DNA of 64,000 bases, taken from Larkinella terrae. GTDB taxonomy: Bacteria > Bacteroidota > Bacteroidia > Cytophagales > Spirosomataceae. Of the stretch, positions 1-64,000 are shown piece after piece. How positions within the stretch are numbered: the first letter of the stretch is position 1; each line of letters starts with the position of its first letter. The stretch covers positions 487,814-551,813 of the forward strand of contig NZ_WJXZ01000001.1 in NCBI RefSeq assembly GCF_009668025.1. The letters run 5' to 3'. The notes beneath the pieces are model-generated. The model saw only the letters and a list, made by a program, of their open reading frames with translations. It was not told the DNA's origin and made no database searches. The translations under genes and the position numbers were made by a program.

Positions 1-585
1 TTTATCGATCATTTTCCCCAGTAACACGTAGTTGGTCTGGTTATAGGCAAACTGTTCTCCGGTCGGGAAATCCATCGGCATTGTCTGCACTTTCGCCCAG
101 GCGGCCTCCTCGCTTCCAACCCCCTGAAGTCCGTACGTGCTGGGATTCAGGATTCGATTGATATCGGGCAGTCCCGAAACGTGCGTCAATAACTGCCGGA
201 TGGTAACGGGTCGCCAGGATTCCGGCAGTCCCTCCAGGTACCGGGATACCGGGGCCGCCAGATCCACCTTTCCTTCTTCCACCAATTGCATTATGGCAAC
301 CCCCGTAAATGCCTTCGTGCAGGAGTAAATCGGAAAAATGCTGCGATTGGTAACCGGCAGCGAATCCTGAACATTCGCCAGTCCGTAGGAGTTGAGCAAC
401 ACAATTTTTCCACCTTGCACCACCGCCAGTTGCAGCCCCGTAATCCGGCGTTCCTGCATCTGCTTACGCAGAAATGCGTCGATGCTCTTTGATGCAGATT
501 TAGGCTGACTATATGAAAATGAGCTAATTAGTAAGATAAGCCAGGCCGATAGGCCGATCGAAACAGGAAGTCGGTTGCCGTTCAT
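1..585 (-). CDS. Serine hydrolase, class C beta-lactamase family (3' part missing)
   Basis: The first 195 residues of an exported serine hydrolase of the class C beta-lactamase/PBP-like family are present; the rest lies off the left edge. A hydrophobic signal segment (about residues 9-24, ending near SYSQP) precedes the catalytic domain. The nucleophile motif SxxK is seen as S88-C-T-K91, followed by the family-typical stretch THVSGLP at about 134-140. The second motif, usually YxN, reads Y181-N-Q, then TNYVLLG. Start chosen at the ATG giving the signal peptide. The family includes peptidases, esterases and beta-lactamase-like proteins, so the substrate cannot be told. Confidence 0.85.
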   Translation of the reverse strand, partial: MNGNRLPVSIGLSAWLILLISSFSYSQPKSASKSIDAFLRKQMQERRITGLQLAVVQGGKIVLLNSYGLANVQDSLPVTNRSIFPIYSCTKAFTGVAIMQLVEEGKVDLAAPVSRYLEGLPESWRPVTIRQLLTHVSGLPDINRILNPSTYGLQGVGSEEAAWAKVQTMPMDFPTGEQFAYNQTNYVLLGKMIDK

Positions 586-609
586 CAGGTTGAAATTTTC
601 CCGGAAACT

Positions 610-903
610 TCAATCTGACAAAAAGGTTACAGAATGGGCAAAAAAATGTTTCCCAAAACCGGTCGGGGCGGTTTTTACCTTGTCCGCCCGAAAACCGCTT
701 TCGTGGCAGCCTTTGAATTTCCCGTGTCCATTGCCCAGCAGCAGTGTTCCTTTCGAGGCATCGTGCCAGCCGCCGATGGTTTCCGAAGCGTAGGCGTTGC
801 CGATGAGCAAGGCAGACGGAAAAACGAGTCCATCAACACTGGAAAAAGTCAGGAATAACCCGTATGTCAGGCTGACTGATCTGCCCGGCTGAGAACACCG
901 CAT
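610..903 (-). pseudogene. Remnant of a CRTAC1-type (VCBS/ASPIC-UnbV) protein
   Basis: In this minus-strand frame the translation contains LLIGNAYASETIGGWHDAS followed by KGTLLLGNGHGKFK and ESGF. This matches in order the C-terminal part of CRTAC1-like repeat proteins of Bacteroidota, which normally read as LLVGN-(n)-E-(n)-GRYDAS-G-LLLGDG-G-F. Nothing of the long VCBS repeat region remains: an in-frame stop lies just upstream (near 912) and the sequence after about 690 no longer matches. I read it as a decayed gene fragment rather than an active small gene. Family match is from memory of the motif, so moderate confidence. Confidence 0.5.
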
Positions 904-1156
904 TGAGGTGCGTTACAAATAATTCCGGTTCCTCCCATACCGGCGTTGAAGGCGGACCTCGACGCTCTTTTTTTATTGCATTATTATCAGCAAAACCGCT
1001 TATTTAGGAGCTAATTATTCAATTATTTTGTTATTTTAGTGGTCTGTGCTTCATCTCCTTTTCTGAACGAAGTTGCCTCAAGCAGCAGCACTTATGTACA
1101 GAAAACCGCTTGGGCGGAGCACCCTGTGCACTCCTATTTTACCGACAACAGATACC
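904..1156. other. Gene-free stretch
   Basis: No convincing coding region. The segment turns AT-rich (about 960-1050) before the next plus-strand gene and probably holds that gene's promoter; I see no clear TAnnTTTG box. Confidence 0.4.
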
Positions 1157-1336
1157 ATGAAAAAACAAATTGCCCTGGAATTAACCGAAAGTGAAGCGCA
1201 AATGCTGGCTTTTTTATTGCACACGGCCACAGATCAGTTCTACGCCAGTAAAGTTCTGCGGGACCGTGCCAAAATCAGCTTAAAAGATTTACGAACTGCT
1301 GAAACCGTACGCAGGAAATTAACCCATTCCAGATAA
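1157..1336 (+). CDS. Small hypothetical protein (59 aa)
   Basis: A 59-residue, charged, probably helical protein beginning MKKQIALELTESEAQ. The frame is open further upstream, but this ATG gives a sensible Lys-rich N terminus and the upstream residues look non-coding. No signal peptide, membrane segment or recognisable domain. It lies 19 bp ahead of the pentapeptide-like gene and may be co-transcribed. Function unknown. Confidence 0.45.
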   Translation: MKKQIALELTESEAQMLAFLLHTATDQFYASKVLRDRAKISLKDLRTAETVRRKLTHSR

Positions 1337-1355
1337 TCCGGTAGATAAGCCGCAG

Positions 1356-1670
1356 GTGCATTTTGAGAACATCTGCATGGCCGGATCGAAAATCACAAAC
1401 GCCGACCTGAGTGATTTAGAGATTGACGGCGCTCAGTTGGGTGGCGCGTATATTCACAACATTGGAATGCCCCCGGAAAGCCACCCCAACTACGACCCGG
1501 CGGCTAGACAAAGGCCGTTACGGTTTGAAAATTGTCACCTGGAGGGCAGCACGCTCACGGGGGGCAGCCTGAAGGATGTGGAGGTAACTGACTGCGCCCT
1601 GACCGGAATGCGAATCAACGGAATCCTGGTCGAAAAGCTGTTAGAAGCGTACGCCAAATCAATAGGATAA
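1356..1670 (+). CDS. Pentapeptide-repeat-like protein
   Basis: A 104-residue protein with the spaced pattern of a short right-handed beta-helix: successive A(D/N)LSx-type strands (SKITNADLSDLEIDGAQLGG, then a break, then FENCHLEGSTLTGG and VEVTDCALTGMRING). It ends in VEKLLEAY, a C-terminal helix seen in small Bacteroidota pentapeptide proteins. The start is a GTG; the frame runs open upstream for some codons, so the true start is uncertain. No signal peptide, so cytosolic. Role unknown; such proteins sometimes mimic DNA or act as scaffolds. Confidence 0.6.
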   Translation: MHFENICMAGSKITNADLSDLEIDGAQLGGAYIHNIGMPPESHPNYDPAARQRPLRFENCHLEGSTLTGGSLKDVEVTDCALTGMRINGILVEKLLEAYAKSIG

Positions 1671-1839
1671 TCCGGCCCGGTTACCCGTTGACGCTGTTTG
1701 TCAGAGACGATAAGACCCTAACCTGAATCCACTTCCCTCGCCTTGTTTTTTTAAACTTCTCTGAATGGGTTTAGTTATTCACGAAACTGGTAAAGAATTG
1801 CACTTGCAAAACCTATGAAAACGTTTAACTCCAGACCAT

Positions 1840-2064
1840 ATGGAAGATGCTATTTTGGAAATTCAGGGGAATTTAGTGGTGGTTAGGGAAATGATGAACC
1901 GTTGTGCCGAACATCCCGAACAACTCGACAATCACTTGCTTGGTCAGATCAAGGTACAATTACTGGACTTGATCACGGTTACCGAGCTTTTGATTGTGAA
2001 CAATCAGGCTCCATCATTCCCACCCCCATCTCTGGATGGTCTATCACCTGATCATCAGAATTAA
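1840..2064 (+). CDS. Small hypothetical protein (74 aa)
   Basis: Mostly helical acidic 74-residue protein with two amphipathic helices and a proline-rich tail (SFPPPS). No cysteine, signal peptide or known motif. It sits just before the NIF3-like gene, with about 76 bp between its stop and that gene's chosen ATG. Codon use resembles neighbours. Function unknown. Confidence 0.45.
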   Translation: MEDAILEIQGNLVVVREMMNRCAEHPEQLDNHLLGQIKVQLLDLITVTELLIVNNQAPSFPPPSLDGLSPDHQN

Positions 2065-2112
2065 GGATGAATGAATGTTTTTTAGCAGGAAGGCCCCAAA
2101 CAACGTTACCCC

Positions 2113-2136
2113 AAACCGTTTATTGATAAACGGTTT
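2113..2136. repeat. Perfect 10-bp hairpin directly before the NIF3-like start codon
   Basis: AAACCGTTTA and TAAACGGTTT are perfect inverted copies separated by TTGA. The right arm ends four bases before the ATG at 2141, so if that start is right the ribosome landing site would be folded in the mRNA. Confidence 0.7.
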
Positions 2137-2140
2137 GAGC

Positions 2141-2872
2141 ATGCGACTAGACGAACTGGTTCACTATCTGGCGTTTCTTTTTACAACCGCTGCTTATCCG
2201 CCGGAAGAACAGGGCGGGATTTATCACTCTCATCCCGACTCGATTGATCAACCGGTCCGGCGTATCGGACTGGCCCTCGAACCGTGGCCGGGCCTTCCGG
2301 ACTGGCTTGTCGAAAACCGCATCGATACCCTTTGGCTGCATCGCCCCTGGCACCTCGACCCGGCGGTTTTACCCGAAAACACGACCGTTTTAGCGCACCA
2401 CCTACCTTTTGATGAGCACTTTACGATCGGTTACAACCGATCGATGGCGGAAGCGGTAGGTCTGCCGTGGACAGTTGCCGAAGGGCCGGAACCCATCGGC
2501 TACAAGCAGGCACCCGGTTTGCCCCCCCGCCCGATTGGTATGCTGGGCCGGAGCCCGCAACTGGACCTTGAAAGCTGGCGCAACCAGATTATCGACCTGT
2601 TTGGCGGTTATGAAGAAGCCTATCCGGGCCGTCAGTCGGCACCGGACCGAATCGCGGTGGTCGGCGCCATGACGGACGCTCTCATTCGGGAAGCCTCCGA
2701 TCGGGGTGCCGGGCTTTATATCACGGGGCAATACCGGAAAGGAGCCCAGAGAGCCGTCGATGCAACCGGGCTGACGGTTATTGCAATTGGCCACCGGCGA
2801 AGCGAAGAATGGGGGCTCCGGAAACTGGCCGATCTTTTACGGGCGCAGGGGCTCATTTGTTGGGTTGCCTAA
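2141..2872 (+). CDS. NIF3-like (DUF34) family protein
   Basis: A 243-residue relative of the NIF3/YbgI family of dinuclear-metal proteins. Support comes from the ordered motifs: AHHLPFDEHF near residue 85 (cf. the His-rich HNPFD segment), NRSMAEAVGLP, VVGAMTDALI, GAGLYITGQY and the C-terminal GHRRSE (cf. GHyxSE metal motif). The family's reaction is not settled; GTP cyclohydrolase II-like annotation is common but unproven. It is shorter than two-domain bacterial homologues. The frame is open to an ATG at 2075; I prefer 2141 because it begins at the conserved MRLDELVHYL. Confidence 0.75.
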   Translation: MRLDELVHYLAFLFTTAAYPPEEQGGIYHSHPDSIDQPVRRIGLALEPWPGLPDWLVENRIDTLWLHRPWHLDPAVLPENTTVLAHHLPFDEHFTIGYNRSMAEAVGLPWTVAEGPEPIGYKQAPGLPPRPIGMLGRSPQLDLESWRNQIIDLFGGYEEAYPGRQSAPDRIAVVGAMTDALIREASDRGAGLYITGQYRKGAQRAVDATGLTVIAIGHRRSEEWGLRKLADLLRAQGLICWVA

Positions 2873-3045
2873 CCGGTTGAGACTAAAAAGTATACCGGAA
2901 GATTGTGTACATTCGTACCGCAAACCGTATCGGGTGCGCGACTGTGTAAACGGAGATGGGGATTAAGCCGTTGGTTTCCTGACCGGTATTGAACTCCAGA
3001 GTGCATCTGGAAAAATTAAACAACCTAAAGTGATTTAGAAGTTGC

Positions 3046-3741
3046 ATGACAGAAGCGGTTACTGCCCTGAATCGTCTCGACGTGATCGAAGCTCTGATGC
3101 GTCAGAAAAAATTGAAAAATTACCTGGAAATCGGGGTCGCTAACGGCCACATTTTTTTCCGGGTTAAAAGCTCATTCAAACTGGCAGTCGATCCGGCGTT
3201 TTCGTTCGACCGACTCCGTCGGGTGGGCAAGGCCATCCTCAATCCGGCGAATCTGGCCAATCAGTATTTCGAGAAAACGAGCGATGCTTTTTTTGCGGAA
3301 GATGCGGAGCGGGTCATTGCCACAACGCCCCTGCAACTGGCTCTGATCGACGGCATGCACGAATACCAGTTTGCGCTCCGTGATGTCGAAAACACGCTCC
3401 ACTACCTCAGCGACGACGGCGTTATCATCCTGCACGACTGCAATCCGCTCACGCCCGGCGCTGCCGTTCCGTACGAGGAATGGGTGGAAGGTCAATGGAA
3501 TGGCGACGTCTGGAAAACCGTGGTCCATCTGCGCAGCCAGCGCCCCGACCTCAACGTGTTTGTGCTCGATACCGATCAGGGGCTGGGCATCGTGACCCGC
3601 AAAAAACCGGAATCCATGCTGGATTTTACGCCTTCCCAAATTGCCCGGTTGACCTACGAAGATTTCGCCCAAAACCGCACCCACTGGCTCAACCTGAAAT
3701 CCCCGGATTACTTTTATGCGTATTTTGGGATAGAAAAGTGA
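3046..3741 (+). CDS. Class I SAM-dependent methyltransferase (Methyltransf_24 type)
   Basis: A 231-residue Rossmann methyltransferase. Motif I is YLEIGVANG (about residues 26-34), an acidic strand follows (LAVDPAFSF), and LIDGMHEYQFALRDVE plus VIILHDCNP (about 105-142) are typical of the Methyltransf_24 group, often linked to glycan or O-antigen modification. No signal peptide; cytosolic. The neighbours give no pathway context: the NIF3-like gene lies upstream and convergent recX downstream across a hairpin. Substrate unknown. Confidence 0.8.
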   Translation: MTEAVTALNRLDVIEALMRQKKLKNYLEIGVANGHIFFRVKSSFKLAVDPAFSFDRLRRVGKAILNPANLANQYFEKTSDAFFAEDAERVIATTPLQLALIDGMHEYQFALRDVENTLHYLSDDGVIILHDCNPLTPGAAVPYEEWVEGQWNGDVWKTVVHLRSQRPDLNVFVLDTDQGLGIVTRKKPESMLDFTPSQIARLTYEDFAQNRTHWLNLKSPDYFYAYFGIEK

Positions 3742-3777
3742 CGATTGACCATTGACCGCCGTCAATCGTCAATCGTC
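3740..3777. terminator. Hairpin between convergent methyltransferase and recX genes
   Basis: Arms of 17 bp with one mismatch (GACGATTGACCATTGAC / GTCAATCGTCAATCGTC) around a 4-nt loop, built from the tandem word CAATCGT. It sits exactly between two convergent stop codons, so a bidirectional terminator is the likely role, although no strong T-run follows. Confidence 0.6.
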
Positions 3778-4240
3778 AATGGTCTTCACTCCCCCCCAAC
3801 ACTGCCCACACCAACTCGCTTTCGTAGCCTTTGCTGATGGCGTAGCGGACAAGTTTCTGTTTCAGAACCAGCGGACTTTCGCCCTGGAGACTCCGCTTTT
3901 TTTTCTCAAGCAGATCGACGAGCGTCTGACGGTAATCATCCTGCTCGATTTCCTTCATGCCCTGCTCGAGGTTGTAGCCGGTGATGCCGCGCTGTTTGAG
4001 GTGCTGCCGGATTTTGTGCCGCCCCCAGCGTTTCACCCGGAACTTGCTGCCCGCAAAGGTTCTGGCAAACCGCTCTTCATTCAGGTAGTTTTGTTCGATC
4101 AACCAGGCAATTATTTCCTCAGACTCATCGCCGTCAACGTCCCATTCGTTGAGCCGTTCACGCACTTCCCGTTGCGTTCGTTCCTGGTAGGCGCAAAACG
4201 AAGCCGCCCGGCGCAGGATTTCTTTGGTTTGATCGGTCAT
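3776..4240 (-). CDS. recX: Regulatory protein RecX
   Basis: A 154-residue RecX/OraA-type protein made of three-helix repeats that modulates RecA filaments. Recognisable family stretches are CAYQERTQREVRERL, IIAWLIEQNYLNEERFAR, KFRVKRWGRHKIRQHLKQRG and the C-terminal RYAISKGYESELVWAVL. The start was moved inward to MTDQTKEI since the upstream residues do not fit the family. recA is not in the window. The gene stands alone, convergent to the methyltransferase gene. Confidence 0.9.
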   Translation of the reverse strand: MTDQTKEILRRAASFCAYQERTQREVRERLNEWDVDGDESEEIIAWLIEQNYLNEERFARTFAGSKFRVKRWGRHKIRQHLKQRGITGYNLEQGMKEIEQDDYRQTLVDLLEKKKRSLQGESPLVLKQKLVRYAISKGYESELVWAVLGGSEDH

Positions 4241-4252
4241 AGTTGAGAGGAA

Positions 4253-4317
4253 AGAGGAAAGACGCAAGACAAGAGACGTTTTCTAATTGCAATGATTTCG
4301 TCTCACGTCTATCCTCT
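4253..4317. repeat. Imperfect inverted repeat upstream of recX
   Basis: AGAGGAAAGACG and GAGACG on the left pair with CGTCTC and CGTCT-CCTCT on the right around an AT-rich loop. The pairing is imperfect and purine-rich on one strand. It separates recX from the first RraA gene, both on the minus strand, so it may end the rraA transcript. Confidence 0.45.
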
Positions 4318-4331
4318 CTTGTCTATTTCAA

Positions 4332-5264
4332 TCACCAGGTTCGTTTGCTCATCACTTTATCCAGTTCCGGGCGGGTCATGGTGCCTAGTTCCGGGTGCTG
4401 GCTCAGCCATTTCAGGAACTCGGTTTTGATTTCGTCGGTCCATTGGCTGTCGATCTGGCCGGTCGTGTAGCGGTTTGATTTTACCATCTCGAAACCGAAC
4501 TGATCCTTGCGGGCCACGAATTCGCAGGTCGTGACCACCTGTTCGGCCATGTGCGCCGGAACAAACAGAACGCCTTCGCGCTGCGCAATCACCAGATCGC
4601 CCGGCAACACCATCGTGCCGCCCATCCGGATCGGCGAATTGAGCCCCATCAGTACCATTTCTTCCAGAAACGACGGATGAAAATCGCGAACAAATGCATT
4701 GAAACCCTTGATATTCTGCAACTCCTGCAAATCGCGGGCGGCTCCGTTAAACACGACCCCGTTACCTGTTTTGCTGAAAATCGCGTTGCCGAGTGTGGCG
4801 CCGACAAGCGTTCCGCCACCAATTTTACCAAAACCGTCGGCCACGTACACATCGCCTTTGGTCAGCGTTTCAATCGGCCAGGTGTTCGTATTTCCCTTGC
4901 GGCCCTGCTTGCTGATGCCACGCTCCTTGATGTTTTTCTCGACATCCGGTCGGCTGGGCATGAACATCGCCGTTACGGCCCGCCCGGCAACCACCACGTC
5001 ATCGTGAATGAATTTCCAGCCGCCTTCGAACTGATTTGTGTAGCCTTCGTTTTTTAAAACCGTCCAGGCATCGTCGATTCCGATTTTTTTAGCCCGTTCC
5101 ACCAGCGCATCCGGGATTTTGGGACGTCCGTCCGGAAACCGCTCCCCCTTCCATTCGGACGTTAAAAACACCAGTTCGTCTTTCGGAATGGTTTGCGCGA
5201 ATGAAATGGGAACAACGAAGACGGTTAAAAACAGAGCGACTAAAGAGGAAATGCTGGATTTCAT
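4332..5264 (-). CDS. Exported RraA-family protein (aldolase-like), copy 1
   Basis: A 310-residue protein with a clear Sec signal peptide (cut near SFAQ) and an RraA/HMG-aldolase-like domain from about residue 75. Family marks are GDVYVADGFGKIGGGTLVGATLGNA, the glycine-rich ligand site, followed about 20 residues on by NGAARDLQEL, whose R-D pair binds substrate and metal in class II pyruvate aldolases of this fold. The later PGDLVIAQREGVLFVPA also fits. RraA in Enterobacteria inhibits RNase E, but the export signal argues for an enzymatic role outside the cytoplasm. Paralogue of the next gene (5390-6322), same strand, about 125 bp apart. Confidence 0.85.
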   Translation of the reverse strand: MKSSISSLVALFLTVFVVPISFAQTIPKDELVFLTSEWKGERFPDGRPKIPDALVERAKKIGIDDAWTVLKNEGYTNQFEGGWKFIHDDVVVAGRAVTAMFMPSRPDVEKNIKERGISKQGRKGNTNTWPIETLTKGDVYVADGFGKIGGGTLVGATLGNAIFSKTGNGVVFNGAARDLQELQNIKGFNAFVRDFHPSFLEEMVLMGLNSPIRMGGTMVLPGDLVIAQREGVLFVPAHMAEQVVTTCEFVARKDQFGFEMVKSNRYTTGQIDSQWTDEIKTEFLKWLSQHPELGTMTRPELDKVMSKRTW

Positions 5265-5296
5265 ACGAGGTCAATTATTAATCTGTAAAGAATATC

Positions 5297-5377
5297 AAAT
5301 GTAAAATGAGTAATGCTAAATGTAAAAGTGTTGGACTGGAAACTACTTTTACATTTAGCATTACTCATTTTACATTT
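5297..5377. repeat. 33-bp perfect palindrome, dispersed family member 1
   Basis: Arms 5297-5329 and 5345-5377 are perfect inverted copies with a 15-nt loop. The inner part, AAATGTAAAAGT...CTGGAAACT.ACTTTTACATTT, reappears at 40383-40421 including the loop word CTGGAAA, so the two copies are related. It lies between the two rraA paralogues. Confidence 0.9.
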
Positions 5378-5389
5378 ATCATTTCCTTT

Positions 5390-6322
5390 TTAATGTTCCT
5401 TGGCCAGATAGGCGTCCAGATCTTTTTGGGTGATGGCTAATTTTTTGGGGTATTTACCCACCCAGGCCCGGAATTCATCCTTGATCTTGGGCGACCAGTC
5501 GCCGTGAATCTCGCCCGAGGGGTATTTTCCCTGCTGCAAAAGTACGCGTTCAAACTCGTCCCGCAAAGCCGTCATCTCCGAAGCCGAAACCAAACCTTCG
5601 ACCAGGTGGGCGGGGATGAAAACCACGCCGTATTCGTTCGCAAAAACGACATCGCCCGGAAAAACCGTCACCTCGCCAATGCGGATCGGAGCGTTGATGG
5701 ACGTTGGCGTCATGTCTTTGATGTACGACGGATCGTGGCCTTTTACCCAGGCATTGAACCCTTTGGTATCTTTCAGTTCCTGCATATCCCGCACCGAACC
5801 GTAAAAGATGACACCCTTACCGGTTTTGCCCACAATGGCGTTTCCGAGACTCGAGCCAATCAGCGTTCCGTCTTTGATTTTGCCGTAACCGTCGGCCACG
5901 TAGATGTCGCCTTTCGTTAAAATATCGATCGGCCAGATGTTGATCCCGCCTTTCTGCGAACGGCCTTCGGCTTTGCCCTGCTTCCGGATCAGGCTGTCGA
6001 GGTCGGGCCGCGTCGGCATGAACTGCGCCGTTACGACGCGCCCGGTCATGGTTTCTCCCGGTTTTAGAATCACCCAGTTTTTTTCGACCTGATTGCGGTA
6101 GCCTTTGTTGCCCAGGTAGCCCCAGATTTGTTCCAGCGTGCAATTCTGCAGCCGTTCCAGCACCAGATCGGGCACGTTCGGGCGACCATCGGGCAGGCGG
6201 GGTCCTTTCCACTTCGAAGTTAATTCGGTCACGTATTCGACCGATGAACCGATTCGTTGCGCCTGGGCTGCATAGCTTCCCGCCAGGGTAATGGCTACTG
6301 CCAGCCAAGTTTTCTTTATCAT
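5390..6322 (-). CDS. Exported RraA-family protein (aldolase-like), copy 2
   Basis: A 310-residue paralogue of the preceding protein, with signal peptide MIKKTWLAVAITLAGSYAAQ. The start was moved inward from an open upstream ATG to this signal sequence. It carries the same landmarks: YVADGYGKIKDGTLIGSSLG, then FYGSVRDMQEL with the R-D pair, then FPGDVVFANEYGVVFIPA. The two proteins also share an N-terminal segment, SKWKGPRLPDGRPNVPD, and a C-terminal helical tail (PKIKDEFRAWVGKYP) not found in cytosolic RraA. It is divergent from the enolase-superfamily gene, which suggests shared control and a common pathway. Activity inferred, not shown. Confidence 0.85.
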   Translation of the reverse strand: MIKKTWLAVAITLAGSYAAQAQRIGSSVEYVTELTSKWKGPRLPDGRPNVPDLVLERLQNCTLEQIWGYLGNKGYRNQVEKNWVILKPGETMTGRVVTAQFMPTRPDLDSLIRKQGKAEGRSQKGGINIWPIDILTKGDIYVADGYGKIKDGTLIGSSLGNAIVGKTGKGVIFYGSVRDMQELKDTKGFNAWVKGHDPSYIKDMTPTSINAPIRIGEVTVFPGDVVFANEYGVVFIPAHLVEGLVSASEMTALRDEFERVLLQQGKYPSGEIHGDWSPKIKDEFRAWVGKYPKKLAITQKDLDAYLAKEH

Positions 6323-6553
6323 CACGTTAGTAAGGGTAAGGTTTGACGAGTTAAAGTCAACAGAAAAAGACAACAGAATGAGTTAAATACTGACTTCAAC
6401 CAGGTTTAGGAAAAAATTGGGTCATAAAACGGAAAAATATGGTTTTTCATTAACTTTCTCAACAAATTGAATTATATCCAGACCGAAATTTGCTTTTCTA
6501 TGTAAATACCGACTGAATGAAATAGTATTACCTAAATCCATCTATTAAATCGC

Positions 6554-8026
6554 ATGAAAAAAGTTGACCAATTACTTGAATGGATTAAAAAACACCCCGC
6601 CCCAACGGCAACCGTTCCCCAATCGGCCCATGCGGTTTCCGGAGTCGATCGACGCGGTTTTCTCCGAAATTCAGCCCTGGGCGGTTTATCGCTCGGTTTG
6701 ATGTTCGACGGAAGACCGGAGCGCGAGATGGAGTTTATCACCCAGAAAGTCAAACGCGAATCGAAGCCTTCCGAACTGAAAATCACCGACATGCGGGTGG
6801 CGGTTTTGCAGGGCGTACCGTTTTCCAGCCCCATCATCCGGATCGACACCAATCAGGGACTCGTCGGCTGGGGCGAAGTTCGCGATGGGGCCAGCGCCAA
6901 TTACGCACTCATGCTGAAAAGCCGCATTCTGGGCAAAAACCCGTGTAATGTGGAGCAGATTTTCAAGCAAATCAAGCAGTTTGGGGGCCACAGCCGGGCC
7001 GCCGGGGGCGTTTGCGGGGTTGAAATGGCACTCTGGGATCTGGCCGGTAAAGCCTATAATGTGCCCGCCTACCAGTTGCTGGGCGGTAAATACCGGGATT
7101 TCATCCGGCTTTACGCCGACACGCCCGAGGGCAGGGATTACGACGAGTTTGCCAAGCACATGGTTCGGCGCCGGGATCAGGGCTATACGTTCCTGAAAAT
7201 GGACTTCGGTATCGGCATGATTGCCGACACACCGGGCATGCTGGTGGGCGCCAAAAACTGGAGCGTCAAACAGCAGTGGAACGACTCGCAGCCCGGCAAA
7301 ATGGGCAATTATGCCATGACCAAGCACCCGTTCACCCGGATTCAGGTTACGAAAAAGGGAATCGACGCGCTGGCGCTGCACGTGAGCAAGGTTCGGGATA
7401 TTGTCGGATACGAAACGCCGTTGGCCGCCGACCACTTTGGGCATTTCGACGTCAATACCGCTATTCAGATCGGGAAGGCCATGGAACCGTTCCGGCTGGC
7501 GTGGCTCGAAGACCTGGTGCCCTGGTTCTATACCGACCAGTGGAAACAGATTTCCGATGCCATCGATACGCCCACGCTGACCGGGGAAGATATTTTTGCG
7601 AAGGAAGAGTTCATCAAACTCATCGACGCCAAAGCCATCGACATGATTCACCCGGATCTGGCGTCGTCGGGCGGTTTGCTGGAAACCAAGAAAATTGGCG
7701 ATTACGCCGAGGAAGCCGGTATTCCGATGGCGATGCACTTTGCCGGATCGCCGATTTGTATGATGGCCAATGTCCATTGTGCCGCTGCAACGGAAAACTT
7801 CGTGGCGCTGGAACACCACGGCGTGGATGTCGACGGATGGGAAGATATTGTTACCGGCATGAAACCGATCGTTGACAAAGGCTTCGTGCGCGTTCCCGAA
7901 AAACCGGGTCTGGGCGTCGAATTAAACGAAGACGTTGCCAAGAAGTTCCTCAAAAAAGGCGCGACCTGGTTTGCTCCAACCGACAGCTGGAACACCCGCG
8001 ACTCCGCCGACCGCGACTGGAGCTAG
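6554..8026 (+). CDS. Tat-exported enolase-superfamily enzyme (mandelate racemase / sugar-acid dehydratase type)
   Basis: A 490-residue member of the mandelate racemase/muconate lactonizing group. The N terminus has a twin-arginine signal (DRRGFLRNSALGG, about residues 31-43). The capping domain is followed by a barrel with LKMD (K-x-D base strand), metal ligands D in LAADHFG, E in AWLEDL and E in TGEDIF, and a late histidine in AMHFAGSP. The His next to the first metal Asp recalls sugar-acid dehydratases of the mannonate/gluconate group. The long insertion after the K-x-D strand (GAKNWSVKQQWND) is lineage-typical. Dehydration of an aldonate in the periplasm is the best guess; it would give a 2-keto-3-deoxy acid, the kind of substrate an RraA-type aldolase could cleave. 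Confidence 0.85.
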   Translation: MKKVDQLLEWIKKHPAPTATVPQSAHAVSGVDRRGFLRNSALGGLSLGLMFDGRPEREMEFITQKVKRESKPSELKITDMRVAVLQGVPFSSPIIRIDTNQGLVGWGEVRDGASANYALMLKSRILGKNPCNVEQIFKQIKQFGGHSRAAGGVCGVEMALWDLAGKAYNVPAYQLLGGKYRDFIRLYADTPEGRDYDEFAKHMVRRRDQGYTFLKMDFGIGMIADTPGMLVGAKNWSVKQQWNDSQPGKMGNYAMTKHPFTRIQVTKKGIDALALHVSKVRDIVGYETPLAADHFGHFDVNTAIQIGKAMEPFRLAWLEDLVPWFYTDQWKQISDAIDTPTLTGEDIFAKEEFIKLIDAKAIDMIHPDLASSGGLLETKKIGDYAEEAGIPMAMHFAGSPICMMANVHCAAATENFVALEHHGVDVDGWEDIVTGMKPIVDKGFVRVPEKPGLGVELNEDVAKKFLKKGATWFAPTDSWNTRDSADRDWS

Positions 8027-8040
8027 TTTTTTTAATGAAC

Positions 8041-8095
8041 AATGAACAATTAACAATGAAAAGTTGGGCAAGCCATTCATTGTTAATTGTTCATT
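8041..8095. terminator. 20-bp perfect hairpin between convergent genes
   Basis: AATGAACAATTAACAATGAA pairs perfectly with 8076-8095 around a 15-nt loop. More copies of the words AACAATGA and TTCATTGTT flank both sides (8035-8125), so slipped longer pairings are possible. It separates the enolase-family gene from the convergent transglutaminase gene. Confidence 0.65.
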
Positions 8096-8114
8096 ATTCA
8101 TTGTTCATTATTCA

Positions 8115-10034
8115 TCATTCATTCAGTTCTTTCCTCTTCAACAGAATCTGCATCCGGTCGGCTTTGGCGATTTTTCGGCGAAAATCGACGTATTCGGCAT
8201 ACAGCTCCGGTTTGTAAAGTCCGGCTTCCATCACCAGTTTGCGTACGTATTTCACGGTATTGCCCTCCACTTTGGCCGATGCCTCGTAACGACCAAACCG
8301 CGAGCGCAGTTGCAGGGGTTCAAACACAAACTCCACACCCAGCCCGGCGGGTAGCTGACAAATCACCGTATCAACATCCATGTAACCGGTCGCCAGCCGG
8401 AATTCCGCCGTCCGGTTGTCCGTCTCAATGGGCAGTGTTTGTGTGGTCGAAAGCTGATTCGGCATCCAGAAAAGGCGGTTTCCGCTGCGGGTAGCGCATT
8501 GGGGCAACTGAATCGACAGGCGTTCAAGAATCGTTGGCAACGTATTTTTCTGTTCGGTGAACGAGAACGACGAAAGGGTAAAATTGGGAATACTGAATTG
8601 CCGGTAAAGCCACTGCCGCTGGTCGTCGGGGTTGGCGGTTCGCATCACCGATTCAACGGTTTCGGCCTGAATACCGGTATACGTCGTCAGCACATCCGCC
8701 GTTGCACTCCCCGAAGCCGCCAGCCGCACGGTGACGATACGGTTTTGCCGGTTATCGGCAGGCTGATAAACCGGTGTCCGGACCAGTTTCCCACCCTCCG
8801 GTGTCAATAACAGCGCATGCCGGTTATCGGTAAAACTACCAACGTAGCCCACTGGCGAATGCTGGTCCGTGCATTCCAGCCATACGGTATCCTTCGCCAG
8901 CGGAACGCACAGAATCATGTGATTAAACCGCGACTCGGGAAAATCGGGCAGCACATCGGGGGTATTGCGGCCTGCGGCTACCACTGCCCAGTAAGACGGG
9001 ATTCCCACTGCTTTTAGCAGCGAGTAGGTATAATTTGACAACGCTTTACAGTCGCCGTATCCTTTCTCGGCCACCACCGACGCCGGAAAAGCCTGCCAGC
9101 CGCCAATGCCCAGCTGAATGCTTACGTAGCGCGTGTGCTGCTGCACAAAACCGTATATTTTCTGAATTTTCGTCCGGACATCCGTTTCGCCGGAAACGAG
9201 CTCCAGGGCCTGACGGCGGAGCGGTTCGGGCAACTGATCGCGCCCCTCGTTGAGCTGGTAAAGAAACCGGCCGAAGTTCTGCCAGGTATCCATCGTTCCT
9301 TTGCGGGCTTCGAGTTCAAATTCGGTCGGCGCGGTCAGCACACCGGGTCCCAGGGTTGTGAAGTACGGCGCGTAGGGTTCGTGCTCGGCTATTTTTCGCT
9401 GTTTTAACTGCCAGGTATACGCCCGGCCATCCGCCTGATTCGTGACCTCGGGTGCCGGTAACTGATTCAATGTTTTGTACCGCAAAGCCTGCCCGGCCGG
9501 TAAAATAACCCGAAAGATGGCCGACTCCACCGCCAGTTCGTCGTCGCGCTGCGGAAACCAGCCGGGGTATAACATCGTGCTGGTTGTAGTCACTTCGTAG
9601 CGAAATTCAACCGTAAACGGATAATCCGCGTACGTAAATTCGGCTTCTTTCACCCGGCTATCCTCATACAGCGACCCATCACCGACGGCGCTCAAATCCC
9701 GTATGTCGCTGCGTTTCAGCCGCCGAATCATTTTTCCGTCGGCTGCGTAGAGCGTGCCTTCCAGGCTGCTGACCTTCGACCGCTTGTTGTAAGGCACTTC
9801 CAGTTTGGCGTACGACTGGCCTTCTTTCTTTAAAATCGTAACGGCCAGGTGAACAGTTTCGGTTGCTTCCGATACGGTTTTGACCTGAAACGTATGTTCC
9901 TGAATCCGCATCACCGCAGCGGCACCCGCCGATAAATTGGACGGAATGGCCCCAACGGCGAAAGGTTCGCCCGCCCAGGCGGTCAGCTGCACCAGCCAAC
10001 AACCGACTAAACCGATTAACTGCAGCTTATTCAT
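8115..10034 (-). CDS. DUF3857 / transglutaminase-like exported protein
   Basis: A 639-residue exported protein with signal peptide (MNKLQLIGLVGCWLVQLTAWA). The N-terminal half is a DUF3857 beta-sandwich; a transglutaminase-like core follows, with the nucleophile cysteine in EKGYGDCKALSNYTYSLLKA (about residues 320-345), a histidine in ESRFNHMILCVPL, and an acidic residue in DTVWLECTD. These are the expected C-H-D order, so it may be catalytically competent. Its start overlaps the stop of the upstream DUF3857 gene by four bases (ATGA-type), so the two are translationally coupled. Substrate unknown; the family is common in Bacteroidota envelopes. Confidence 0.85.
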   Translation of the reverse strand: MNKLQLIGLVGCWLVQLTAWAGEPFAVGAIPSNLSAGAAAVMRIQEHTFQVKTVSEATETVHLAVTILKKEGQSYAKLEVPYNKRSKVSSLEGTLYAADGKMIRRLKRSDIRDLSAVGDGSLYEDSRVKEAEFTYADYPFTVEFRYEVTTTSTMLYPGWFPQRDDELAVESAIFRVILPAGQALRYKTLNQLPAPEVTNQADGRAYTWQLKQRKIAEHEPYAPYFTTLGPGVLTAPTEFELEARKGTMDTWQNFGRFLYQLNEGRDQLPEPLRRQALELVSGETDVRTKIQKIYGFVQQHTRYVSIQLGIGGWQAFPASVVAEKGYGDCKALSNYTYSLLKAVGIPSYWAVVAAGRNTPDVLPDFPESRFNHMILCVPLAKDTVWLECTDQHSPVGYVGSFTDNRHALLLTPEGGKLVRTPVYQPADNRQNRIVTVRLAASGSATADVLTTYTGIQAETVESVMRTANPDDQRQWLYRQFSIPNFTLSSFSFTEQKNTLPTILERLSIQLPQCATRSGNRLFWMPNQLSTTQTLPIETDNRTAEFRLATGYMDVDTVICQLPAGLGVEFVFEPLQLRSRFGRYEASAKVEGNTVKYVRKLVMEAGLYKPELYAEYVDFRRKIAKADRMQILLKRKELNE

Positions 10035-11989
10035 TGGTCTTTTTTGAGGACAACCTGCTCGGCGTGTTTGGCGATTACCTGGTTATAAAATTCCCGCAAA
10101 GCGGCATATTCCTGCGGGCTGAAGATGGCTTTATTAAAAACCAGGCGGCTGGCAATCTGCAAATTTCCGTTGCTGACTTCGGTCATAAACGTAAACCGAA
10201 CGGCATTGCCCGGTAGCGTCAAGGCGATATTTTTAGGCTTTTCCTCCACCGTATAGCCTTCAGGTAAGGTATAAATGGCAACGTAGGATTTTTCGACGGG
10301 TGCCCCCATATCGACCGGAAACCTTCTTTCGGGTGATTTAAAAGGGTTTTGCAGCAAATCGGCAATGGGTAAAGGCCGCAGAAACAAGCGGTTATCGATC
10401 CGGCTGACGGCTTCAGCAACCGTTACGTTGCCCTTGATGGTGAATGGCAGCGAACTTGAATCGGCGTTCTGCACTTCCAGCTTCTTCCATTGCCAGTCGG
10501 GGTTCCGGCTCCTGAAAGCCTGACGGTATTTTTCCAGACTCACTTCCCGCACATGCCGACGGCTATCGGCGGCCGCGTAACCGGTTTGGGTAACCGTTAC
10601 CGTTCCATCCAGTTGGCCTTCTTTCGTCATGGTCAGAAAAAAACGTCCGGATTCCCGTCGTTTCTCCACGGGGGTCAGGGGAATCCAGCGCGGTCTCCGC
10701 ATGTTCACCAGCCGCCCCTCGCCATTCAGGCAGCGCACCGGCAAAACGCCCGGCTGAAGATCGGGTTCGCAGGCATCCAGCAGCAGATCTTTTCCGCCCC
10801 AACTGACCACGGCCACCACGTAATCAAACCGCGACACCAGCGGATATTCTTTGCTGAGCGTCCCATTCTGTTTCGTACTCAGAATAACCGGATGCGCTTC
10901 CAGCCCCATTTCACGCAACAGCCCCACCAGCATAAGGTTCAGATCCGCCGTATTACCGGTTTTGGCCTCAAAAGCACTTTTAAGGCTGCTTTTCGTATAG
11001 ATTCCGCGCTGCCGGTTCCAGGTCATTGCCTTCTGAATGAATTGGTGGGCCGCCTTGACCTGTTTCAACGTATCCGGCGATTGGGCGCGTAGGCCCGTCG
11101 CAATCTCCTTCAAAAAACCGCTTCGGTTCATGGCCAGCCCAAACTGACCGTCACTCAGCAGCAGTCGGTCCAGATCGTCCCATTTGCGGGCAAAATTCTG
11201 GGGACCAATCTGGTTCGGCAGCGTTGTGCGAATCAGCTCAAACCAGACTTTGGCCCGGTAGCCATCGGGCGATGCCATAAAATCCTCTTCCCGCAACGCA
11301 ACCAGGTCTTTCATGGCCCAGCGGTAGCGAACGTCCCTGCCTATCGTCTGCGATTCGTCTTTCACCAGGGCCTCAAATCCCTGAAATAAAATCCGGTATT
11401 CGAAACCGGGGATGAGCGTCAGGTCATACTGGCTCCAGCGAACCGGAATGTCGTGCTGAAAATTCCATTCCCGCAGTTCGAACACAAAGTCGGACGAGAG
11501 GGTGTATTTGTATTCAATGACCGAACCTTCGTGCACGTTGGGCAGCGTAAACCGCTGAATGTATACTTTTTCCGTCCGTCGTTCTTCAAAAATGGCATCT
11601 TTCGTCAGCCGATTCGTTGTCACCGACCCATCCGGCAGTTGATTGTAGGTAATGCCTTCCAGATCACTGATCTGTTCCTGAAGGTTTGCGTGATGGCGGT
11701 AGAAAGGGATTGTTACCGTAGCCCGTTCGAAAGCGCTCTTTTTCAGGATTTTTATCCGGACGTGACGTTCGTAATATACGTAATAGCCCCGTGCATCATT
11801 TTTTGTGATAGCAGCCGTGCCAACGTCGGATAATACGACCGCGTCCGCCGATGAATCGGCCGGATAAACCTTCATGTTCAGGTCGTCAAGATTAACCTGA
11901 CCAAACGTAACATTCTGAGAAATAGCAAAATAAGGAATTAGCCAGCAAACCATTGCCAGCAGACAAGGAGGGAAGCGTAAAGAATTCAT
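10031..11989 (-). CDS. DUF3857-containing exported protein, catalytic Cys absent
   Basis: A 652-residue exported protein (signal ending near YFAISQ) built like its downstream partner: a DUF3857 region (about 40-260, with YYVYYERHVRIKIL and VHEGSVIEYKYTL), a transglutaminase-like core, and a C-terminal beta domain. Where the partner has G-D-C-K, this one reads K-T-G-N-T-A-D-L-N, so the nucleophile is lost and the core is probably non-catalytic, as in many members of this subgroup. It overlaps the next gene by four bases. A pair of one active and one inactive protein suggests a hetero-complex, which is inference. Confidence 0.85.
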   Translation of the reverse strand: MNSLRFPPCLLAMVCWLIPYFAISQNVTFGQVNLDDLNMKVYPADSSADAVVLSDVGTAAITKNDARGYYVYYERHVRIKILKKSAFERATVTIPFYRHHANLQEQISDLEGITYNQLPDGSVTTNRLTKDAIFEERRTEKVYIQRFTLPNVHEGSVIEYKYTLSSDFVFELREWNFQHDIPVRWSQYDLTLIPGFEYRILFQGFEALVKDESQTIGRDVRYRWAMKDLVALREEDFMASPDGYRAKVWFELIRTTLPNQIGPQNFARKWDDLDRLLLSDGQFGLAMNRSGFLKEIATGLRAQSPDTLKQVKAAHQFIQKAMTWNRQRGIYTKSSLKSAFEAKTGNTADLNLMLVGLLREMGLEAHPVILSTKQNGTLSKEYPLVSRFDYVVAVVSWGGKDLLLDACEPDLQPGVLPVRCLNGEGRLVNMRRPRWIPLTPVEKRRESGRFFLTMTKEGQLDGTVTVTQTGYAAADSRRHVREVSLEKYRQAFRSRNPDWQWKKLEVQNADSSSLPFTIKGNVTVAEAVSRIDNRLFLRPLPIADLLQNPFKSPERRFPVDMGAPVEKSYVAIYTLPEGYTVEEKPKNIALTLPGNAVRFTFMTEVSNGNLQIASRLVFNKAIFSPQEYAALREFYNQVIAKHAEQVVLKKDQ

Positions 11990-12051
11990 ACAAGATGGTA
12001 CGGATAGGCAAATCGTTCAGCGAAACTACACATTAACATTTTATCACACAA

Positions 12052-12672
12052 CTATTCCGCTTTGCCGTAGTTCTTCTCCCCCGCCTTAATCGCCACCGCC
12101 AAGTGGTTGTCTTTGGGCGGAATGGGGCACGCGTAACCGTCGCTGTAGGCGCAGTAGGGATTGTACGCTTTGTTGAAATCAATCTCGACTTTTCCGTTTT
12201 TAATTTCTCCCAGACGCAGGTCGATGTAACGACCTCCGCCGTAGGTTTCCTGGCCGTTGGTGGCGTCTTTAAACGGCAGAAATAAATAGTCGCGGTATTG
12301 GGGCAATCGCGCCAGTTGCAGGCTCCGGTAAATAGTTAGCTGGTACGGTTTTCCTTTTAATTGGAAAGCCAGGACGGCATACTGGACGTATGTTTTTTTC
12401 TGACCGTCGTAGGTGGGCAACTCAAAAGGTTCGGCATTGGGCGTGCGCTGAACCGTGGCTTCAACCCGATAACTGGAATCGGGATCGTAGAAATGCAGAT
12501 TTTTTAAATCTTCTTTTTTTAGCGGACTCTTCGCCGATTTCAGAAATTCGGCTTTGTATTCTTCCCGATGAGCGGCAATGGCGCGGGAATAACTGGTTTG
12601 AGAAAAGCCGGAAAGGCTCGCAAATAAAGCGAACAACATTCCGGCTATTCGGTTTTTATTCTTCTGATGCAT
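12052..12672 (-). CDS. DUF1684 domain exported protein
   Basis: A 206-residue protein with a signal peptide (MHQKNKNRIAGMLFALFASLSGFSQ) and a DUF1684 domain. Its hallmark C-terminal motif is present: FNKAYNPYCAYSDGYACPIPP (about 173-193), along with GGGRYIDLRLGE. The function is unknown. The start was chosen for the signal peptide and overlaps the end of the upstream gene by 17 bp, implying co-translation; a longer open frame upstream runs into that gene and is unlikely to be translated. Confidence 0.85.
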   Translation of the reverse strand: MHQKNKNRIAGMLFALFASLSGFSQTSYSRAIAAHREEYKAEFLKSAKSPLKKEDLKNLHFYDPDSSYRVEATVQRTPNAEPFELPTYDGQKKTYVQYAVLAFQLKGKPYQLTIYRSLQLARLPQYRDYLFLPFKDATNGQETYGGGRYIDLRLGEIKNGKVEIDFNKAYNPYCAYSDGYACPIPPKDNHLAVAIKAGEKNYGKAE

Positions 12673-13108
12673 CAGATGCACCGCTGCGTGGTGTTTGCTG
12701 ATCTGAAACCAGTTCAAATCCGGAAATACCGTCGCCATAATCATACGGATTGATCGTGAATGTATATTCATGATCCTGGAAATTAAGTCCAATTTTCTGC
12801 AGTACACCTTTCAACGGAATGGAGTAGCCACGACCCGTTTTAGCCAATTCAAAAGCTTCAGTGTCACCGGCTTCCGTCGGGATTAAATACAATGCTTTTA
12901 CCCCTTTCCGGCGATTAACCGTACCTACTTTATAGTAAGGTTTAGACGGATCGATGTTTAATCCTTCCATCAATTTTTGCGGGAAAGCCAGTCGACCGGT
13001 TTTGGTTACAGACGTCGTGAATGAAGTCTCTTTCGGGGCTACTTTAGGTGCTTCATCCGCGTTGTCTTCGGGAGAAAAAAAGCGGATTTTGTTCGGTTTT
13101 ACTTTCAT
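12656..13108 (-). CDS. Hypothetical protein (150 aa)
   Basis: A 150-residue cytosolic protein, start at MKVKPNKIRFFSPEDN. The middle carries TSVTKTGRLAFPQKLMEGLNI, faintly like a SpoVT/AbrB swapped-hairpin segment (K-x-G-R-x-x-x-P), but I cannot assign the fold. The C terminus ends SGASDASEE and overlaps the DUF1684 gene start by 17 bp. It is probably the first gene of a two-gene operon. Function unknown. Confidence 0.6.
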   Translation of the reverse strand: MKVKPNKIRFFSPEDNADEAPKVAPKETSFTTSVTKTGRLAFPQKLMEGLNIDPSKPYYKVGTVNRRKGVKALYLIPTEAGDTEAFELAKTGRGYSIPLKGVLQKIGLNFQDHEYTFTINPYDYGDGISGFELVSDQQTPRSGASDASEE

Positions 13109-13633
13109 TGGGTGTGTTAAAAAAATGTTTGCGTGCAAATCTATTGAATTCTAATTAATTTCTCTTACAAATATTTAATTCACTTATTATAAATTCTTCG
13201 ATTTTTACAGCTAATTCAGGTAACCGAACCAGTAGACTAATTCCAACCAATAAGCCTTCATCAGGGGCTATAAGCTGGTTTTAGCAGGAAATACCTATCC
13301 AATCCTTTTTATAAATTCACAGTAATTGAAAATAAGTTTCCATAACCGATTAATGCAAAATCCGGAGGACTTACCAATAATGATCCCATTATCATTCTAA
13401 CGCGGTCTCATTATTTTTCAGGAAAAACCATTCCGATGAATACTAATTCTAATTTATTCTTATAAAAAATAACGGGCAAATACCAGATAACTCGTCAGCT
13501 AGCTGGCTTCTACCCTTTCAGTACTGCCTAACTACAAGATTGCCAAGCCCTGTCCCTTTGGATAATTATGCGAAACATTCAGACTGATCGGCGGTTTTAA
13601 ATTCAGTGTAACAAAAAATAAAGCTCAACGATC
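13109..13633. other. AT-rich intergenic region between divergent genes
   Basis: About 525 bp, clearly richer in A+T than the neighbouring genes, with runs such as TTATTATAAATTC and CTAATTTATTCTTATAAAAAATAAC. It must carry the promoters for the divergent DUF1684 operon and the DUF4142 gene. I found no ORF worth calling and no strong hairpin. Confidence 0.5.
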
Positions 13634-14188
13634 ATGAAAAAAATAACCTTATTCATGCTGTTACTCCTGGGCGCATGGACATTTCAAGCGTGTAATAGTT
13701 CCAGCAACAAAGACAGTGCCGAACAGGCGGAAGAAGCCAATGACAAGAAAGACATGCCCGAAGATGATTCCGAATTTGCGGTAAAAGCCGCCAGCGGAGG
13801 CATGATGGAAGTGGAGTTGGGAAAGCTGGCTGAACAAAAAGCCCAGAGCAAAAGTGTGAAAGATTTTGGGGCCATGATGGTAGCCGATCATTCAAAAGCC
13901 AACGAAGAATTTAAAACGCTGGCGGCTTCTAAAAACATCTCGATTCCGGCGACACTCAGCGAGGAACATCAGAAACACGTCGACGATTTAAGTAAATTAT
14001 CCGGAGCCGAATTTGACAAGGAATACGTCAAACTGATGGTCGATGATCATAAAGAAGATATTGATTTGTTCAAGGATGCGTCCTTTAATGCGAAGGACCC
14101 CGACGTAAAAGCGTTTGCCGGAAAAACCCTGCCAACACTTCAAAAACACTACGAAGCCATTTCCGCCATTAAAGATGGTATGAAATAA
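13634..14188 (+). CDS. DUF4142 lipoprotein
   Basis: A 184-residue lipoprotein: signal MKKITLFMLLLLGAWTFQAC with the lipobox cysteine at about residue 20, a low-complexity acidic linker (EQAEEANDKKDMPEDDSEF) and a DUF4142 four-helix ferritin-like domain. Conserved family features include MMEVELGKLAEQKAQSKSVK, FGAMMVADHSKAN, KEYVKLMVDDHKEDIDLF and the final LQKHYEAI. DUF4142 proteins are frequent in stress-related settings, but the reaction is unknown. It is a single gene followed by a strong terminator. Confidence 0.9.
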   Translation: MKKITLFMLLLLGAWTFQACNSSSNKDSAEQAEEANDKKDMPEDDSEFAVKAASGGMMEVELGKLAEQKAQSKSVKDFGAMMVADHSKANEEFKTLAASKNISIPATLSEEHQKHVDDLSKLSGAEFDKEYVKLMVDDHKEDIDLFKDASFNAKDPDVKAFAGKTLPTLQKHYEAISAIKDGMK

Positions 14189-14212
14189 TTCGTACAGAAT
14201 TTTATAAGTTGC

Positions 14213-14247
14213 AAAAAGGGGCGGAGGATTAACCTTCGTCCCTTTTT
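14213..14247 (+). terminator. Rho-independent terminator of the DUF4142 gene
   Basis: AAAAAGGGGCGGAGG and CCTTCGTCCCTTTTT form a stem with two mismatches around ATTAA and end in a T-run. It begins about 25 bp after the stop codon. Confidence 0.85.
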
Positions 14248-14357
14248 ATTTTGTCGTATCTTGGGAAGCCGTCGAATCTGAAGCAATAAACCGGTTTTTA
14301 TAAAACCGGAAACTCCACTTTTGAACGGTTTGAAACGTCCTAAACCAACAAAACAGA

Positions 14358-15224
14358 ATGAAAAAAAACGCTTTACGACTGCTGACTGCCTTTGTTTTAT
14401 TACCTGCTTTACTGGTGGCCCAAACCGGCAAAGTACTTGACAACCAATCGTTAAAAAGCAGGATTTTAAAGAGCGACCGGAAATTTGCCATCTATTTACC
14501 GCCCGATTACGAAACCTCCCAACGAACCTACCCGGTTCTTTACCTGCTACACGGGGCTGGTGACGATCATACGGGCTGGGTCCAATTCGGTGAAGTGCTG
14601 CACATTGCCGATAAAACCATCGCCGAAGGCAAAGCAACCCCGATGATTATTGTCATGCCGGATGCCAATACGGGTCGGCGCGGCTACGAGAATGATATAA
14701 AAAATGAATGGCGTTACGAAGATTTTTTCTTTGAGGAGTTGATGCCTTTCGTCGAGAAAAACTACCGGATCAAAGCTGAAAAGCGGTTTCGGGCGATTTC
14801 CGGTTTATCGATGGGGGGCGGTGGAACCTTTACCTACGCCCTGCACCACCCGGAATTGTTTTCGTCGGCCTGCCCGCTCAGTGCCGCCACCGGCCCGTCG
14901 TCGCTCGACGATGCCAAAACCCGCCTGGCTCGCAATAACCAAACCGCTACGGATGACGAATTACAGGCTTATTTTAATCGCCAAAGTGTACTGACGCTGG
15001 TCAATAATGTCCCGGATAATCAGAAAAAAGCCGTGCGCTGGTACATCGATTGCGGGGACGATGATTTTCTGTACGAAGGTAACTCACTGGTGCATATTGC
15101 GATGCGCAAAAAGGAAATTCCCCACGAGTTTCGGATTCGGGATGGTGGGCACACCTGGACCTATTGGCGGACATCCCTGCCGACGGTTTTAGAGTTCGTT
15201 TCGGCGGCTTTCCACCAATTTTGA
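14358..15224 (+). CDS. Exported esterase, CE1/esterase D-like alpha/beta hydrolase
   Basis: A 288-residue secreted esterase with signal peptide (ending LLVAQ). The alpha/beta-hydrolase signs are YPVLYLLHGAGDD (oxyanion region, about 55-67), nucleophile serine in SGLSMGGGG (about 149-157), acid in DCGDDDFLYEG and histidine in GGHTWTYW near the C terminus. This is the pattern of feruloyl/acetyl-xylan esterases and of S-formylglutathione-hydrolase-like enzymes; the signal peptide favours action on polysaccharide esters. It stands alone, followed by a hairpin and a gene-poor region. Substrate cannot be fixed. Confidence 0.85.
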   Translation: MKKNALRLLTAFVLLPALLVAQTGKVLDNQSLKSRILKSDRKFAIYLPPDYETSQRTYPVLYLLHGAGDDHTGWVQFGEVLHIADKTIAEGKATPMIIVMPDANTGRRGYENDIKNEWRYEDFFFEELMPFVEKNYRIKAEKRFRAISGLSMGGGGTFTYALHHPELFSSACPLSAATGPSSLDDAKTRLARNNQTATDDELQAYFNRQSVLTLVNNVPDNQKKAVRWYIDCGDDDFLYEGNSLVHIAMRKKEIPHEFRIRDGGHTWTYWRTSLPTVLEFVSAAFHQF

Positions 15225-15282
15225 TTTGATAAACCGGCGATTTTCTGAATTAAACGCGGTTTTATGTATGCAGAAGAACTTA

Positions 15283-15327
15283 TCCGGTTACGACATCATT
15301 CGTTGATGGATGGATGTCGTAACCGGA
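15283..15327. terminator. 15-bp perfect hairpin downstream of the esterase gene
   Basis: TCCGGTTACGACATC (15283-15297) and its exact reverse complement (15313-15327) flank a 15-nt loop. It begins 58 bp past the esterase stop codon. No T-run follows, so it may stabilise an mRNA 3' end rather than end transcription by itself. Confidence 0.55.
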
Positions 15328-16527
15328 CAAATGAATTGATTACACCCGTATAAAACTGGAAGAGTCGTAAAATAACTGGCAATGTAATATTCTGGACACC
15401 AGCCCATTAAAACCGGTTTTTGTGTCAGCACGTCCTCTTGGCTCCCCGGCGGTTCTGCTCATTCCTGAGCCGTTACAGCAACCGGGCAGCAGCCACCAAC
15501 TTTCTGTTATTCAGGAACCACGACGGGTTTGTCCCGAAGTAGCAAATCTGCTTATTGGATTTTGATTGATTACAAAAACAGACTGGTAATAAATACTTAA
15601 TAGACAAATTAAAAAATGGTAGTAGCAGCTAATTTAACTCATTACTGATTTATTTAAATTTTGATTGCTCTAAAGAAAGATATTCATTCAACATTTTTTA
15701 TATAATCCGAACTGCCAAACTCAACTTGCCTGCCAAAGCCTTAAATAAAACACGTAATAGCTGGAAAGTTAAGCAAGCAGATTGATCATTTTTACACATC
15801 CGCTTGGTTGTGAATGCGCTAGTTCTCAATTTACCAATTACTAACTATGTTAAAATTAGTGTTATCCAATACAGCCAAATGGTAACACAAATAAGACCGA
15901 AAAACTGAACGGCAAGCAGTTTACAAAGCGGAACGCTTCGCAGTTTTTACGTCAATATTATGTAGTTTTTGATCATTATTATGGACTATTCCGACGTGAG
16001 TTAGTTGTACGAAAAAATAATGAATTGATTGAGCTTCTTTAAAAATCCGGTTCTTGCTTTTTTACGGTTTTGTGTTCACTGATATTGTTCTATCGGGGAA
16101 CATAAGACCTTTTTTTTAGACCCGATTGGTTCTTTATTTCCTATCCTACCTCAAAAAATTGCCAAAATAATCATCCCGAATAATTGCCGGGCTTCAACTT
16201 GCAATCCCGGGCGTTCAGCCGATTCCAAAAACCGGTATCCTCTCCCCGGTTTGAACATTTCGATCCATGAGCCAACGCTAAAAAAGTGCGGAATTCGTGG
16301 CAAATCATTCCACAATCGCCAGGCCATTTCCTGAATAACCCTACAAACTCCGCCGTATTGGCCTGATTTTTCACATAAAAAGACAAATTTCCTTTTCGGG
16401 CAAGATCGTTTTCCTTTCGAAAAGCACGGGCTGTCGATGTTCTGGAACGTTTGGGAAAGTAGCTGATTCAGAAGTCGGACGGTCGGATTTAATTTTGAAA
16501 AACCGCTTTTCAGCTCCCGGTTTCTCC

Positions 16528-16575
16528 TTGTATTTCCGTGAGAAAAAGTGTTATTTTGCGGTTCTATTACTTTTG
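16528..16575 (+). promoter_or_regulatory. Possible promoter of the PpiD-like gene
   Basis: TACTTTTG at 16568-16575 fits the Bacteroidota -7 consensus TAnnTTTG. An alternative is TTG at 16528 spaced 21 bp from TATTTTG at 16552. The chosen start codon is at 16589, so the second option leaves a more usual leader. Confidence 0.3.
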
Positions 16576-16588
16576 TGTAAAACGAACA

Positions 16589-18697
16589 ATGGCTTTAATT
16601 AACAAGATCAGAGAGAAGTCAGGCCTTGCAGTAGGTATTATTGCGGTCAGCTTGATTTTATTTATTGTAGGGGGAGATCTGCTCGGTTCGCGGAGTCTGT
16701 TCAGTGGACAGGATCAAAGCGTGGGTGAGATTGCCGGACAGAAGATTTCATACCCGGAATTTAATGCAAAAGTTGATGAAGCCCGGGCGGCTTACGAGCA
16801 ACAAACCGGTCGACCCGCTACCGAGCAGGATCAGGTTCAACTCCGCGATCAGGCCTGGAATCAGTTCATTCTAGACATTGCGTATCAAAAAGAATACGAC
16901 GCGCTCGGTTTGAAGGTAACCCCCGAAGAGCTGGTCGATATGGTACAGGGCAACTACATCAGCCCGGCTATTCGTCAGACATTCACGGACCCCAAAACCG
17001 GCGTTTTCGACAAAAATACCGTCATTAATTACCTGAAAAGCCTGAAGACCTTACCGGCTGAGCAGCAACTGGCCTGGGCGAACTTCGAGAAAAACCTGAG
17101 CACCGACCGCACCCGGACCAAATACGAAAACCTGCTCCGGTTGACGTCGTTTGTAACCACCGCCGAAGCTCAGAAGGAATACCAGGCCCAGAACACCCGC
17201 GCCGATGCCAAGTTCCTGCTGGTTCCGTATTATTCGGTTCCCGATACTACGGTGAAAGTAACCGATAGCCAGTTGCAGGAATACCTGGACAAGCACAAGG
17301 ATGAATACAAGAGCTTCAACAGCCGGACGATTCAGTATGTAACCTTCCCGGTTGCTCCGTCGAAAGAAGACAGCACAGCGCTGTACGATCAGATCAAGAC
17401 CCTCGCCCGGGGTCTGGCCACGGCCACGAACGATTCGTCGTATGCCCGCATGAACTCCGACATTCAGGCACCGTTGTACATGACGCTCGGCGAAATGCCC
17501 GAACAATTGAAATCGACCGTCGGCACGTTTGCGCCGGGTGGTGTTTATGGTCCTTACAAAGAAGGAAATACGTATTTTATCTATAAGTACAGCGGTACGA
17601 AAAAAGACACCAACTTCACGGTTCGGGCCAGCCATATCCTGATTCGTGCTGCCGGTAACGATTCCGCTAAAGCAGCCGCCCGCACCAAAGCCGAAGGCAT
17701 TCTGAAGCAAATTCAGGGTGGAGCCAGCTTCGAAGCACTGGCGCAGTCCAACAGTGCCGACGGTTCGGCCCAACAAGGTGGTGATCTGGGTTATTTCAAA
17801 AATAACAACCAGATGGTCAAACCGTTTCAGGACGCGATTTTCAGCTTCAACGGAACGGGTTTGATTCCCCGTCTGGTCGAAACCGAATTCGGTTTTCACA
17901 TCATTAAAGTAACCGAAGCCAAAACCAACACGCTCTACCGGATTTCGACCATCGGGAAGACCATTACGCCAAGTCAGGCTACCCGCGACGAAGTGTACCG
18001 CAAAGCCGAGCAATTCGCAACGGAAAGCCAGACGAAGGAAGCCTTTGACGAAAATGTAAAGAAAGACAAATCGCTGGTGGTGGCCACGGCCGAACGGATT
18101 CCGGAAAACGCGACCAGTGTTAACGCCCTTGGTAACGCCCGTGAACTGGTTCGCTGGGCCTTTAACGATGACACCGACATCAACGATGTTTCATCGGCGG
18201 TTGAAGTAGACGACCAGTATGTAGTGGCGGTTCTGACCGGCGAAACCGAAGAAGATCAGGCGACGGTCGATAGCTTCCGCCAGGAACTCACCACGAAGGT
18301 TCGGAACCAGTTGAAAGTGGATCAGATCGTGGCTAAACTCGGCAATGCTTCGGGAACGCTCGAATCCATTGCGCAGAAATACGGCGCCGGTGCGCTGGTT
18401 GAAACCGTACCCGATCTGAATCTGGCGACCGGTTTTCTGAAAAGCGCCGGTGTTGATCCGGTAGCGGTCGGCAAAATATTCGGTCTGAAAGATGGTAAGC
18501 GCTCCAAACCGTTTGCGGGCGACGCCGGTGTTCTGATCGTGGAGACGACTAAAATTGTGCCGGCCCCAACCGTAGCGGATTATACCGTTTACAAAAACCA
18601 GCTGAAGCAAAATGCGAGCAGCCGGACCGGTTTTATGATCAACGAAGCGATTCGCGATAACGCCAAGGTGAAAGACCGCCGGGCCAAGTTTTATTAA
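16589..18697 (+). CDS. PpiD/SurA-type periplasmic peptidyl-prolyl isomerase
   Basis: A 702-residue inner-membrane-anchored foldase. It starts MALINKIREKSGLAVG, with one transmembrane helix (about residues 12-30), then a SurA_N-like chaperone region, then a parvulin domain (about 360-460) marked by VRASHILIRA, GDLGYFKNNNQMVKPFQDAIF and ETEFGFHIIKV, and a long C-terminal part. This is the PpiD architecture, the Bacteroidota form being longer than the E. coli one. It would help outer-membrane and secreted proteins fold at the Sec exit. A 17-codon upstream extension was dropped. It ends at a bidirectional terminator shared with rdgB. Confidence 0.9.
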   Translation: MALINKIREKSGLAVGIIAVSLILFIVGGDLLGSRSLFSGQDQSVGEIAGQKISYPEFNAKVDEARAAYEQQTGRPATEQDQVQLRDQAWNQFILDIAYQKEYDALGLKVTPEELVDMVQGNYISPAIRQTFTDPKTGVFDKNTVINYLKSLKTLPAEQQLAWANFEKNLSTDRTRTKYENLLRLTSFVTTAEAQKEYQAQNTRADAKFLLVPYYSVPDTTVKVTDSQLQEYLDKHKDEYKSFNSRTIQYVTFPVAPSKEDSTALYDQIKTLARGLATATNDSSYARMNSDIQAPLYMTLGEMPEQLKSTVGTFAPGGVYGPYKEGNTYFIYKYSGTKKDTNFTVRASHILIRAAGNDSAKAAARTKAEGILKQIQGGASFEALAQSNSADGSAQQGGDLGYFKNNNQMVKPFQDAIFSFNGTGLIPRLVETEFGFHIIKVTEAKTNTLYRISTIGKTITPSQATRDEVYRKAEQFATESQTKEAFDENVKKDKSLVVATAERIPENATSVNALGNARELVRWAFNDDTDINDVSSAVEVDDQYVVAVLTGETEEDQATVDSFRQELTTKVRNQLKVDQIVAKLGNASGTLESIAQKYGAGALVETVPDLNLATGFLKSAGVDPVAVGKIFGLKDGKRSKPFAGDAGVLIVETTKIVPAPTVADYTVYKNQLKQNASSRTGFMINEAIRDNAKVKDRRAKFY

Positions 18698-18714
18698 TTG
18701 ATCGGTCAGTACAA

Positions 18715-18759
18715 GCATAAAAAAATAGCTTCCCGAACCGGGAAGCTATTTTTTTATGC
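18715..18759. terminator. Bidirectional terminator between ppiD-like gene and rdgB
   Basis: GCATAAAAAAATAGCTTCCCG and CGGGAAGCTATTTTTTTATGC are perfect inverted copies around AAC/C, with A- and T-runs on both sides, placed between two convergent stop codons. Confidence 0.9.
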
Positions 18760-18766
18760 CCGTTGG

Positions 18767-19342
18767 TTAGCGGTTTTTCAGAAACGTCACCAGTTTTTCA
18801 AACGCTTTTCCGCGGTGGCTGATGGCGCTTTTTTCTTCCATTCTCATTTCGGCAAAGGTTCGGTCGTAGCCGTCGGGCTGGAAAATCGGATCGTACCCAA
18901 AACCGCCGTCGCCCCGCGGTTCCGTCAGGATTTTGCCCTCGGCTATCCCTTCAAAGACAAAGTACTCACCATCGATTACCAGCGTAATAACAGTTCGGAA
19001 ACGGGCAGTTCGGTCGGCTTCACCGGCCAGATTGGTCAGCAACAGGTTCAGGTTTTTCTCGTAGCTGCGCGGATACCCACCGTAATACGCCGAATGAACG
19101 CCCGGCGCCCCGCTCAGTGCATCCACTTCCAGCCCCGAATCGTCCGCAAAACAATTGACCCGGTAATTGTCCCAGACGTGTTCGGCCTTCTGGCGCGAAT
19201 TGCCGGGAATGGTGTCCTGTGTTTCGGGAATTTCTTCAAAGCAGCCAATCTCCTGCAGGGTTTTTAACTCAAACTGATCGCCGAGCATCGCCGAAATCTC
19301 GGCCAGTTTATTGGCATTATTGGTAGCAAAACAAAGCGTCAT
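18767..19342 (-). CDS. rdgB: RdgB/HAM1 XTP/dITP pyrophosphatase
   Basis: A 191-residue HAM1-family house-cleaning enzyme that hydrolyses non-canonical purine triphosphates (dITP, XTP) to monophosphates. It starts MTLCFATNNANKLAEI (substrate lysine). FADDSGLEVDALSGAPGVHSA, RGDGGFGYDPIF and the final SHRGKAFEKL are textbook. Odd: the usual T-L-E-G-N-A-L-L-K-A segment reads T-I-P-G-N-S-R-Q-K-A, so the conserved acidic residue is proline, and the normal SARYAG is SAYYGG. Whether activity is altered is unknown. Start moved six codons inward to the family N terminus. Confidence 0.9.
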   Translation of the reverse strand: MTLCFATNNANKLAEISAMLGDQFELKTLQEIGCFEEIPETQDTIPGNSRQKAEHVWDNYRVNCFADDSGLEVDALSGAPGVHSAYYGGYPRSYEKNLNLLLTNLAGEADRTARFRTVITLVIDGEYFVFEGIAEGKILTEPRGDGGFGYDPIFQPDGYDRTFAEMRMEEKSAISHRGKAFEKLVTFLKNR

Positions 19343-19358
19343 ACATCTGTTTAGTAAC

Positions 19359-19395
19359 AAAAATAGGCTGCCTCGTTGAAAAGCAGCCTATTTTT
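19359..19395 (-). terminator. Terminator of the FKBP lipoprotein gene
   Basis: Perfect 13-bp arms AAAAATAGGCTGC / GCAGCCTATTTTT around an 11-nt loop. Reading on the minus strand it follows the FKBP stop codon and ends in a T-run, separating that gene from rdgB. Confidence 0.85.
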
Positions 19396-19408
19396 TATGA
19401 AAAGACAA

Positions 19409-20308
19409 TTAATTCGCACTAACGATTTCAATATCGAAAGCCAGCGGAGCATACGGCGGAATCGGGGATTTTCCCGCAGTTCCGTAGCCGATGGCAGAAG
19501 GCAGCACGATGGTCGCCTTTTCCCCTTCCCGCATTTTGACCAACGCTTCGTCCCAGGCGGCAATAACCGCTCCGGTGCCAACGCTGAAATCAGCCCCGGT
19601 GGAATTGGCGTCAAACTGATTCCCGTTCAACAACGTACCTTTGTACTTGATCTTCGCGGTTTGTCCCACCTTCACCAACGCGGAATCGGGATAAGCCTGG
19701 GTTAGCAAAAACCGCAAACCGGATGTCGTCTTTTCGGCAGCCGTCAGTCCTTTTGCCACCAGATAATCCTGAATCTGTTCTTCCTCCGTCCGAACACTCA
19801 CCACTTTTATGTCATAGCGAACGGGCGTATAAGCTGGCAGGAGCAGGTTTCCGCTTTTGTTGTCGGTGGGGTCGTAAGGCGCCAGAATAATGGCTTCTTC
19901 GCCTTCTTTCAGCAATTGCAGGCCGTTGTAAAGCCGGGCGGTAATTTTCCCCTGAGTAGGTGCGCCGATGGTGACAATACCCGGTATTTTAGCCGCCGTT
20001 TCGGAGCTGTCAACCACGAGACCGTCCAGCCGCTGCTGCACAAAATAATAGCGCATTTCGTCGCCCTCCACCGGAGTCTGGCCGGTAGGGACGCTTTTTG
20101 TTTTCACGATATACACACCGGTCACATCATCCTTGACCGCGTTCAGGTTATTTTTAGCAATATATGCCTTGATTTCCTCCTCGTTTTCGCGTCGTTTGCG
20201 GTCGTTCAGGGCTTCGCCCGGGTCCGGCGCACAACTCCATTGCGCGATAAATAACCCAATCAGCGAAACGGCAAAGGTCCATTTCTGCCAATTTTTCGTC
20301 ACTTTCAT
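19409..20308 (-). CDS. FKBP-type peptidyl-prolyl isomerase lipoprotein, copy 1
   Basis: A 299-residue lipoprotein with signal MKVTKNWQKWTFAVSLIGLF and a lipobox cysteine in QWSCAP. It holds two FKBP-like modules: a degenerate one (about 60-180, MRYYFVQQRLDGLVVDSS) and a C-terminal one (about 205-299) with VGQTAKIKYKGTLLNGNQFD, AAWDEALVKMREGEKATIVLPS and GYGTAGKSPIPPYAPLAFDIEI. The usual active-site pattern VIPGWDEGL is AAWDEAL here, so isomerase activity may be weak. Start placed at the lipoprotein signal. It lies just downstream of a homologous gene on the same strand. Confidence 0.85.
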   Translation of the reverse strand: MKVTKNWQKWTFAVSLIGLFIAQWSCAPDPGEALNDRKRRENEEEIKAYIAKNNLNAVKDDVTGVYIVKTKSVPTGQTPVEGDEMRYYFVQQRLDGLVVDSSETAAKIPGIVTIGAPTQGKITARLYNGLQLLKEGEEAIILAPYDPTDNKSGNLLLPAYTPVRYDIKVVSVRTEEEQIQDYLVAKGLTAAEKTTSGLRFLLTQAYPDSALVKVGQTAKIKYKGTLLNGNQFDANSTGADFSVGTGAVIAAWDEALVKMREGEKATIVLPSAIGYGTAGKSPIPPYAPLAFDIEIVSAN

Positions 20309-20370
20309 CTCATTCGTCTTTCTAAATGCGTTCTTTCTTCTCACACGAATCGTTCCCTCCATTTGTAAAC

Positions 20371-20405
20371 AACGAACCCGACACGGATCTGGTATCGGGT
20401 TCGTT
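20371..20405 (-). terminator. Terminator hairpin after FKBP copy 2
   Basis: AACGAACCCGA and TCGGGTTCGTT are perfect 11-bp arms around a 13-nt loop, directly after the stop codon of the 20420-21331 gene when read on the minus strand. Confidence 0.75.
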
Positions 20406-20419
20406 GACAGATTTGTGGA

Positions 20420-21331
20420 TTACCGGCCGCCCCCTTGTGGCATAGTCGGTGGCGTTGGTGCGGCACCTTTCTTGATGTCGACCAGTTCCACATCGAACAT
20501 AATCACGGAGTTAGGCGGAATTGCGCCCGGAGCACCTTCCACACCGTAGGCCAGTCCCGACGGAATGATCAGCGTTCCCTTTCCGCCTTTTTTCAATTGG
20601 CGAACGCCTTCGTCCCAACCCGGGATAACGGCACCCTGACCCAGCGGGAAGTCAATTCCAGCCTGCGTCTGCGGGTTTTTGTCGGAGCTGTCGAACACCT
20701 TGCCATTCATCAGTTTACCGGTGTATTTCACTTTAACCACATCGCCCGAGCCCGGATTGGGTCCCGCGCCGGGTTGCGTAATCACGTAGTAAAGGCCCGA
20801 TGCGGTTTTTTGTCCGGCCAGTTTATTCTTGGATACGTAGTCGGCGATGGTTTTCTCGTCGGTGCCTTTTTGTTTTTCCCGGTTCGCAACCTGTGCTTTC
20901 TGGAATTCTTCCATCGACTGAATATCAATCATTTTGATGGTATAGGCAATGTCGGAACCTTTCGGAATGAACGGTGGCAGCGGTTGCTGCGACCGGGCCG
21001 CAATCGAGTCGGCATTGACGTAAATGGTGGCGCTGTCGCCCTTGCTCAATAAAGCCAGACCTTCTTCGAGGCTGCCTTTGAATGTCGATGCCTGCAACGG
21101 TTGTTTCACGGGTGAACCGTTCAGGTAGCTGCTACCCAGGGTCGAATCTTTGCTGTTTTTAACCGTTAAGTTAAACGTCATGACGTCGCCGACTTTCGCC
21201 TTGCGCGTATCTTCAACATCTTCGTGAAATTTGTACTTCAGGCCGTTTTCGGTTACTTGCACCCGGTTGTTGTCGCAGGAGGCCAGTACCACTACCAGCA
21301 GAGAGAGTTTACTAATGGTTTTGAGATTCAT
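20420..21331 (-). CDS. FKBP-type peptidyl-prolyl isomerase lipoprotein, copy 2
   Basis: A 303-residue lipoprotein (signal MNLKTISKLSLLVVVLASC, lipobox cysteine about residue 19). An N-terminal FKBP-like module is followed by a charged helical linker (EFQKAQVANREKQKGTDEKT) and a well-kept C-terminal FKBP domain (about 195-290): VKVKYTGKLMNGKVFDSS, GAVIPGWDEGVRQLKKGGKG, IPSGLAYG and IPPNSVIMFDVELVDI. The active-site residues match the family, so this copy should be an active isomerase. The protein ends in a Pro/Gly-rich tail. Paralogue of the downstream copy; both probably act in the periplasm. Confidence 0.9.
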   Translation of the reverse strand: MNLKTISKLSLLVVVLASCDNNRVQVTENGLKYKFHEDVEDTRKAKVGDVMTFNLTVKNSKDSTLGSSYLNGSPVKQPLQASTFKGSLEEGLALLSKGDSATIYVNADSIAARSQQPLPPFIPKGSDIAYTIKMIDIQSMEEFQKAQVANREKQKGTDEKTIADYVSKNKLAGQKTASGLYYVITQPGAGPNPGSGDVVKVKYTGKLMNGKVFDSSDKNPQTQAGIDFPLGQGAVIPGWDEGVRQLKKGGKGTLIIPSGLAYGVEGAPGAIPPNSVIMFDVELVDIKKGAAPTPPTMPQGGGR

Positions 21332-21512
21332 GAAATTAGAGTTTGTCGTTCGTAGTTTGGTTTTGAATTTGTGGCTAACTACAAACCACAAACAGTAATT
21401 TATTTAAGTTAAATATTCGGTTTAAGGTATTCTGTCTACGGTTTCTGCCGGAACTAACGACTTCGTTATTCGTTATTCAACATTCATTATTCGCTGTTTT
21501 CAAGCTGAAAGC

Positions 21513-22529
21513 CTAAACCGTCTCCAGCAATTGCTCCTGATAAGCAGGCAATACGCTCAACAATTTTTCTTCCGTTTCTTTCAGAGACAGCGTCGTTCGG
21601 CCACCGGCTGCGTTTTTGTGACCACCTCCGCTAAAATGCTGACTGGCCAGGTCGCGTACCGAAAAATCACCGACCGACCGAAAGGACATTTTTACCTCAT
21701 CTCCCCGATCGATCAGAATGGCGGCCATAATCACACCTTCCACTGCCAGCGCCTGGTTCACCAGCCCTTCAGTATCACCGATTTTTGACCGAAACCGCTT
21801 CAGTTCCGCGTCCGTGATAGTGATGTAGGCAAAGCGGTATTCCGGCAAAACCACCAGTTTTTCGGCTAACGCATAGCCCGTAAACCGCAGTTTGTCCACG
21901 GAAACATTGTCGTAAATCCGCCGATGAATGGGGCTCACTTCAATGCCAATATCGATCAGTTCGGCCACCACCCGGTGCACATCGCCCGTGGTGTTTGCGT
22001 GCCGGAACGATCCGGTATCGGTCATGATTCCGGCGTAAAGGCACTCGGCCATCGGCACATCGACGAGGTTTTTATCGCCAAACCGGTCGATCAACTGGAA
22101 AATCAGCTGCGCCGTTGCCGCAGCTTTCGTATCCCAATACGCGTAATCGGCAAACGATTCCGGTTCGAGGTGATGATCGATCATTACCTTTTTGGCGCGC
22201 GACTGCCGCACCAGCGGCTCCAGGTCACGAATGCGGTTTAGCACCGAAAAGTCCAGACAAAAAATGACGTCGGCCTGCTCGAACAATTGACTGATTTCAA
22301 CCCGTTTCTTTTCTTCAAAAACGATCACTTCGTCATTTCCGCTCAACCAGTTGAGGTTTTCGGGGTATTCGGTTGGTGCAATCACCGTGACGTGATGGTT
22401 GCGTTTTTTCAGATATCCCGCCAATCCCAGCGACGAGCCCATGGCATCGGCATCGGGGTTCTGATGCGTGGTAATGAGCACCGTCTGGGGCTTATCAATC
22501 AAATCACGGATGGCGTCGAAGTCTTGCAT
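21513..22529 (-). CDS. DHH-family phosphoesterase, NrnA-like (oligoribonuclease/pAp phosphatase)
   Basis: A 338-residue DHH/DHHA1 protein. Motifs in order: [17 protein letters not shown] (about 20-36; the usual H-x-x-x-D-x-D-x-x-G-S), CLDFS, the DHH box VMIDHHLEP (about 114-122), [11 protein letters not shown], and the DHHA1 substrate motif [10 protein letters not shown] near residue 305. NrnA enzymes degrade short oligoribonucleotides and 3'-phosphoadenosine 5'-phosphate with manganese. Cytosolic. It is divergent from ndk, so both may share the short AT-rich gap in between. Confidence 0.88.
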
Positions 22530-22600
22530 TTACAAATTAACCCGTTTGGACGGGGCGGTATCAATTCGCAAAATTACGAAGAATTGTTATCTAATCTTTA

Positions 22601-22608
22601 TACCTTTG
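22601..22608 (+). promoter_or_regulatory. -7 promoter box of ndk
   Basis: TACCTTTG matches TAnnTTTG exactly and lies 30 bp before the chosen ndk ATG. I see a TTG at 22584-22586 but its spacing (14 bp) is shorter than usual. Confidence 0.45.
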
Positions 22609-22638
22609 AAGCCAAATAATATTTTGTTTCACAACCTG

Positions 22639-23058
22639 ATGACGACCAACCGTACATTCACAATGATTAAGCCCGACGCGGTAGCCGAGGGTAATTCCGG
22701 TGCCATCATTAAAATGATCGAAGAAGCCGGTTTTCGGATTGTAGCTCTGAAGAAAATCCAGCTCACCAAAGAACGCGCCGGGCAGTTCTACGCGGTTCAC
22801 AGCGAGCGGCCGTTTTATGATGGCTTGACGACGTACATGTCATCCGGACCGATCATTCCGATGATCCTGGAAAAAGACAATGCCGTGGCTGATTTCCGCA
22901 AGCTCATTGGCGCGACCAACCCGGCTCAGGCCGAAGAAGGAACGATCCGGAAACTGTTTGCCAAGTCGATCGAAGCCAACGCCATCCACGGTTCGGACTC
23001 GGACGAAAACGCGAAAATCGAAGGTGATTTCTTCTTCGCGGGAGTTGAGCAATATTGA
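22639..23058 (+). CDS. ndk: Nucleoside diphosphate kinase
   Basis: A 139-residue Ndk that passes the gamma-phosphate from ATP to nucleoside diphosphates through a phosphohistidine. It begins [18 protein letters not shown]. The signature with the active-site His is [13 protein letters not shown] (about 116-128); [12 protein letters not shown] and [12 protein letters not shown] are also conserved. Normal length for the family. The open frame extends upstream through the promoter region, so the inner ATG was chosen. It is convergent to nth across a 32-bp palindrome. Confidence 0.95.
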
Positions 23059-23062
23059 CCGG

Positions 23063-23204
23063 TGATTACGGTGATTTGAATGATGACAGTGATTAAATAA
23101 ATTAGAAGTAACTGAATTGATGAGTATGATCCGCAAAGGCCGAAAACCCTAAGCATCATTTCAAATTTTTAAAATCACTGTCATCATTCAAATCACCGTA
23201 ATCA
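23063..23204. repeat. 32-bp perfect palindrome between ndk and nth
   Basis: Arms 23063-23094 and 23173-23204 are exact inverted copies, with a 78-nt loop. The left arm begins just after the ndk stop codon, and the right arm includes the nth stop codon. Built from TGATTACGGTGATT-like words. It may act as a two-way terminator. Confidence 0.85.
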
Positions 23205-23840
23205 TAGTTCGGAATAGTATTTACAAAAATGCGTCAGCGCGCATTCCGAGCACTTTGGCACGCGGGCAATGCAGACATACCGCCCGTGCAGAATGAGCCA
23301 GTGATGCGCTTTGGGAACGTACTGGGTGGGAATGTATTTGACCAGCGCTAACTCCACCGCCAGCGGAGTCGTAGCGGTTTTCGGCACCAGACCCAGCCGG
23401 TGTGACACGCGAAAAACGTGCGTATCAACGGCCATCGTTGGCTGGTTAAAAATCAGGGAGGTAATCACATGGGCGGTTTTTCGGCCCACGCCCGGCATTT
23501 TCTGAAGGTCATCCACTTTGGCCGGTACCTCCGAATCAAATTCCGTCGTCAAAACCTTCGCCATGCCGACCAGGTGTTTGGCTTTGTTGTTCGGATACGA
23601 CACACTCCGGATGTAACTAAACACCTCTTCAACCGATGCCGCCGCGAGCGATTCCGGCTCGGGAAACCGCTCGAACAGCTTCGGAGTTACCTGATTGATC
23701 CGTTTATCGGTACACTGCGCAGACAATATAACCGCCACCAGCAATTCGTACGGATTGCGGTAATTCAGTTCGGTTTCCGGCTCCGGAAAGTGGGTAATGA
23801 AATAATCGAGAAACAGCCGAAAGCGTTCTTTTTTTTGCAT
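23202..23840 (-). CDS. nth: Endonuclease III
   Basis: A 212-residue DNA glycosylase/AP lyase for oxidised pyrimidines. It has the helix-hairpin-helix LQKMPGVGRKTAHVI (catalytic Lys), catalytic Asp in AVDTHVFRVSHRLGL, and the C-terminal four-cysteine iron-sulfur cluster spaced C-x6-C-x2-C-x5-C (YVCIARVPKCSECALTHFC). Also LLVAVILSAQCTDKRIN near the N terminus. Length and motifs are standard. Its stop codon lies inside the arm of the palindrome shared with ndk. Confidence 0.95.
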   Translation of the reverse strand: MQKKERFRLFLDYFITHFPEPETELNYRNPYELLVAVILSAQCTDKRINQVTPKLFERFPEPESLAAASVEEVFSYIRSVSYPNNKAKHLVGMAKVLTTEFDSEVPAKVDDLQKMPGVGRKTAHVITSLIFNQPTMAVDTHVFRVSHRLGLVPKTATTPLAVELALVKYIPTQYVPKAHHWLILHGRYVCIARVPKCSECALTHFCKYYSEL

Positions 23841-23857
23841 AAAGCAAAGATAACTCC

Positions 23858-23946
23858 CTCCGCTTAACTCTGCTGTTCTCAGCTTAACTCCGCGACATAA
23901 AAAATTATTTCGCAGAGTTGAGCTGAGAAAATAGAGCTAAGCGGAG
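23858..23946. repeat. Imperfect 36-bp palindrome upstream of nth
   Basis: CTCCGCTTAACTCTGCTG... on the left pairs with ...AGAGCTAAGCGGAG on the right with several mismatches and an AT-rich loop; the words CTTAACTC and GAGTTGAG recur. It lies between two minus-strand genes and probably ends the sigma-factor transcript. Confidence 0.65.
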
Positions 23947-23952
23947 AAAACA

Positions 23953-23989
23953 AAACCCGTCGGCCTGAGGGTATCAGACGGACGGGTTT
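23953..23989 (-). terminator. Short hairpin overlapping the 3' end of the 78-aa gene
   Basis: AAACCCGTC and GACGGGTTT flank a loop that contains the stop codon of the 23974-24210 gene. Reading minus, it is followed by TTTTGTTTTC. Confidence 0.55.
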
Positions 23990-24210
23990 GTCGCGTAATT
24001 TCTCGAAAAATTCAGGATGTTTTGAATCGTACGGTCCGAAGGCGTGCGTTCGATTTTGTTCATCAAACACTTCACTTCGAGCGTATCTAGATAGAAGCTC
24101 ATTAGCTCCGGTTCTGCCATCAGAGCATCTTCAATGAGAAGATTTTCTTCGGCGGAAGTCTCTTCATAGACATACCGGATTACGTCATCGTTGGTAAAAA
24201 TTTGTATCAT
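23974..24210 (-). CDS. Small hypothetical protein paired with an ECF sigma factor
   Basis: A 78-residue acidic protein, MIQIFTNDDVIRYVYEETSAEE and onward, with no cysteine zinc motif and no membrane segment. It overlaps the end of the sigma-factor gene by 26 bp, so the two are co-translated. The N terminus (DDVIRYVYEETSAEENLLIEDAL) is reminiscent of the short N-terminal part of anti-sigma or adaptor proteins kept next to this sigma in cytophagaleans. A role in modulating the sigma factor is inferred only from position. Confidence 0.7.
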   Translation of the reverse strand: MIQIFTNDDVIRYVYEETSAEENLLIEDALMAEPELMSFYLDTLEVKCLMNKIERTPSDRTIQNILNFSRNYATNPSV

Positions 24211-24784
24211 AGTATGGGGAACGTTTGCTTAACTGCTTACGCAAATTAATTAAAGCATAACGCATTCTCCCCAATGCCGTATTGATACTGACTCCGGTTG
24301 CATCGGCAATTTCCTGGAAACTCATTTCCTCGTAATGCCGCATAATCAGAACCTGTCGTTGTTGCTCGGGCAACCTTTGAATCAGCTCACGCAGATGTTC
24401 ATGTGTCTCCTGCCGAATCTGCACCGACTCAATCGAGTCTTCGGCAAATTCCAGCGTATTGAACACATTACTACCATCTTCAAACACTACATTGGGGTAG
24501 CGTTTTTCTTTTCTAAAAAAGTCGATAGCCAGGTTGTGAGCGATCCGAATAATCCAGGGCAAAAATTTACCCTCTTCGTTGTACTTTCCCGATTTTAATG
24601 TTTCGACGGCCTTGATGAAGGTATCCTGCATTAAATCTTCGGCAACGTACTGGTCCTTTACAATCAGATAAATCGTGGTATAAACTTTCGATTTGTGGCG
24701 CTGTACCAACTTCTCGAAGGCTTTTTCACTACCGCGGATGTACAGGGATATAAGCTCACTGTCGCTAACCTGCAATTTGTCCAT
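24185..24784 (-). CDS. ECF-type RNA polymerase sigma factor
   Basis: A 199-residue sigma-70 family protein. Region 2 is visible as FEKLVQRHKSKVYTTIYL, VAEDLMQDTFIKAVETL (about 48-64) and LPWIIRIAHNLAIDFFRKEKR; region 4 as RLPEQQRQVLIMRHYEEMSFQEIADATGVSINTALGRMRYAL (about 138-180), a complete helix-turn-helix. It directs RNA polymerase to a regulon not seen here. The downstream 78-aa gene overlaps by 26 bp and is the likely partner. A long AT-rich upstream region holds the promoter. Confidence 0.9.
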   Translation of the reverse strand: MDKLQVSDSELISLYIRGSEKAFEKLVQRHKSKVYTTIYLIVKDQYVAEDLMQDTFIKAVETLKSGKYNEEGKFLPWIIRIAHNLAIDFFRKEKRYPNVVFEDGSNVFNTLEFAEDSIESVQIRQETHEHLRELIQRLPEQQRQVLIMRHYEEMSFQEIADATGVSINTALGRMRYALINLRKQLSKRSPYYDTNFYQR

Positions 24785-25219
24785 TTTCAGTAATCAGTTA
24801 GGTAACGTAGAGCTTTGTATCGATAGTGTGTGAGCGTTGGGATTTTTAGTGAATGATCTGATTGTTTTTCTCAAAATAAACTATTTTCATTTTATTTTGC
24901 AATAGCCGGAGAAATTATTTTCATACTAATCAGTCAAAATACAACACTTTATTGTGCGAATTGTAAAAAAAACTTCAATTCGTAATCATTTCAACATTTC
25001 AGCCTTATTCAAGGATTCAATTGTACTTTTTCTACCGGCGTATTGGTTAGACCCAAAATAATGCCAAAGGGTTGAAAACCACATCAAATCTTTCAAAAAA
25101 TTTTAGCTGGAACTCCTGAAATTTTTAAGCGAACTTTGCAGTACGAATGAATATACGAATTTCGTTTGGTGCCCGATTGAATGAACGTATGCCTTTTTGA
25201 AAATGCGTTCTGTGCAGCT
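24785..25219. other. AT-rich gap between divergent sigma and HAD genes
   Basis: About 435 bp without a gene, rich in A/T (24840-25000). GAACTTTG at 25131-25138 is a one-off match to TAnnTTTG and may serve the HAD gene. No clear hairpin or RNA motif. Confidence 0.45.
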
Positions 25220-25912
25220 ATGTATAAACACCTTTTTTTCGATCTCGATCACACACTCTGGGATTTTGATCGCAACTCGACGGAATCCATTTTTGATTTA
25301 TACGACCGGTTTCGGCTCTCCGAAATCGGCGTGGGTTCGGCGGAAGAATTCAACCGTCACTTCATCAGCATCAACAACCGGCTCTGGTCGGATTTCTACA
25401 ATAACCGACTGACACACACCGACATCCGGAAATACCGGTTTCGGATGGTGATGGATGCCGTCGGTGTTTCGGACCATTCGGTTTGTGACGAGATGAACGA
25501 GGCTTACCTGGAACTGCTGCCCCGAAAACCGCACCTGATGGAATCGGCCGTGGAAGCCCTGGAGTATTTGAAAAACCGCTACGCGCTCCACATCATCACC
25601 AACGGTTTTGATGAAATTCAGGCCCTTAAAATGGCGAGTTCGGGCCTGACCGATTATTTCCAGCACGTCATCACGATTCAGAAAGCCGAAGCCAAAAAAC
25701 CGGAACCGCGCATTTTTGAATTTGCGCTGGAAGCGTCGGGCGCGTCGCTGCGGGAAAGTCTGATGATTGGCGACAATTACGAAGCCGACGTCTGCGGAGC
25801 GCAGAATGCGGGCATGGATGTGGTGTATTACAATGCCGCCAGCCTGCCGCTCGAAGGCCCCGCTCCGACCTACGAAATCCACCATCTGAAAGAGTTGATA
25901 GTGATTCTGTAA
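25220..25912 (+). CDS. YjjG-like HAD-family phosphatase (nucleotidase)
   Basis: A 230-residue HAD hydrolase of the YjjG type, which removes phosphate from (non-canonical) pyrimidine nucleotides. Motif I FFDLDHTLWDFDRNS at the N terminus, motif II ITNGF (about 130), motif III lysine in KAEAKKPEPRIFEFAL and motif IV MIGDNYEADVCGAQNAGM (about 184-201). The helical cap after motif I is family-typical. Start moved 13 codons inward to MYKHLFFDLD. It precedes a convergent SMR gene. Confidence 0.88.
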   Translation: MYKHLFFDLDHTLWDFDRNSTESIFDLYDRFRLSEIGVGSAEEFNRHFISINNRLWSDFYNNRLTHTDIRKYRFRMVMDAVGVSDHSVCDEMNEAYLELLPRKPHLMESAVEALEYLKNRYALHIITNGFDEIQALKMASSGLTDYFQHVITIQKAEAKKPEPRIFEFALEASGASLRESLMIGDNYEADVCGAQNAGMDVVYYNAASLPLEGPAPTYEIHHLKELIVIL

Positions 25913-25933
25913 TCCGGAATTGCGGGAAAACTG

Positions 25934-26320
25934 CTACGAAACGTTAACCGCTTTCAGGCCGACCACGCCGATCAGAATCAGGCCCATAAAGCACAATTCC
26001 GGCCAGGTCCAGTTCGATTTTAGCCAGAAGACATCCACTAATTTTGTAAAAATCAGGCTCAGCGCCATCCAGACCGCGAAAGCCGTCGACGTAGTGATGG
26101 TGCGCATGGCCAGCGCCAGCAAAACCGTGTTGGCCACGCCGAAAACAAAATAAGCCAGCCACGGACCCAGAATGGGCAAACCGCCGTCGAGCCGGTAAAA
26201 GGTGGCCCAGCGCAGCGTTTTCAGTTCATTTACCTGCAGAAATTTCACGGAATACGTCCAGCCCATTTCGCAAAAAGCCGCACCAACCAGACTAAACCAC
26301 GCGACAAAGGATTGTTTCAT
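25934..26320 (-). CDS. Small multidrug-resistance (SMR/EmrE-like) family protein
   Basis: A 128-residue integral membrane protein with four hydrophobic helices. The first contains AAFCEMGWTYSVKF, whose glutamate matches the essential Glu14 of EmrE. GVANTVLLALAMRTITTSTAFAVWMAL also fits the SMR loop and helix 3. Members are proton antiporters for cationic drugs, guanidinium or polyamines. It is somewhat longer than EmrE (about 110). Start chosen at MKQSFVAWFSLVGAAF; upstream codons run through a terminator. That terminator hints at attenuation control. Confidence 0.8.
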   Translation of the reverse strand: MKQSFVAWFSLVGAAFCEMGWTYSVKFLQVNELKTLRWATFYRLDGGLPILGPWLAYFVFGVANTVLLALAMRTITTSTAFAVWMALSLIFTKLVDVFWLKSNWTWPELCFMGLILIGVVGLKAVNVS

Positions 26321-26368
26321 AGAGAAAGGTTTTGCCGAAATCCAGCTGAAAAAAGGAAATTGTTTATC

Positions 26369-26395
26369 AAAAAAGTAGCCGGGCAAAACCCGGCT
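26369..26395 (-). terminator. Intrinsic terminator in the SMR gene leader
   Basis: On the minus strand AGCCGGG-TTTTG-CCCGGCT is a perfect 7-bp GC stem followed by AC and six T. It is about 50 nt upstream of the SMR start codon, and no minus-strand gene lies ahead of it, so it would stop the SMR transcript itself. Confidence 0.7.
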
Positions 26396-26538
26396 CTTTC
26401 CCCCTCTTGGTTTACATAAAACAGAAATAGTATCTTTTCGCCGATTTCGTTCAGAATCCGGCTTACCGGTTTTTATCAACGGGAATTCATGTCGTCTCGA
26501 AACCCTTTCCATTTTCCATACGAACTTTTGATGCCCCG

Positions 26539-26580
26539 CCGTTGCCTGAGATTGAAAAAAAACCAGCGGGCAGGCAACGG
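26539..26580. repeat. 10-bp inverted repeat between divergent SMR and sigma genes
   Basis: CCGTTGCCTG (26539-26548) and CAGGCAACGG (26571-26580) are perfect arms around 22 nt containing A8. It could be an operator or part of the SMR leader fold. Confidence 0.55.
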
Positions 26581-26630
26581 TGAAGCCAGGATTACTCGTA
26601 GATTACTTTAGTCTAACGCTGTCCGTATCT

Positions 26631-27212
26631 GTGTTTTTTCGAAGAGGTAAATCGCTGCCCCTGCCCGATATTATTGAAGGATGTCGAAATGGGAAACAAT
26701 CCGCCCAAAAGCAGTTGTTTGAAGCCTATTACAGCTTCGGAGTAAACGTCTGTTTACGCTATGCATCGAGCCGCGAAGAAGCCGAAGAAATGTTCGACGA
26801 CGGTTTTTTACGCGTATTGAATAAAATTAGTTACTACGACCCCGAACAACCGTTCGACGCCTGGTTTCGGACCGTCATGGTTCGGTCGGCCATCGATCAT
26901 TACCGGCAGCACCAGTCCCGAATGGCGCTGACGGATCTGGAAAATGCGTATGATGTCGGGGTAATCGATGATCTGTTTGAACGCATCTCGGCGGAGGAAA
27001 TTCTGAGTCTGGTACAAAAAATACCACCGGCTTACCGTACCGTTTTTTCCCTCCACGTCGTGGACGGCTATTCGCATCCCGAAATTGCTCAGCTACTGGG
27101 TATCAACGAAGGAACATCCCGCTCCAATCTGGCGAAAGCCCGGTTAAAACTGCAGGAACTGCTTATGAATTGGACCACTACACCATCTGTCAACCGACGA
27201 AACTATGTCTGA
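26631..27212 (+). CDS. ECF-type RNA polymerase sigma factor
   Basis: A sigma-70 family protein of about 193 residues. Region 2: QLFEAYYSFGVNVCLRYASSREEAEEMFDDGFLRVL and PFDAWFRTVMVRSAIDHYR; region 4: IPPAYRTVFSLHVVDGYSHPEIAQLLGINEGTSRSNLAKARLKL. No ATG is available; the GTG at 26631 (VFFRRGKSLPLPDII) fits related proteins, while a GTG at 26580 would start inside an inverted repeat. It overlaps the next gene by 8 bp, a membrane protein that is probably its partner. Confidence 0.85.
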   Translation: MFFRRGKSLPLPDIIEGCRNGKQSAQKQLFEAYYSFGVNVCLRYASSREEAEEMFDDGFLRVLNKISYYDPEQPFDAWFRTVMVRSAIDHYRQHQSRMALTDLENAYDVGVIDDLFERISAEEILSLVQKIPPAYRTVFSLHVVDGYSHPEIAQLLGINEGTSRSNLAKARLKLQELLMNWTTTPSVNRRNYV

Positions 27213-28533
27213 CGAACGTTTCGACAAATTATTGAAAAAGAACCTGGAATCGGTCCGTACAACGTACCAGTCTTCGGCCTGGAACCGATTCCGAAAACGG
27301 CTCCCCGTCACAGGATTCTGGCCCTGGATGCTCCAGCATGGCGGCTGGGTGCTGAGCGCACTGATGCTAACCGGCTGGATGACAACGCTGTATAGTCTGC
27401 ACGAAAATCAGCAGGTCATCCGGCAGTTTACCGAAAAAATGGACCTCGCCACCCGACCGGCCCCGGCGCCAGTCGTTGCGCAAACCGCCAAACGGATGGA
27501 TACCGTGTACGTGGTTAAACGAACCGTGGTGGATCACCGCCATTATTACCAAACGGAACAGGGCCAATGGACGACCAGTCCGACCAAAAGCCCCGCAGAA
27601 ACTTCTCGGTTTTCGCTTAACAACAATTCACGTTCGCTCAGAAACCGGGTAGATAACCGTGGTTTGATTGCCTCGTCGAAAGTCCGAAACCACGCGGGCC
27701 GTTCGCTGAAAAACAAATCGGCCAATCGACCACCAGACGCACCCAACCAAACCGCTGGCCGGGAGGTTGTTGCGCCCGACTCCGCAGCGGCTTCTACGCC
27801 GATCAGCCTTCCCGAAAAAACCGGTTCTGTGGCCGATTCAGCAGCGGCTGAATCGGTTTCGCCGGTGGTTGGGATTAAGGCTCCGCAGGCCCCGGTCACG
27901 GCGGCAGTTGCCCCCAAAATCCGGCATCCGTTCCGGCTTTCTTCCCTGCATCCCCGCGTGGGCGTCGAGAGCATGGCCACCCTGAACAGCATTGGCTTAG
28001 GTCCTGCGGTAGAGGTTTTTCCCGACGCCAATTTAGGTATATCCATCGGCCTGCAAGCCAGCCAGTCGAGCACCGAAAACCTGCAGGCGCTGCGTGATTT
28101 TAACGAGGCTACGGGTCAGGAATTTATTGAAGTATATCGGCCGTATTTACCAGCTCAGTTTAACCGCATCACCAATATTTCCATTCAAACGTCTGTCATC
28201 AGTTTGCCCATTAGCCTGAAATATTACGTGCCGTTGCGACGCGCCTGGTCGCTGTTTATTCAGACCGGCACCAGCTTTGATCTATCTGCTTATCAGCAGG
28301 TTGACTTCGACAGCTATTTATACAGGCAACCGCGCCGACATACGTTTGAAACCGATACCGAGTCGCGGTTTTTTCACAATTTCATGTTAGGTGCCGGTAT
28401 TCAATACCGACGACCGCGCATTTCGGCCCAGTTGTCGCCGTATTACCTGTACGATTTCCGCAGCACTCTGAATACCGCCAAAGGCAGTAATCTGGGAGCG
28501 CGGGCGTCCGTCTGGATCGACTTATTTAAATGA
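27205..28533 (+). CDS. Membrane-anchored sigma-partner protein with C-terminal beta-barrel-like domain
   Basis: A 442-residue protein overlapping the sigma gene by 8 bp. A cytosolic head of about 45 residues (FDKLLKKNLESVRTTYQSSAWNRF) is followed by one membrane helix (about 47-66, GGWVLSALMLTGWMTTLYSL), a long Ser/Pro/Ala-rich linker (about 70-235) and a C-terminal part (about 245-442) with alternating aromatic strands, such as ISLPISLKYYVPLRRAWSLFIQTG and FMLGAGIQYRRPRISAQLSPYYLYDF, that looks like an outer-membrane beta-barrel. The arrangement suggests an anti-sigma factor spanning the envelope. Function inferred from context. Confidence 0.75.
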   Translation: MSDERFDKLLKKNLESVRTTYQSSAWNRFRKRLPVTGFWPWMLQHGGWVLSALMLTGWMTTLYSLHENQQVIRQFTEKMDLATRPAPAPVVAQTAKRMDTVYVVKRTVVDHRHYYQTEQGQWTTSPTKSPAETSRFSLNNNSRSLRNRVDNRGLIASSKVRNHAGRSLKNKSANRPPDAPNQTAGREVVAPDSAAASTPISLPEKTGSVADSAAAESVSPVVGIKAPQAPVTAAVAPKIRHPFRLSSLHPRVGVESMATLNSIGLGPAVEVFPDANLGISIGLQASQSSTENLQALRDFNEATGQEFIEVYRPYLPAQFNRITNISIQTSVISLPISLKYYVPLRRAWSLFIQTGTSFDLSAYQQVDFDSYLYRQPRRHTFETDTESRFFHNFMLGAGIQYRRPRISAQLSPYYLYDFRSTLNTAKGSNLGARASVWIDLFK

Positions 28534-28669
28534 GATTAAATTGAGTAATTTTTGTAACTAAATTTGATAATTTTTTTTTGAATCAGGCAACGTTTGCCGT
28601 TCAAAGGTCCGTAAGTAATTATAACTGTCCAGCTACCATCTCCTGGCGTTATCATGAATCACGAACCGT

Positions 28670-29557
28670 ATGCATCCCGTAACGCAGTACTTTGCCCACG
28701 TGCCCGATTCACACCGGATCGGGCTATTGATTTTTACCATCGCCCTGTTCTGGCACCTCGAAAACCGGCAAGATTGGCGACTCGATTTCCGCCGGTGGCG
28801 TCACGCGTTGACCAATGCCCGCTTCACGCTGGTGGATGGGTTGGTTCAGGTTTTTCTCGGGCTTTTGTTGCTAAAAGAACTCGATTGGATCGACACCCAT
28901 AACTGGGGCCTGGTGCGGCATCTCCCCTTCGCCGACAATTCGTTCGTTCATTTTATGGCCGTTTTTCTGATCCTCGATCTGCTGGAGTATTGCTACCACG
29001 TCGTCATGCATCGTTACGGATACCTGTGGCGATTTCACGCCGTTCACCACGCAGACCCGCACGTCGATGTGTCAACGGTTTTGCGGGAGCATCCCGGCGA
29101 AACGTTCATCCGGCTGACGTTTTTGCTGTTGTGGGTTTTGGTTACCGGCCCCGCATTCTGGGCGCTCATGGCCCGGCAGTTCATCCAGATCATCGCCAAC
29201 GTCGCAGCCCACGCCAACTACCGCCTGCCCGAATCGGTTGACCGGGTGGTAAGCTATGTGCTGGTTACTCCGAACGTTCACCACGTGCATCACCACATGG
29301 AACAACCATATACCGACAGCAATTACGGCGATGTCCTGAGCATCTGGGACCGGCTTTTCGGAACCTACAGCACGCTGGCCGTCGATAAGATTGTTTTTGG
29401 CCTCGATACGCATCCCGAACCGACCGACGGGGCGTCTTTTAACCATTTGCTGCTGCAACCGTTCCAGCCCGGTGTTGCCGATGAAGAATTCCCTTCGCCC
29501 GAAGTCTGGTCACCCGAAGTGAACCCGGTATCCGTTTCTGCCGAATCGGCCCGATGA
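28670..29557 (+). CDS. Fatty acid hydroxylase / sterol desaturase family protein
   Basis: A 295-residue di-iron membrane enzyme. Several hydrophobic helices surround the histidine clusters HRYGYLWRFHAVHHAD (about 111-126), a lone H in AHANYRLPE, and PNVHHVHHHMEQPYTDSNYG (about 199-218), the eight-His pattern of the sterol desaturase/fatty acid hydroxylase superfamily. NYGDVLSIWDRLFGTY is the standard closing motif. Substrate unknown: an acyl lipid or an isoprenoid are both possible. Its stop overlaps the DUF5686 gene start (ATGA). Start at ATG 28670 rather than the out-of-frame ATG at 28654. Confidence 0.85.
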   Translation: MHPVTQYFAHVPDSHRIGLLIFTIALFWHLENRQDWRLDFRRWRHALTNARFTLVDGLVQVFLGLLLLKELDWIDTHNWGLVRHLPFADNSFVHFMAVFLILDLLEYCYHVVMHRYGYLWRFHAVHHADPHVDVSTVLREHPGETFIRLTFLLLWVLVTGPAFWALMARQFIQIIANVAAHANYRLPESVDRVVSYVLVTPNVHHVHHHMEQPYTDSNYGDVLSIWDRLFGTYSTLAVDKIVFGLDTHPEPTDGASFNHLLLQPFQPGVADEEFPSPEVWSPEVNPVSVSAESAR

Positions 29558-32073
29558 ACCGCTGGCTGCTTCTGGCCTGGATGGCCGGATGGGGAACACT
29601 CTCTAAGGCGCAACCCAAACCGGCTTCCTCCCCGCTGATCAACGTCCGGCTGACGGACGCAGCAACCGGTGCGGCCGTACCGTTTGTGAGCGGGTATCTC
29701 AAAAAGGGGAAAAACGGCAACGCGTCCGACGAACTCGGCCGGTTGAGCCTAACCGTCCGGTACGAATCCGATACGCTGATCCTCTCGCAGGTCGGCTACG
29801 AAACCGCCCTCATCCCCGTCACGCTCGCCCGGGTCGACACCATTCGGGTCCGGCTGAAGGCCATTACCGGTTTGTTGCAGGAAGTGACCGTCACGGGGTA
29901 CCACGATCCGGGCAAAGCGCTGATGCGCCAGATCATTGCCCACAAACGCACCAACGATCCGCAAAACCGCAAAGCCTGGCTGCGCGAAACGTACGGACGA
30001 ATGGAGGTCCTGATCGAAAACCTGTCGGCCAGCCGGGCGGGTACGTTCATGGGTAATCTACAGCAGGTTTACCAGCATTACGAGCACGATACGGCTTCGA
30101 TGAGTTCGGTACCCATTTTTTTCCGGGAACAGTACAGCCGTGAACATCATCGGCACTCGCCCCAAAGCACCGCATCGTACGTGGTTGCCGAACAAAACCT
30201 GGGGCTGAAAACCGATGAACTCGCCAGTAAACTCGAGCGGTTTATTATTCCGTTCGACATCTACGACGGCGTTATTCCGATTCTCAAGCAATCGTTTGTC
30301 GGACCGGTTTCGGATCTGGGACTGGCCTATTACGCCTTTTCTCCGCCCGACACCCTAATCGATAACGGGATGAACACGTACCGGTTGCGGTTTCATCCGA
30401 AAAGAAAACACGAAAACACGTTCGAAGGAACGCTGTTGATCGACGCCGACAGTTACGCCATCCGGCAGGTGGACCTGGCGACCAGCCCCGGCGTAAACAT
30501 GAATTTTGTCCAGCAACTGCTGGTCCGGCAGACGTTTGCGCCCCTGACCGACGCAAACCGGGAAACCGTGTGGCTCATGACCGAAAACAGCCTGAACTTT
30601 GCGTTTAAAAATGGGCTGGCGCTGCTCGGAATTCCCACCCGGGAAGATTCGACGAGTCGACAGATACACCTGATCAACACCACTAGTTACGCGCAGTACC
30701 AGATCGATCCGTCCGGCGTTACGGCAGCCAATTTTTTCCCGACGGCCCTCGAGCAGGCGACCCCAAAACCGTTCCGGGACGAGTACCGGCTCCGGCCCCT
30801 GACGATGCACGAGCAGGCGATTTATCAGGCCGTCGATTCCCTGAAAAATACGCCCCGGTTTCGCAGAACGACCCGCATGGCCGCGTTCATCGCCAGTGGC
30901 TATTGGGAAGTCGGCAACCGCTGGCGGTTGGGGCCGCTCAGTTCCATCATGAGTTCCAGCCGCATCGAAGGCCTGCGGTTTCGGACCAGCATCTGGTCGA
31001 TGGAAGGGTTCGATCCGAACTGGTGTTTCTGGGGGTATCTGGCGTACGGCACCCACGACCGGCGGTTTAAAGAGGTGTTTGGCGTCAAATACGTGCCCGA
31101 CCGAAACCGCTACCGCAAGTACGAAGTGACGTTCAAGAATGACTACGATGCGCTGGTAGAATACGACGATCAGCTCGACAACGACAACCTGTTTACGCTG
31201 GCTTTACGCAAACCGATTCCCGCTTTTCAGAATTTCATGCGGCAGGTCCGGCTCAGCCACGAGCGCGATTTAAGTCCGAACTGGTCGTCGAAGCTATACG
31301 TCAATTACGGTTCGCTGTCGCCCTCGTTCCGGTTCAGCTATCTGCCGTCGAGACGGGTGGAAAACCCTTCGGACACGTCCCATCGGCAATTGCACGTCCT
31401 GACGAACTCCGAAATCGGCGTCTATTTCCGCTACGCCCGCAACGAGCGAACGACCATTCTCAACTACGATAAAATCCGGTTGAACAGCTGGTATCCGGTC
31501 TGGCAATTTCACGTAGCGGGCGGTGTACCGGTTTTCAGGAATACGTATTTCGATTACCTGAAATTCAGCGTCAGTCTGTCGCAAAATCTGCCGATGCCGT
31601 TGAAAGGAACCTTGTATTATAACCTGACCAGTGGGGCGGTTTTGGGGACGGTGCCGTTGTTACTGCTGCACATTCCGCGGGGAAATCCGTATTTCGTTGC
31701 CGATAAATATGCCTTCAACGGCATGAGTCCGTACGAATTTGCCGCCGACCGGTACGTAAGTCTGATTACCCGGTATTCGCTGGGCGGACTGATCCTGAAC
31801 AAGATTCCCCTGCTCAACCAGTTCGACCTGCGCGAACGCGTGACGGCCAATTTTTTCTGGGGCGATCTGGCCCAGACCTGCCGGAATTTCAATCAAATCA
31901 ATTCATTCAAAACCACGGGGCGCACGCCCTACGCGGAGGTGGGCGTTGGGGTCGAAAATATTTTCAACCTGTTTTCCGTCGACTGCATCTGGCGGCTCAA
32001 CCATTTGACGTCCGCCAATACCGCTCACGCGTCTCATTTTGGCATTTATACCGGAGTCCGAATCCAATTTTAA
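29554..32073 (+). CDS. DUF5686 outer-membrane protein with carboxypeptidase-regulatory-like domain
   Basis: An 839-residue outer-membrane protein. Signal peptide (MNRWLLLAWMAGWGTLSKAQ), then a carboxypeptidase-regulatory-like beta-sandwich (about 28-112: INVRLTDAATGAAVPFVSGY, LILSQVGYETALIPVTL), then the DUF5686 body starting EVTVTGYHDPGKALMRQIIAHK, ending in beta-strands with terminal GIYTGVRIQF. The terminal Phe is typical of BAM-inserted barrels. Function unknown, though the fold resembles TonB-dependent or porin-like proteins with a plug-like N terminus. Its ATG overlaps the hydroxylase stop. Confidence 0.9.
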   Translation: MNRWLLLAWMAGWGTLSKAQPKPASSPLINVRLTDAATGAAVPFVSGYLKKGKNGNASDELGRLSLTVRYESDTLILSQVGYETALIPVTLARVDTIRVRLKAITGLLQEVTVTGYHDPGKALMRQIIAHKRTNDPQNRKAWLRETYGRMEVLIENLSASRAGTFMGNLQQVYQHYEHDTASMSSVPIFFREQYSREHHRHSPQSTASYVVAEQNLGLKTDELASKLERFIIPFDIYDGVIPILKQSFVGPVSDLGLAYYAFSPPDTLIDNGMNTYRLRFHPKRKHENTFEGTLLIDADSYAIRQVDLATSPGVNMNFVQQLLVRQTFAPLTDANRETVWLMTENSLNFAFKNGLALLGIPTREDSTSRQIHLINTTSYAQYQIDPSGVTAANFFPTALEQATPKPFRDEYRLRPLTMHEQAIYQAVDSLKNTPRFRRTTRMAAFIASGYWEVGNRWRLGPLSSIMSSSRIEGLRFRTSIWSMEGFDPNWCFWGYLAYGTHDRRFKEVFGVKYVPDRNRYRKYEVTFKNDYDALVEYDDQLDNDNLFTLALRKPIPAFQNFMRQVRLSHERDLSPNWSSKLYVNYGSLSPSFRFSYLPSRRVENPSDTSHRQLHVLTNSEIGVYFRYARNERTTILNYDKIRLNSWYPVWQFHVAGGVPVFRNTYFDYLKFSVSLSQNLPMPLKGTLYYNLTSGAVLGTVPLLLLHIPRGNPYFVADKYAFNGMSPYEFAADRYVSLITRYSLGGLILNKIPLLNQFDLRERVTANFFWGDLAQTCRNFNQINSFKTTGRTPYAEVGVGVENIFNLFSVDCIWRLNHLTSANTAHASHFGIYTGVRIQF

Positions 32074-32087
32074 TTACCTACCGTACG

Positions 32088-32546
32088 ATGAAGAAGCAAA
32101 AAATCCCTGGGTGGTTTCTCTTACCGGCGCTGTTGCCCCTGCTGACGGGTATTTCAGGCCCTATGTCGCCCAACCGGATTGTGGGCGTTTGGGAATCTGC
32201 CGACAAAGACCTCCGGATTGAGATGCACGAAGACAAAGATCACCGGTTTTCCGGACAGATGATCTGGTTTTATTGCCCGCCCGGAACGCCAACGATGGAG
32301 CAATGTCTGGATTCCGAAAATCCGGATCCAGCCTTACGCAGCCGCTCCTGGCTGGGCCTGCGAGTCGTCGAAAATCTGACGTATCAGGGCGAGAACAAAT
32401 GGGGTGGCGGTAAAGTATATGACCCGAATACCGGCCATACGTTCGATACGGAAGTGCGGCTGGTAAAGCCCGATCAGCTCAGCGTTCGGGGCTACTGGAA
32501 ATTTGTCTGGCTGGGCCGCAGCCTGCAGTTCAGGCGGGTGCAATAA
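32088..32546 (+). CDS. DUF2147 exported protein
   Basis: A 152-residue secreted protein with an N-terminal signal (MKKQKIPGWFLLPALLPLLTG) and a DUF2147 beta-barrel: IVGVWESADKDLRIEM, GLRVVENLTYQGENKWGGGKVYDPNTG and VRGYWKFVWLGRSLQFRRV. The GGKVYDPNTG and G-Y signatures are diagnostic. Function unknown. It follows the DUF5686 gene by 14 bp and likely belongs to the same transcript. Its stop overlaps the convergent CrtA-like gene end by 17 bp. Confidence 0.88.
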   Translation: MKKQKIPGWFLLPALLPLLTGISGPMSPNRIVGVWESADKDLRIEMHEDKDHRFSGQMIWFYCPPGTPTMEQCLDSENPDPALRSRSWLGLRVVENLTYQGENKWGGGKVYDPNTGHTFDTEVRLVKPDQLSVRGYWKFVWLGRSLQFRRVQ

Positions 32547-33279
32547 AAGCCGTTTCGGTTTCCAATGGCAGCGGTTTGCCGTTAAACGTGCCTTCGCTGT
32601 TCACAACCTGAAACCGGGCAAATAATTCTTCGGAATACCACCGCTTTTCGCGCGTCCGCCGAACCACTTCTTTGTGGCCGCTTTGGCGATACGCGAATTG
32701 TTCGATCACTTTTTCGTTCTTCCAGACACTGATCGTGCATTGCTGCAAAACCGGCTTTTCACCCACGCCGATGGCCAGCAGCAGGTCGTTGGCGTGGGTT
32801 TTCAGCCGTTGCCGAACCTGCGGAATGTGTCGCCAGAAATCGGGCAAAGCCGCCAGCCGAATGGTAGCGCGGGTCAAAACCGCCACCGGAAAACCGCCCG
32901 AACGCGGGCTGGCAGCGGTTTCAAAGGGATTTTGGCCATCCCAGGCGCCGTGCGAGCGGATGGGATTCAGGTAGAGCGTGCCGGTTTCTCTGGTTTCCCC
33001 GCAAATGCTTTTCCAGCGATCGGATTCGAAAAAAAGCCGGGCGGTTTTTTCGTCCGTCCAGACACCCAGAAAAACATAGGCCGACAAATCCGGGATCAGG
33101 CCGAAATTCCGCCCGCAGCCCATCATTTTCTGAAACCGCAATCCTTCGGCCTGAAACGGAGTCATAATCCAGCGGCCCATGTTGGCAAAAGCCCGGTACC
33201 AGCGCCGGGGCGGATACCGCAATAACGTAAAGGTGACAATCACGTGAAAAGCACTTTGAATCTGTACAAACAGATACAA
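32530..33279 (-). CDS. CrtA-like (spheroidene monooxygenase family) protein
   Basis: A 249-residue protein matching the CrtA-like family of Bacteroidota. The marks are an N-terminal VIVTFTLLRYPPRRWYRAFANMG, then GLRFQKMMGCGRN, SAYVFLGVWTDEKTARLFFES and a later duplicated ferredoxin-like strand, GFPVAVLTRATIRLAALPDFW. True CrtA oxidises carotenoids in purple bacteria; in flexible non-phototrophs the role is unknown. No carotenoid synthesis gene (crtB, crtI, crtZ) is visible, though a hydroxylase-like gene lies 3 kb away. The gene is convergent with, and overlaps by 17 bp, the DUF2147 gene. Confidence 0.7.
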   Translation of the reverse strand: MYLFVQIQSAFHVIVTFTLLRYPPRRWYRAFANMGRWIMTPFQAEGLRFQKMMGCGRNFGLIPDLSAYVFLGVWTDEKTARLFFESDRWKSICGETRETGTLYLNPIRSHGAWDGQNPFETAASPRSGGFPVAVLTRATIRLAALPDFWRHIPQVRQRLKTHANDLLLAIGVGEKPVLQQCTISVWKNEKVIEQFAYRQSGHKEVVRRTREKRWYSEELFARFQVVNSEGTFNGKPLPLETETAFIAPA

Positions 33280-33333
33280 CTAGTCAGACCGTTTGTTTGA
33301 TTTTATTTAGCAGGAGGAAAAACCGGTCGCCGA

Positions 33334-33894
33334 TTAAAGCAGTAAGGTGTGCCAGCCGTCGCGCAGCTTGTTCACCGCCCGGTGGAGCAGATTGGCCACG
33401 GACTGGTAGTTGAGCCCCATCACTTCCGCGATTTTATCGTTGGGCAAAGCCGCAAAAAATTTCAGGTGAACGGCTTCCTGCTGGCGGTCGGTCAGGGTTT
33501 TCAGCAGATTCTCCAGACGGCTGCGCTGGTAGGCCGACAGTTCCGTCCGGATCAGTTCGTCTTCAAAGCTTTCCTCAAAAAACGACCCTTCCAAAAAATC
33601 GTCTTCCATCGATTCCGTATACCCCCGCCGGATGGATTCTTTGTAGAGTTTTCGCCGTAACGATTTGAAGAGATAGACGCGCACGTATTCCGTCTGGGCA
33701 ATGTTCCGGCGGTAGGCCCAGAGTTCCACAAACAGATCCTGAATGCCATCCTTGAGCACATCGACGTCACGGGTAAACTTGGACCCGTAGTGGTATAACG
33801 GCCGGTAAAAACGCCGGATGAGTTCTTCAAAAGCCAGCTCATCCCCAGCCCGAATCCGCTCCCAGAGATCCGGATCGGTCAGTTTAGTTTCCAT
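33334..33894 (-). CDS. FecI-like ECF sigma factor
   Basis: A 186-residue ECF sigma of the Bacteroidota FecI type: region 2 FEELIRRFYRPLYHYGSKF, VLKDGIQDLFVELWAYRRNI and VRVYLFKSLRRKLYKE; region 4 LTDRQQEAVHLKFFAALPNDKIAEVMGLNYQSVANLLHRAVNKLR (about 133-177). It is divergent from the fecR-like gene, which leads into susC-susD, so it very likely drives that uptake system in response to ligand binding. Confidence 0.9.
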   Translation of the reverse strand: METKLTDPDLWERIRAGDELAFEELIRRFYRPLYHYGSKFTRDVDVLKDGIQDLFVELWAYRRNIAQTEYVRVYLFKSLRRKLYKESIRRGYTESMEDDFLEGSFFEESFEDELIRTELSAYQRSRLENLLKTLTDRQQEAVHLKFFAALPNDKIAEVMGLNYQSVANLLHRAVNKLRDGWHTLLL

Positions 33895-34101
33895 TGCATC
33901 GGTGGACAGGACATTAAAATAGGTTTACGCGGTTGCTTTCACAAGTCATTATCTTCCCAAATTAGTGGATTATCTGTAAAAAATAGTAACAAGTCGAGAA
34001 ATTTCCTGCCAACAAAAAAATCGCACGAAAGTGGGTATCAACCTGAAAAAACGTTCTATCTCCCAATATCCACAGAGCTCCGGGAACCGTACCACCTCAT
34101 T

Positions 34102-35193
34102 ATGCAGGCGTATCAGCATTACAAAGCCGAAGATTTTTTAACCGACGATTTGTTCATCGCCTGGGTCTATAACCGCGACGCAGCGGCTGCGGCTTTCTGG
34201 TCCGACTGGATGGCGCAGGCGCATCCGAACCGGGCCGAAGCGCTGCTCGCCAAGGATATTCTGGAAGCGTTGAACATCCCGGATGCTGCGGTTACCGAAG
34301 CCGCGCTGGCGGACGAAACCGGTCAGATCATACGGCGAATCCGGCAACCCACGCACCAGAAAATGCCGGTTTTACGGCGCGTATGGTATGTGGCTGCGGC
34401 CGTGGTTCTGCTGCTGGGCGTCAGTTGGTTCGTGTGGCGAATCCCGCAAAAACCGCTGGCGCTGATGGCACTGCTGCCGACGGCTCAATCCGGCGACGGC
34501 GTGGTGGAACAGGCCAACCGGACCAGCAAACCGGTTCGGGTGACCTTACCGGATGGCAGCACGGTTCGGCTGCAGCCCAACAGCCGGATTCAGCACGTCG
34601 CCGGTTTTGGTCAACAGGTGCGGGCGGTGGTGCTGACAGGCGAAGCGTTTTTCGAGGTGGTTCCGAATCCGAAAGTTCCGTTTCTGGTGTACGCCCGCGA
34701 CGTGGTGACGCGTGTCGTTGGAACCAGTTTCACGGTGAAGGCCTACGACGAAAACCCGCAGGTGACGGTGGCCGTACGGACCGGGCGCGTGACGGTTTAT
34801 TCGCGGAAAGAACTCGAACAACACCGGAATGCGGCCAAACCGGAAGTAACCGGCGTCGTTCTGACCCCGAATCAGCAGGTGGTTTTTAACGCAAAAGAGG
34901 AAGTTTTCCGCAAGGAACTGGTTGAAAATCCGGTTTTTATCGCCAAAGATGCGGCTTCCGTTTCCTTCGATTTCGACGATGTGCCGCTGGCCGAAGTATT
35001 CCGGCGGATTGAAGAAACGTACGAAATCGACATCGTTTACAACGAACAGCTTCTGCAAAAATGCACGCTGACGGCTTCGCTGACCGGCTTGTCGCTGTAT
35101 GAACAACTGCGACTGATCAGCAAATCACTCGAAGGTTCCTACGAGGTAACCGACGGCAAAGTGCTCATCCTGGCAACCGGATGTGGCGAATAA
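34102..35193 (+). CDS. FecR-family anti-sigma regulator
   Basis: A 363-residue membrane regulator. A cytosolic N-terminal part (about 1-92) is followed by one membrane helix (about 93-112, VWYVAAAVVLLLGVSWFVW), a periplasmic FecR domain (about 145-235: VRVTLPDGSTVRLQPNSRI, LTGEAFFEVVPNPKVPFLVYARDVVTRVVGTSFTVKAYDENPQV taken in pieces) and a C-terminal DUF4974 domain (about 290-357: FDDVPLAEVFRRIEETYEI). It would hold the divergent sigma factor inactive until SusC signals. It precedes susC by 39 bp. Confidence 0.92.
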   Translation: MQAYQHYKAEDFLTDDLFIAWVYNRDAAAAAFWSDWMAQAHPNRAEALLAKDILEALNIPDAAVTEAALADETGQIIRRIRQPTHQKMPVLRRVWYVAAAVVLLLGVSWFVWRIPQKPLALMALLPTAQSGDGVVEQANRTSKPVRVTLPDGSTVRLQPNSRIQHVAGFGQQVRAVVLTGEAFFEVVPNPKVPFLVYARDVVTRVVGTSFTVKAYDENPQVTVAVRTGRVTVYSRKELEQHRNAAKPEVTGVVLTPNQQVVFNAKEEVFRKELVENPVFIAKDAASVSFDFDDVPLAEVFRRIEETYEIDIVYNEQLLQKCTLTASLTGLSLYEQLRLISKSLEGSYEVTDGKVLILATGCGE

Positions 35194-35232
35194 ATCCAAA
35201 GTAACAATGCGACACCCCTTATTGAACAAACC

Positions 35233-38200
35233 ATGAAAAAACGACTACTAACCCGACCGTTCGTGTTTTACCTCCGCCGGATGACATACCTGCTCCTGCT
35301 GCTGGCCGTCTCGCACACCGGTTTTTCGTTCAGCCCGGACCAGGCCACGCAGGAATTGCTCAGCCAGCGCGTCAGTCTGCAACTGAAAAACAAATCGCTG
35401 AAACAGGTTTTGACCACGATTGAAAAGCAGACGCAGGTCAAATTCATTTACGTACCGCAGAACATCCGCGTCGACCGTGACCTTTCGGTAGTCGCGACCA
35501 ACGAACCACTTTCGGCGGTGCTGGAACGGCTGTTTGCACCCCTGGCGATTACGTACGAAGTTTCCGAAAACCGCATTATTCTGACCAAAGGCAAAACCGG
35601 CGAGATTCTGCCCGCAGAACCCGCGGCCACCGTTGCCGCGCTGGAACAGGCGGTTTCAGGCACGGTTTCCGACGACAAAGGCGAGAGCCTGCCGGGTGTC
35701 AGCATCACCATCAAAGGCACCACGCAGGGAACGACGACGGACGCCCAGGGCGCGTTTAAGCTCAACGTGGCCGACGGCAATGCGGTTTTGGTTTTCAGCT
35801 TTGTGGGCTACGCCAAACAGGAGGTCACCGTTGGCTCGCAGAGCGTCATTAATGTCCGGCTGCTGCCCGGCGATCAGACCCTGAACGAGGTGGTTGTCAC
35901 GGCATTAGGGATTAAACGGGAGAAAAAAGCGCTGACCTATGCCGCCGGCGAAATTAAGGGCACCGATCTGGCGCAATCCAACGTCACGAACCTGGGAACG
36001 GCTCTGTCGGGGAAAGTGGCCGGGGTGCAGGTGACGTCTTCGGCGGGCGGGATGACCGGTTCGTCGCGGATTGTGATCCGGGGAAACTCCTCGTTATCAG
36101 GAAATTCGCAACCCTTGTACGTCATCGACGGCGTGCCGATCGACAACTCCAACCGCCGGGCGATCAGTTCGTTTCAGTTGCAGGGCGGTCTGGACGGTGG
36201 CGATGGGATTTCGAACATCAACCCGAACGATATTGAATCCATGACCATCCTGAAAGGCCCTAATGGCGCGGCCCTGTACGGCCAGTTGGGCGCCAACGGC
36301 GTGGTGATCATCACGACTAAATCGGGTCGGCGCAACCGCCGTCCGTCTATTCAGTACAGCGGCAGTTATTCCGTCGGTAACGCCCTCGTGAAACCGGATT
36401 ACCAGAACGAATACGGGCAGGGTTACAACGGTCAGTTCACGTTTTACCGGCAGGCCAACGGCGTGGTGGCGCCGTTCAGCTCGACGCTGACGGGCGGTAT
36501 TCCGAAGCTGAGTGCGGGCCGCAACCCGACAACGCGCGGAAGCTGGGGCCCGAAAATGCAGGGGCAGAAGATCGAAGATATGTGGGGCGATACGGTGAGT
36601 TATTCACCCGTCACCGATCCATACACGGCTTTTTTTCGTCCGGAAAAACAGGCTATGAATACCGTCAGTGTCGACGGGGGCGGTGAAAAAGTGAATTACT
36701 ACTTTTCATTGACCAACCTGACCAACGACGGTTTTACGCCGACCAACAAACTGAACCGGAACTCGGTAACGGTGAAACTCTCGGCGGATATTGCCAAAGG
36801 CCTGAACCTGGACACGAAAGTCAATTACGTCAACCAGTTTGTGAATAACCGCCCGTACGTCGGCGACGACGGTCTGAACCCGGTTTACCGGTTTTTGTAC
36901 GTGCCGCGGAGTCTGAACATGGATGGCCTGAAGCGGTATGAATACACGGCCAAAGACATTCGCTACTCGCAGGACCTGGGCGGCAACGGTTTTTTTGTCG
37001 GCGGTGAGAAGATTTTTGAAAGTAACTCGGTGACTTCCAACCCATTCTGGACCATCAACAATACCCACAACGAAGATACCCGCGACCGGATCATTGCCTA
37101 CGCCAAACTGAATTACGAGCTGGCGAAAGGCATCAACGTCCAAGTTCGTTACGGAACGGATTTGTACTATGAACGGCAGTTTGGCTGGAAAGCCGTCGGA
37201 ACACGCATTTCGCAAACCGGTGACGTTTTCGAGAACGTGGAGTACAACAAAACGGAAAACGTGGATGGATTGCTGATGATTAACAAGGAAGTTGGTGATT
37301 TTTCAATCAACGCCAACTTTGGTGCCAACCACCTCAGCAACAAATACCGCATCACGGGCAATGCCGGAACCCAGCTCAGCATTCCGGGTCTGTACGCCAT
37401 CGGCCGGACGGTGTTGAACACGCCCCGGCTGGGTGTGGCCGAATCGGTCATCAACTCCGTTTACGGGCAGGCCAGCGTTGGTTTCCGTAACTATTTGTTC
37501 CTCGATGTGTCGGCGCGGAACGACTGGTCGTCGACGCTCCCGGTCACCAACAGTTCGTTTTTCTACCCATCCGTTGGGCTGAGCTGGGCCGTAACGGACG
37601 CGATTCCGCTCAATATTCCGGCGCTGGATTACTTCAAAGTGCGGGCTTCGTACGCCCAGGCTGGCCGCTCGGGCGATCCGTATTCAACGCTGGGTTATTA
37701 TGGTCTGAATGCCAACACCTTCCTGAATCAGCCGCTGGCAACTTACACCAGCACAGTTGTCGATCCGAATCTGAAAAACGAGTTGAAAACCTCCTACGAA
37801 GCCGGTGCCGAATTACGGTTTTTGAAAAACCGCCTGAACCTGGATTTCACGTATTACCATTCGGTGACGAGCAACCAGATTTTGCCGATTGTCATCTCGC
37901 AGTCAACCGGTTACAGCAGCAAGTTGACTAACGCCGGTCGGATCGAAAACAAAGGGATCGAGTTTCTGATTGCGGGAACGCCAGTTAAACTCGCCAACGG
38001 TTTTTCCTGGGATCTGGGCTTCAACTTCTCAGCGAACCGCAACAAAGTCCTCGAACTGATCGACGGGGTGAACGAAATCGTGGTGGGTTCCGACCGCAAC
38101 ATCCGCGTCGTAGCCGCACCGGGCGAGCCCTACGGCCAGTTGAAAGCGGCCGATTATGCCTGGCTGAAAGACGCCAATGGCAACCGCCTGATCGACGACA

Positions 38201-38817
38201 AAGGCTTGCCGATTGTGCAGAGCATCGGAACCGTCGCTATTGGCAACGCAACGCCCAAATGGATTGGCGGGATTACCAACAGCTTCTCCTACAAAGGATT
38301 ATCGCTGAGCGGTTTGATCGACATCCGGCAGGGTGGTCAAATCTTCTCGCAGGGACGCGTACAGGAAGCCGCTTACGGAACCTCGAAACGCACGCTCGAA
38401 GGCCGGGAAGGCGGTTTGATCGCATCCGGTATCAAGGCGCGTCGGGAGGGAAACCAGTGGATCAGCACGGGTCAGCCCAACGATATTCCGACAACCGCTC
38501 AGGCCTACTGGAACCGCGTGGCTTCAGACAAAGGCTTTGCCGTTGCGGAAGAATTTCTGTACGACGCCAGCTACGTTGCGATCCGCGAACTGCGGCTTTC
38601 CTACCAGCTTCCGGCGTCTATTCTCAAGAACAACAAAGTGGTCAGAGGAGCCTCGCTGGCGGTTTATGGCCGCAACCTCGGGTATCTCGAACGGCATACG
38701 GACGGTTTTTCTCCGGAAAACTCGTCCATCAACGTCAATTCCGGCACGATGGGAATGGAACAACACTCGCTGCCACTGCTGCGAACCGTTGGTGTAGACT
38801 TAAACCTGAACTTCTGA
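35233..38817 (+). CDS. SusC/RagA-family TonB-dependent outer-membrane receptor with STN domain
   Basis: A 1194-residue SusC. Signal peptide to about residue 33; STN domain (about 45-118: VSLQLKNKSLKQVLTTIEKQ, RIILTKG); carboxypeptidase-like domain (about 137-220: VSGTVSDDKGESLPGVSITI); plug (about 225-370: LNEVVVTALGIKREKK, PLYVIDGVPIDN, ILKGPNGAALYGQLGANGVV); then a 22-strand barrel ending LNLNF. The STN domain lets it signal to FecR and the sigma factor. With the SusD lipoprotein it forms a TonB-powered lidded transporter for an oligomeric nutrient. No polysaccharidase sits in the immediate locus, so the substrate is unknown. Confidence 0.95.
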   Translation: MKKRLLTRPFVFYLRRMTYLLLLLAVSHTGFSFSPDQATQELLSQRVSLQLKNKSLKQVLTTIEKQTQVKFIYVPQNIRVDRDLSVVATNEPLSAVLERLFAPLAITYEVSENRIILTKGKTGEILPAEPAATVAALEQAVSGTVSDDKGESLPGVSITIKGTTQGTTTDAQGAFKLNVADGNAVLVFSFVGYAKQEVTVGSQSVINVRLLPGDQTLNEVVVTALGIKREKKALTYAAGEIKGTDLAQSNVTNLGTALSGKVAGVQVTSSAGGMTGSSRIVIRGNSSLSGNSQPLYVIDGVPIDNSNRRAISSFQLQGGLDGGDGISNINPNDIESMTILKGPNGAALYGQLGANGVVIITTKSGRRNRRPSIQYSGSYSVGNALVKPDYQNEYGQGYNGQFTFYRQANGVVAPFSSTLTGGIPKLSAGRNPTTRGSWGPKMQGQKIEDMWGDTVSYSPVTDPYTAFFRPEKQAMNTVSVDGGGEKVNYYFSLTNLTNDGFTPTNKLNRNSVTVKLSADIAKGLNLDTKVNYVNQFVNNRPYVGDDGLNPVYRFLYVPRSLNMDGLKRYEYTAKDIRYSQDLGGNGFFVGGEKIFESNSVTSNPFWTINNTHNEDTRDRIIAYAKLNYELAKGINVQVRYGTDLYYERQFGWKAVGTRISQTGDVFENVEYNKTENVDGLLMINKEVGDFSINANFGANHLSNKYRITGNAGTQLSIPGLYAIGRTVLNTPRLGVAESVINSVYGQASVGFRNYLFLDVSARNDWSSTLPVTNSSFFYPSVGLSWAVTDAIPLNIPALDYFKVRASYAQAGRSGDPYSTLGYYGLNANTFLNQPLATYTSTVVDPNLKNELKTSYEAGAELRFLKNRLNLDFTYYHSVTSNQILPIVISQSTGYSSKLTNAGRIENKGIEFLIAGTPVKLANGFSWDLGFNFSANRNKVLELIDGVNEIVVGSDRNIRVVAAPGEPYGQLKAADYAWLKDANGNRLIDDKGLPIVQSIGTVAIGNATPKWIGGITNSFSYKGLSLSGLIDIRQGGQIFSQGRVQEAAYGTSKRTLEGREGGLIASGIKARREGNQWISTGQPNDIPTTAQAYWNRVASDKGFAVAEEFLYDASYVAIRELRLSYQLPASILKNNKVVRGASLAVYGRNLGYLERHTDGFSPENSSINVNSGTMGMEQHSLPLLRTVGVDLNLNF

Positions 38818-38842
38818 TCGGAACCCAAACTGCATCGAAAAC

Positions 38843-40345
38843 ATGAAACGTATATCCAAAAAAATACTGCTTCCGGTCCTGGGTCTGATCGTCAGCGCAT
38901 CGGCCTGTACCAACAATTTTGAGGAACTGAACACCTCGCCCACCCAGCCCCGCAGCGTTCCGGCCGAATACCTGTATTCGCAGGCGCAACTGAACGGTTT
39001 TCTGGCCGACGGCACCAACTGGTGGCAGGTCGGCTCGTGGGTGGAACAATGGGCCAGCGGATCGCTCTCGGCACCTTCACAATACCTCGAAGACCGCGAC
39101 ATTTACGAAACCAACAACTGGACATCGCATTACGAACTGATCAAGAACCTCGCGCAAATCCGGTTACAGGTTCTGAAAGGGCAGGAAGGCACCCCGAACG
39201 GGCGGACCAAACTGGCGATTGCCAAAATCACGGAAATTTATTTCTGGCAACGCATGACCGATTTCTGGGGTGATATTCCGTACACGCAGGCCGGTTTGCC
39301 CGACGATAACCTGATTTTGTTACCGAAATACGACAAGCAGGAAGACATCTACAAATCGTTGATTACGGATCTGGATGCGGCTATTAGCCAACTGACTGCG
39401 ACGGATGTGTCGTACGCCAATGCGGATTTTGTTTACAAAGGTGACGTTACCAAATGGCGGAAACTAGGCAACTCCCTGAAACTCCGGCTGGGCATGCGGC
39501 TTCGCTACGCGGATGCGGCTTTGTCGCGAAAAACCGTTGAGGAAGCCCTGAAAGCGCCCCTGATTGAAAGCAACGCCGACAACGGCGCCATGCCGACGGT
39601 GACTCAGGATGGTAATCCGTTCGGTTATCACCCGATCATTGGTGGTTACAACGGCAGTAAAGAACTGAACCAGATGGCCGCTCCGTTTATCGATATGTTG
39701 CTGGCGAAAAACGACCCGCGTCTGCCGCGCATTGCCGAGCCAACCGAGAATTCCAAAAAAGCCGGGAAACCCATTTACCGGGGATTGGGCGTTGCGCTGG
39801 GCAGCAGCGTGATCATCAACCGCGATGATTATTCGTACGGCAACATCGCCATTTACAACGACCGGAAAGCGACGTTCCCGTACGTTTTTCTGGCGTATTC
39901 CGACAACCTGTTTTTCAAGGCCGAAGCGGCTTTGCTGGGCTGGGGCGGACTGACCCCGGCGCAGGCCGAAGGTTTCTACCAGGCCGGTATTCGGGCCGCG
40001 ATGCAGATTCAGCCGTATTCCATCGCCGAAGCCGACATTGCCGCCTACATCGCGCGGGAAGGAAAGCTGACGGGTACGTCGGAGGAACAACTGGAGCAGA
40101 TCATGACCCAGAAGTGGCTGAGCCTCTTCATGCGGCATTACGAAGCGTTTGCCGAATGGCGTCGGACGGGTTACCCTAAATTAAAACCGGGTCCGAATCC
40201 GGGCACCACCAACGGCCAGATTCCGCGCCGGGGCGTTTATTCGAGCACCGAACGGCTGCGGAATGCCACCAACTACAACGAAGCGTCGTCACGCATGGCG
40301 AACGGCGATACGTACCTGAGCAAGGTTTGGTGGGATAAGAAGTGA
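38843..40345 (+). CDS. SusD/RagB-family nutrient-binding lipoprotein (SusD-like_2)
   Basis: A 500-residue surface lipoprotein: signal MKRISKKILLPVLGLIVSASAC with lipobox cysteine, then the SusD-like fold with helical TPR scaffold. Family marks are NNFEELNTSPTQPRSVPAEYL, IAKITEIYFWQRMTDFWGDIPYTQA, KWRKLGNSLKLRLGMRLRYAD, and LMTQKWLSLFMRHYEAFAEWRRTGYP in altered form near residues 425-445. It covers SusC as a lid and binds the ligand. It lies 25 bp after susC and is co-transcribed. A nearby 28-bp palindrome follows the stop. Confidence 0.93.
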   Translation: MKRISKKILLPVLGLIVSASACTNNFEELNTSPTQPRSVPAEYLYSQAQLNGFLADGTNWWQVGSWVEQWASGSLSAPSQYLEDRDIYETNNWTSHYELIKNLAQIRLQVLKGQEGTPNGRTKLAIAKITEIYFWQRMTDFWGDIPYTQAGLPDDNLILLPKYDKQEDIYKSLITDLDAAISQLTATDVSYANADFVYKGDVTKWRKLGNSLKLRLGMRLRYADAALSRKTVEEALKAPLIESNADNGAMPTVTQDGNPFGYHPIIGGYNGSKELNQMAAPFIDMLLAKNDPRLPRIAEPTENSKKAGKPIYRGLGVALGSSVIINRDDYSYGNIAIYNDRKATFPYVFLAYSDNLFFKAEAALLGWGGLTPAQAEGFYQAGIRAAMQIQPYSIAEADIAAYIAREGKLTGTSEEQLEQIMTQKWLSLFMRHYEAFAEWRRTGYPKLKPGPNPGTTNGQIPRRGVYSSTERLRNATNYNEASSRMANGDTYLSKVWWDKK

Positions 40346-40367
40346 GTTTAAAGGGAATGATAAATGT

Positions 40368-40436
40368 AAAATGATGAACGCCAAATGTAAAAGTGCATGA
40401 TCTGGAAACACTTTTACATTTGGCGTTCATCATTTT
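40368..40436. repeat. 28-bp perfect palindrome, dispersed family member 2
   Basis: Arms 40368-40395 and 40409-40436 are perfect inverted copies with a 13-nt loop. Core AAATGTAAAAGTG, loop CTGGAAA and the returning CACTTTTACATTT match the repeat at 5297-5377. It follows susD. Confidence 0.9.
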
Positions 40437-40458
40437 AGAGACTGTCAATATTTTATAA

Positions 40459-40560
40459 TTTTCCCTTTCTTCGCTTTGCCCCCAACCCCCTAAAGGGGGC
40501 TTTGAAATGCCGATTAAAGCCCCCTTTAGGGGGTTGGGGGCAAAGCGAAGAAAGGGAAAA
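40459..40560. repeat. 45-bp perfect palindrome between convergent genes
   Basis: Arms 40459-40503 and 40516-40560 are exact inverted copies; the loop is 12 nt (GAAATGCCGATT). The arms hold C5/G5 runs (CCCCCAACCCCCTAAAGGGGG), giving an extremely stable hairpin. It lies between susD and the convergent aldo/keto reductase gene, which is 46 bp away. Confidence 0.95.
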
Positions 40561-40606
40561 TCTGAATTTTAGCCAGTTTCTTACATTTGAAATTTATAAA
40601 CGGTTT

Positions 40607-41458
40607 TCACGCCGACAACGCTGCAAAGTCTTCGTCCGACAGCTCGATCTGATCCGCGGCCAGGTTTTCTTTCAGGTGGTCCAGCGAGCTGGTTCCCGGA
40701 ATCAGGAGCATGTTCGGTGACCGTTTCAGCAGCCAAGCCAGCGCAATTTGCGAGGTTGTCGCCTGGTGTTTCTCCGCAATTTCCCGAATTTTACTGGCCA
40801 GTTTGTTCGGTCCCGATGCCAGCGGGTACCAGGGGATAAAGGCCATGCCACGCTGGATGGTATACTCCAAAACCGGCTCCCACTTCCGGTTGCCGAGGTT
40901 ATACAGATTTTGCACCGACACAATAGGCAGCACTTTTTCGGCCCGCTCAATCTCTTTAATCCCGACTTCCGACAAGCCGACGTGCCGGATTTTCCCCGCC
41001 TGAACGGCTTCCACCACCGGTCCGAGCGTTTCTTCTACCGGTATTTCCGGGTCAAACCGGTGGAGTTGCCAGAGGTCGATGCGCTCCAGTTTCAACCGCT
41101 GAAGGCTGCCGTCGATCGCCAGTTGGATGTGTTTGGGATTGCCGTTGATCACCCACTGGTTCGGGCCAGTTCGGTCAAAACCGCCTTTGGTGGCAATCAG
41201 AAGCCCTTTCGGGTACGGATGCAGCGCATCGGCAATTAATTTTTCATTGGTGTGCGGGCCGTACGAATCGGCGGTATCGATAAAATTCACGCCCGACTCC
41301 ACCGCCAGTTGCAACACTTTTTTGGCCGTTTCGCGATTGGGCGTTTCGCCCCACACGCCATGACCGGTCAGTTGCATGCCGCCGTATCCCAACCGGTTGA
41401 TTTCCAGCTCACCCCCAATTTGGAAGGTCCGAGCCCCCTGTTCTGTCGTCTTGCTCAT
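40607..41458 (-). CDS. Aldo/keto reductase
   Basis: A 283-residue NADPH-dependent aldo/keto reductase, a TIM barrel. Catalytic tetrad: D and Y in FIDTADSYGPHTNE (about 52-65), K in ATKGGF, H in WQLHRFD. Also the C-terminal NADP region IPGTSSLDHLKENL. The start was moved to MSKTTEQGARTF, since the longer frame adds residues not typical of the family. Likely reduces aldehydes or ketones; substrate unknown. Divergent from the lipoprotein gene. Confidence 0.9.
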   Translation of the reverse strand: MSKTTEQGARTFQIGGELEINRLGYGGMQLTGHGVWGETPNRETAKKVLQLAVESGVNFIDTADSYGPHTNEKLIADALHPYPKGLLIATKGGFDRTGPNQWVINGNPKHIQLAIDGSLQRLKLERIDLWQLHRFDPEIPVEETLGPVVEAVQAGKIRHVGLSEVGIKEIERAEKVLPIVSVQNLYNLGNRKWEPVLEYTIQRGMAFIPWYPLASGPNKLASKIREIAEKHQATTSQIALAWLLKRSPNMLLIPGTSSLDHLKENLAADQIELSDEDFAALSA

Positions 41459-41605
41459 TGCGTCTTTTATTGAATGAATCAGGAACAACACAAGATCGAT
41501 TGGCTTCTCGTTCCAATCCAGCGCAAAAAATTAGGCTACGACCCTTCCAACCAAATTCAAAAACCGGGAGTCCATGTCGGTAGTATCATACAACCTCCTT
41601 TTCCA

Positions 41606-42292
41606 ATGAAAAACTTTTTAATTGGCTCCGCTTTCCTGTTAACCGTAGTAACCGGCTGCCAAACAACGGACACAGCCGTTACCCCCGAAATTTCCTCAAC
41701 TTCGGTAACGGGCCACATCATCGGACGCGACAGCCTTTACACCGGGAATTACCTGGGTCTGGTGGTCAATGACGAAGCCGAAAATGTGTACAAAGTGGTT
41801 CAAACCCTTCAGCAGACCAAAGGCGTTACCTACCTGAACATCGTCAGTAATTTTGCTTCGGACTTTGCCCAGTTGCGCGAACGCATCCCCCTGTACCAGT
41901 ATATGCTGCTGGACCAAAACCGGGGCACGGATTCGGGTGTGCAAATCAATCTGGAAGCCGATCAGATCAAAAGCATTTATTTAAACAGCGGCACAAAGCT
42001 TACGCAATGGCCCGCTAATTCAAAAACCTCCTCCATTCGGGTGGGCGATACGGCCGGTTCGCTGTACGAAAAACTGGCCAGCATCCGGCAGGTGAGCGCC
42101 TATGCCACTACCTTCGAGCGCATTCTGCTGCTGACCAAAAATCTTTCCAAACCGTATGATCCGGCCATGCGGCAGTCGCCCCAGTGGTATTTTGCCTACA
42201 CCACCGAGCCCAACCGGATGGACGAAGTGCAGATCCATTTCAAGGATGGCAAGGTCGATCACATCTACGTGACCCACTACCAGACCAGGTAA
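41606..42292 (+). CDS. Hypothetical lipoprotein
   Basis: A 228-residue protein with lipoprotein signal MKNFLIGSAFLLTVVTGCQ, the lipobox cysteine at about residue 18. The rest is unfamiliar: GHIIGRDSLYTGNYLGLVVND at the N terminus, QINLEADQIKSIYLNSG in the middle and a C-terminal beta-rich segment ending DGKVDHIYVTHYQTR. The frame extends upstream into the aldo/keto reductase promoter, so the signal peptide sets the start. Function unknown. Confidence 0.6.
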   Translation: MKNFLIGSAFLLTVVTGCQTTDTAVTPEISSTSVTGHIIGRDSLYTGNYLGLVVNDEAENVYKVVQTLQQTKGVTYLNIVSNFASDFAQLRERIPLYQYMLLDQNRGTDSGVQINLEADQIKSIYLNSGTKLTQWPANSKTSSIRVGDTAGSLYEKLASIRQVSAYATTFERILLLTKNLSKPYDPAMRQSPQWYFAYTTEPNRMDEVQIHFKDGKVDHIYVTHYQTR

Positions 42293-42350
42293 AACCGGTC
42301 ACCTCACAAACTTCAGCATCTGCAGGGACCAGATAACGCAAAATGCGTTC

Positions 42351-42358
42351 TACCTTTA
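42351..42358 (+). promoter_or_regulatory. Possible -7 box of the flavin reductase gene
   Basis: TACCTTTA differs from TAnnTTTG in one base and lies 28 bp ahead of the chosen ATG, the same distance as at ndk. No clear -33 TTG. Confidence 0.3.
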
Positions 42359-42385
42359 GTGGCTATTTTTAAAACCAAACTGGTC

Positions 42386-43030
42386 ATGCACCTGACAAAA
42401 GAAGCGATTGCAACTACCGAACGAATCAGACGTTTAAACCTTATTAATTCCGTCACCGGCATCAAACCGGCTAACCTCATTGGCACAATCTCGGAGAATG
42501 GCGAATCGAATCTGGCTATATTCAGTTCAGTGGTTCACCTGGGCAGCAATCCCGCCTTGCTGGGGTTTATTGTACGACCCGACCGGGAAGCGGGTCAGCA
42601 TACTTACGACAACATTCGCAAAACCGGATTTTATACCATCAACCACGTTCAGGAATCGTTCATTGAACAGGCACATTACACATCCGCAAAATTCAAACGG
42701 GACGAGTCGGAGTTTGAAAAATGCCAGTTTACGGAAGAGTATCTTCCGGATTTTATCGCCCCTTTTGTAAAAGAAAGTCGGTTAAAATTAGGGATGAAAC
42801 TTCGGCAGCTTATTCCGATCGAGCTGAACAATACGGTGTTGGTCATTGGCGAAATTGAGCACCTGATCGTACCGGATGAGGCCGTGGATCAGGAAGGGCA
42901 CCTTGATTTGAGCCGGATTTCGGATGTGGGCATTTCGGGCTTGAACAGTTACTACAAACTGGAAAAAATTGCCCAGTTTCCGTATGCCCGCCCGAAAGAC
43001 TTACCCGATTTTTCCGGAGAAAATAACTAG
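42386..43030 (+). CDS. Flavin reductase-like domain protein
   Basis: A 214-residue FMN-binding split-barrel protein of the flavin reductase-like family. Recognisable pieces are RLNLINSVTGIKPANLIGT, LAIFSSVVHLGSNPALLGFIVRP (FMN site), TYDNIRKTGFYTINHV, FKRDESEFEKC and VLVIGEIEHLIVPD. Start at MHLTKEAIATTERIR; an upstream GTG would also work but overlaps the promoter box. The stop codon is followed at once by the ATG of the DUF2256 gene, a tight two-gene operon. Electron acceptor and role unknown. Confidence 0.82.
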   Translation: MHLTKEAIATTERIRRLNLINSVTGIKPANLIGTISENGESNLAIFSSVVHLGSNPALLGFIVRPDREAGQHTYDNIRKTGFYTINHVQESFIEQAHYTSAKFKRDESEFEKCQFTEEYLPDFIAPFVKESRLKLGMKLRQLIPIELNNTVLVIGEIEHLIVPDEAVDQEGHLDLSRISDVGISGLNSYYKLEKIAQFPYARPKDLPDFSGENN

Positions 43031-43171
43031 ATGAAAAAGCAGGATTTACCCACCAAAATCTGTCCGGTTTGTGGAAAACCGTTTAGCTGGCGAAAAAAAT
43101 GGGAAAATGTCTGGAGCGAGGTTAAATATTGTAGTGAACGATGCCGACGAAACAAAAATACTGCGGTATAA
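43031..43171 (+). CDS. DUF2256 small zinc-ribbon protein (46 aa)
   Basis: A 46-codon gene starting directly after the previous stop codon. The product has paired cysteines C-P-V-C-G-K-P-F and Y-C-S-E-R-C, with W residues between ([20 protein letters not shown]), the exact spacing of DUF2256 (zinc-ribbon-like). Such proteins are often found beside flavin reductase-like, cryptochrome/photolyase or DUF2256-linked genes. Function unknown. Genes this short are easily missed by length cutoffs. Confidence 0.88.
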
Positions 43172-43183
43172 GATGTTTCTGAT

Positions 43184-43828
43184 TTAGCCGTTCCAGACAG
43201 CATTGGCGTTATTGGCCCGACTTCTTCGTGTTATCCACCATTCCACAAAAAGGAGGTTCAGCACCCAACACAACCAGGCGACGATGGGATACGCCACCGA
43301 AAACGGCAGTTGAAAAACCGCCAGTTCGAGCGGCAGAATAATGCGGAGCGTTACGGCCGCCAGCGTTGCCGCGTAACTCCGGAACATCCACTCCTGATGG
43401 CTGCGGATTTGCCCCCGGCGAATGGCGCGATACGCCCGAAAAGTCGTGTAAAACCACGCAATCGCCAGGCAACCAAAGCCCAGGGCCGCCACCCAGCCCG
43501 TGCTGGCAAACCAGGCCGAACCGAACGCGCCCACGCTGCCGACCAGAATGCTGAACACGTAAATCTTGCCCAAAAACCGGTGTAACCTGACCCGGCGTTG
43601 CCGGAGTTTTGTGGAAAACTGAAACGGTCCGAGACTCAGAGCGATGGCTCCCAAACCGACGTGCGTGAAGAAAACCGTCCGCCAGAACAGATTGTCGAGC
43701 GGTTTGGAAGATAAAAACCCGGGTTGACTACCCGGCAGAAAATACGTTAGGGCGTAGAGCGATACGCCAAAAATGAGGAAATACCCAAAACCGGTGCCGA
43801 TTGGGCGGAGGGATGTTTTCGTGGCCAT
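43184..43828 (-). CDS. DUF2306 integral membrane protein
   Basis: A 214-residue membrane protein with about seven hydrophobic helices. DUF2306 marks: FFTHVGLGAIALSLGPFQF, RVRLHRFLGKIYVFSILVG (LHRxxG, about 82-100) and SHQEWMFRSYAATLAAVTLRI (about 145-165). The His residues suggest haem or redox binding, known only by analogy. It lies at the end of a minus-strand cluster (ArsC-like, globin, DUF2306), perhaps one transcript. Confidence 0.85.
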   Translation of the reverse strand: MATKTSLRPIGTGFGYFLIFGVSLYALTYFLPGSQPGFLSSKPLDNLFWRTVFFTHVGLGAIALSLGPFQFSTKLRQRRVRLHRFLGKIYVFSILVGSVGAFGSAWFASTGWVAALGFGCLAIAWFYTTFRAYRAIRRGQIRSHQEWMFRSYAATLAAVTLRIILPLELAVFQLPFSVAYPIVAWLCWVLNLLFVEWWITRRSRANNANAVWNG

Positions 43829-43866
43829 CGTTTTTTCGCCTTGAAAACGAAAGGTAACCAATTAAC

Positions 43867-44268
43867 TCAACCGCCCATGTATGAATCGTTGTTGATGTAC
43901 TCGAATTTATTGTTCCAGACCAGTGCAATCTGCGTCGCCCGCTGCCGAACCTGCTCGGCGTTGGTCCCTTCAAAATGCTCCGTGAGCGTTTCCGAAAACA
44001 GTTTCAGCCACCGCTCGAAATGGTCGAGGGTCAGCGTTTGCTTCTGATTGACAAGCAGATGCGGCTGGAACGGATGGCCGTGGTAAGCGTTGTTGCCCAG
44101 AATGATATTCTCCCAGAATGCGTACATTTTGGGCAGATGTTTCGCCCAGTCGACCTGAGCGACATCGGTAAAAATCGGGCCGATAAAATCATCTGCCCGC
44201 ACTTTTTCGTAAAAGGAATCCACCAAAAACCGGATGGCTTCCGGCGAATCCAGCGTTCGTTTGCTCAT
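43867..44268 (-). CDS. Group III truncated haemoglobin
   Basis: A 133-residue truncated globin of the trHbP (group III) class. Conserved residues include the N-terminal FLVDSFYEKVRADDFIGPIF, WAKHLPKMYAFWENIILG, the proximal histidine region HPFQPHLL, and the C-terminal HFERWLKLFSETL, then GTNAEQVRQRATQIALVW. This group carries haem b and is linked to detoxification of NO or reactive oxygen or to redox sensing. Cytosolic. Clustered with an ArsC-like protein and DUF2306, in keeping with oxidative or nitrosative stress. Confidence 0.92.
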   Translation of the reverse strand: MSKRTLDSPEAIRFLVDSFYEKVRADDFIGPIFTDVAQVDWAKHLPKMYAFWENIILGNNAYHGHPFQPHLLVNQKQTLTLDHFERWLKLFSETLTEHFEGTNAEQVRQRATQIALVWNNKFEYINNDSYMGG

Positions 44269-44292
44269 ATCAGCTGCCAGCGCGATTGTTGT

Positions 44293-44640
44293 TCACTGGG
44301 AGAACACATTTTCGTAGGCTTCCGGTTTAAAACCGAGCGCAATAATTCGATTTTCGGCCTCGATCAGCGGGCGACGAATCACCGACGGTTTTTCGATCAT
44401 GAGCGCGATGGCAGCTTCGGCCTGAGTCGGTTTTTCGGCGTCGGGCAGTTGCCGCCAGGTCGAGCCGGAGCGATTCACCAGTTCTTCCCACGGTTTCTGG
44501 GTCAGCCAGTTTTCGATCGTTTTCCGGTCGATTCCCTGTTTTTTGTAATCATGAAACTGGTAGTCAACGCCGTGTTCGGCCAGCCAGACGCGGGCTTTTT
44601 TCACGGTGTCGCAATTCGGAATGGCGTAAAGGGTATACAT
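44293..44640 (-). CDS. ArsC/Spx-family (YffB-like) reductase
   Basis: A 115-residue thioredoxin-fold protein of the ArsC family. MYTLYAIPNCDTVKKARVWL holds a single cysteine (NCDT), followed by VDYQFHDYKKQG and the SVIRRPLIE segment with conserved arginine and proline. This matches YffB, a glutathione-dependent thiol reductase without arsenate activity, rather than true ArsC or Spx (which has CxxC). First gene of the minus cluster with the truncated globin (24 bp apart). Confidence 0.88.
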   Translation of the reverse strand: MYTLYAIPNCDTVKKARVWLAEHGVDYQFHDYKKQGIDRKTIENWLTQKPWEELVNRSGSTWRQLPDAEKPTQAEAAIALMIEKPSVIRRPLIEAENRIIALGFKPEAYENVFSQ

Positions 44641-44828
44641 GAAATGAAGTTTACGAAAACGCGAAAGTAGTGAATTTGCATGGAAACGACGATAAGCGGC
44701 TCGTCCGCCGTTTCATACGGATTAGTCAGGTATTTTGCAGTAGTTTTATCGATGAGCCTCCCTTTCAGAACTAGCCCGCCAGACTGCCCAAAAGGAGTTT
44801 TTTCGGCGCAGAAACCGCTCGTTACCCT

Positions 44829-47687
44829 ATGAAATCTGCTCAACCCGCGACCCATTCCGTAACTGTCCTTGCGCTTTTTGTTCTCCTTTTTTGCCACCAG
44901 ACCTTTGCGGTTTTGCCCGATCTGAAACCCGTCAACCTGCGGACGGAATACAAACTAAATCCGGTGGTGGATGCGGCCAAACCGCGCTTAAGCTGGGAAT
45001 TGACGTCGGCAGTTCGGGGCCAGTTGCAAACCGCTTACCAGATCAGGGTTGCGTCGTCACCGGATTTGCTGGCTGCGGACAAAGCCGATCTCTGGAATTC
45101 GGCCAAAACCAATGGTAGCGCCACGAATCAGATCGAATACGCCGGCAAACCGTTGGCTTCCCGAACGATTTGTTACTGGCAGGTCCGTAGCTGGGACAAA
45201 ACCGGTCAGCCCGGCCCGTGGAGTTCGACCGCCCGCTGGGAGATGGGATTGCTGAACAAATCCGACTGGAAAGCAGACTGGATCGGCAACGACCTCACGG
45301 CTTTAGGAAAAGGGAAAGTGTATCACTTACCACCGGCGCCGTTTTTCCGAAAGGAAACCCAACTGAAAGCTGCCGTAAAACAGGCCCGCTTATACGTCAC
45401 GTCGCTGGGGTTATACGAATTTCAAATCAACGGAAAACGCGTTGGAAAAGACCACTTTACGCCGGGTTGGACCGATTACAACAAGCGGGTTTATTACCAG
45501 ACATACGACGTGACGACCGATGTAAAAACCGGTAAAAATGCGTTGGGCGCTATTGTTTCGGAGGGCTGGTACGCGGGTTATCTCGGCTACGCCCTGCTGA
45601 TCGGCAATCCGGTTGTGAAGAATTTCTACGGCGATGTTCCGCTTTTGAAAGCCCAGTTAGAAATAGAATACGCCAATGGCGAAAAAGAAACCATCGCGAC
45701 GGATCAGAGCTGGAAAACGAATCACGGACCGATTCTGGAAGCGGATATTTTAAACGGGGAAACCTACAACGCCAATCTGGAATTCGGGAATTGGAGCCAA
45801 CCCGGTTTTGCCGATACAAACTGGAAAAACAGCACGGTTTATCCCGACAAAGCGGAACGAAAAATTGAAGTTTATCCGGGTAATCAGATTCAGGTTTTTC
45901 AGGAATTAAAATCAAAAACCGTTACGTCTAAAGCGGGCGGAAAGTATCTTTTTGATCTGGGACAAAATTTTGCGGGCGTTGTTCGGCTGCACGTCAAAGG
46001 CAATAAAGGCGACACGATCCGATTGCGGTTTGGCGAAATGTTATTTCCGAACGGCGAAATCATGACGGAGAATTTACGGAAAGCACGGGCCATCGATACC
46101 TACATTTTAAAAGGCGATAAAAACGGCGAAACCTGGATGCCCAAATTCACGTACCACGGTTTTCAATACGTCGAAGCCGCCGGTTTTAAAACCGCACCGG
46201 GCCTCGATGCAATCACCGGAATTGTCCTGACATCGGCCACTCCGCAAGCGGGTTCGCTGGAAACCGACAACCCGATGATCAACAAATTATACCAGAATAT
46301 TGTCTGGACGCAGCGCTCGAATTATTTCGATATTCCGACGGATTGTCCGCAGCGTGATGAACGGCTGGCATGGACGGGCGATGCACAGGCGTACATTAAA
46401 TCCGCTACATTTAACAACGATATTGCACCCTTTTTTACCAAGTGGCTGGTCGATTTAAACGATGCGCAGCGGCCCAATAATGCCTATCCCTTATATGCGC
46501 CCGCACCCAACGTTCGTAAAACCGATACTTATTCGCCGGGCTGGTCGGAATCGGGAATTGTCTGTCCGTACACGATTTATAAAACCTACGGAGACACGCG
46601 CGTGATTCGGCAATTTTGGCCGAACATGGTAGCTTATCTGAAATTTATGGAGGAGAAAAGCAAGGGCGAATACGTTTATAAAGAGCGGAGTTTTGAGGAT
46701 ATTTCTCCCAAAGGCGGCTACGGTGACTGGCTTTCGGTGGGCAAAAAAACGCCACCGGATTTGCTCGCTACGCTGTATTACGGCTACTGCGCTTCGTTAA
46801 TGGCTGAAATGGCCAAAGCGGTTGGAAAGACGGAAGAATCGGTTTATTACGAGGGTATTTTCAACAAAATAAAACAGGCTTTTCTGAATCATTACACCGA
46901 TCAAACGGGCAAATTTAAAACGAACAGCTCAGCCTATGGCGACGGCGAAGGGTACGTAATCGAAGGAAAATCAGGCTTTGATGGCCATACGCAAACCGCC
47001 TATGCCAACGCCATTTACATGCACATGCTGACGCCGGAACACGATCAGAAAGCCGGGAACTGGCTGGCCGATCTGATCAAAGAAAATGACAATAAACTGG
47101 CCACCGGTTTTTTAGGTCTCAAGCCTTTATTGCCCGCACTTTCAGCTACCGGACATACAAAAGAAGCCTACCAGTTATTATTAAGTACGGAATATCCATC
47201 CTGGGGTTTTGAAGTTATCAACGGGGCCAACACGATTTGGGAGCGCTGGAACAGCTACATCAAAGGCAAAGGTTTTGAAAATAATTCCGGTATGAATTCC
47301 TTTAACCACTACGCATTCGGATCGGTCAACGAATGGTTATTTGGCAACGCAGCCGGTTTAAAAGTGGGCGAAGCTGGGTATAAAACGTTTACGATCCGGC
47401 CCGAAATTGCCGCCGAAGGAATCCGTTCGGTGAAAGCCAGTTATTATTCGATGAATGGACTGATTGAAACCGCCTGGAAAAAAGAAGGCTCAACGGTTTC
47501 GTTCAAAACCACCGTTCCGGTCAATACGACCGCAACGGTTTTTATTCCGACAACGAATCCGGCGACGGTTAAGGAATCAGTGAAAGCATTAAAAACGAAT
47601 CCAGCAATTCGCGTTAAGGCATTTAAAGACGGTTATTTACAGGTCGAAATCGGCTCCGGAACTTATCAGTTTACGTCCCAAAACTAA
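44829..47687 (+). CDS. Alpha-L-rhamnosidase (GH78)
   Basis: A 952-residue secreted GH78 family rhamnosidase that removes terminal alpha-L-rhamnose from plant glycans or flavonoids. Signal peptide to about residue 28; an N-terminal beta domain begins VNLRTEYKLNPVVDAAKPRLSWEL; the middle domain has YVTSLGLYEFQINGKRVG and FTPGWTDYNKRVYYQTYDV; the (alpha/alpha)6 catalytic barrel carries IPTDCPQRDERLAWTGDAQ (about 500-518, catalytic acids), and WGFEVINGANTIWERWNSY. Standard architecture. It stands alone upstream of an alpha/beta hydrolase 9 bp away. Confidence 0.93.
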   Translation: MKSAQPATHSVTVLALFVLLFCHQTFAVLPDLKPVNLRTEYKLNPVVDAAKPRLSWELTSAVRGQLQTAYQIRVASSPDLLAADKADLWNSAKTNGSATNQIEYAGKPLASRTICYWQVRSWDKTGQPGPWSSTARWEMGLLNKSDWKADWIGNDLTALGKGKVYHLPPAPFFRKETQLKAAVKQARLYVTSLGLYEFQINGKRVGKDHFTPGWTDYNKRVYYQTYDVTTDVKTGKNALGAIVSEGWYAGYLGYALLIGNPVVKNFYGDVPLLKAQLEIEYANGEKETIATDQSWKTNHGPILEADILNGETYNANLEFGNWSQPGFADTNWKNSTVYPDKAERKIEVYPGNQIQVFQELKSKTVTSKAGGKYLFDLGQNFAGVVRLHVKGNKGDTIRLRFGEMLFPNGEIMTENLRKARAIDTYILKGDKNGETWMPKFTYHGFQYVEAAGFKTAPGLDAITGIVLTSATPQAGSLETDNPMINKLYQNIVWTQRSNYFDIPTDCPQRDERLAWTGDAQAYIKSATFNNDIAPFFTKWLVDLNDAQRPNNAYPLYAPAPNVRKTDTYSPGWSESGIVCPYTIYKTYGDTRVIRQFWPNMVAYLKFMEEKSKGEYVYKERSFEDISPKGGYGDWLSVGKKTPPDLLATLYYGYCASLMAEMAKAVGKTEESVYYEGIFNKIKQAFLNHYTDQTGKFKTNSSAYGDGEGYVIEGKSGFDGHTQTAYANAIYMHMLTPEHDQKAGNWLADLIKENDNKLATGFLGLKPLLPALSATGHTKEAYQLLLSTEYPSWGFEVINGANTIWERWNSYIKGKGFENNSGMNSFNHYAFGSVNEWLFGNAAGLKVGEAGYKTFTIRPEIAAEGIRSVKASYYSMNGLIETAWKKEGSTVSFKTTVPVNTTATVFIPTTNPATVKESVKALKTNPAIRVKAFKDGYLQVEIGSGTYQFTSQN

Positions 47688-47696
47688 GCGCTTCCA

Positions 47697-49031
47697 ATGG
47701 CACACCACCGAGTCGCAAACCAAGTCAGGATTTTGAAAAACCGCCTGCTCATGCTGCTGATGAGCGTCTCGGTACTGGCGCAGGCTCAGACAACTTCCGA
47801 CGCTTTTCTGCCCGGCGATCTCCTGCCCGACGCCCCCGAACTGGCACCCCGTGGCCGTTTTGCGGTAGGCGTCCGAACCCTGAAACTGGTCCACAAAGCG
47901 CAGTTGGATGTGTTGCATACGAAAGATGGAACCAGTCCGACTTACGACCGGCCACTGACGGTGGAAGTCTGGTATCCGGCGCTGATTCCGGCTGGGAAAG
48001 CACAACTCGTTACGTATGAGGAGGTTCTGGGCCGCGCCAACGATCCCAAACGGCCGCTGGTTCCGTTTACGTTTGGGGGCCGGGCGCTGCGCGAAGCCGA
48101 ACCTGATCCGGCCGGGGGCAATCCAGCCGGGGGAGCGTATCCGCTGGTGATTGTGTCCCACGGTTATCCGGGTTCCCGGCTTTTGCTGACGTATCTGACC
48201 GAAAACCTGGCTTCTAAAGGCTATGTCGTCGTTGCCATCGACCACACCGAATCGACCTACCGCGACCTGAGCGGTTTTCCGAGCACCTTGCTCAACCGCT
48301 CGCTCGACGACCTGTTTGTGCTGAACGAAATGGCCCGGCTGGGTGCCAAAAACGCGAACAATTTTCTGGCGGGTCTGGTCAATGCCGACAACACCGCGCT
48401 CATCGGTTACTCGATGGGAGGTTATGGTGCGCTCAATGTCATGGGGGCGGGTTACAGCGCGCAGGCGGTGAAGTTTTTCGGTCAGCTGGCGAACGGCAGT
48501 ACGGCGTTGCAAACCCGCACCCTCAGCGATCCCGGTTTTAAAGCGTCGCTCGATTCGCGCATCAAAGTCATGGTGGCGTTTGCGCCCTGGGGCATGGAGC
48601 GGGGCGTTTGGGACGCCGAAGGACTCGCAGGACTGACCCGACCGAGCCTGTTTATTGCGGGCAGCAAAGACGATGTGTCGGGCTACGAAAAAGGCATCAA
48701 AGCCATTTACGAAGGAGCCGTCAACGCCGACCGCTATTTGCTGACTTACGTGAATGCCCGGCACAATGTGGCGCCCAATCCGCCCCCGGCCGCCACGTTG
48801 AAACCCGGCCAGCCGCTCGATGATTACCAGCATTTCTCGGAACCTGCCTGGAACGAGCGTCGGATCAACAACATCAACCAGCATTTTGTAACCGCTTTTC
48901 TGGGCCTGCACCTCAAAGGACTCGACTACGCGAAATACCTGACGTTGCCCGAAAACGCCAATGACAGCCCCTGGAACGGTTTCAAACCCCGGACGTCGGT
49001 GGGGCTGGAAATGCGGCACGCGAAGCCGTGA
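47697..49031 (+). CDS. Exported alpha/beta hydrolase, dienelactone-hydrolase/PAF-acetylhydrolase-like
   Basis: A 444-residue secreted alpha/beta hydrolase. A signal sequence ends near SVLAQAQ. The oxyanion region is YPLVIVSHGYPGSRLLLTYL, the nucleophile is S in LIGYSMGGYGALNV (about 237-250), an aspartate lies in LFIAGSKDDVSGYEK and a histidine in VNARHNVAPNPPP, the full triad in order. The layout resembles the PAF-acetylhydrolase/chlorophyllase-like dienelactone hydrolases. Nine bp after the rhamnosidase gene, so perhaps co-transcribed. Substrate unknown. Confidence 0.8.
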   Translation: MAHHRVANQVRILKNRLLMLLMSVSVLAQAQTTSDAFLPGDLLPDAPELAPRGRFAVGVRTLKLVHKAQLDVLHTKDGTSPTYDRPLTVEVWYPALIPAGKAQLVTYEEVLGRANDPKRPLVPFTFGGRALREAEPDPAGGNPAGGAYPLVIVSHGYPGSRLLLTYLTENLASKGYVVVAIDHTESTYRDLSGFPSTLLNRSLDDLFVLNEMARLGAKNANNFLAGLVNADNTALIGYSMGGYGALNVMGAGYSAQAVKFFGQLANGSTALQTRTLSDPGFKASLDSRIKVMVAFAPWGMERGVWDAEGLAGLTRPSLFIAGSKDDVSGYEKGIKAIYEGAVNADRYLLTYVNARHNVAPNPPPAATLKPGQPLDDYQHFSEPAWNERRINNINQHFVTAFLGLHLKGLDYAKYLTLPENANDSPWNGFKPRTSVGLEMRHAKP

Positions 49032-49120
49032 AGTCGGACTATAGGCATCTTTTGTTCCATATCAATTGGTTGCTCAAATTCCGACAATTGAATTATCTTT
49101 ATTGAAAAAAAGCTTCAATC

Positions 49121-49324
49121 ATGTTAATAGAGCGAACGGCCAACGAGGTCATTATTCGACTGCCTGCCTCGGTGGACATCACCGGATTGCAGCGGGTTGT
49201 GGATTATTTGACCTACAAAGAAGCAACCGCCAATTCAAAAGCGAATCAGGAACAGGTAGATGAATTGGCCAAAGAAGTAAAAAAAGGCTGGTGGAAGCAA
49301 AACCGTAAGCGATTGTTGAAATGA
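49121..49324 (+). CDS. Putative antitoxin of a PIN-domain toxin-antitoxin pair
   Basis: A 67-residue basic protein starting MLIERTANEVIIRLPASVDI. The C-terminal half is a charged helix (DELAKEVKKGWWKQNRKRLLK). The last four bases are shared with the start of the PIN gene (ATGA overlap), the tight coupling typical of antitoxin-toxin operons. The fold is not clearly AbrB or RHH; identified as antitoxin by position. Stand-alone: no insertion sequence is near it. Confidence 0.7.
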   Translation: MLIERTANEVIIRLPASVDITGLQRVVDYLTYKEATANSKANQEQVDELAKEVKKGWWKQNRKRLLK

Positions 49325-49773
49325 GGAAAATAATTGTTGATACCAACATTATTTTCTCATGCCTTTTGAATACGCAAGGCACTATTGGCGACCTGATTTT
49401 TAATTCCAATGATATCTTTGAGTTTTACAGCAATGAGTATATGCGTTATGAAATACGCAAGCATTGGGCGAAAATCAAAAAGATTTCCAAGCTCACCGAT
49501 CTACAGCTTGAGACTTCTTATGACAAGCTTCTGACCAAACTGACTTTCATAAACGAAGGGCTGATTCCTAAAATCATTTGGAGAAAATCCGAGGTTTTAG
49601 TGGCTGATATTGACGAAGACGACATCGATTTTGTAGCCTTAACGAAATATTTGAAAGGCAGTTTGTGGACAGGAGATAAAATTCTTTATTCAGCATTAAA
49701 GGCAAAGCGTTTTCGCACGGTTTACAATACGGCTGAACTGGTTAAACTCAGAGATAAGGTTGCTGAAAAGTAA
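49321..49773 (+). CDS. PIN-domain toxin (VapC-like)
   Basis: A 150-residue PIN-domain protein. The N-terminal IIVDTNIIFSCLL carries the first metal-binding Asp; further acidic residues are in VADIDEDDIDFVALTKYLKG and LWTGDKIL (about 95-120), the usual order D...E...D-D. PIN toxins are Mg-dependent ribonucleases that cleave tRNA or rRNA, held in check by the antitoxin. Overlaps the antitoxin gene by 4 bp. AT-richer than neighbouring genes, suggesting horizontal transfer. Confidence 0.85.
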   Translation: MRKIIVDTNIIFSCLLNTQGTIGDLIFNSNDIFEFYSNEYMRYEIRKHWAKIKKISKLTDLQLETSYDKLLTKLTFINEGLIPKIIWRKSEVLVADIDEDDIDFVALTKYLKGSLWTGDKILYSALKAKRFRTVYNTAELVKLRDKVAEK

Positions 49774-49799
49774 ATATATCAGCGCAAAATCGGTAAAAG

Positions 49800-50285
49800 A
49801 TGAAACCGGTTATTCAATCGCTTTTCCTGCGCAATCTCTTTTTTACGCTGCTTCAACCCGGCATCGTAACCGGTTTAATTCCTTATTTAATCGTCAGAAA
49901 TCAGTTACGAAGTCTGTTTGCTAAACCGTTCGAAATTCACCATTATCTCGGAATCGGAATCTGGTTTTTGGGACTCATCATCCTGACTGATTGCATCATC
50001 CGGTTTGCCACGGAGGGTCGGGGAACCATCTCACCCGCTGATCCAACCAAACGGCTGGTCGTCAAAGGCTTGTACCGGTTTTCCCGAAACCCGATGTACG
50101 TGGGGGTAATGCTTGTTTTGATTGGAGAAGCGGTTTTCTGTCCGGCCATCGCCTTGTGGATGTATACGATTTCCGTTTTTATCGCGGTCAGTGTATTTGT
50201 CATTACCCACGAAGAACCGCGTTTGCGAAACGATTTTGGGGCCGACTATGAAGAATACTGCCGACGCGTAAGACGATGGATCTAA
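49800..50285 (+). CDS. Isoprenylcysteine carboxyl methyltransferase-like (ICMT/PEMT) membrane protein
   Basis: A 161-residue protein with four or five hydrophobic helices. The C-terminal catalytic signature is LYRFSRNPMYVGVMLVLIGEA (about 97-117) followed by ITHEEPRLRNDFGADYEEYCRRV. This is the shared pattern of ICMT, PEMT and steroid-like membrane methyltransferases, which use S-adenosylmethionine. The substrate is probably a lipid or a small thiol, not known. It follows the PIN toxin by 27 bp and is convergent to the FtsZ-like gene. Confidence 0.85.
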   Translation: MKPVIQSLFLRNLFFTLLQPGIVTGLIPYLIVRNQLRSLFAKPFEIHHYLGIGIWFLGLIILTDCIIRFATEGRGTISPADPTKRLVVKGLYRFSRNPMYVGVMLVLIGEAVFCPAIALWMYTISVFIAVSVFVITHEEPRLRNDFGADYEEYCRRVRRWI

Positions 50286-50321
50286 GAAAATTTCGGCCGC
50301 AGGAATTCGATTTTAAAAAAA

Positions 50322-51176
50322 TCAATGTCCCATTGGAGTCCAGAGAAGGATGGTCATTTTAAGCCGATCCGCCAACGCATGGTCCTCCGTGTAAACCGTT
50401 TTGAAGAGTCGGGGCAGTGATCCGATCTGGTCGGTAAGCCCTTTTACCAGCGTATGTTGTTCCCGCATACGTACCGGGTTAACCGGACTCCCACTCAGAT
50501 TCAACAGAATCCGATCAACACCCTGCATTGCAAACGGAAATGCCGCCAATTGGTCGATAATTCCGGCTAAAACCGCTTCACTTCTTTGTTCTCCACCCGC
50601 TTCCTCTTCCACAACTGCCATTCGACCCATGCCACGCATGACATAGGCGACGTCCGAAAAATCCACGGTATCCCAACTGGCCCGGCACATGGCAACTAAT
50701 CCACGAATTGCCCTTTCCATCGAATAAACAGGCGTGTCAACACCAGCAGCCGTGGATCGCACGACGATCAGGCCGTCGCATAAGCTATTCATTCTCTGCA
50801 AAGTAGCTTCATCCGGAATGGCCGCGACAGCCAGGATGGCCACACACCGCCGATCCATAGCCCGAATTTGTTGAGCCACCCATGTAGTAGTACGACTTAT
50901 TCCGTCATCATCCAACTCGGCAACGATAAAGACCAGTTCGGTTGATTCCACTGTTCGACTGATTTCCTCCGTTAGCCGTTGGTCAGCCTGCGCAATCTCT
51001 GCTTCGTTCTGAGCCAGCCGTATTTTGACAGGAATGAAGGACGCGTTCAGGGCGGTTACGTTGTCCAGACAAATCACAAACCGGCTATTTTGCATTCCTG
51101 ATTGGTAGATTTTTTCCAGAACTGCTCCACCGGTTGTACCAATACCAATGATTGTAAAAAAGTCTTCCATTGTCAT
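50322..51176 (-). CDS. Divergent FtsZ/tubulin-superfamily protein lacking the GTP-binding signature
   Basis: A 284-residue protein that aligns end to end with the FtsZ core. The N-terminal phosphate loop is FTIIGIGTTGGAVLEKI (FtsZ: VIGVGGGGGNAV). ELVFIVAELDDDGISRTTTWVA sits where FtsZ has the tubulin signature MVFIAAGMGGGTGTGAAPVVA, so GGGTGTG is replaced by DDDGISR. VDFSDVAYVMRGMGRMAV matches the T7 catalytic loop NVDFADVRTVMSEMG, keeping both aspartates (N to T). RILLNLSGSPVNPV and LKMTILLWTP match the C-terminal domain strands. Length is shorter than FtsZ (about 380); the C-terminal tail is missing. The family match is my own alignment from memory. Function unknown; not the division FtsZ. 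Start at M of MTMEDFF or MEDFF. Confidence 0.75.
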   Translation of the reverse strand: MTMEDFFTIIGIGTTGGAVLEKIYQSGMQNSRFVICLDNVTALNASFIPVKIRLAQNEAEIAQADQRLTEEISRTVESTELVFIVAELDDDGISRTTTWVAQQIRAMDRRCVAILAVAAIPDEATLQRMNSLCDGLIVVRSTAAGVDTPVYSMERAIRGLVAMCRASWDTVDFSDVAYVMRGMGRMAVVEEEAGGEQRSEAVLAGIIDQLAAFPFAMQGVDRILLNLSGSPVNPVRMREQHTLVKGLTDQIGSLPRLFKTVYTEDHALADRLKMTILLWTPMGH

Positions 51177-51283
51177 TAAGTCGACGCTAAACGGGTGATT
51201 GTGTACTAAAACCATTCAAATGTACCCTGCCGGGCTGGATTAGCAATTCAGCCCGGCACAAAATACGTTGGTTTTTACTTGCC

Positions 51284-51412
51284 CTATTTCAACACAAACA
51301 ACTGCAAAACCGCCCTTTTTCCGTCGTAACGTACCGGTTATAGCCAATCATATCGCCTTTGTTCGACCGGACGATTCCGTTCCAGACTTTTGAGTCGTCT
51401 GATGAGTCTGTT
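51284..51412 (-). pseudogene. Broken copy of the 3' end of the DUF3748 gene
   Basis: Reading minus, it encodes a close match to the last about 40 residues of the 52646-54016 protein (SDDSKVWNGIVRSNKGD, GYNRYVTTEKGRF), then a one-base deletion shifts the frame before the shared end. DNA identity to 52646-52770 is about 80 percent over roughly 125 bp. It flanks the DUF4143 ATPase gene on the far side from the intact gene. Confidence 0.85.
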
Positions 51413-51433
51413 CTAAAAACAAGTAAAAATCAA

Positions 51434-51491
51434 AATTTAGTGATTGTAATCGACAAATTTTAGTTAATTTGTCGATTACAATCACTAAATT
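51434..51491. repeat. 26-bp perfect palindrome in front of the DUF4143 ATPase gene
   Basis: Arms 51434-51459 and 51466-51491 are exact inverted copies around TTTAGTT-type 6-nt loop. It ends five bases before the ATPase ATG. Its inner word is GATTGTAATCGAC. It may be an operator, or a site for the protein itself. Confidence 0.9.
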
Positions 51492-51496
51492 AAGAA

Positions 51497-52630
51497 ATGA
51501 TTGCTCGCTTTTTAGAAAATCAACTTCGTAAACGCTGGGATTCCGGAAAAGCATTGGTAGTGATGGGACCACGGCAAGTGGGGAAAACGACGCTTTTACG
51601 CAAACTCTGTGACGAGGAGGGCGCTTATCTCCTGCTCAATGCCGACGAAATCGACGTCCGAAACCAGCTTGAAAACATAAATCTGGCCCGGCTTCGTCAG
51701 CTCATCGGCCCAAACCGGGTGGTTTTTATTAATGAAGCCCAACGAGTTCCGAATATTGGCTTGACACTCAAACTCATTACGGATCAGCTCCCGGCCATTC
51801 GGTTGCTGGTGAGCGGTTCTTCGTCATTTGACTTAGCCAATGAAATCAATGAACCATTGACCGGGCGAAAATGGGAGTTTCGGCTCTATCCTATCTCGTG
51901 GCAGGAATTGGTTGGCAGTATCGGTTTTCTGGACGCCCGGCGACAGTTGGAAACACGGCTTCTCTACGGTTTTTATCCCGAAGTCGTCACCAGCCTTGGC
52001 GACGAACGGGCAATCTTGCAACAACTCAGCAGCAGCTATCTCTACAAAGATCTGCTCACATTTGGTGGCATTCGTCGACCCGAACTGTTGGAAAAGCTGC
52101 TCGTCGCGCTGGCATTACAACTTGGTAACGAAGTATCTTACAACGAATTATCCCGAACGCTCCAGGTCGACCGGGCCACCGTAGAGTCCTACGTCAGTCT
52201 ATTGGAAAAAGCCTTTGTCATCTTCCGGCTACAGCCGTTCAGCCGAAACTTACGGAACGAAATCAGCAGCAGCCGGAAGATTTATTTCTATGATAACGGT
52301 ATTCGAAACGCCATTCTCGCCGACTTCAAACCCCTCAGTTTGCGAGCCGATGTAGGCGCTTTGTGGGAGAATTTTTTAGTCAGCGAGCGGCAAAAAGTAC
52401 TTCATTATCAGCAAATTTGGGCTAAACCTTACTTCTGGCGCACGCACCAGCAGCAGGAGATCGATTATGTAGAAGAGCAGGACGGAGCTTTACGGGCCTG
52501 GGAATTCAAGTGGAACCCCAACGCTAAAATCCGGTTTCCTAAAACATTCACCGAAGCCTACCATCCATCCCAGACGGAAGTTATCCACCCGAATAATTTT
52601 GAGGAATTTGTTGGAATGGTGCCCGCTTAG
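51497..52630 (+). CDS. ATP-binding protein with DUF4143 domain
   Basis: A 377-residue AAA-like ATPase. The N-terminal domain has Walker A GPRQVGKTT (about 25-33) and Walker B VVFINEAQR (N where D is usual), and a sensor-like LLVSGSSSFD. A winged-helix-like middle follows, and a C-terminal DUF4143 nuclease-fold part with QEIDYVEEQDGALRAWEFKWN (D...E...K), like the restriction-endonuclease fold. Such genes spread widely in Bacteria without known function; transposition-like behaviour is suspected. Here the gene is preceded by a 26-bp palindrome and flanked by a duplicated gene end. Confidence 0.88.
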   Translation: MIARFLENQLRKRWDSGKALVVMGPRQVGKTTLLRKLCDEEGAYLLLNADEIDVRNQLENINLARLRQLIGPNRVVFINEAQRVPNIGLTLKLITDQLPAIRLLVSGSSSFDLANEINEPLTGRKWEFRLYPISWQELVGSIGFLDARRQLETRLLYGFYPEVVTSLGDERAILQQLSSSYLYKDLLTFGGIRRPELLEKLLVALALQLGNEVSYNELSRTLQVDRATVESYVSLLEKAFVIFRLQPFSRNLRNEISSSRKIYFYDNGIRNAILADFKPLSLRADVGALWENFLVSERQKVLHYQQIWAKPYFWRTHQQQEIDYVEEQDGALRAWEFKWNPNAKIRFPKTFTEAYHPSQTEVIHPNNFEEFVGMVPA

Positions 52631-52645
52631 ATTCGTTCACTTTTC

Positions 52646-54016
52646 TTATTTCAACACAAACAACTGCAAAAACCGGCCCTTCTCCGTCGTGATGTACCGG
52701 TTATAACCAATCATATCGCCTTTATTCGACCAGACGATTCCGTTATGGGGTTTTGCGTCGTCCGACGAGCGGGGTGTCAGGCGTTTGAATTCGCCGGTCG
52801 CTACTTCGGTGATAAACACGCTGTTGTCGGCGGCATAGGCCACCCAGCGGCCGTCGGGGCTGAAATTGAAGGTCGTCTGAATCGAAAACGGTTGTTTGGT
52901 CAGTTGCCGGATGGCACCGCCGTTGGGCGACACACCAAATAACTGAATCGTTCCGGCGGCATCTTTCGCCAGAAAACCGATCACCGAGCCGTCGGGGGGC
53001 GTCCGGAGCCAGTGCCGGGGACCTTCCGCGCCGTGTTCCGTAAACGTAATCCGGCGCTGCGTCACGCCTTTCGGCGGATTCGGGCGCGTCGTAGCAGTTC
53101 CTTCCAGCGGCTGACCGTCAGCGGCTTGTGTGAGGTTGTCGGGCAAATCGGCCACGAAAATTTCCGTAACGGTTTTGCCTTCCTTATTCCGCACATTTCC
53201 CTGAAAAGCGATGGCGCGATTCTGCCGTGTACCGTCCGGTTTTACGTACCCATTGCTGCCAATCCATCCCTCGTCAAACGCCTTGTCAATTTCGTCGCTG
53301 CCCGGTTTGGGATTTTCGGTCGCCCGGGTGACCAACACCGAAAACAGCTCACCCGAATTGTTTTCCAGCGAACCGTCGTCGGACACGTTCACCTTGCCGA
53401 ACGGCGCCATGACGCCCACCACGCGCAGATCCTTCACCGCCGGATTGGTTTTGCTCAGTTGATTGATAGGGTAATCGTTGTACGTAAAGCTGATCCACTG
53501 GCCGTCGGCGCTCCAGTAGTGCGCGTGCGTACCGCCCCGCAAAGCCCCCGGCGTAAATGGCGGAGTAACATCGCGGGCGTCCAGAAAAATGGGTTTTCCG
53601 GGCTGATCGGTGTCGATGGCCACGCCCGTCCGGCGGTCGAAATCGTACGGTTTTTCTTTGTTCGCGTTGCGAATGCCGTGAATAAACAGCACCCGGTTTC
53701 GAACGGGCGAAAACGTGGCCGCGCCCACGCCCGGGCCAAACTCAGTCTGGTGTTCGGTTTTGTACAGGGGGCGGATTTCACCGGTTTTCACATTCACCAT
53801 TTCGATGGCGCCCGTGCCGCCAATGCCGCCGTCCTGGTTCCGGGTGTCGTAAACGATCCACTCGTCGGAGGGTGAAAAAGCCTGATTGTTGTGAATGGTG
53901 TGTCCTTTGGTGTCAAATGTCAGTTGGTGTTCAGTGAAATTCATTTTCAAATGCGGTTTAGGAGCGCAGGCCTGAATACCTACGCCAAAGAGAAGCCAGC
54001 CGATCCGGGAGTTCAT
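52646..54016 (-). CDS. DUF3748 lipoprotein (WD40/TolB-like)
   Basis: A 456-residue lipoprotein: signal MNSRIGWLLFGVGIQACAPK with lipobox cysteine, then a DUF3748 domain of beta-propeller type. Family marks: HQLTFDTKGHTIHNNQAFSP, WIVYDTRNQDGGIGGTGAIE and FNFSPDGRWVAYAADNSVFI near the end. Resembles YidR-type proteins and TolB/DPP-like propellers. Function unknown. The start was moved six codons inward to the signal peptide. A decayed copy of its 3' end lies 1.2 kb away. Confidence 0.85.
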   Translation of the reverse strand: MNSRIGWLLFGVGIQACAPKPHLKMNFTEHQLTFDTKGHTIHNNQAFSPSDEWIVYDTRNQDGGIGGTGAIEMVNVKTGEIRPLYKTEHQTEFGPGVGAATFSPVRNRVLFIHGIRNANKEKPYDFDRRTGVAIDTDQPGKPIFLDARDVTPPFTPGALRGGTHAHYWSADGQWISFTYNDYPINQLSKTNPAVKDLRVVGVMAPFGKVNVSDDGSLENNSGELFSVLVTRATENPKPGSDEIDKAFDEGWIGSNGYVKPDGTRQNRAIAFQGNVRNKEGKTVTEIFVADLPDNLTQAADGQPLEGTATTRPNPPKGVTQRRITFTEHGAEGPRHWLRTPPDGSVIGFLAKDAAGTIQLFGVSPNGGAIRQLTKQPFSIQTTFNFSPDGRWVAYAADNSVFITEVATGEFKRLTPRSSDDAKPHNGIVWSNKGDMIGYNRYITTEKGRFLQLFVLK

Positions 54017-54017
54017 A

Positions 54018-54175
54018 CGATTTACGGTTTTCAATTTTCGGTATACGGAAAAACCGTATACGGTTTACAGTTTACGGTGCGGTTCCCCGCCGGGACTGAC
54101 GCGTTCCCATTGCGTGCGTCAGCTACCGTAAACCGCATACCGTAAACCGTAAACTATATACCATAAACCCTAAAC
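54018..54175. repeat. Composite palindrome of TTTACGG words
   Basis: GTATACGGTTTACAGTTTACGGT on the left pairs imperfectly with ACCGTAAACCGCATACCGTAAACCGTAAAC on the right, with an inner CTGACGC...GCGTCAG hairpin and an 8-bp GTATACGG/CCGTATAC hairpin (54041-54061). It lies between the DUF3748 start and the AraC stop, both minus. Confidence 0.65.
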
Positions 54176-54185
54176 TTTGTACCAT

Positions 54186-55052
54186 TCACTGAAGATAATT
54201 TCGCTTGTATTCGAGGGGGGTAATGCCTTTGACGCGCTTGAAATGGCGGTAGAAGTTCGATAAATTGTTAAAACCGCTCTCAAAACAGATGGCTTCCGCG
54301 CTAAGTTTGTTCTCAACCAGCGCCCGGCACGCGTGGCTAACCCGGATTTCGGTCAGAAACTCGTGGTAGGTTTTGTGGGTCATCAGTTTAAAATACCGGC
54401 AAAAGGACGTCACGCTGAGGTTGGCAACGGAAGCAATTTCGTCGAGGGTGATTTCCCGGGCGTAATTGGCCAGCGTATGGCTGTAGACTTTATTCAGCCG
54501 TACGGTTTCCAGTTCGTTCGATTGGTAGAAAACCCGTTCCGACGTAATTGTTTCCAGTTCATCGGATTGCGCCAGTACTTCCAGAATCGACAGCAACACG
54601 ATCAGCCGGTGCAGCGGTTTGGCTTCCACCGCCCTGTGCAGCAACTCGGCCACTTTTTCGCAGGTTTCGCCTTTGATCAGCAAGCCTCGCAACGCCTTTT
54701 CGTACAGCCGCCGAATGGGTTGGGTTTCAGCCAGATTCAGAAAATCGCGGCCCAGACAATCCGGCCGGAACTGCATCACGATCGCTTCGACCAGATTGTC
54801 TGGGTCTTCCCGAAAATAGGCTTCATTACACCGCCAGGTGTGCGGCAGGTTCTCGCCCACCAGCAGCATCTCCCCCGCCGAAAAATTACTGACATCGTCG
54901 CCAATAAACCGAACGCCCTCGCCCCGAATCACGTAATGTAACTCCAGTTCGGGATGATAATGCCAGATGTTGCCAAAATTGGCCTTAACGTCGTGCCGGA
55001 TGCTGAACGAATCCTGGGCGTTGACGGGTACCTTGTAAAAATGCGCCTTCAT
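54186..55052 (-). CDS. AraC-family transcriptional regulator
   Basis: A 288-residue regulator. An N-terminal cupin-like sensing domain has NIWHYHPELELHYVIRGEGVRFI and FSAGEMLLVGENLPHTW (about 30-75). The C-terminal AraC DNA-binding domain (about 190-288) has two helix-turn-helix motifs, ITLDEIASVANLSVTSFCRYFK and SAEAICFESGFNNLSNFYRHFKRVKGITPLEYKR. It is divergent from the sodium symporter gene and very likely controls the catabolic operon 55288-62848, with a sugar acid or its product as inducer. Confidence 0.92.
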   Translation of the reverse strand: MKAHFYKVPVNAQDSFSIRHDVKANFGNIWHYHPELELHYVIRGEGVRFIGDDVSNFSAGEMLLVGENLPHTWRCNEAYFREDPDNLVEAIVMQFRPDCLGRDFLNLAETQPIRRLYEKALRGLLIKGETCEKVAELLHRAVEAKPLHRLIVLLSILEVLAQSDELETITSERVFYQSNELETVRLNKVYSHTLANYAREITLDEIASVANLSVTSFCRYFKLMTHKTYHEFLTEIRVSHACRALVENKLSAEAICFESGFNNLSNFYRHFKRVKGITPLEYKRNYLQ

Positions 55053-55128
55053 TCTTCAATCACTCGAATATGATAAATTCGTACATTAACTAGCAAAAAC
55101 TCCACATCCTAGTTGCCACTTTATGTCG

Positions 55129-55136
55129 TACTTTTG
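55129..55136 (+). promoter_or_regulatory. -7 promoter box of the symporter operon
   Basis: TACTTTTG matches TAnnTTTG exactly, in the divergent gap between araC-type gene and symporter. The leader to the ATG at 55288 would be about 150 nt. No good -33 TTG at usual spacing, which would fit a promoter needing an activator. Confidence 0.4.
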
Positions 55137-55287
55137 CCAGTAAAATGAAATAAAATACCTGTGCAGTCATAAAAGTGTGGTCGCAAGCTAAGCAAGAAGC
55201 ACTTAAAATTGCTGCTGGTAAAAAAATAATTCTTAAAATTTACCGTAACTCGTACCCGATTAAAAACCGGTAACGGAATCGAAATCA

Positions 55288-56886
55288 ATGAAAACGCTTC
55301 CCGTTGTAGATTTGCTGGTTATTGTCGCCTATCTGGTCGGGATGGTTGCCGTTGGTGTTTATTTTTCCCGCAACAACAAGAGTGCCGATCAGTTCACCAA
55401 AGCCTCCGGCAAGATTCCGGGCTGGGCGATCGGCATGTCGATTTACGCGACTTTTCTGAGCAGCAATACTTTTCTGGGCGTTCCGGGCAAAGCCTTTGGC
55501 AGTAACTGGAATTCGTTCGTTTTTAGCCTCGCCATGCCGCTTTCGGCCTGGGTAGCCGCCCGGTTTTTCGTTCCGTTTTACCGCCATACCGGCGAAGTTT
55601 CGGCCTACACGCACCTCGAACACCGCTTCGGAGCCTGGGCCCGCACCTACGCCGTCGCCTGCTTTCTGCTAACCCAACTCGCCCGCATGGGCTCCATTTT
55701 CTTCGGTATCGCCCTCAGTTTGCAGGCGCTGACCGGTTATCCGATGGCGACCATCATGATCGTAGTCGGTATCTGCATCATTCTCTACACGGTCATGGGC
55801 GGCATGGAAGCCGTCATCTGGACGGAGGTGGTGCAGGGCGTCATCAAAACCGCCGGAGCGCTGATCATCCTCTGGCTGGTGATCGACGGCATGCCGGGCG
55901 GAGTGAACAAAATCGTTGAAATCGGCAAGGCCAATGACAAATTCAGTCTTGGCAGTTTTGCGCCGAACTTCTCTCAGGCCACATTTTGGGTTGTTTTCCT
56001 GTACGGTTTTTTCATGAATCTGAACAACTTCGGGATGGATCAGAATTACGTGCAGCGGTACCACACCACCACGTCCGTCAAGGAAGCTACGCGATCGATC
56101 TGGCTGTGCGTTTACCTGTACGTACCGGTTTCGCTGATGTTTTTTGTGCTCGGTTCGTGCCTTTACGCCTATTACATGAGCACGCCCGAACTGCTCGACG
56201 CCATTCGGCTGCAGGTTGCGGGCGAACGATTGCCCGGCGGCAGTCCCGAAGCCATCCGGCAACTGGCGGCCACGCTGAGCCCGGCCGAATTTGGTGACAA
56301 AGTCATGCCGCATTTCATGGTCAACAAGGTTCCGGCGGGCTTGGTCGGACTGATTGTCGCGGCCATTTTGTCGGCGGCCATGAGCACCATCAGCTCCAGC
56401 ATGAACGCATCGGCCACGGTTTTCTCGGTGGATATTTACAAACGGTATTTGAACCCAAAGATGACGGACGGGCAATCGCTGCGGCTGCTGTACATCGCCA
56501 CTACGGTTTTTGGGGTGCTGGGCATGATCACCGGTATTGCCATGATTGGTGTCAAAAGCGTGCTCGACATCTGGTGGATGCTGTCCGGAATTTTTGCCGG
56601 TGGCATGCTGGGCCTGTTTTTACTGGGGATGATTTCCCGGCAAACCCGGAATACCGAAGCCATCACGGCCACGATCGTCGGCCTGCTGGTCATCGTATGG
56701 ATGACGTTTTCGCCCCAGATCCCCGACGAATACGCCTTCATTCGCAGCACCTTTCACCAGAATATGATTATGGTAGTCGGCACGCTGACGATTTTTCTGG
56801 TCGGCCTGCTACTGACCCGAATCCGCGGCAAGAAGCGGGAACCGGTGTCGGAAGTCAACCCAAAAGATACGGTTCTTAAACTATAA
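55288..56886 (+). CDS. Sodium:solute symporter (SSS family)
   Basis: A 532-residue membrane transporter with 13-14 predicted helices of the LeuT-like SSS fold. It begins LLVIVAYLVGMVAVGVYFSRNNKSADQFTKASGKIPGW (read in parts), with the sodium-site region SIYATFLSSNTFLG, ILYTVMGGMEAVIWTEVVQGV and ILSAAMSTISSSMNASATVFSVDIY (about 362-390). These are standard SSS landmarks. Co-located with an aldolase and sialidases, it resembles SiaT/NanT-like sodium-coupled sialic-acid or sugar-acid importers. Confidence 0.93.
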   Translation: MKTLPVVDLLVIVAYLVGMVAVGVYFSRNNKSADQFTKASGKIPGWAIGMSIYATFLSSNTFLGVPGKAFGSNWNSFVFSLAMPLSAWVAARFFVPFYRHTGEVSAYTHLEHRFGAWARTYAVACFLLTQLARMGSIFFGIALSLQALTGYPMATIMIVVGICIILYTVMGGMEAVIWTEVVQGVIKTAGALIILWLVIDGMPGGVNKIVEIGKANDKFSLGSFAPNFSQATFWVVFLYGFFMNLNNFGMDQNYVQRYHTTTSVKEATRSIWLCVYLYVPVSLMFFVLGSCLYAYYMSTPELLDAIRLQVAGERLPGGSPEAIRQLAATLSPAEFGDKVMPHFMVNKVPAGLVGLIVAAILSAAMSTISSSMNASATVFSVDIYKRYLNPKMTDGQSLRLLYIATTVFGVLGMITGIAMIGVKSVLDIWWMLSGIFAGGMLGLFLLGMISRQTRNTEAITATIVGLLVIVWMTFSPQIPDEYAFIRSTFHQNMIMVVGTLTIFLVGLLLTRIRGKKREPVSEVNPKDTVLKL

Positions 56887-57054
56887 ACTATTGCTAATAC
56901 CCGTTTTTATCTATTCCTAAACCGCTTAACTAACCCAATTTAAAAGTTTCTTTTCTGTTTCTAAACCCTAACTCATTGCCCAGCCCGTCCTCCACCGCCC
57001 TTCCTGAAGGGGCGGTGGGCAGGGTTACGTTCTTTTTTCACTCTTTTTTTCACT

Positions 57055-58026
57055 ATGCCTTCCTCACCATCTCCAGCCGGATCGTTACCACGCGGTTTCA
57101 TCCCGGTTATGCTCACTCCTTTTCAGGAAACCGGTGCCGTCGATAGCTCGACGCTCGCCCAACTGACCGAATTTTACATCGAAGCCGGTGCTGCCGGTTT
57201 ATTTGCCAACTGCCTCTCCAGCGAGATGTATGAGCTGACGGAAGATGAACGGCTGGCGGTGACCAAACTCGTGGTCGATCAGACGGCGGGACGCGTGCCC
57301 GTGGTTGCTACCGGAACCTTCGGCGGCCCAATTGCCCAACAAGCAGACTTCATTAAGCGTATCTATGCTACCGGTGTACAGGCGGTTATTGTAATCACCA
57401 GCCTGATTGCCGATGCCGACGAATCCGATGCGGTTTTTCTGGAACGGATGCACGAGCTGATTGCATTGACCGACGACATTCCGCTCGGTTTTTACGAATG
57501 CCCGGTTCCGTATAAGCGCCTGATCAACAGCGACATTCTGAAAGAACTACTCCCCACCGGACGACTCATTTACCACAAAGACACCTGCCTGGACGAAGCC
57601 GAAGTGGCCCGCCGGATTGCCGTTGGTTCGGGTTACAAGTTTGGATTATACGATGCGTACATGGTCAACGCGGTATCGTCGCTGCGGGCCGGAGCCGCCG
57701 GTTTGTCGTGTATTCAGGGCAACGAATTCCCGGAACTGATCGTCTGGCTGGCCGCTAACTACGACAATGCCGACCGGCAGGATGACGTCGACCGGGTGCA
57801 GCAGTTCTTCGTCGATTGCATGGATCTGGTGCATACCGCCTACCCGACCATTGCAAAATACACCCTGCAAAAACGCGGATTACCCATTTCGCTTTACACC
57901 CGCCGGGACGTCGGCCTGCTGACGACGGGGTTACAGAACGACATGGACGCGCTGGTCGAAACCGCCAATCAACTCCAACTGGAACTGGGCATTGAGTCGG
58001 TTTTCGCGGGAAAACTAATCGAATAA
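57055..58026 (+). CDS. DapA/NanA-family aldolase (dihydrodipicolinate synthase superfamily)
   Basis: A 323-residue class I aldolase, TIM barrel. The N terminus is GFIPVMLTPFQETGAVDSS; the Schiff-base Lys lies in GRLIYHKDTC (about residue 178) and the catalytic tyrosine in PLGFYECPVPYK (about 145-156). The middle motif GGPIAQQADFI replaces the GTNST seen in DapA, so N-acetylneuraminate lyase or a 2-keto-3-deoxy-acid aldolase is more likely. Pyruvate and an aldehyde would be products. It follows the symporter gene by about 170 bp. Confidence 0.88.
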   Translation: MPSSPSPAGSLPRGFIPVMLTPFQETGAVDSSTLAQLTEFYIEAGAAGLFANCLSSEMYELTEDERLAVTKLVVDQTAGRVPVVATGTFGGPIAQQADFIKRIYATGVQAVIVITSLIADADESDAVFLERMHELIALTDDIPLGFYECPVPYKRLINSDILKELLPTGRLIYHKDTCLDEAEVARRIAVGSGYKFGLYDAYMVNAVSSLRAGAAGLSCIQGNEFPELIVWLAANYDNADRQDDVDRVQQFFVDCMDLVHTAYPTIAKYTLQKRGLPISLYTRRDVGLLTTGLQNDMDALVETANQLQLELGIESVFAGKLIE

Positions 58027-58039
58027 ATAAAACCGGATA

Positions 58040-58153
58040 GGAACACGGCCGGGTCGCCGTTGCGATTGAACGGATGGAACGGATTCGCGCGGATTAAAAT
58101 CTGTGTAAATCCGTTTTATCCATTAAATCGCAACGGCGACCCGGCCGTGTTCC
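58040..58153. repeat. 46-bp near-perfect palindrome between aldolase and fusion gene
   Basis: Arms 58040-58085 and 58108-58153 match as inverted copies with about four mismatches; the outer 27 bp are perfect. Loop 22 nt. It lies inside a collinear operon, so may terminate or stabilise the upstream message rather than separate convergent genes. Confidence 0.9.
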
Positions 58154-58175
58154 TATTCTTCTTATTAATCCTTCT

Positions 58176-60197
58176 ATGAAATACTCTTTTCTGCTCGTTT
58201 TATCCGTTCTAGGAGCTTTAACCGCCCATGCGCAGGAAACCAATTCCGTTGGCATGAAGCTGGTGCCGATTCCGGCCGGGCGGTATTATAGGGGGTCGGA
58301 AGGCGAAGGCGAAAATGCCGACGAAGCCCCCGTTCACCGCGTTACCATCAGCAAGCCGTTCCGGATGGCGGTGACCGAAGTCACGAATGCGCAGTACGAA
58401 GCCTTTGATCCGGAACACAAAAAACTGCGCGGAAAAGCCGGTTTTTCGAAAGACGACGACGAAGCCGTCATTTTCGTGAGTTACCCCGAAGCGGTGGCCT
58501 ATTGCGAATGGCTGAGTAAAAAAGAAGGAAAACCGTATCGGCTGCCGACCGAAGCCGAGTGGGAATACGCCTGCCACGCCGGAACCGTCACCGATTTTTC
58601 GACCGGGCGGTTTTTGCCCGCGAGCTACCAGAAAAGTCAGAAAACCGACCGCACGCCCGTCGTTGTTTCGCTGAAAGTGGGCCAGAATCCGGCCAATCAA
58701 TGGGGTGTGCAGGATTTGCACGGTAACGTCGAGGAATGGTGTTCGGACTGGTACGGACCCTACGAAGCCGCCGAGCAGCGCGATCCGGTGGGCCGGGCTT
58801 CCGGTCTGTATCGGGTGACGCGCGGAGGCAGCCACGGCACGCCCATGAACTTCCTGCGGGCGACCAACCGGCTCGCCATGATCCCCGAAGACAAACACTG
58901 GCTGGTGGGTTTCCGGGTGGTTCAGGCCGAAAAACCGGTCAGCCAGCCGCTGCCCGCCATTCCGCCGAAAGCCAACGCGCAGAACGTTTCGCAAAAACCG
59001 TTCGCCTGGAAAGCCGTATCGGCCACGCAGCCGGTTTTTCTGGAACCGATTCGGTACGTCAACAAACCGGCCTGCGACGCGGGCGTTCCGTATTATTCGC
59101 ACAACCACCAACCGGCCATTACCTGGGCGTCGAACGGCGATTTGCTGGCCATCTGGTTTTCGACCGAACGGGAATCGGGGCGCGAAATGACGGTGGTTGC
59201 CAGCCGCTTACGGGCCGGACAGCAAAAATGGGATGCGCCCTCGGAGTTTTTTAAAGTGCCGGACCGCAACATGACGGGCAGTTCGCTTTTCCACGACGGA
59301 AAAGGCACGATTTACCATATGAACGGCGTCGAAGCCAGCGGAGACTGGCAGAATCTGGCGATGGTTTTGCGCACCAGCCACGACAACGGCGCGACCTGGT
59401 CGGCCCCGAAACTGGTGGCACCGGAACACGAAAAGCGGCATCAGGTGATTGCCGGTTTGTTCCAGACGCAGGAAGGCTGGCTGGTGCAGGCGTGTGATGC
59501 CGACGCGGGCCCAACGGGCGGAACGGCGGTTCACGTCAGCAAAGACGGCGGCAAAACCTGGGTGGCACCGTATACCGATCCGCAAAAACCGGATTACAAA
59601 ACCGGTGCGTCGGGCGGTTTGATTGCCGGGATTCACGCGGGGGTTACGCAGCTGAAAGACGGCCGTCTAATGGCGCTGGGGCGTAACGACAATGTTTCCG
59701 GTGCGGATGGAATCGCGAAAATGCCGATGAGTACTTCGGCGGATATGGGCAAAACCTGGACGTATTCGCCCTCCGAATTTCCGCCGATTGCGGGCGGCCA
59801 ACGGCTGATTCTACGCCGACTGAACGAAGGACCGCTAATGGTTATCGCGTTCACGCACCATCCCGAAGAGCCCGACGAAAGCAAAAAAGGCATGCTTTTC
59901 ACCGACGCCAGCGGCAAATCGTTCAAAGGCTACGGTATGTACGCGGCTTTGTCGTTCGACGAAGGTAAAACCTGGCCGGTCAAGAAGCTCCTGACCGACG
60001 GGAAATACCGCTACCTCAACGGCGGTGCCTGGACCGGTGCGTTCGAAATGAATGCCACCAACGCCGAACCGCGCGGGTATCTGGCCCTCACGCAAACCCC
60101 GGACAATGTGATCCACCTGATCAGCAGCAGCATTCATTACCGGTTTAATCTGGCGTGGTTGCAGCAAAAGATGCTGGCCGAAGCCGCCAAACAATAG
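58176..60197 (+). CDS. SUMF1/FGE-like domain fused to a sialidase-like beta-propeller
   Basis: A 673-residue exported fusion protein (signal ends near AHAQ). Residues about 24-250 are a formylglycine-generating-enzyme-type fold: GMKLVPIPAGRYYRGSE, VTEVTNAQYEAF, PYRLPTEAEWEYACHAG, VQDLHGNVEEWCSDWYGP, VTRGGSH and GFRVVQ. The cysteine pair needed for true FGE activity is absent, so this part is more likely ligand binding. Residues about 285-670 are a six-bladed sialidase-like propeller with Asp-boxes (TSHDNGATW, VSKDGGKTW, TSADMGKTW, LSFDEGKTW). Substrate could be sialic acid or another acidic sugar. Confidence 0.85.
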   Translation: MKYSFLLVLSVLGALTAHAQETNSVGMKLVPIPAGRYYRGSEGEGENADEAPVHRVTISKPFRMAVTEVTNAQYEAFDPEHKKLRGKAGFSKDDDEAVIFVSYPEAVAYCEWLSKKEGKPYRLPTEAEWEYACHAGTVTDFSTGRFLPASYQKSQKTDRTPVVVSLKVGQNPANQWGVQDLHGNVEEWCSDWYGPYEAAEQRDPVGRASGLYRVTRGGSHGTPMNFLRATNRLAMIPEDKHWLVGFRVVQAEKPVSQPLPAIPPKANAQNVSQKPFAWKAVSATQPVFLEPIRYVNKPACDAGVPYYSHNHQPAITWASNGDLLAIWFSTERESGREMTVVASRLRAGQQKWDAPSEFFKVPDRNMTGSSLFHDGKGTIYHMNGVEASGDWQNLAMVLRTSHDNGATWSAPKLVAPEHEKRHQVIAGLFQTQEGWLVQACDADAGPTGGTAVHVSKDGGKTWVAPYTDPQKPDYKTGASGGLIAGIHAGVTQLKDGRLMALGRNDNVSGADGIAKMPMSTSADMGKTWTYSPSEFPPIAGGQRLILRRLNEGPLMVIAFTHHPEEPDESKKGMLFTDASGKSFKGYGMYAALSFDEGKTWPVKKLLTDGKYRYLNGGAWTGAFEMNATNAEPRGYLALTQTPDNVIHLISSSIHYRFNLAWLQQKMLAEAAKQ

Positions 60198-60210
60198 CCC
60201 AAAAGAATTA

Positions 60211-60356
60211 TCAGCCCAAGGTTTGAACTGTGGGTTTTCGATATTCAAACCAAAATCTCTAACCGTTTTAACGGTTTTGAAATCCTGAAACCGTTGAACG
60301 GTTTGAAAATTGAATTAGCCTTATTCCTTACCGCACGGTTAAAACCGTGGGCTGAT
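60211..60356. repeat. Nested palindrome upstream of the nitrilase gene
   Basis: Outer arms ATCAGCCCAAGGTTTGAAC / ...GGTTAAAACCGTGGGCTGAT (imperfect) enclose a second hairpin AACCGTTTTAACGGTTT / AAACCGTTGAACGGTT with one mismatch and a 9-nt loop. It sits in the gap between the fusion gene and the nitrilase gene. Confidence 0.75.
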
Positions 60357-60393
60357 ACTACGCCAAACCGGATTCTGTCATTACTTTTACGTG

Positions 60394-61353
60394 ATGAAAC
60401 CGCTTCGCATTGCCACCGCCCAGTTTGAACACCACAACGGGGATAAAGCCTACAACCTTTCCATCATTCGCCAACTGGCCGCACAGGCCGCCCAACAGGG
60501 CGCCGATGTCATCGTTTTTCACGAGTGCTCGATCACGGGCTACACCCACGCCCGGCATCTGTCGCGCGAGCAAATGCTGGATATCGCCGAGTTGGTGCCC
60601 GGCGGGGAAAGCATTCAGGCCCTGACCGCCATTGCCCGCGAACACCAGATTGTCATTCTGGCGGGTTTGTTCGAAAAAGACGACCAGGATCGCCTGTATA
60701 AACCGTACGTTTGCGTCGATGAAAACGGGCTGGTTGCCAAATACCGCAAACTGCATCCGTTCATCAATCCGCACCTGCTGCCGGGTGATCAATACGTCGT
60801 TTTCGAGATCAAGGGCTGGAAATGCGGCATTCTGATCTGTTACGACAACAACATCATCGAAAATGTCCGGGCGACAACCCTGCTCGGTGCCGACATTATT
60901 TTCATGCCGCACGTCACGATGTGTACGCCCTCCACGCGCCCCGGCGCCGGTTTTGTCGATCCGGCGCTCTGGGAAAACCGGGAGAACGATCCGACCTCGC
61001 TGCGGCTGGAATTCGACAGCATGAAAGGGCGTTCGTGGCTGATGAAATGGCTCCCGGCGCGGGCCTACGACAACGGCATTTACGTGGTTTTCTCCAACCC
61101 GATCGGTATGGACGACGATCAGCTCAAAAACGGCTGCTCGATGATCATCGACCCGTTCGGCGACGTGCTGGCCGAATGTCGCAAGCTTGACAATGAGTTT
61201 GTGATCGCGACCTGTACGCCGGAAAAGTTGACGATGGCGGGCGGTTTTCGCTACAAACAGGCCCGCCGACCCGACCTTTACCGCAACATTATCGGACAAC
61301 CGCACCAATCTGAACAAAAGGTAGTCTGGCTGCAACCCGACCCTTCATCCTGA
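60394..61353 (+). CDS. Nitrilase/carbon-nitrogen hydrolase family protein
   Basis: A 319-residue carbon-nitrogen hydrolase with the E-K-C triad: E in VIVFHECSITGY (about residue 47), K in VAKYRKLHPF (about 118), C in CGILICYDNNIIENVRA (about 152). These enzymes hydrolyse nitriles or amides, for example N-carbamoyl or omega-amide compounds. Its place in a sugar-acid locus is unusual: an amide bond in an N-acetyl or N-acyl sugar, or a CN hydrolase acting on an amino sugar, would be possible substrates. The start is the ATG at 60394, not the adjacent GTG. Confidence 0.88.
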   Translation: MKPLRIATAQFEHHNGDKAYNLSIIRQLAAQAAQQGADVIVFHECSITGYTHARHLSREQMLDIAELVPGGESIQALTAIAREHQIVILAGLFEKDDQDRLYKPYVCVDENGLVAKYRKLHPFINPHLLPGDQYVVFEIKGWKCGILICYDNNIIENVRATTLLGADIIFMPHVTMCTPSTRPGAGFVDPALWENRENDPTSLRLEFDSMKGRSWLMKWLPARAYDNGIYVVFSNPIGMDDDQLKNGCSMIIDPFGDVLAECRKLDNEFVIATCTPEKLTMAGGFRYKQARRPDLYRNIIGQPHQSEQKVVWLQPDPSS

Positions 61354-61381
61354 TTTCTATTTTTCCTAAACCCAACTGTTC

Positions 61382-62848
61382 ATGAAGTTTGTTTACACCT
61401 TCCTCTTTTTCTTTTTTGCGACGTTTAGCCTCCAGGCCAAAGATTACCCGGTTTCGCTGTTTGGTATTTATTCGGATGGCGCTACGCTCAACACGCGGTC
61501 GATTCAATACGCCATCAATCACATTCACCAGAACGGCGGGGGGCGGCTGGTGTTCAACGTCGGGCGGTTTCTGACGGGTTCGATTCACCTGAAATCCAAT
61601 GTAACATTGCACCTGGAAGAGGGGGCGGTTTTGCTCGGATCGCTGAATCCGTTCGATTACGACCGGCACGTCTGGACTGCCCTTGTATTCGCGGAAAATC
61701 AGCAGAATATTGCCATCACCGGCAAAGGCATCATCGACGGGCAGGGGCGTTATCTGGCCCGCAACGTCATCAATATGATCCAGAAAGGACTCATCAAGGA
61801 CCAGTTTCGTTTCGACCGGCCCGAAGCCGAAGCCCGGGCGGTTTTGATTTATTTCCGGGGCGACCAACGTGTTAAACTCCAAGGTGTTACGCTCAAAAAT
61901 TCGGCCAGTTGGGTGCAGATTTATGACCAGTGCAAGAATGTACAGCTCGACGGCATTTCGGTCGATAGCAAAGCCTACTGGAACAACGACGGCATCGATC
62001 TGGTGGATTGCGACAGCGTGAGTGTGACTAATTCGTACATCGACTCGGACGACGACGGAATTTGCCTCAAATCGCACGACGCGACGAAGGTTTGCGAAAA
62101 TATTTACGTCCGCAACTGCACGATCCGGTCCAGCGCCAACGCCATCAAATTCGGCACGGCCAGCTACGGCGGTTTTCGCAACATCAACATGCGCCGGATC
62201 AAGGTTTACGACACCTACCGCTCGGCCATTGCGCTCGAAGCCGTTGATGGCGGTTTTATCGAAAACGTGGAAATTGATAGTCTGGAAGCCATTAATACGG
62301 GAAATGCGATTTTTCTGCGCATCGGCGAACGCGTGAAAGGCAAAAAAGGGCGGCTGGAAAACGTCCGGCTGACCAACATCCGCGTCGAAGTTCCGGCGAC
62401 AAAAGCGGATGCCGGTTACGAATACGAAGGGCCGATTGAAGACATGCCCCGCAACGTTTCGCCTTCCTCGATTGTCGGGATGCCCGATGCACTGGTGAAC
62501 AATGTGACGCTGAAAAACGTCGAAATCATTCAGCCCGGGGGCGGTTCGGCCTCGTTCGCCAACGTGCCGCTCACGGCCCTCGACAAAGTACCCGAAAAAC
62601 CGACGGCTTACCCGGATTTCTCGATGTTTGGCGAACTTCCGTCCTGGGGTTTTTACCTCCGACACGCCCAAAATATCAAGTTTGAAAACGTCCGGCTGAT
62701 CTGCCAGAAAAAGGATTACCGCCCCGCCGTGGTCCTCGACGACGTAAAACAGGCCAGCTTGACGCCCATGACAATCACCGATCCGGCTCCGAAAAAGACC
62801 CCGGTTTTTGTCAACCAGTCCAGCGGGATTACGTTGCCGAAAAAATAA
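61382..62848 (+). CDS. GH28 family glycoside hydrolase (polygalacturonase-like)
   Basis: A 488-residue secreted GH28 right-handed beta-helix enzyme. Signal peptide (ending FSLQA); GVTLKNSASWVQIYDQCKNV, then catalytic acids in WNNDGIDLVDC (N-x-D, about 201-211) and IDSDDDGICLKS (D-D, about 222-233), SSANAIKFGT and YDTYRSAIALEA. Expected product is a galacturonate or other uronate-type sugar. It lies 28 bp after the nitrilase gene, so they are likely co-transcribed. Confidence 0.88.
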   Translation: MKFVYTFLFFFFATFSLQAKDYPVSLFGIYSDGATLNTRSIQYAINHIHQNGGGRLVFNVGRFLTGSIHLKSNVTLHLEEGAVLLGSLNPFDYDRHVWTALVFAENQQNIAITGKGIIDGQGRYLARNVINMIQKGLIKDQFRFDRPEAEARAVLIYFRGDQRVKLQGVTLKNSASWVQIYDQCKNVQLDGISVDSKAYWNNDGIDLVDCDSVSVTNSYIDSDDDGICLKSHDATKVCENIYVRNCTIRSSANAIKFGTASYGGFRNINMRRIKVYDTYRSAIALEAVDGGFIENVEIDSLEAINTGNAIFLRIGERVKGKKGRLENVRLTNIRVEVPATKADAGYEYEGPIEDMPRNVSPSSIVGMPDALVNNVTLKNVEIIQPGGGSASFANVPLTALDKVPEKPTAYPDFSMFGELPSWGFYLRHAQNIKFENVRLICQKKDYRPAVVLDDVKQASLTPMTITDPAPKKTPVFVNQSSGITLPKK

Positions 62849-62900
62849 TTATGAGCTGATGAAGTGCCAGCGGCACGGCATGTTTGTAGTCAAAAGGCGG

Positions 62901-62976
62901 TCCGATTCTCCCGCGTGCCTTTAGGCACGCAACAGGTGCAGGAAATGGCGTACCTAAAGGCACGCGGAAGGAATCG
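62901..62976. terminator. Hairpin between convergent GH28 and sialidase genes
   Basis: CGCGTGCCTTTAGGCACGC and GCGTACCTAAAGGCACGCG pair with one mismatch around about 17 nt. Outer CCGATTCTCC / GGAATCGG extends the stem imperfectly. Confidence 0.65.
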
Positions 62977-63042
62977 GGCTGTCTTTAGGCTAAAAATATC
63001 AGTCCGCTACGCGGCCAACAATTCCATAGTTCGCGTTGATAC

Positions 63043-64000
63043 TCACTCAATCAGCCACTTATACGAAAAGTGGGTGTAGACAATCTTACTATACCTATCT
63101 TTTTCATACACAATCCCGATGTTGCCGTCTTTCTGAATCACCAGATCGGAATAGGCCGACGAACCGCTGTAAATTTCCCTGCCGCCCGACCATCTTTTGC
63201 CGTCGTCGGTACTGACCCGAACCGTGAGGTTCGTCCGGGTTTTCGGACTGTTGGGATTCGAAAACAGTAATACGGTTTTGCGACGGCTGATGGGGTAGTC
63301 GATCATGCTGCCTTCGCAAACCGGGTCGGGCAGATCGGTCGCGATCCGCACCGGTTCCCAGCTTTCTCCACCGGTTTTGGAAAACGACAGCAGGCGGTTT
63401 TTCACGTCGCCCGACTGGTTCCGGCTGTTGATCAGCAAACCGCCATCCGAGGTTTCGGCGGCTGTGCTTTCGTTGCTGCCCGGATACGCCACGTCTGGCG
63501 TCAGTTTCCAGGTTTTTCCGTGATCGTCGGAGTAAAAACCGTGCGCCCGGCAATCCCGAAACTGGGGTTGCTCTGAACCGGCGGTGTGGTTGGCCGCAAC
63601 AAAAATCCGGCCTTTGTAGCGTCCTTTTTTCATCTGCAACGCGTGGCCGGGCGTGTTGGCGTACCACCGCCAGTCTTCGGGAAACGCATACGCCGGGTTC
63701 ACGTCGGGCTGATGGGGCTTGGAAACCTGCGTCGTAATGTTCACGGCATCTGCCCAGGTTTGCCCGCCGTCGGTGCTGGTTTTGTACCAGATCTCCCGAA
63801 TGCCCCCACCTTTGCGCAGCTCGCTTTCCGACATAACGCCGGTATTATAAACCAGAAACAGCCGTCCCTGCGGGAAATTTTTGTCGGCCAGATCGAAAAC
63901 CGGGGCCGGATTGCCAGCCTGGAGATTCCCATTGTCGGCGGCAATTTGTAGCGGTCCCCAGGTCCGGCCGTTGTCCTGGCTGATCCGCATGACGATGTCG
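63043..64000 (-). CDS. Sialidase-like (exo-alpha-sialidase) beta-propeller, N-terminus missing
   Basis: At least 318 residues of an Asp-box propeller whose 5' end lies past the right edge (the frame reads DIVMRISQDNGRTWGP). Asp-boxes: ISQDNGRTW, TSTDGGQTW, YSDDHGKTW, FSKTGGESW, VSTDDGKRW, and arginine-bearing stretches NSRNQSGDVKNRLLSFS and NLTVRVSTDD, as expected for GH33-like sialidases. The protein is likely exported. It is convergent with the GH28 gene and closes the catabolic locus. Confidence 0.88.
   Translation of the reverse strand, partial: DIVMRISQDNGRTWGPLQIAADNGNLQAGNPAPVFDLADKNFPQGRLFLVYNTGVMSESELRKGGGIREIWYKTSTDGGQTWADAVNITTQVSKPHQPDVNPAYAFPEDWRWYANTPGHALQMKKGRYKGRIFVAANHTAGSEQPQFRDCRAHGFYSDDHGKTWKLTPDVAYPGSNESTAAETSDGGLLINSRNQSGDVKNRLLSFSKTGGESWEPVRIATDLPDPVCEGSMIDYPISRRKTVLLFSNPNSPKTRTNLTVRVSTDDGKRWSGGREIYSGSSAYSDLVIQKDGNIGIVYEKDRYSKIVYTHFSYKWLIE

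Follow-up and report, generated by a model that had tools for sequence, protein, structure and literature searches.

A diverged FtsZ paralogue lacking the T4 signature and retaining the T7 loop in Larkinella terrae and its relatives

Results and Discussion

Profile comparison and structure prediction indicate that the open reading frame at 50322-51176 on the minus strand of the window (the whole 64,000-nucleotide stretch of Larkinella terrae DNA analysed here) is a diverged FtsZ paralogue, in which the T4 signature has been replaced and both catalytic aspartates of the T7 (synergy) loop are kept. The homology, the predicted fold and the presence of both T7 aspartates in all 17 paralogues counted as T4-lost support the idea of a nucleotide-dead FtsZ subunit with a retained synergy loop.

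The gene and its FtsZ ancestry

The minus-strand frame 50322-51215 has an inner ATG at 51176, from which a protein beginning MTMEDFF is read. The promoter-like site lying just before this ATG favours the start taken in the earlier note; we take its form to be that of Bacteroidota promoters (-33/-7), and the pattern TTG-N17-23-TAnnTTTG has two matches over both strands of the whole window, one of them this site. The form is not retained upstream of the copy in Larkinella rosea, a species of the same genus. The features of the gene are as follows:

50322..51176, minus strand: coding sequence (with stop codon) of the T4-less FtsZ paralogue, a protein of 284 aa
51217..51246, minus strand: promoter-like site TTG-N19-TACATTTG, its 3' end 40 nt before the ATG at 51176
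51126..51146, minus strand: T1 loop equivalent, residues 11-17, GIGTTGG, with G11, G13 and G16 retained in 9 of 9 T4-less family paralogues
50892..50912, minus strand: position of the T4 signature, residues 89-95, DDDGISR for GGGTGTG, drifting among relatives
50649..50669, minus strand: T7 (synergy) loop, residues 170-176, TVDFSDV, in which D172 and D175 correspond to the two catalytic aspartates of FtsZ

The protein had been described as an FtsZ/tubulin homologue along its length, and this holds. BLASTP against the FtsZ of its own genome aligns 295 columns at 23% identity (E 5e-11), and hhalign comparison of the profile of the nine T4-less members (A2) with an FtsZ alignment (A6) gives 99.9% over 285 columns (E 1.3e-36). 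An HMM built from the FtsZ of 66 relatives scores the paralogue at 79.7 bits (E 2.5e-23), whereas 2000 shuffled versions of it reach 9.5 bits at most. Among PDB chains, phmmer finds 45 sequences at E up to 10, 43 of them FtsZ, including the whole of the best 38 (top E 1.9e-4), and profile A2 finds 51 at E up to 0.01, the best 49 being FtsZ (top E 1.4e-27) and the remaining two a Ktr protein, matched over N-terminal columns at 2e-5, and after it a further chain labelled FtsZ. AlphaFold models built without and with FtsZ rows both match FtsZ, and the two-domain FtsZ/tubulin fold is present in the predicted structure, although the C-domain of the first model was poor. The check proposed for a tubulin fold, by profile search and AlphaFold model, returns FtsZ by both routes, with no other family scoring higher in the PDB and TIGR00065 profile searches.

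General family models see much less of this relationship. TIGR00065 (NCBIfam) matches all nine members, yet it gives the window protein 23.6 bits (E 2.9e-5) against a cut-off of 295.2 bits. Pfam Tubulin matches two of the nine and FtsZ_C one, all weakly, and the window protein matches neither; since its just two Pfam matches (E about 0.05) are far below cut-off, Pfam alone was rejected as an identifier. Pfam-style annotation misses the paralogue because the tubulin model depends largely on the part that this protein has lost. A survey of the FtsZ family whose available text names PF00091 as the query (PMC9871819) would probably miss T4-less copies.

Positions lost and retained

Concerning the individual loops, GIGTTGG, LVFIVAE and VDFSDV align with FtsZ where the earlier note placed them, GGGTGTG is indeed replaced by DDDGISR with none of the seven positions retained, and the T7 loop carries both catalytic aspartates. 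The linker and tail are gone as well, the protein stopping with the core at 284 aa, compared with 472 aa in its own genome's FtsZ. The view that only the signature had been rewritten has to be given up, as T2 (CNTD to CLDN), T3 and T5 (both deleted) and T6 are also lost and the T7 asparagine (N216 of the own FtsZ) is a Thr. Nor is the DDDGIS segment conserved, which had been suggested as a check: it reads NDAGISR in L. rosea and NEPNTSR in a further relative (G005), and the idea of DDDGISR as a new conserved motif was dropped. The T4 stretch differs between the two Larkinella copies (DDDGISRTTTW in the window, NDAGISRTATL in L. rosea), in which WDTVDFSDVAYVMRG is identical.

Across the 97 columns conserved in at least 95% of the 66 FtsZ sequences, the FtsZ residue is retained on average in 2.7 of the nine T4-less family paralogues. 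Ten columns are retained in all nine, namely G26, G28 and G31 of T1, D218 and D221 of T7, and G241, R244, L270, K307 and D313 (own-FtsZ numbering), an eleventh, a tail proline, being an alignment artefact. The T4 columns G115-G121 are retained in none or one of the nine. Most of T3 is missing, and all nine carry a deletion at G149 of T5. No copy retains N52 or Q56 of T2, or N175 or D195 near T6, and eight have lost N216 of T7. With residues of T2, T3, T5 and T6 lost besides those of T4, the top face has gone and not T4 alone. Compared with canonical bacterial FtsZ, the paralogue shares the fold, the order of elements, the T1 glycines, the T7 DxxD and the five further residues listed above, whereas it lacks the T4 signature, T2, T3, T5 and T6, the linker and the C-terminal peptide, and stays far under the TIGR00065 cut-off.

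This pattern could also be read as a new function apart from FtsZ, in which a Rossmann-type scaffold with its GxGxxG retained binds another ligand or protein. The T1 glycines kept in nine of nine copies while T2-T6 are largely gone would fit, as would weak dinucleotide-fold matches (the window protein matches proC at E 0.085, and individual members match ThiF/MoeB or MurD-like families at E 0.0023-0.085). Such a scaffold, however, offers no plain reason for keeping the T7 catalytic aspartates in 17 of 17 copies, and FtsZ is outscored by no other family in the profile searches, so that we consider this reading quite unlikely.

The association of T4 loss with T7 retention was tallied over 49 sequences (the window and 48 loci), including one full-length second FtsZ (L181) and three cores borne on Septu-type frames (see below). 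T4 is lost with the N-domain present in 17, and DxxD is found in all 17, one of them (L177) shortened by stops; since these include near relatives, the independent events are far fewer. The N-domain is absent from 18, of which 12 have DxxD, four a single Asp and two none (one a scrap without that stretch). T4 is intact in 11 (DxxD in nine, one Asp in two) and partial in three, none with DxxD. The opposite pattern also occurs: L106 retains GGGTGSG and has lost the first T7 aspartate, and L105 retains most of T4 and has lost T7. L170 has an intact T4 beside a T7 with one aspartate.

Distribution, origin and selection

Within the family, Spirosomataceae, 17 of 222 genomes carry a second, shorter paralogue that was read, and nine carry a T4-less one, including three from the window's genus, of which nine genomes were covered, in searches that may miss more diverged copies. 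The other eight of the 17 comprise six from a single further genus, in which T4 is either intact or reduced by half, one that has half of T4 and lacks T7, and one fragment. Further second matches are pieces of one gene, contig-end scraps or a second FtsZ-size frame (G153), and are partly resolved; a third match in G238 stands outside the count. In a sample of 390 genomes of the order, Cytophagales, 17 outside the family have two matches, the second lying at a separate place in 14 (one a full-length FtsZ, some short or with stops); G338, G339 and G397 were discarded as second copies, being pieces of one gene. Family f12 shows at least two matches in 27 of 150 genomes. Among 284 genomes of the class outside the order, four have two matches, with no T4-less paralogue as far as these were followed: G656 and G800 each hold one gene, G697 a second FtsZ-size frame and G537 a 45-residue scrap.

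Two trees bear on the origin of these genes. A quick tree, from which L065, L068, L101, L104, L105 and the copies without N-domain were left out, places L171 as sister to its own genome's FtsZ (99), groups one genus's paralogues with the FtsZ of that genus (93), and sets the Septu-borne FtsZ among the FtsZ of their own family, f12; long branches meet in it, and such trees deserve less trust. These placements make several separate duplications likely, and T4 loss looks recurrent. In a more careful tree, without L107, the nine T4-less copies stand together (99/99), and the split of paralogues from FtsZ reaches just 35/98, so that a single origin of all T4-less paralogues is neither supported nor excluded by these trees.

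The Nei-Gojobori dN/dS is 0.23 for the window and L. rosea paralogues (dS 0.50), 0.18 and 0.21 for two other T4-less pairs (L070/L063 and L064/L065), and 0.09 for a pair of T4-intact paralogues (L066/L101); the comparison genes give 0.14 (PEMT) and 0.15 (PIN) for two neighbours and 0.04 and 0.06 for real FtsZ. By these coding-sequence comparisons the paralogue is kept under purifying selection, looser than that on FtsZ. A decaying duplicate without function would be expected to behave otherwise than the three T4-less pairs do, and the nine T4-less family copies are all open frames of 284-304 aa, a promoter-like site being present before the window gene. Decay is compatible with the patchy occurrence and with the fragments or stops of L107, L176, L177, L180 and L197, but we hold it to be very unlikely. 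The five last-named loci are FtsZ-like fragments, some with stops inside the matched stretch, and suggest turnover of such genes.

A possible regulator of filament ends

According to the available text of PMC8936486, the two T7 aspartates drive nucleotide hydrolysis in the adjacent FtsZ subunit. In a filament, the face kept here inserts into the GTP site of the next FtsZ subunit, and the face that is gone would accept another subunit. The role we propose, at a little under an even chance, is accordingly that of an end regulator, which would bind to the GTP end of the host cell's FtsZ filaments and cap or shorten them. Its T7 face would dock onto the GTP-bearing end, where the two retained aspartates would complete the GTPase site and stimulate hydrolysis. 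Its own top face would be unable to hold GTP, and so no further subunit could join. The paralogue would then cap ends at substoichiometric amounts and use up the end GTP as well, acting as a brake on Z-ring growth; any physiological trigger would be conjectural. Several points speak against this role: the opposite-pattern paralogues (L105, L106 and L170), the lack of DxxD in the three copies with half of T4, the near relatives among the 17 T4-lost copies, the loss of N216 in eight of nine copies, the patchiness of the gene, the absence of every sought partner from 15 of the 17 family loci, the window's included, and the fact that a bait reading draws on the same face.

If the paralogue does bind FtsZ, it would be a naturally evolved half-subunit that separates the two faces of the FtsZ interface, and would allow direct tests of the filament end from which growth is controlled and of the place at which hydrolysis is set off.

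Defence-linked relatives

The bait reading takes the retained T7 face as a lure for proteins, from phages or elsewhere, that target FtsZ at this face. As bait or guardee, the paralogue would absorb them or report them to a defence protein; relatives would have been recruited into defence loci, with the window copy as a free-standing form. In the available text of PMC13423816, phage T7 Gp0.4 binds FtsZ, by prediction at the surface of the synergy loop, and the resulting complex is sensed by CapRel. Since the same face is the predicted Gp0.4 site and the complex is detected by CapRel, the bait reading is a serious one, above all for the defence-linked relatives. Rare FtsZ/tubulin members are also placed among NTP-dependent conflict systems in the excerpted text of PMC7159879.

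Gene contexts point in both directions. An Mrr gene lies 33-36 bp upstream on the same strand at two of the 17 family loci (L070 and L063), both in the window's clade. Outside the family, where 32 loci were covered by seed searches and some contigs end early, a WYL regulator is found within 1.5 kb at 15 (on the same strand at 13), eight of which also hold GmrSD genes, with a weak ninth at L171, tallies that stand without a background rate near random genes; at three of the 32 an FtsZ core lies within one ATPase-ended open frame, directly followed by PtuB. Against the bait reading, none of WYL, GmrSD and PtuB is found at 14 of these 32 loci, nor, by the same seeds, at any of the 17 family loci. 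The window and L. rosea loci are among those where the seeds used found no Mrr, WYL, GmrSD or PtuB. Moreover, the sole defence-labelled neighbour in the window, an AAA_14/DUF4143 gene (PDC-S01), is divergent and missing at the L. rosea site, and was dropped as a defence partner. On balance, bait is a close rival to the end-regulator role for the window gene, and in our judgement the less likely of the two.

The three Septu-type frames with an FtsZ core come from three genomes of f12 and encode 779-790 aa:

L170:5134-7506: Septu-type frame with FtsZ core
L203:4879-7251: Septu-type frame with FtsZ core
L204:4942-7281: Septu-type frame with FtsZ core

In L203, PADLOC identifies PtuA (8.3e-140) and PtuB (1.4e-89), and Pfam Tubulin matches residues 98-257 (5.5e-47); L204 is alike, the PtuA match resting on these two loci, as L170 was scanned for PtuB alone. 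The cores have GGGTGTG intact and are close to the own FtsZ of their f12 hosts.

Taken over the order, the gene contexts allow a broader and rather doubtful proposal: its bacteria may repeatedly have duplicated FtsZ, dropped the GTP half, kept the T7 face and incorporated the product into immune systems. It would sit next to Mrr, in an operon with WYL and GmrSD genes or, where the GTP half is still present, within a Septu ATPase, and would serve as an integrated decoy or division-arrest arm through which restriction-type systems detect or imitate an assault on division. The window gene would be a free-standing form. Were the paralogues bait, bacterial immunity would be monitoring FtsZ as it does certain other host proteins, and would do so through several unrelated systems. 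Whether end regulator or bait, such paralogues are overlooked by Pfam-style annotation.

Among the side observations, L173, L176, L187-L190, L200 and L201 carry truncated or T4-less FtsZ parts that share their strand with a WYL regulator and with GmrSD genes. In L191 (4862-5731) an FtsZ T7 and C-domain, matched by profile A4 only, precedes an FtsK-gamma winged helix (Pfam FtsK_gamma, 1.5e-12) joined to it at the C-terminal end, and L178, L192, L193 and L195 resemble it by eye.

Relation to known systems

SulA, which we take to be an FtsZ inhibitor that binds the T7 face, would act at the same interface, but from the other side, as the window protein presents a T7 face. The same opposition holds for phage T7 Gp0.4, as far as described in the available text of PMC13423816.

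ARC3, which presumably carries an FtsZ-like domain, resembles the paralogue by proposed role only, as an FtsZ-derived inhibitor of FtsZ assembly, and is set beside it by description, not by sequence; unlike ARC3, the window protein has no space for a further domain. Inhibition of Z-ring assembly by chloroplast ARC3 is described in excerpts of PMC13335998 and PMC13274647.

FtsZ paralogues without key FtsZ-tubulin motifs, above all archaeal and of obscure roles, are noted in the accessible part of PMC2875224; the window protein likewise lacks important motifs, but is bacterial and retains T7 selectively. The same source treats FtsZl-1 and FtsZl-2 (Tubulin_2), which are also outliers of the FtsZ/tubulin superfamily. 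These carry N- or C-terminal extensions according to the excerpted PMC9871819; a Pfam search with the window protein at E up to 1 gives no match to Tubulin_2. Among the literature matches listed (titles and abstract starts, with few subscription journals), none concerns a bacterial T4-less, T7-retaining FtsZ, or FtsZ parts in Septu, GmrSD or Mrr loci.

Gene neighbourhood

The surroundings of the window gene comprise the following features:

49800..50285, plus strand: PEMT/ICMT-type methyltransferase gene, convergent, adjoining the paralogue in L. rosea too
51497..52630, plus strand: AAA_14/DUF4143 ATPase gene (PADLOC PDC-S01), divergent, absent from the L. rosea site
51274..51406, minus strand: copy of the 3' end of ORF 52646-54034, 84% identical over 134 columns
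51434..51491, no strand assigned: perfect inverted repeat, two 26-nt arms separated by 6 nt, in the intergenic region that the paralogue shares with the divergent AAA_14/DUF4143 gene

PIN and PEMT genes lie downstream on the other strand, and the AAA_14/DUF4143 gene upstream. At the L. rosea locus PIN and PEMT are retained, and ORFs of 178 and 182 aa flank the paralogue. The gene stands alone, as had been remarked: in a Pfam scan of six ORFs in 47500-54500, the paralogue included and 52646-54034 outside the scan, none of the other five is a division gene, and nothing in the neighbourhood points to a partner. The inverted repeat has no second match in the genome at E up to 0.001. The 3' end of ORF 52646-54034 is doubled (51274-51406 and 52636-52769), bracketing the AAA_14/DUF4143 gene, and part of the second copy was seen by eye upstream of the L. 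rosea paralogue, with another ORF between. The canonical FtsZ of the same genome lies on another contig (G000:C17), beside an ORF that by eye resembles FtsA.
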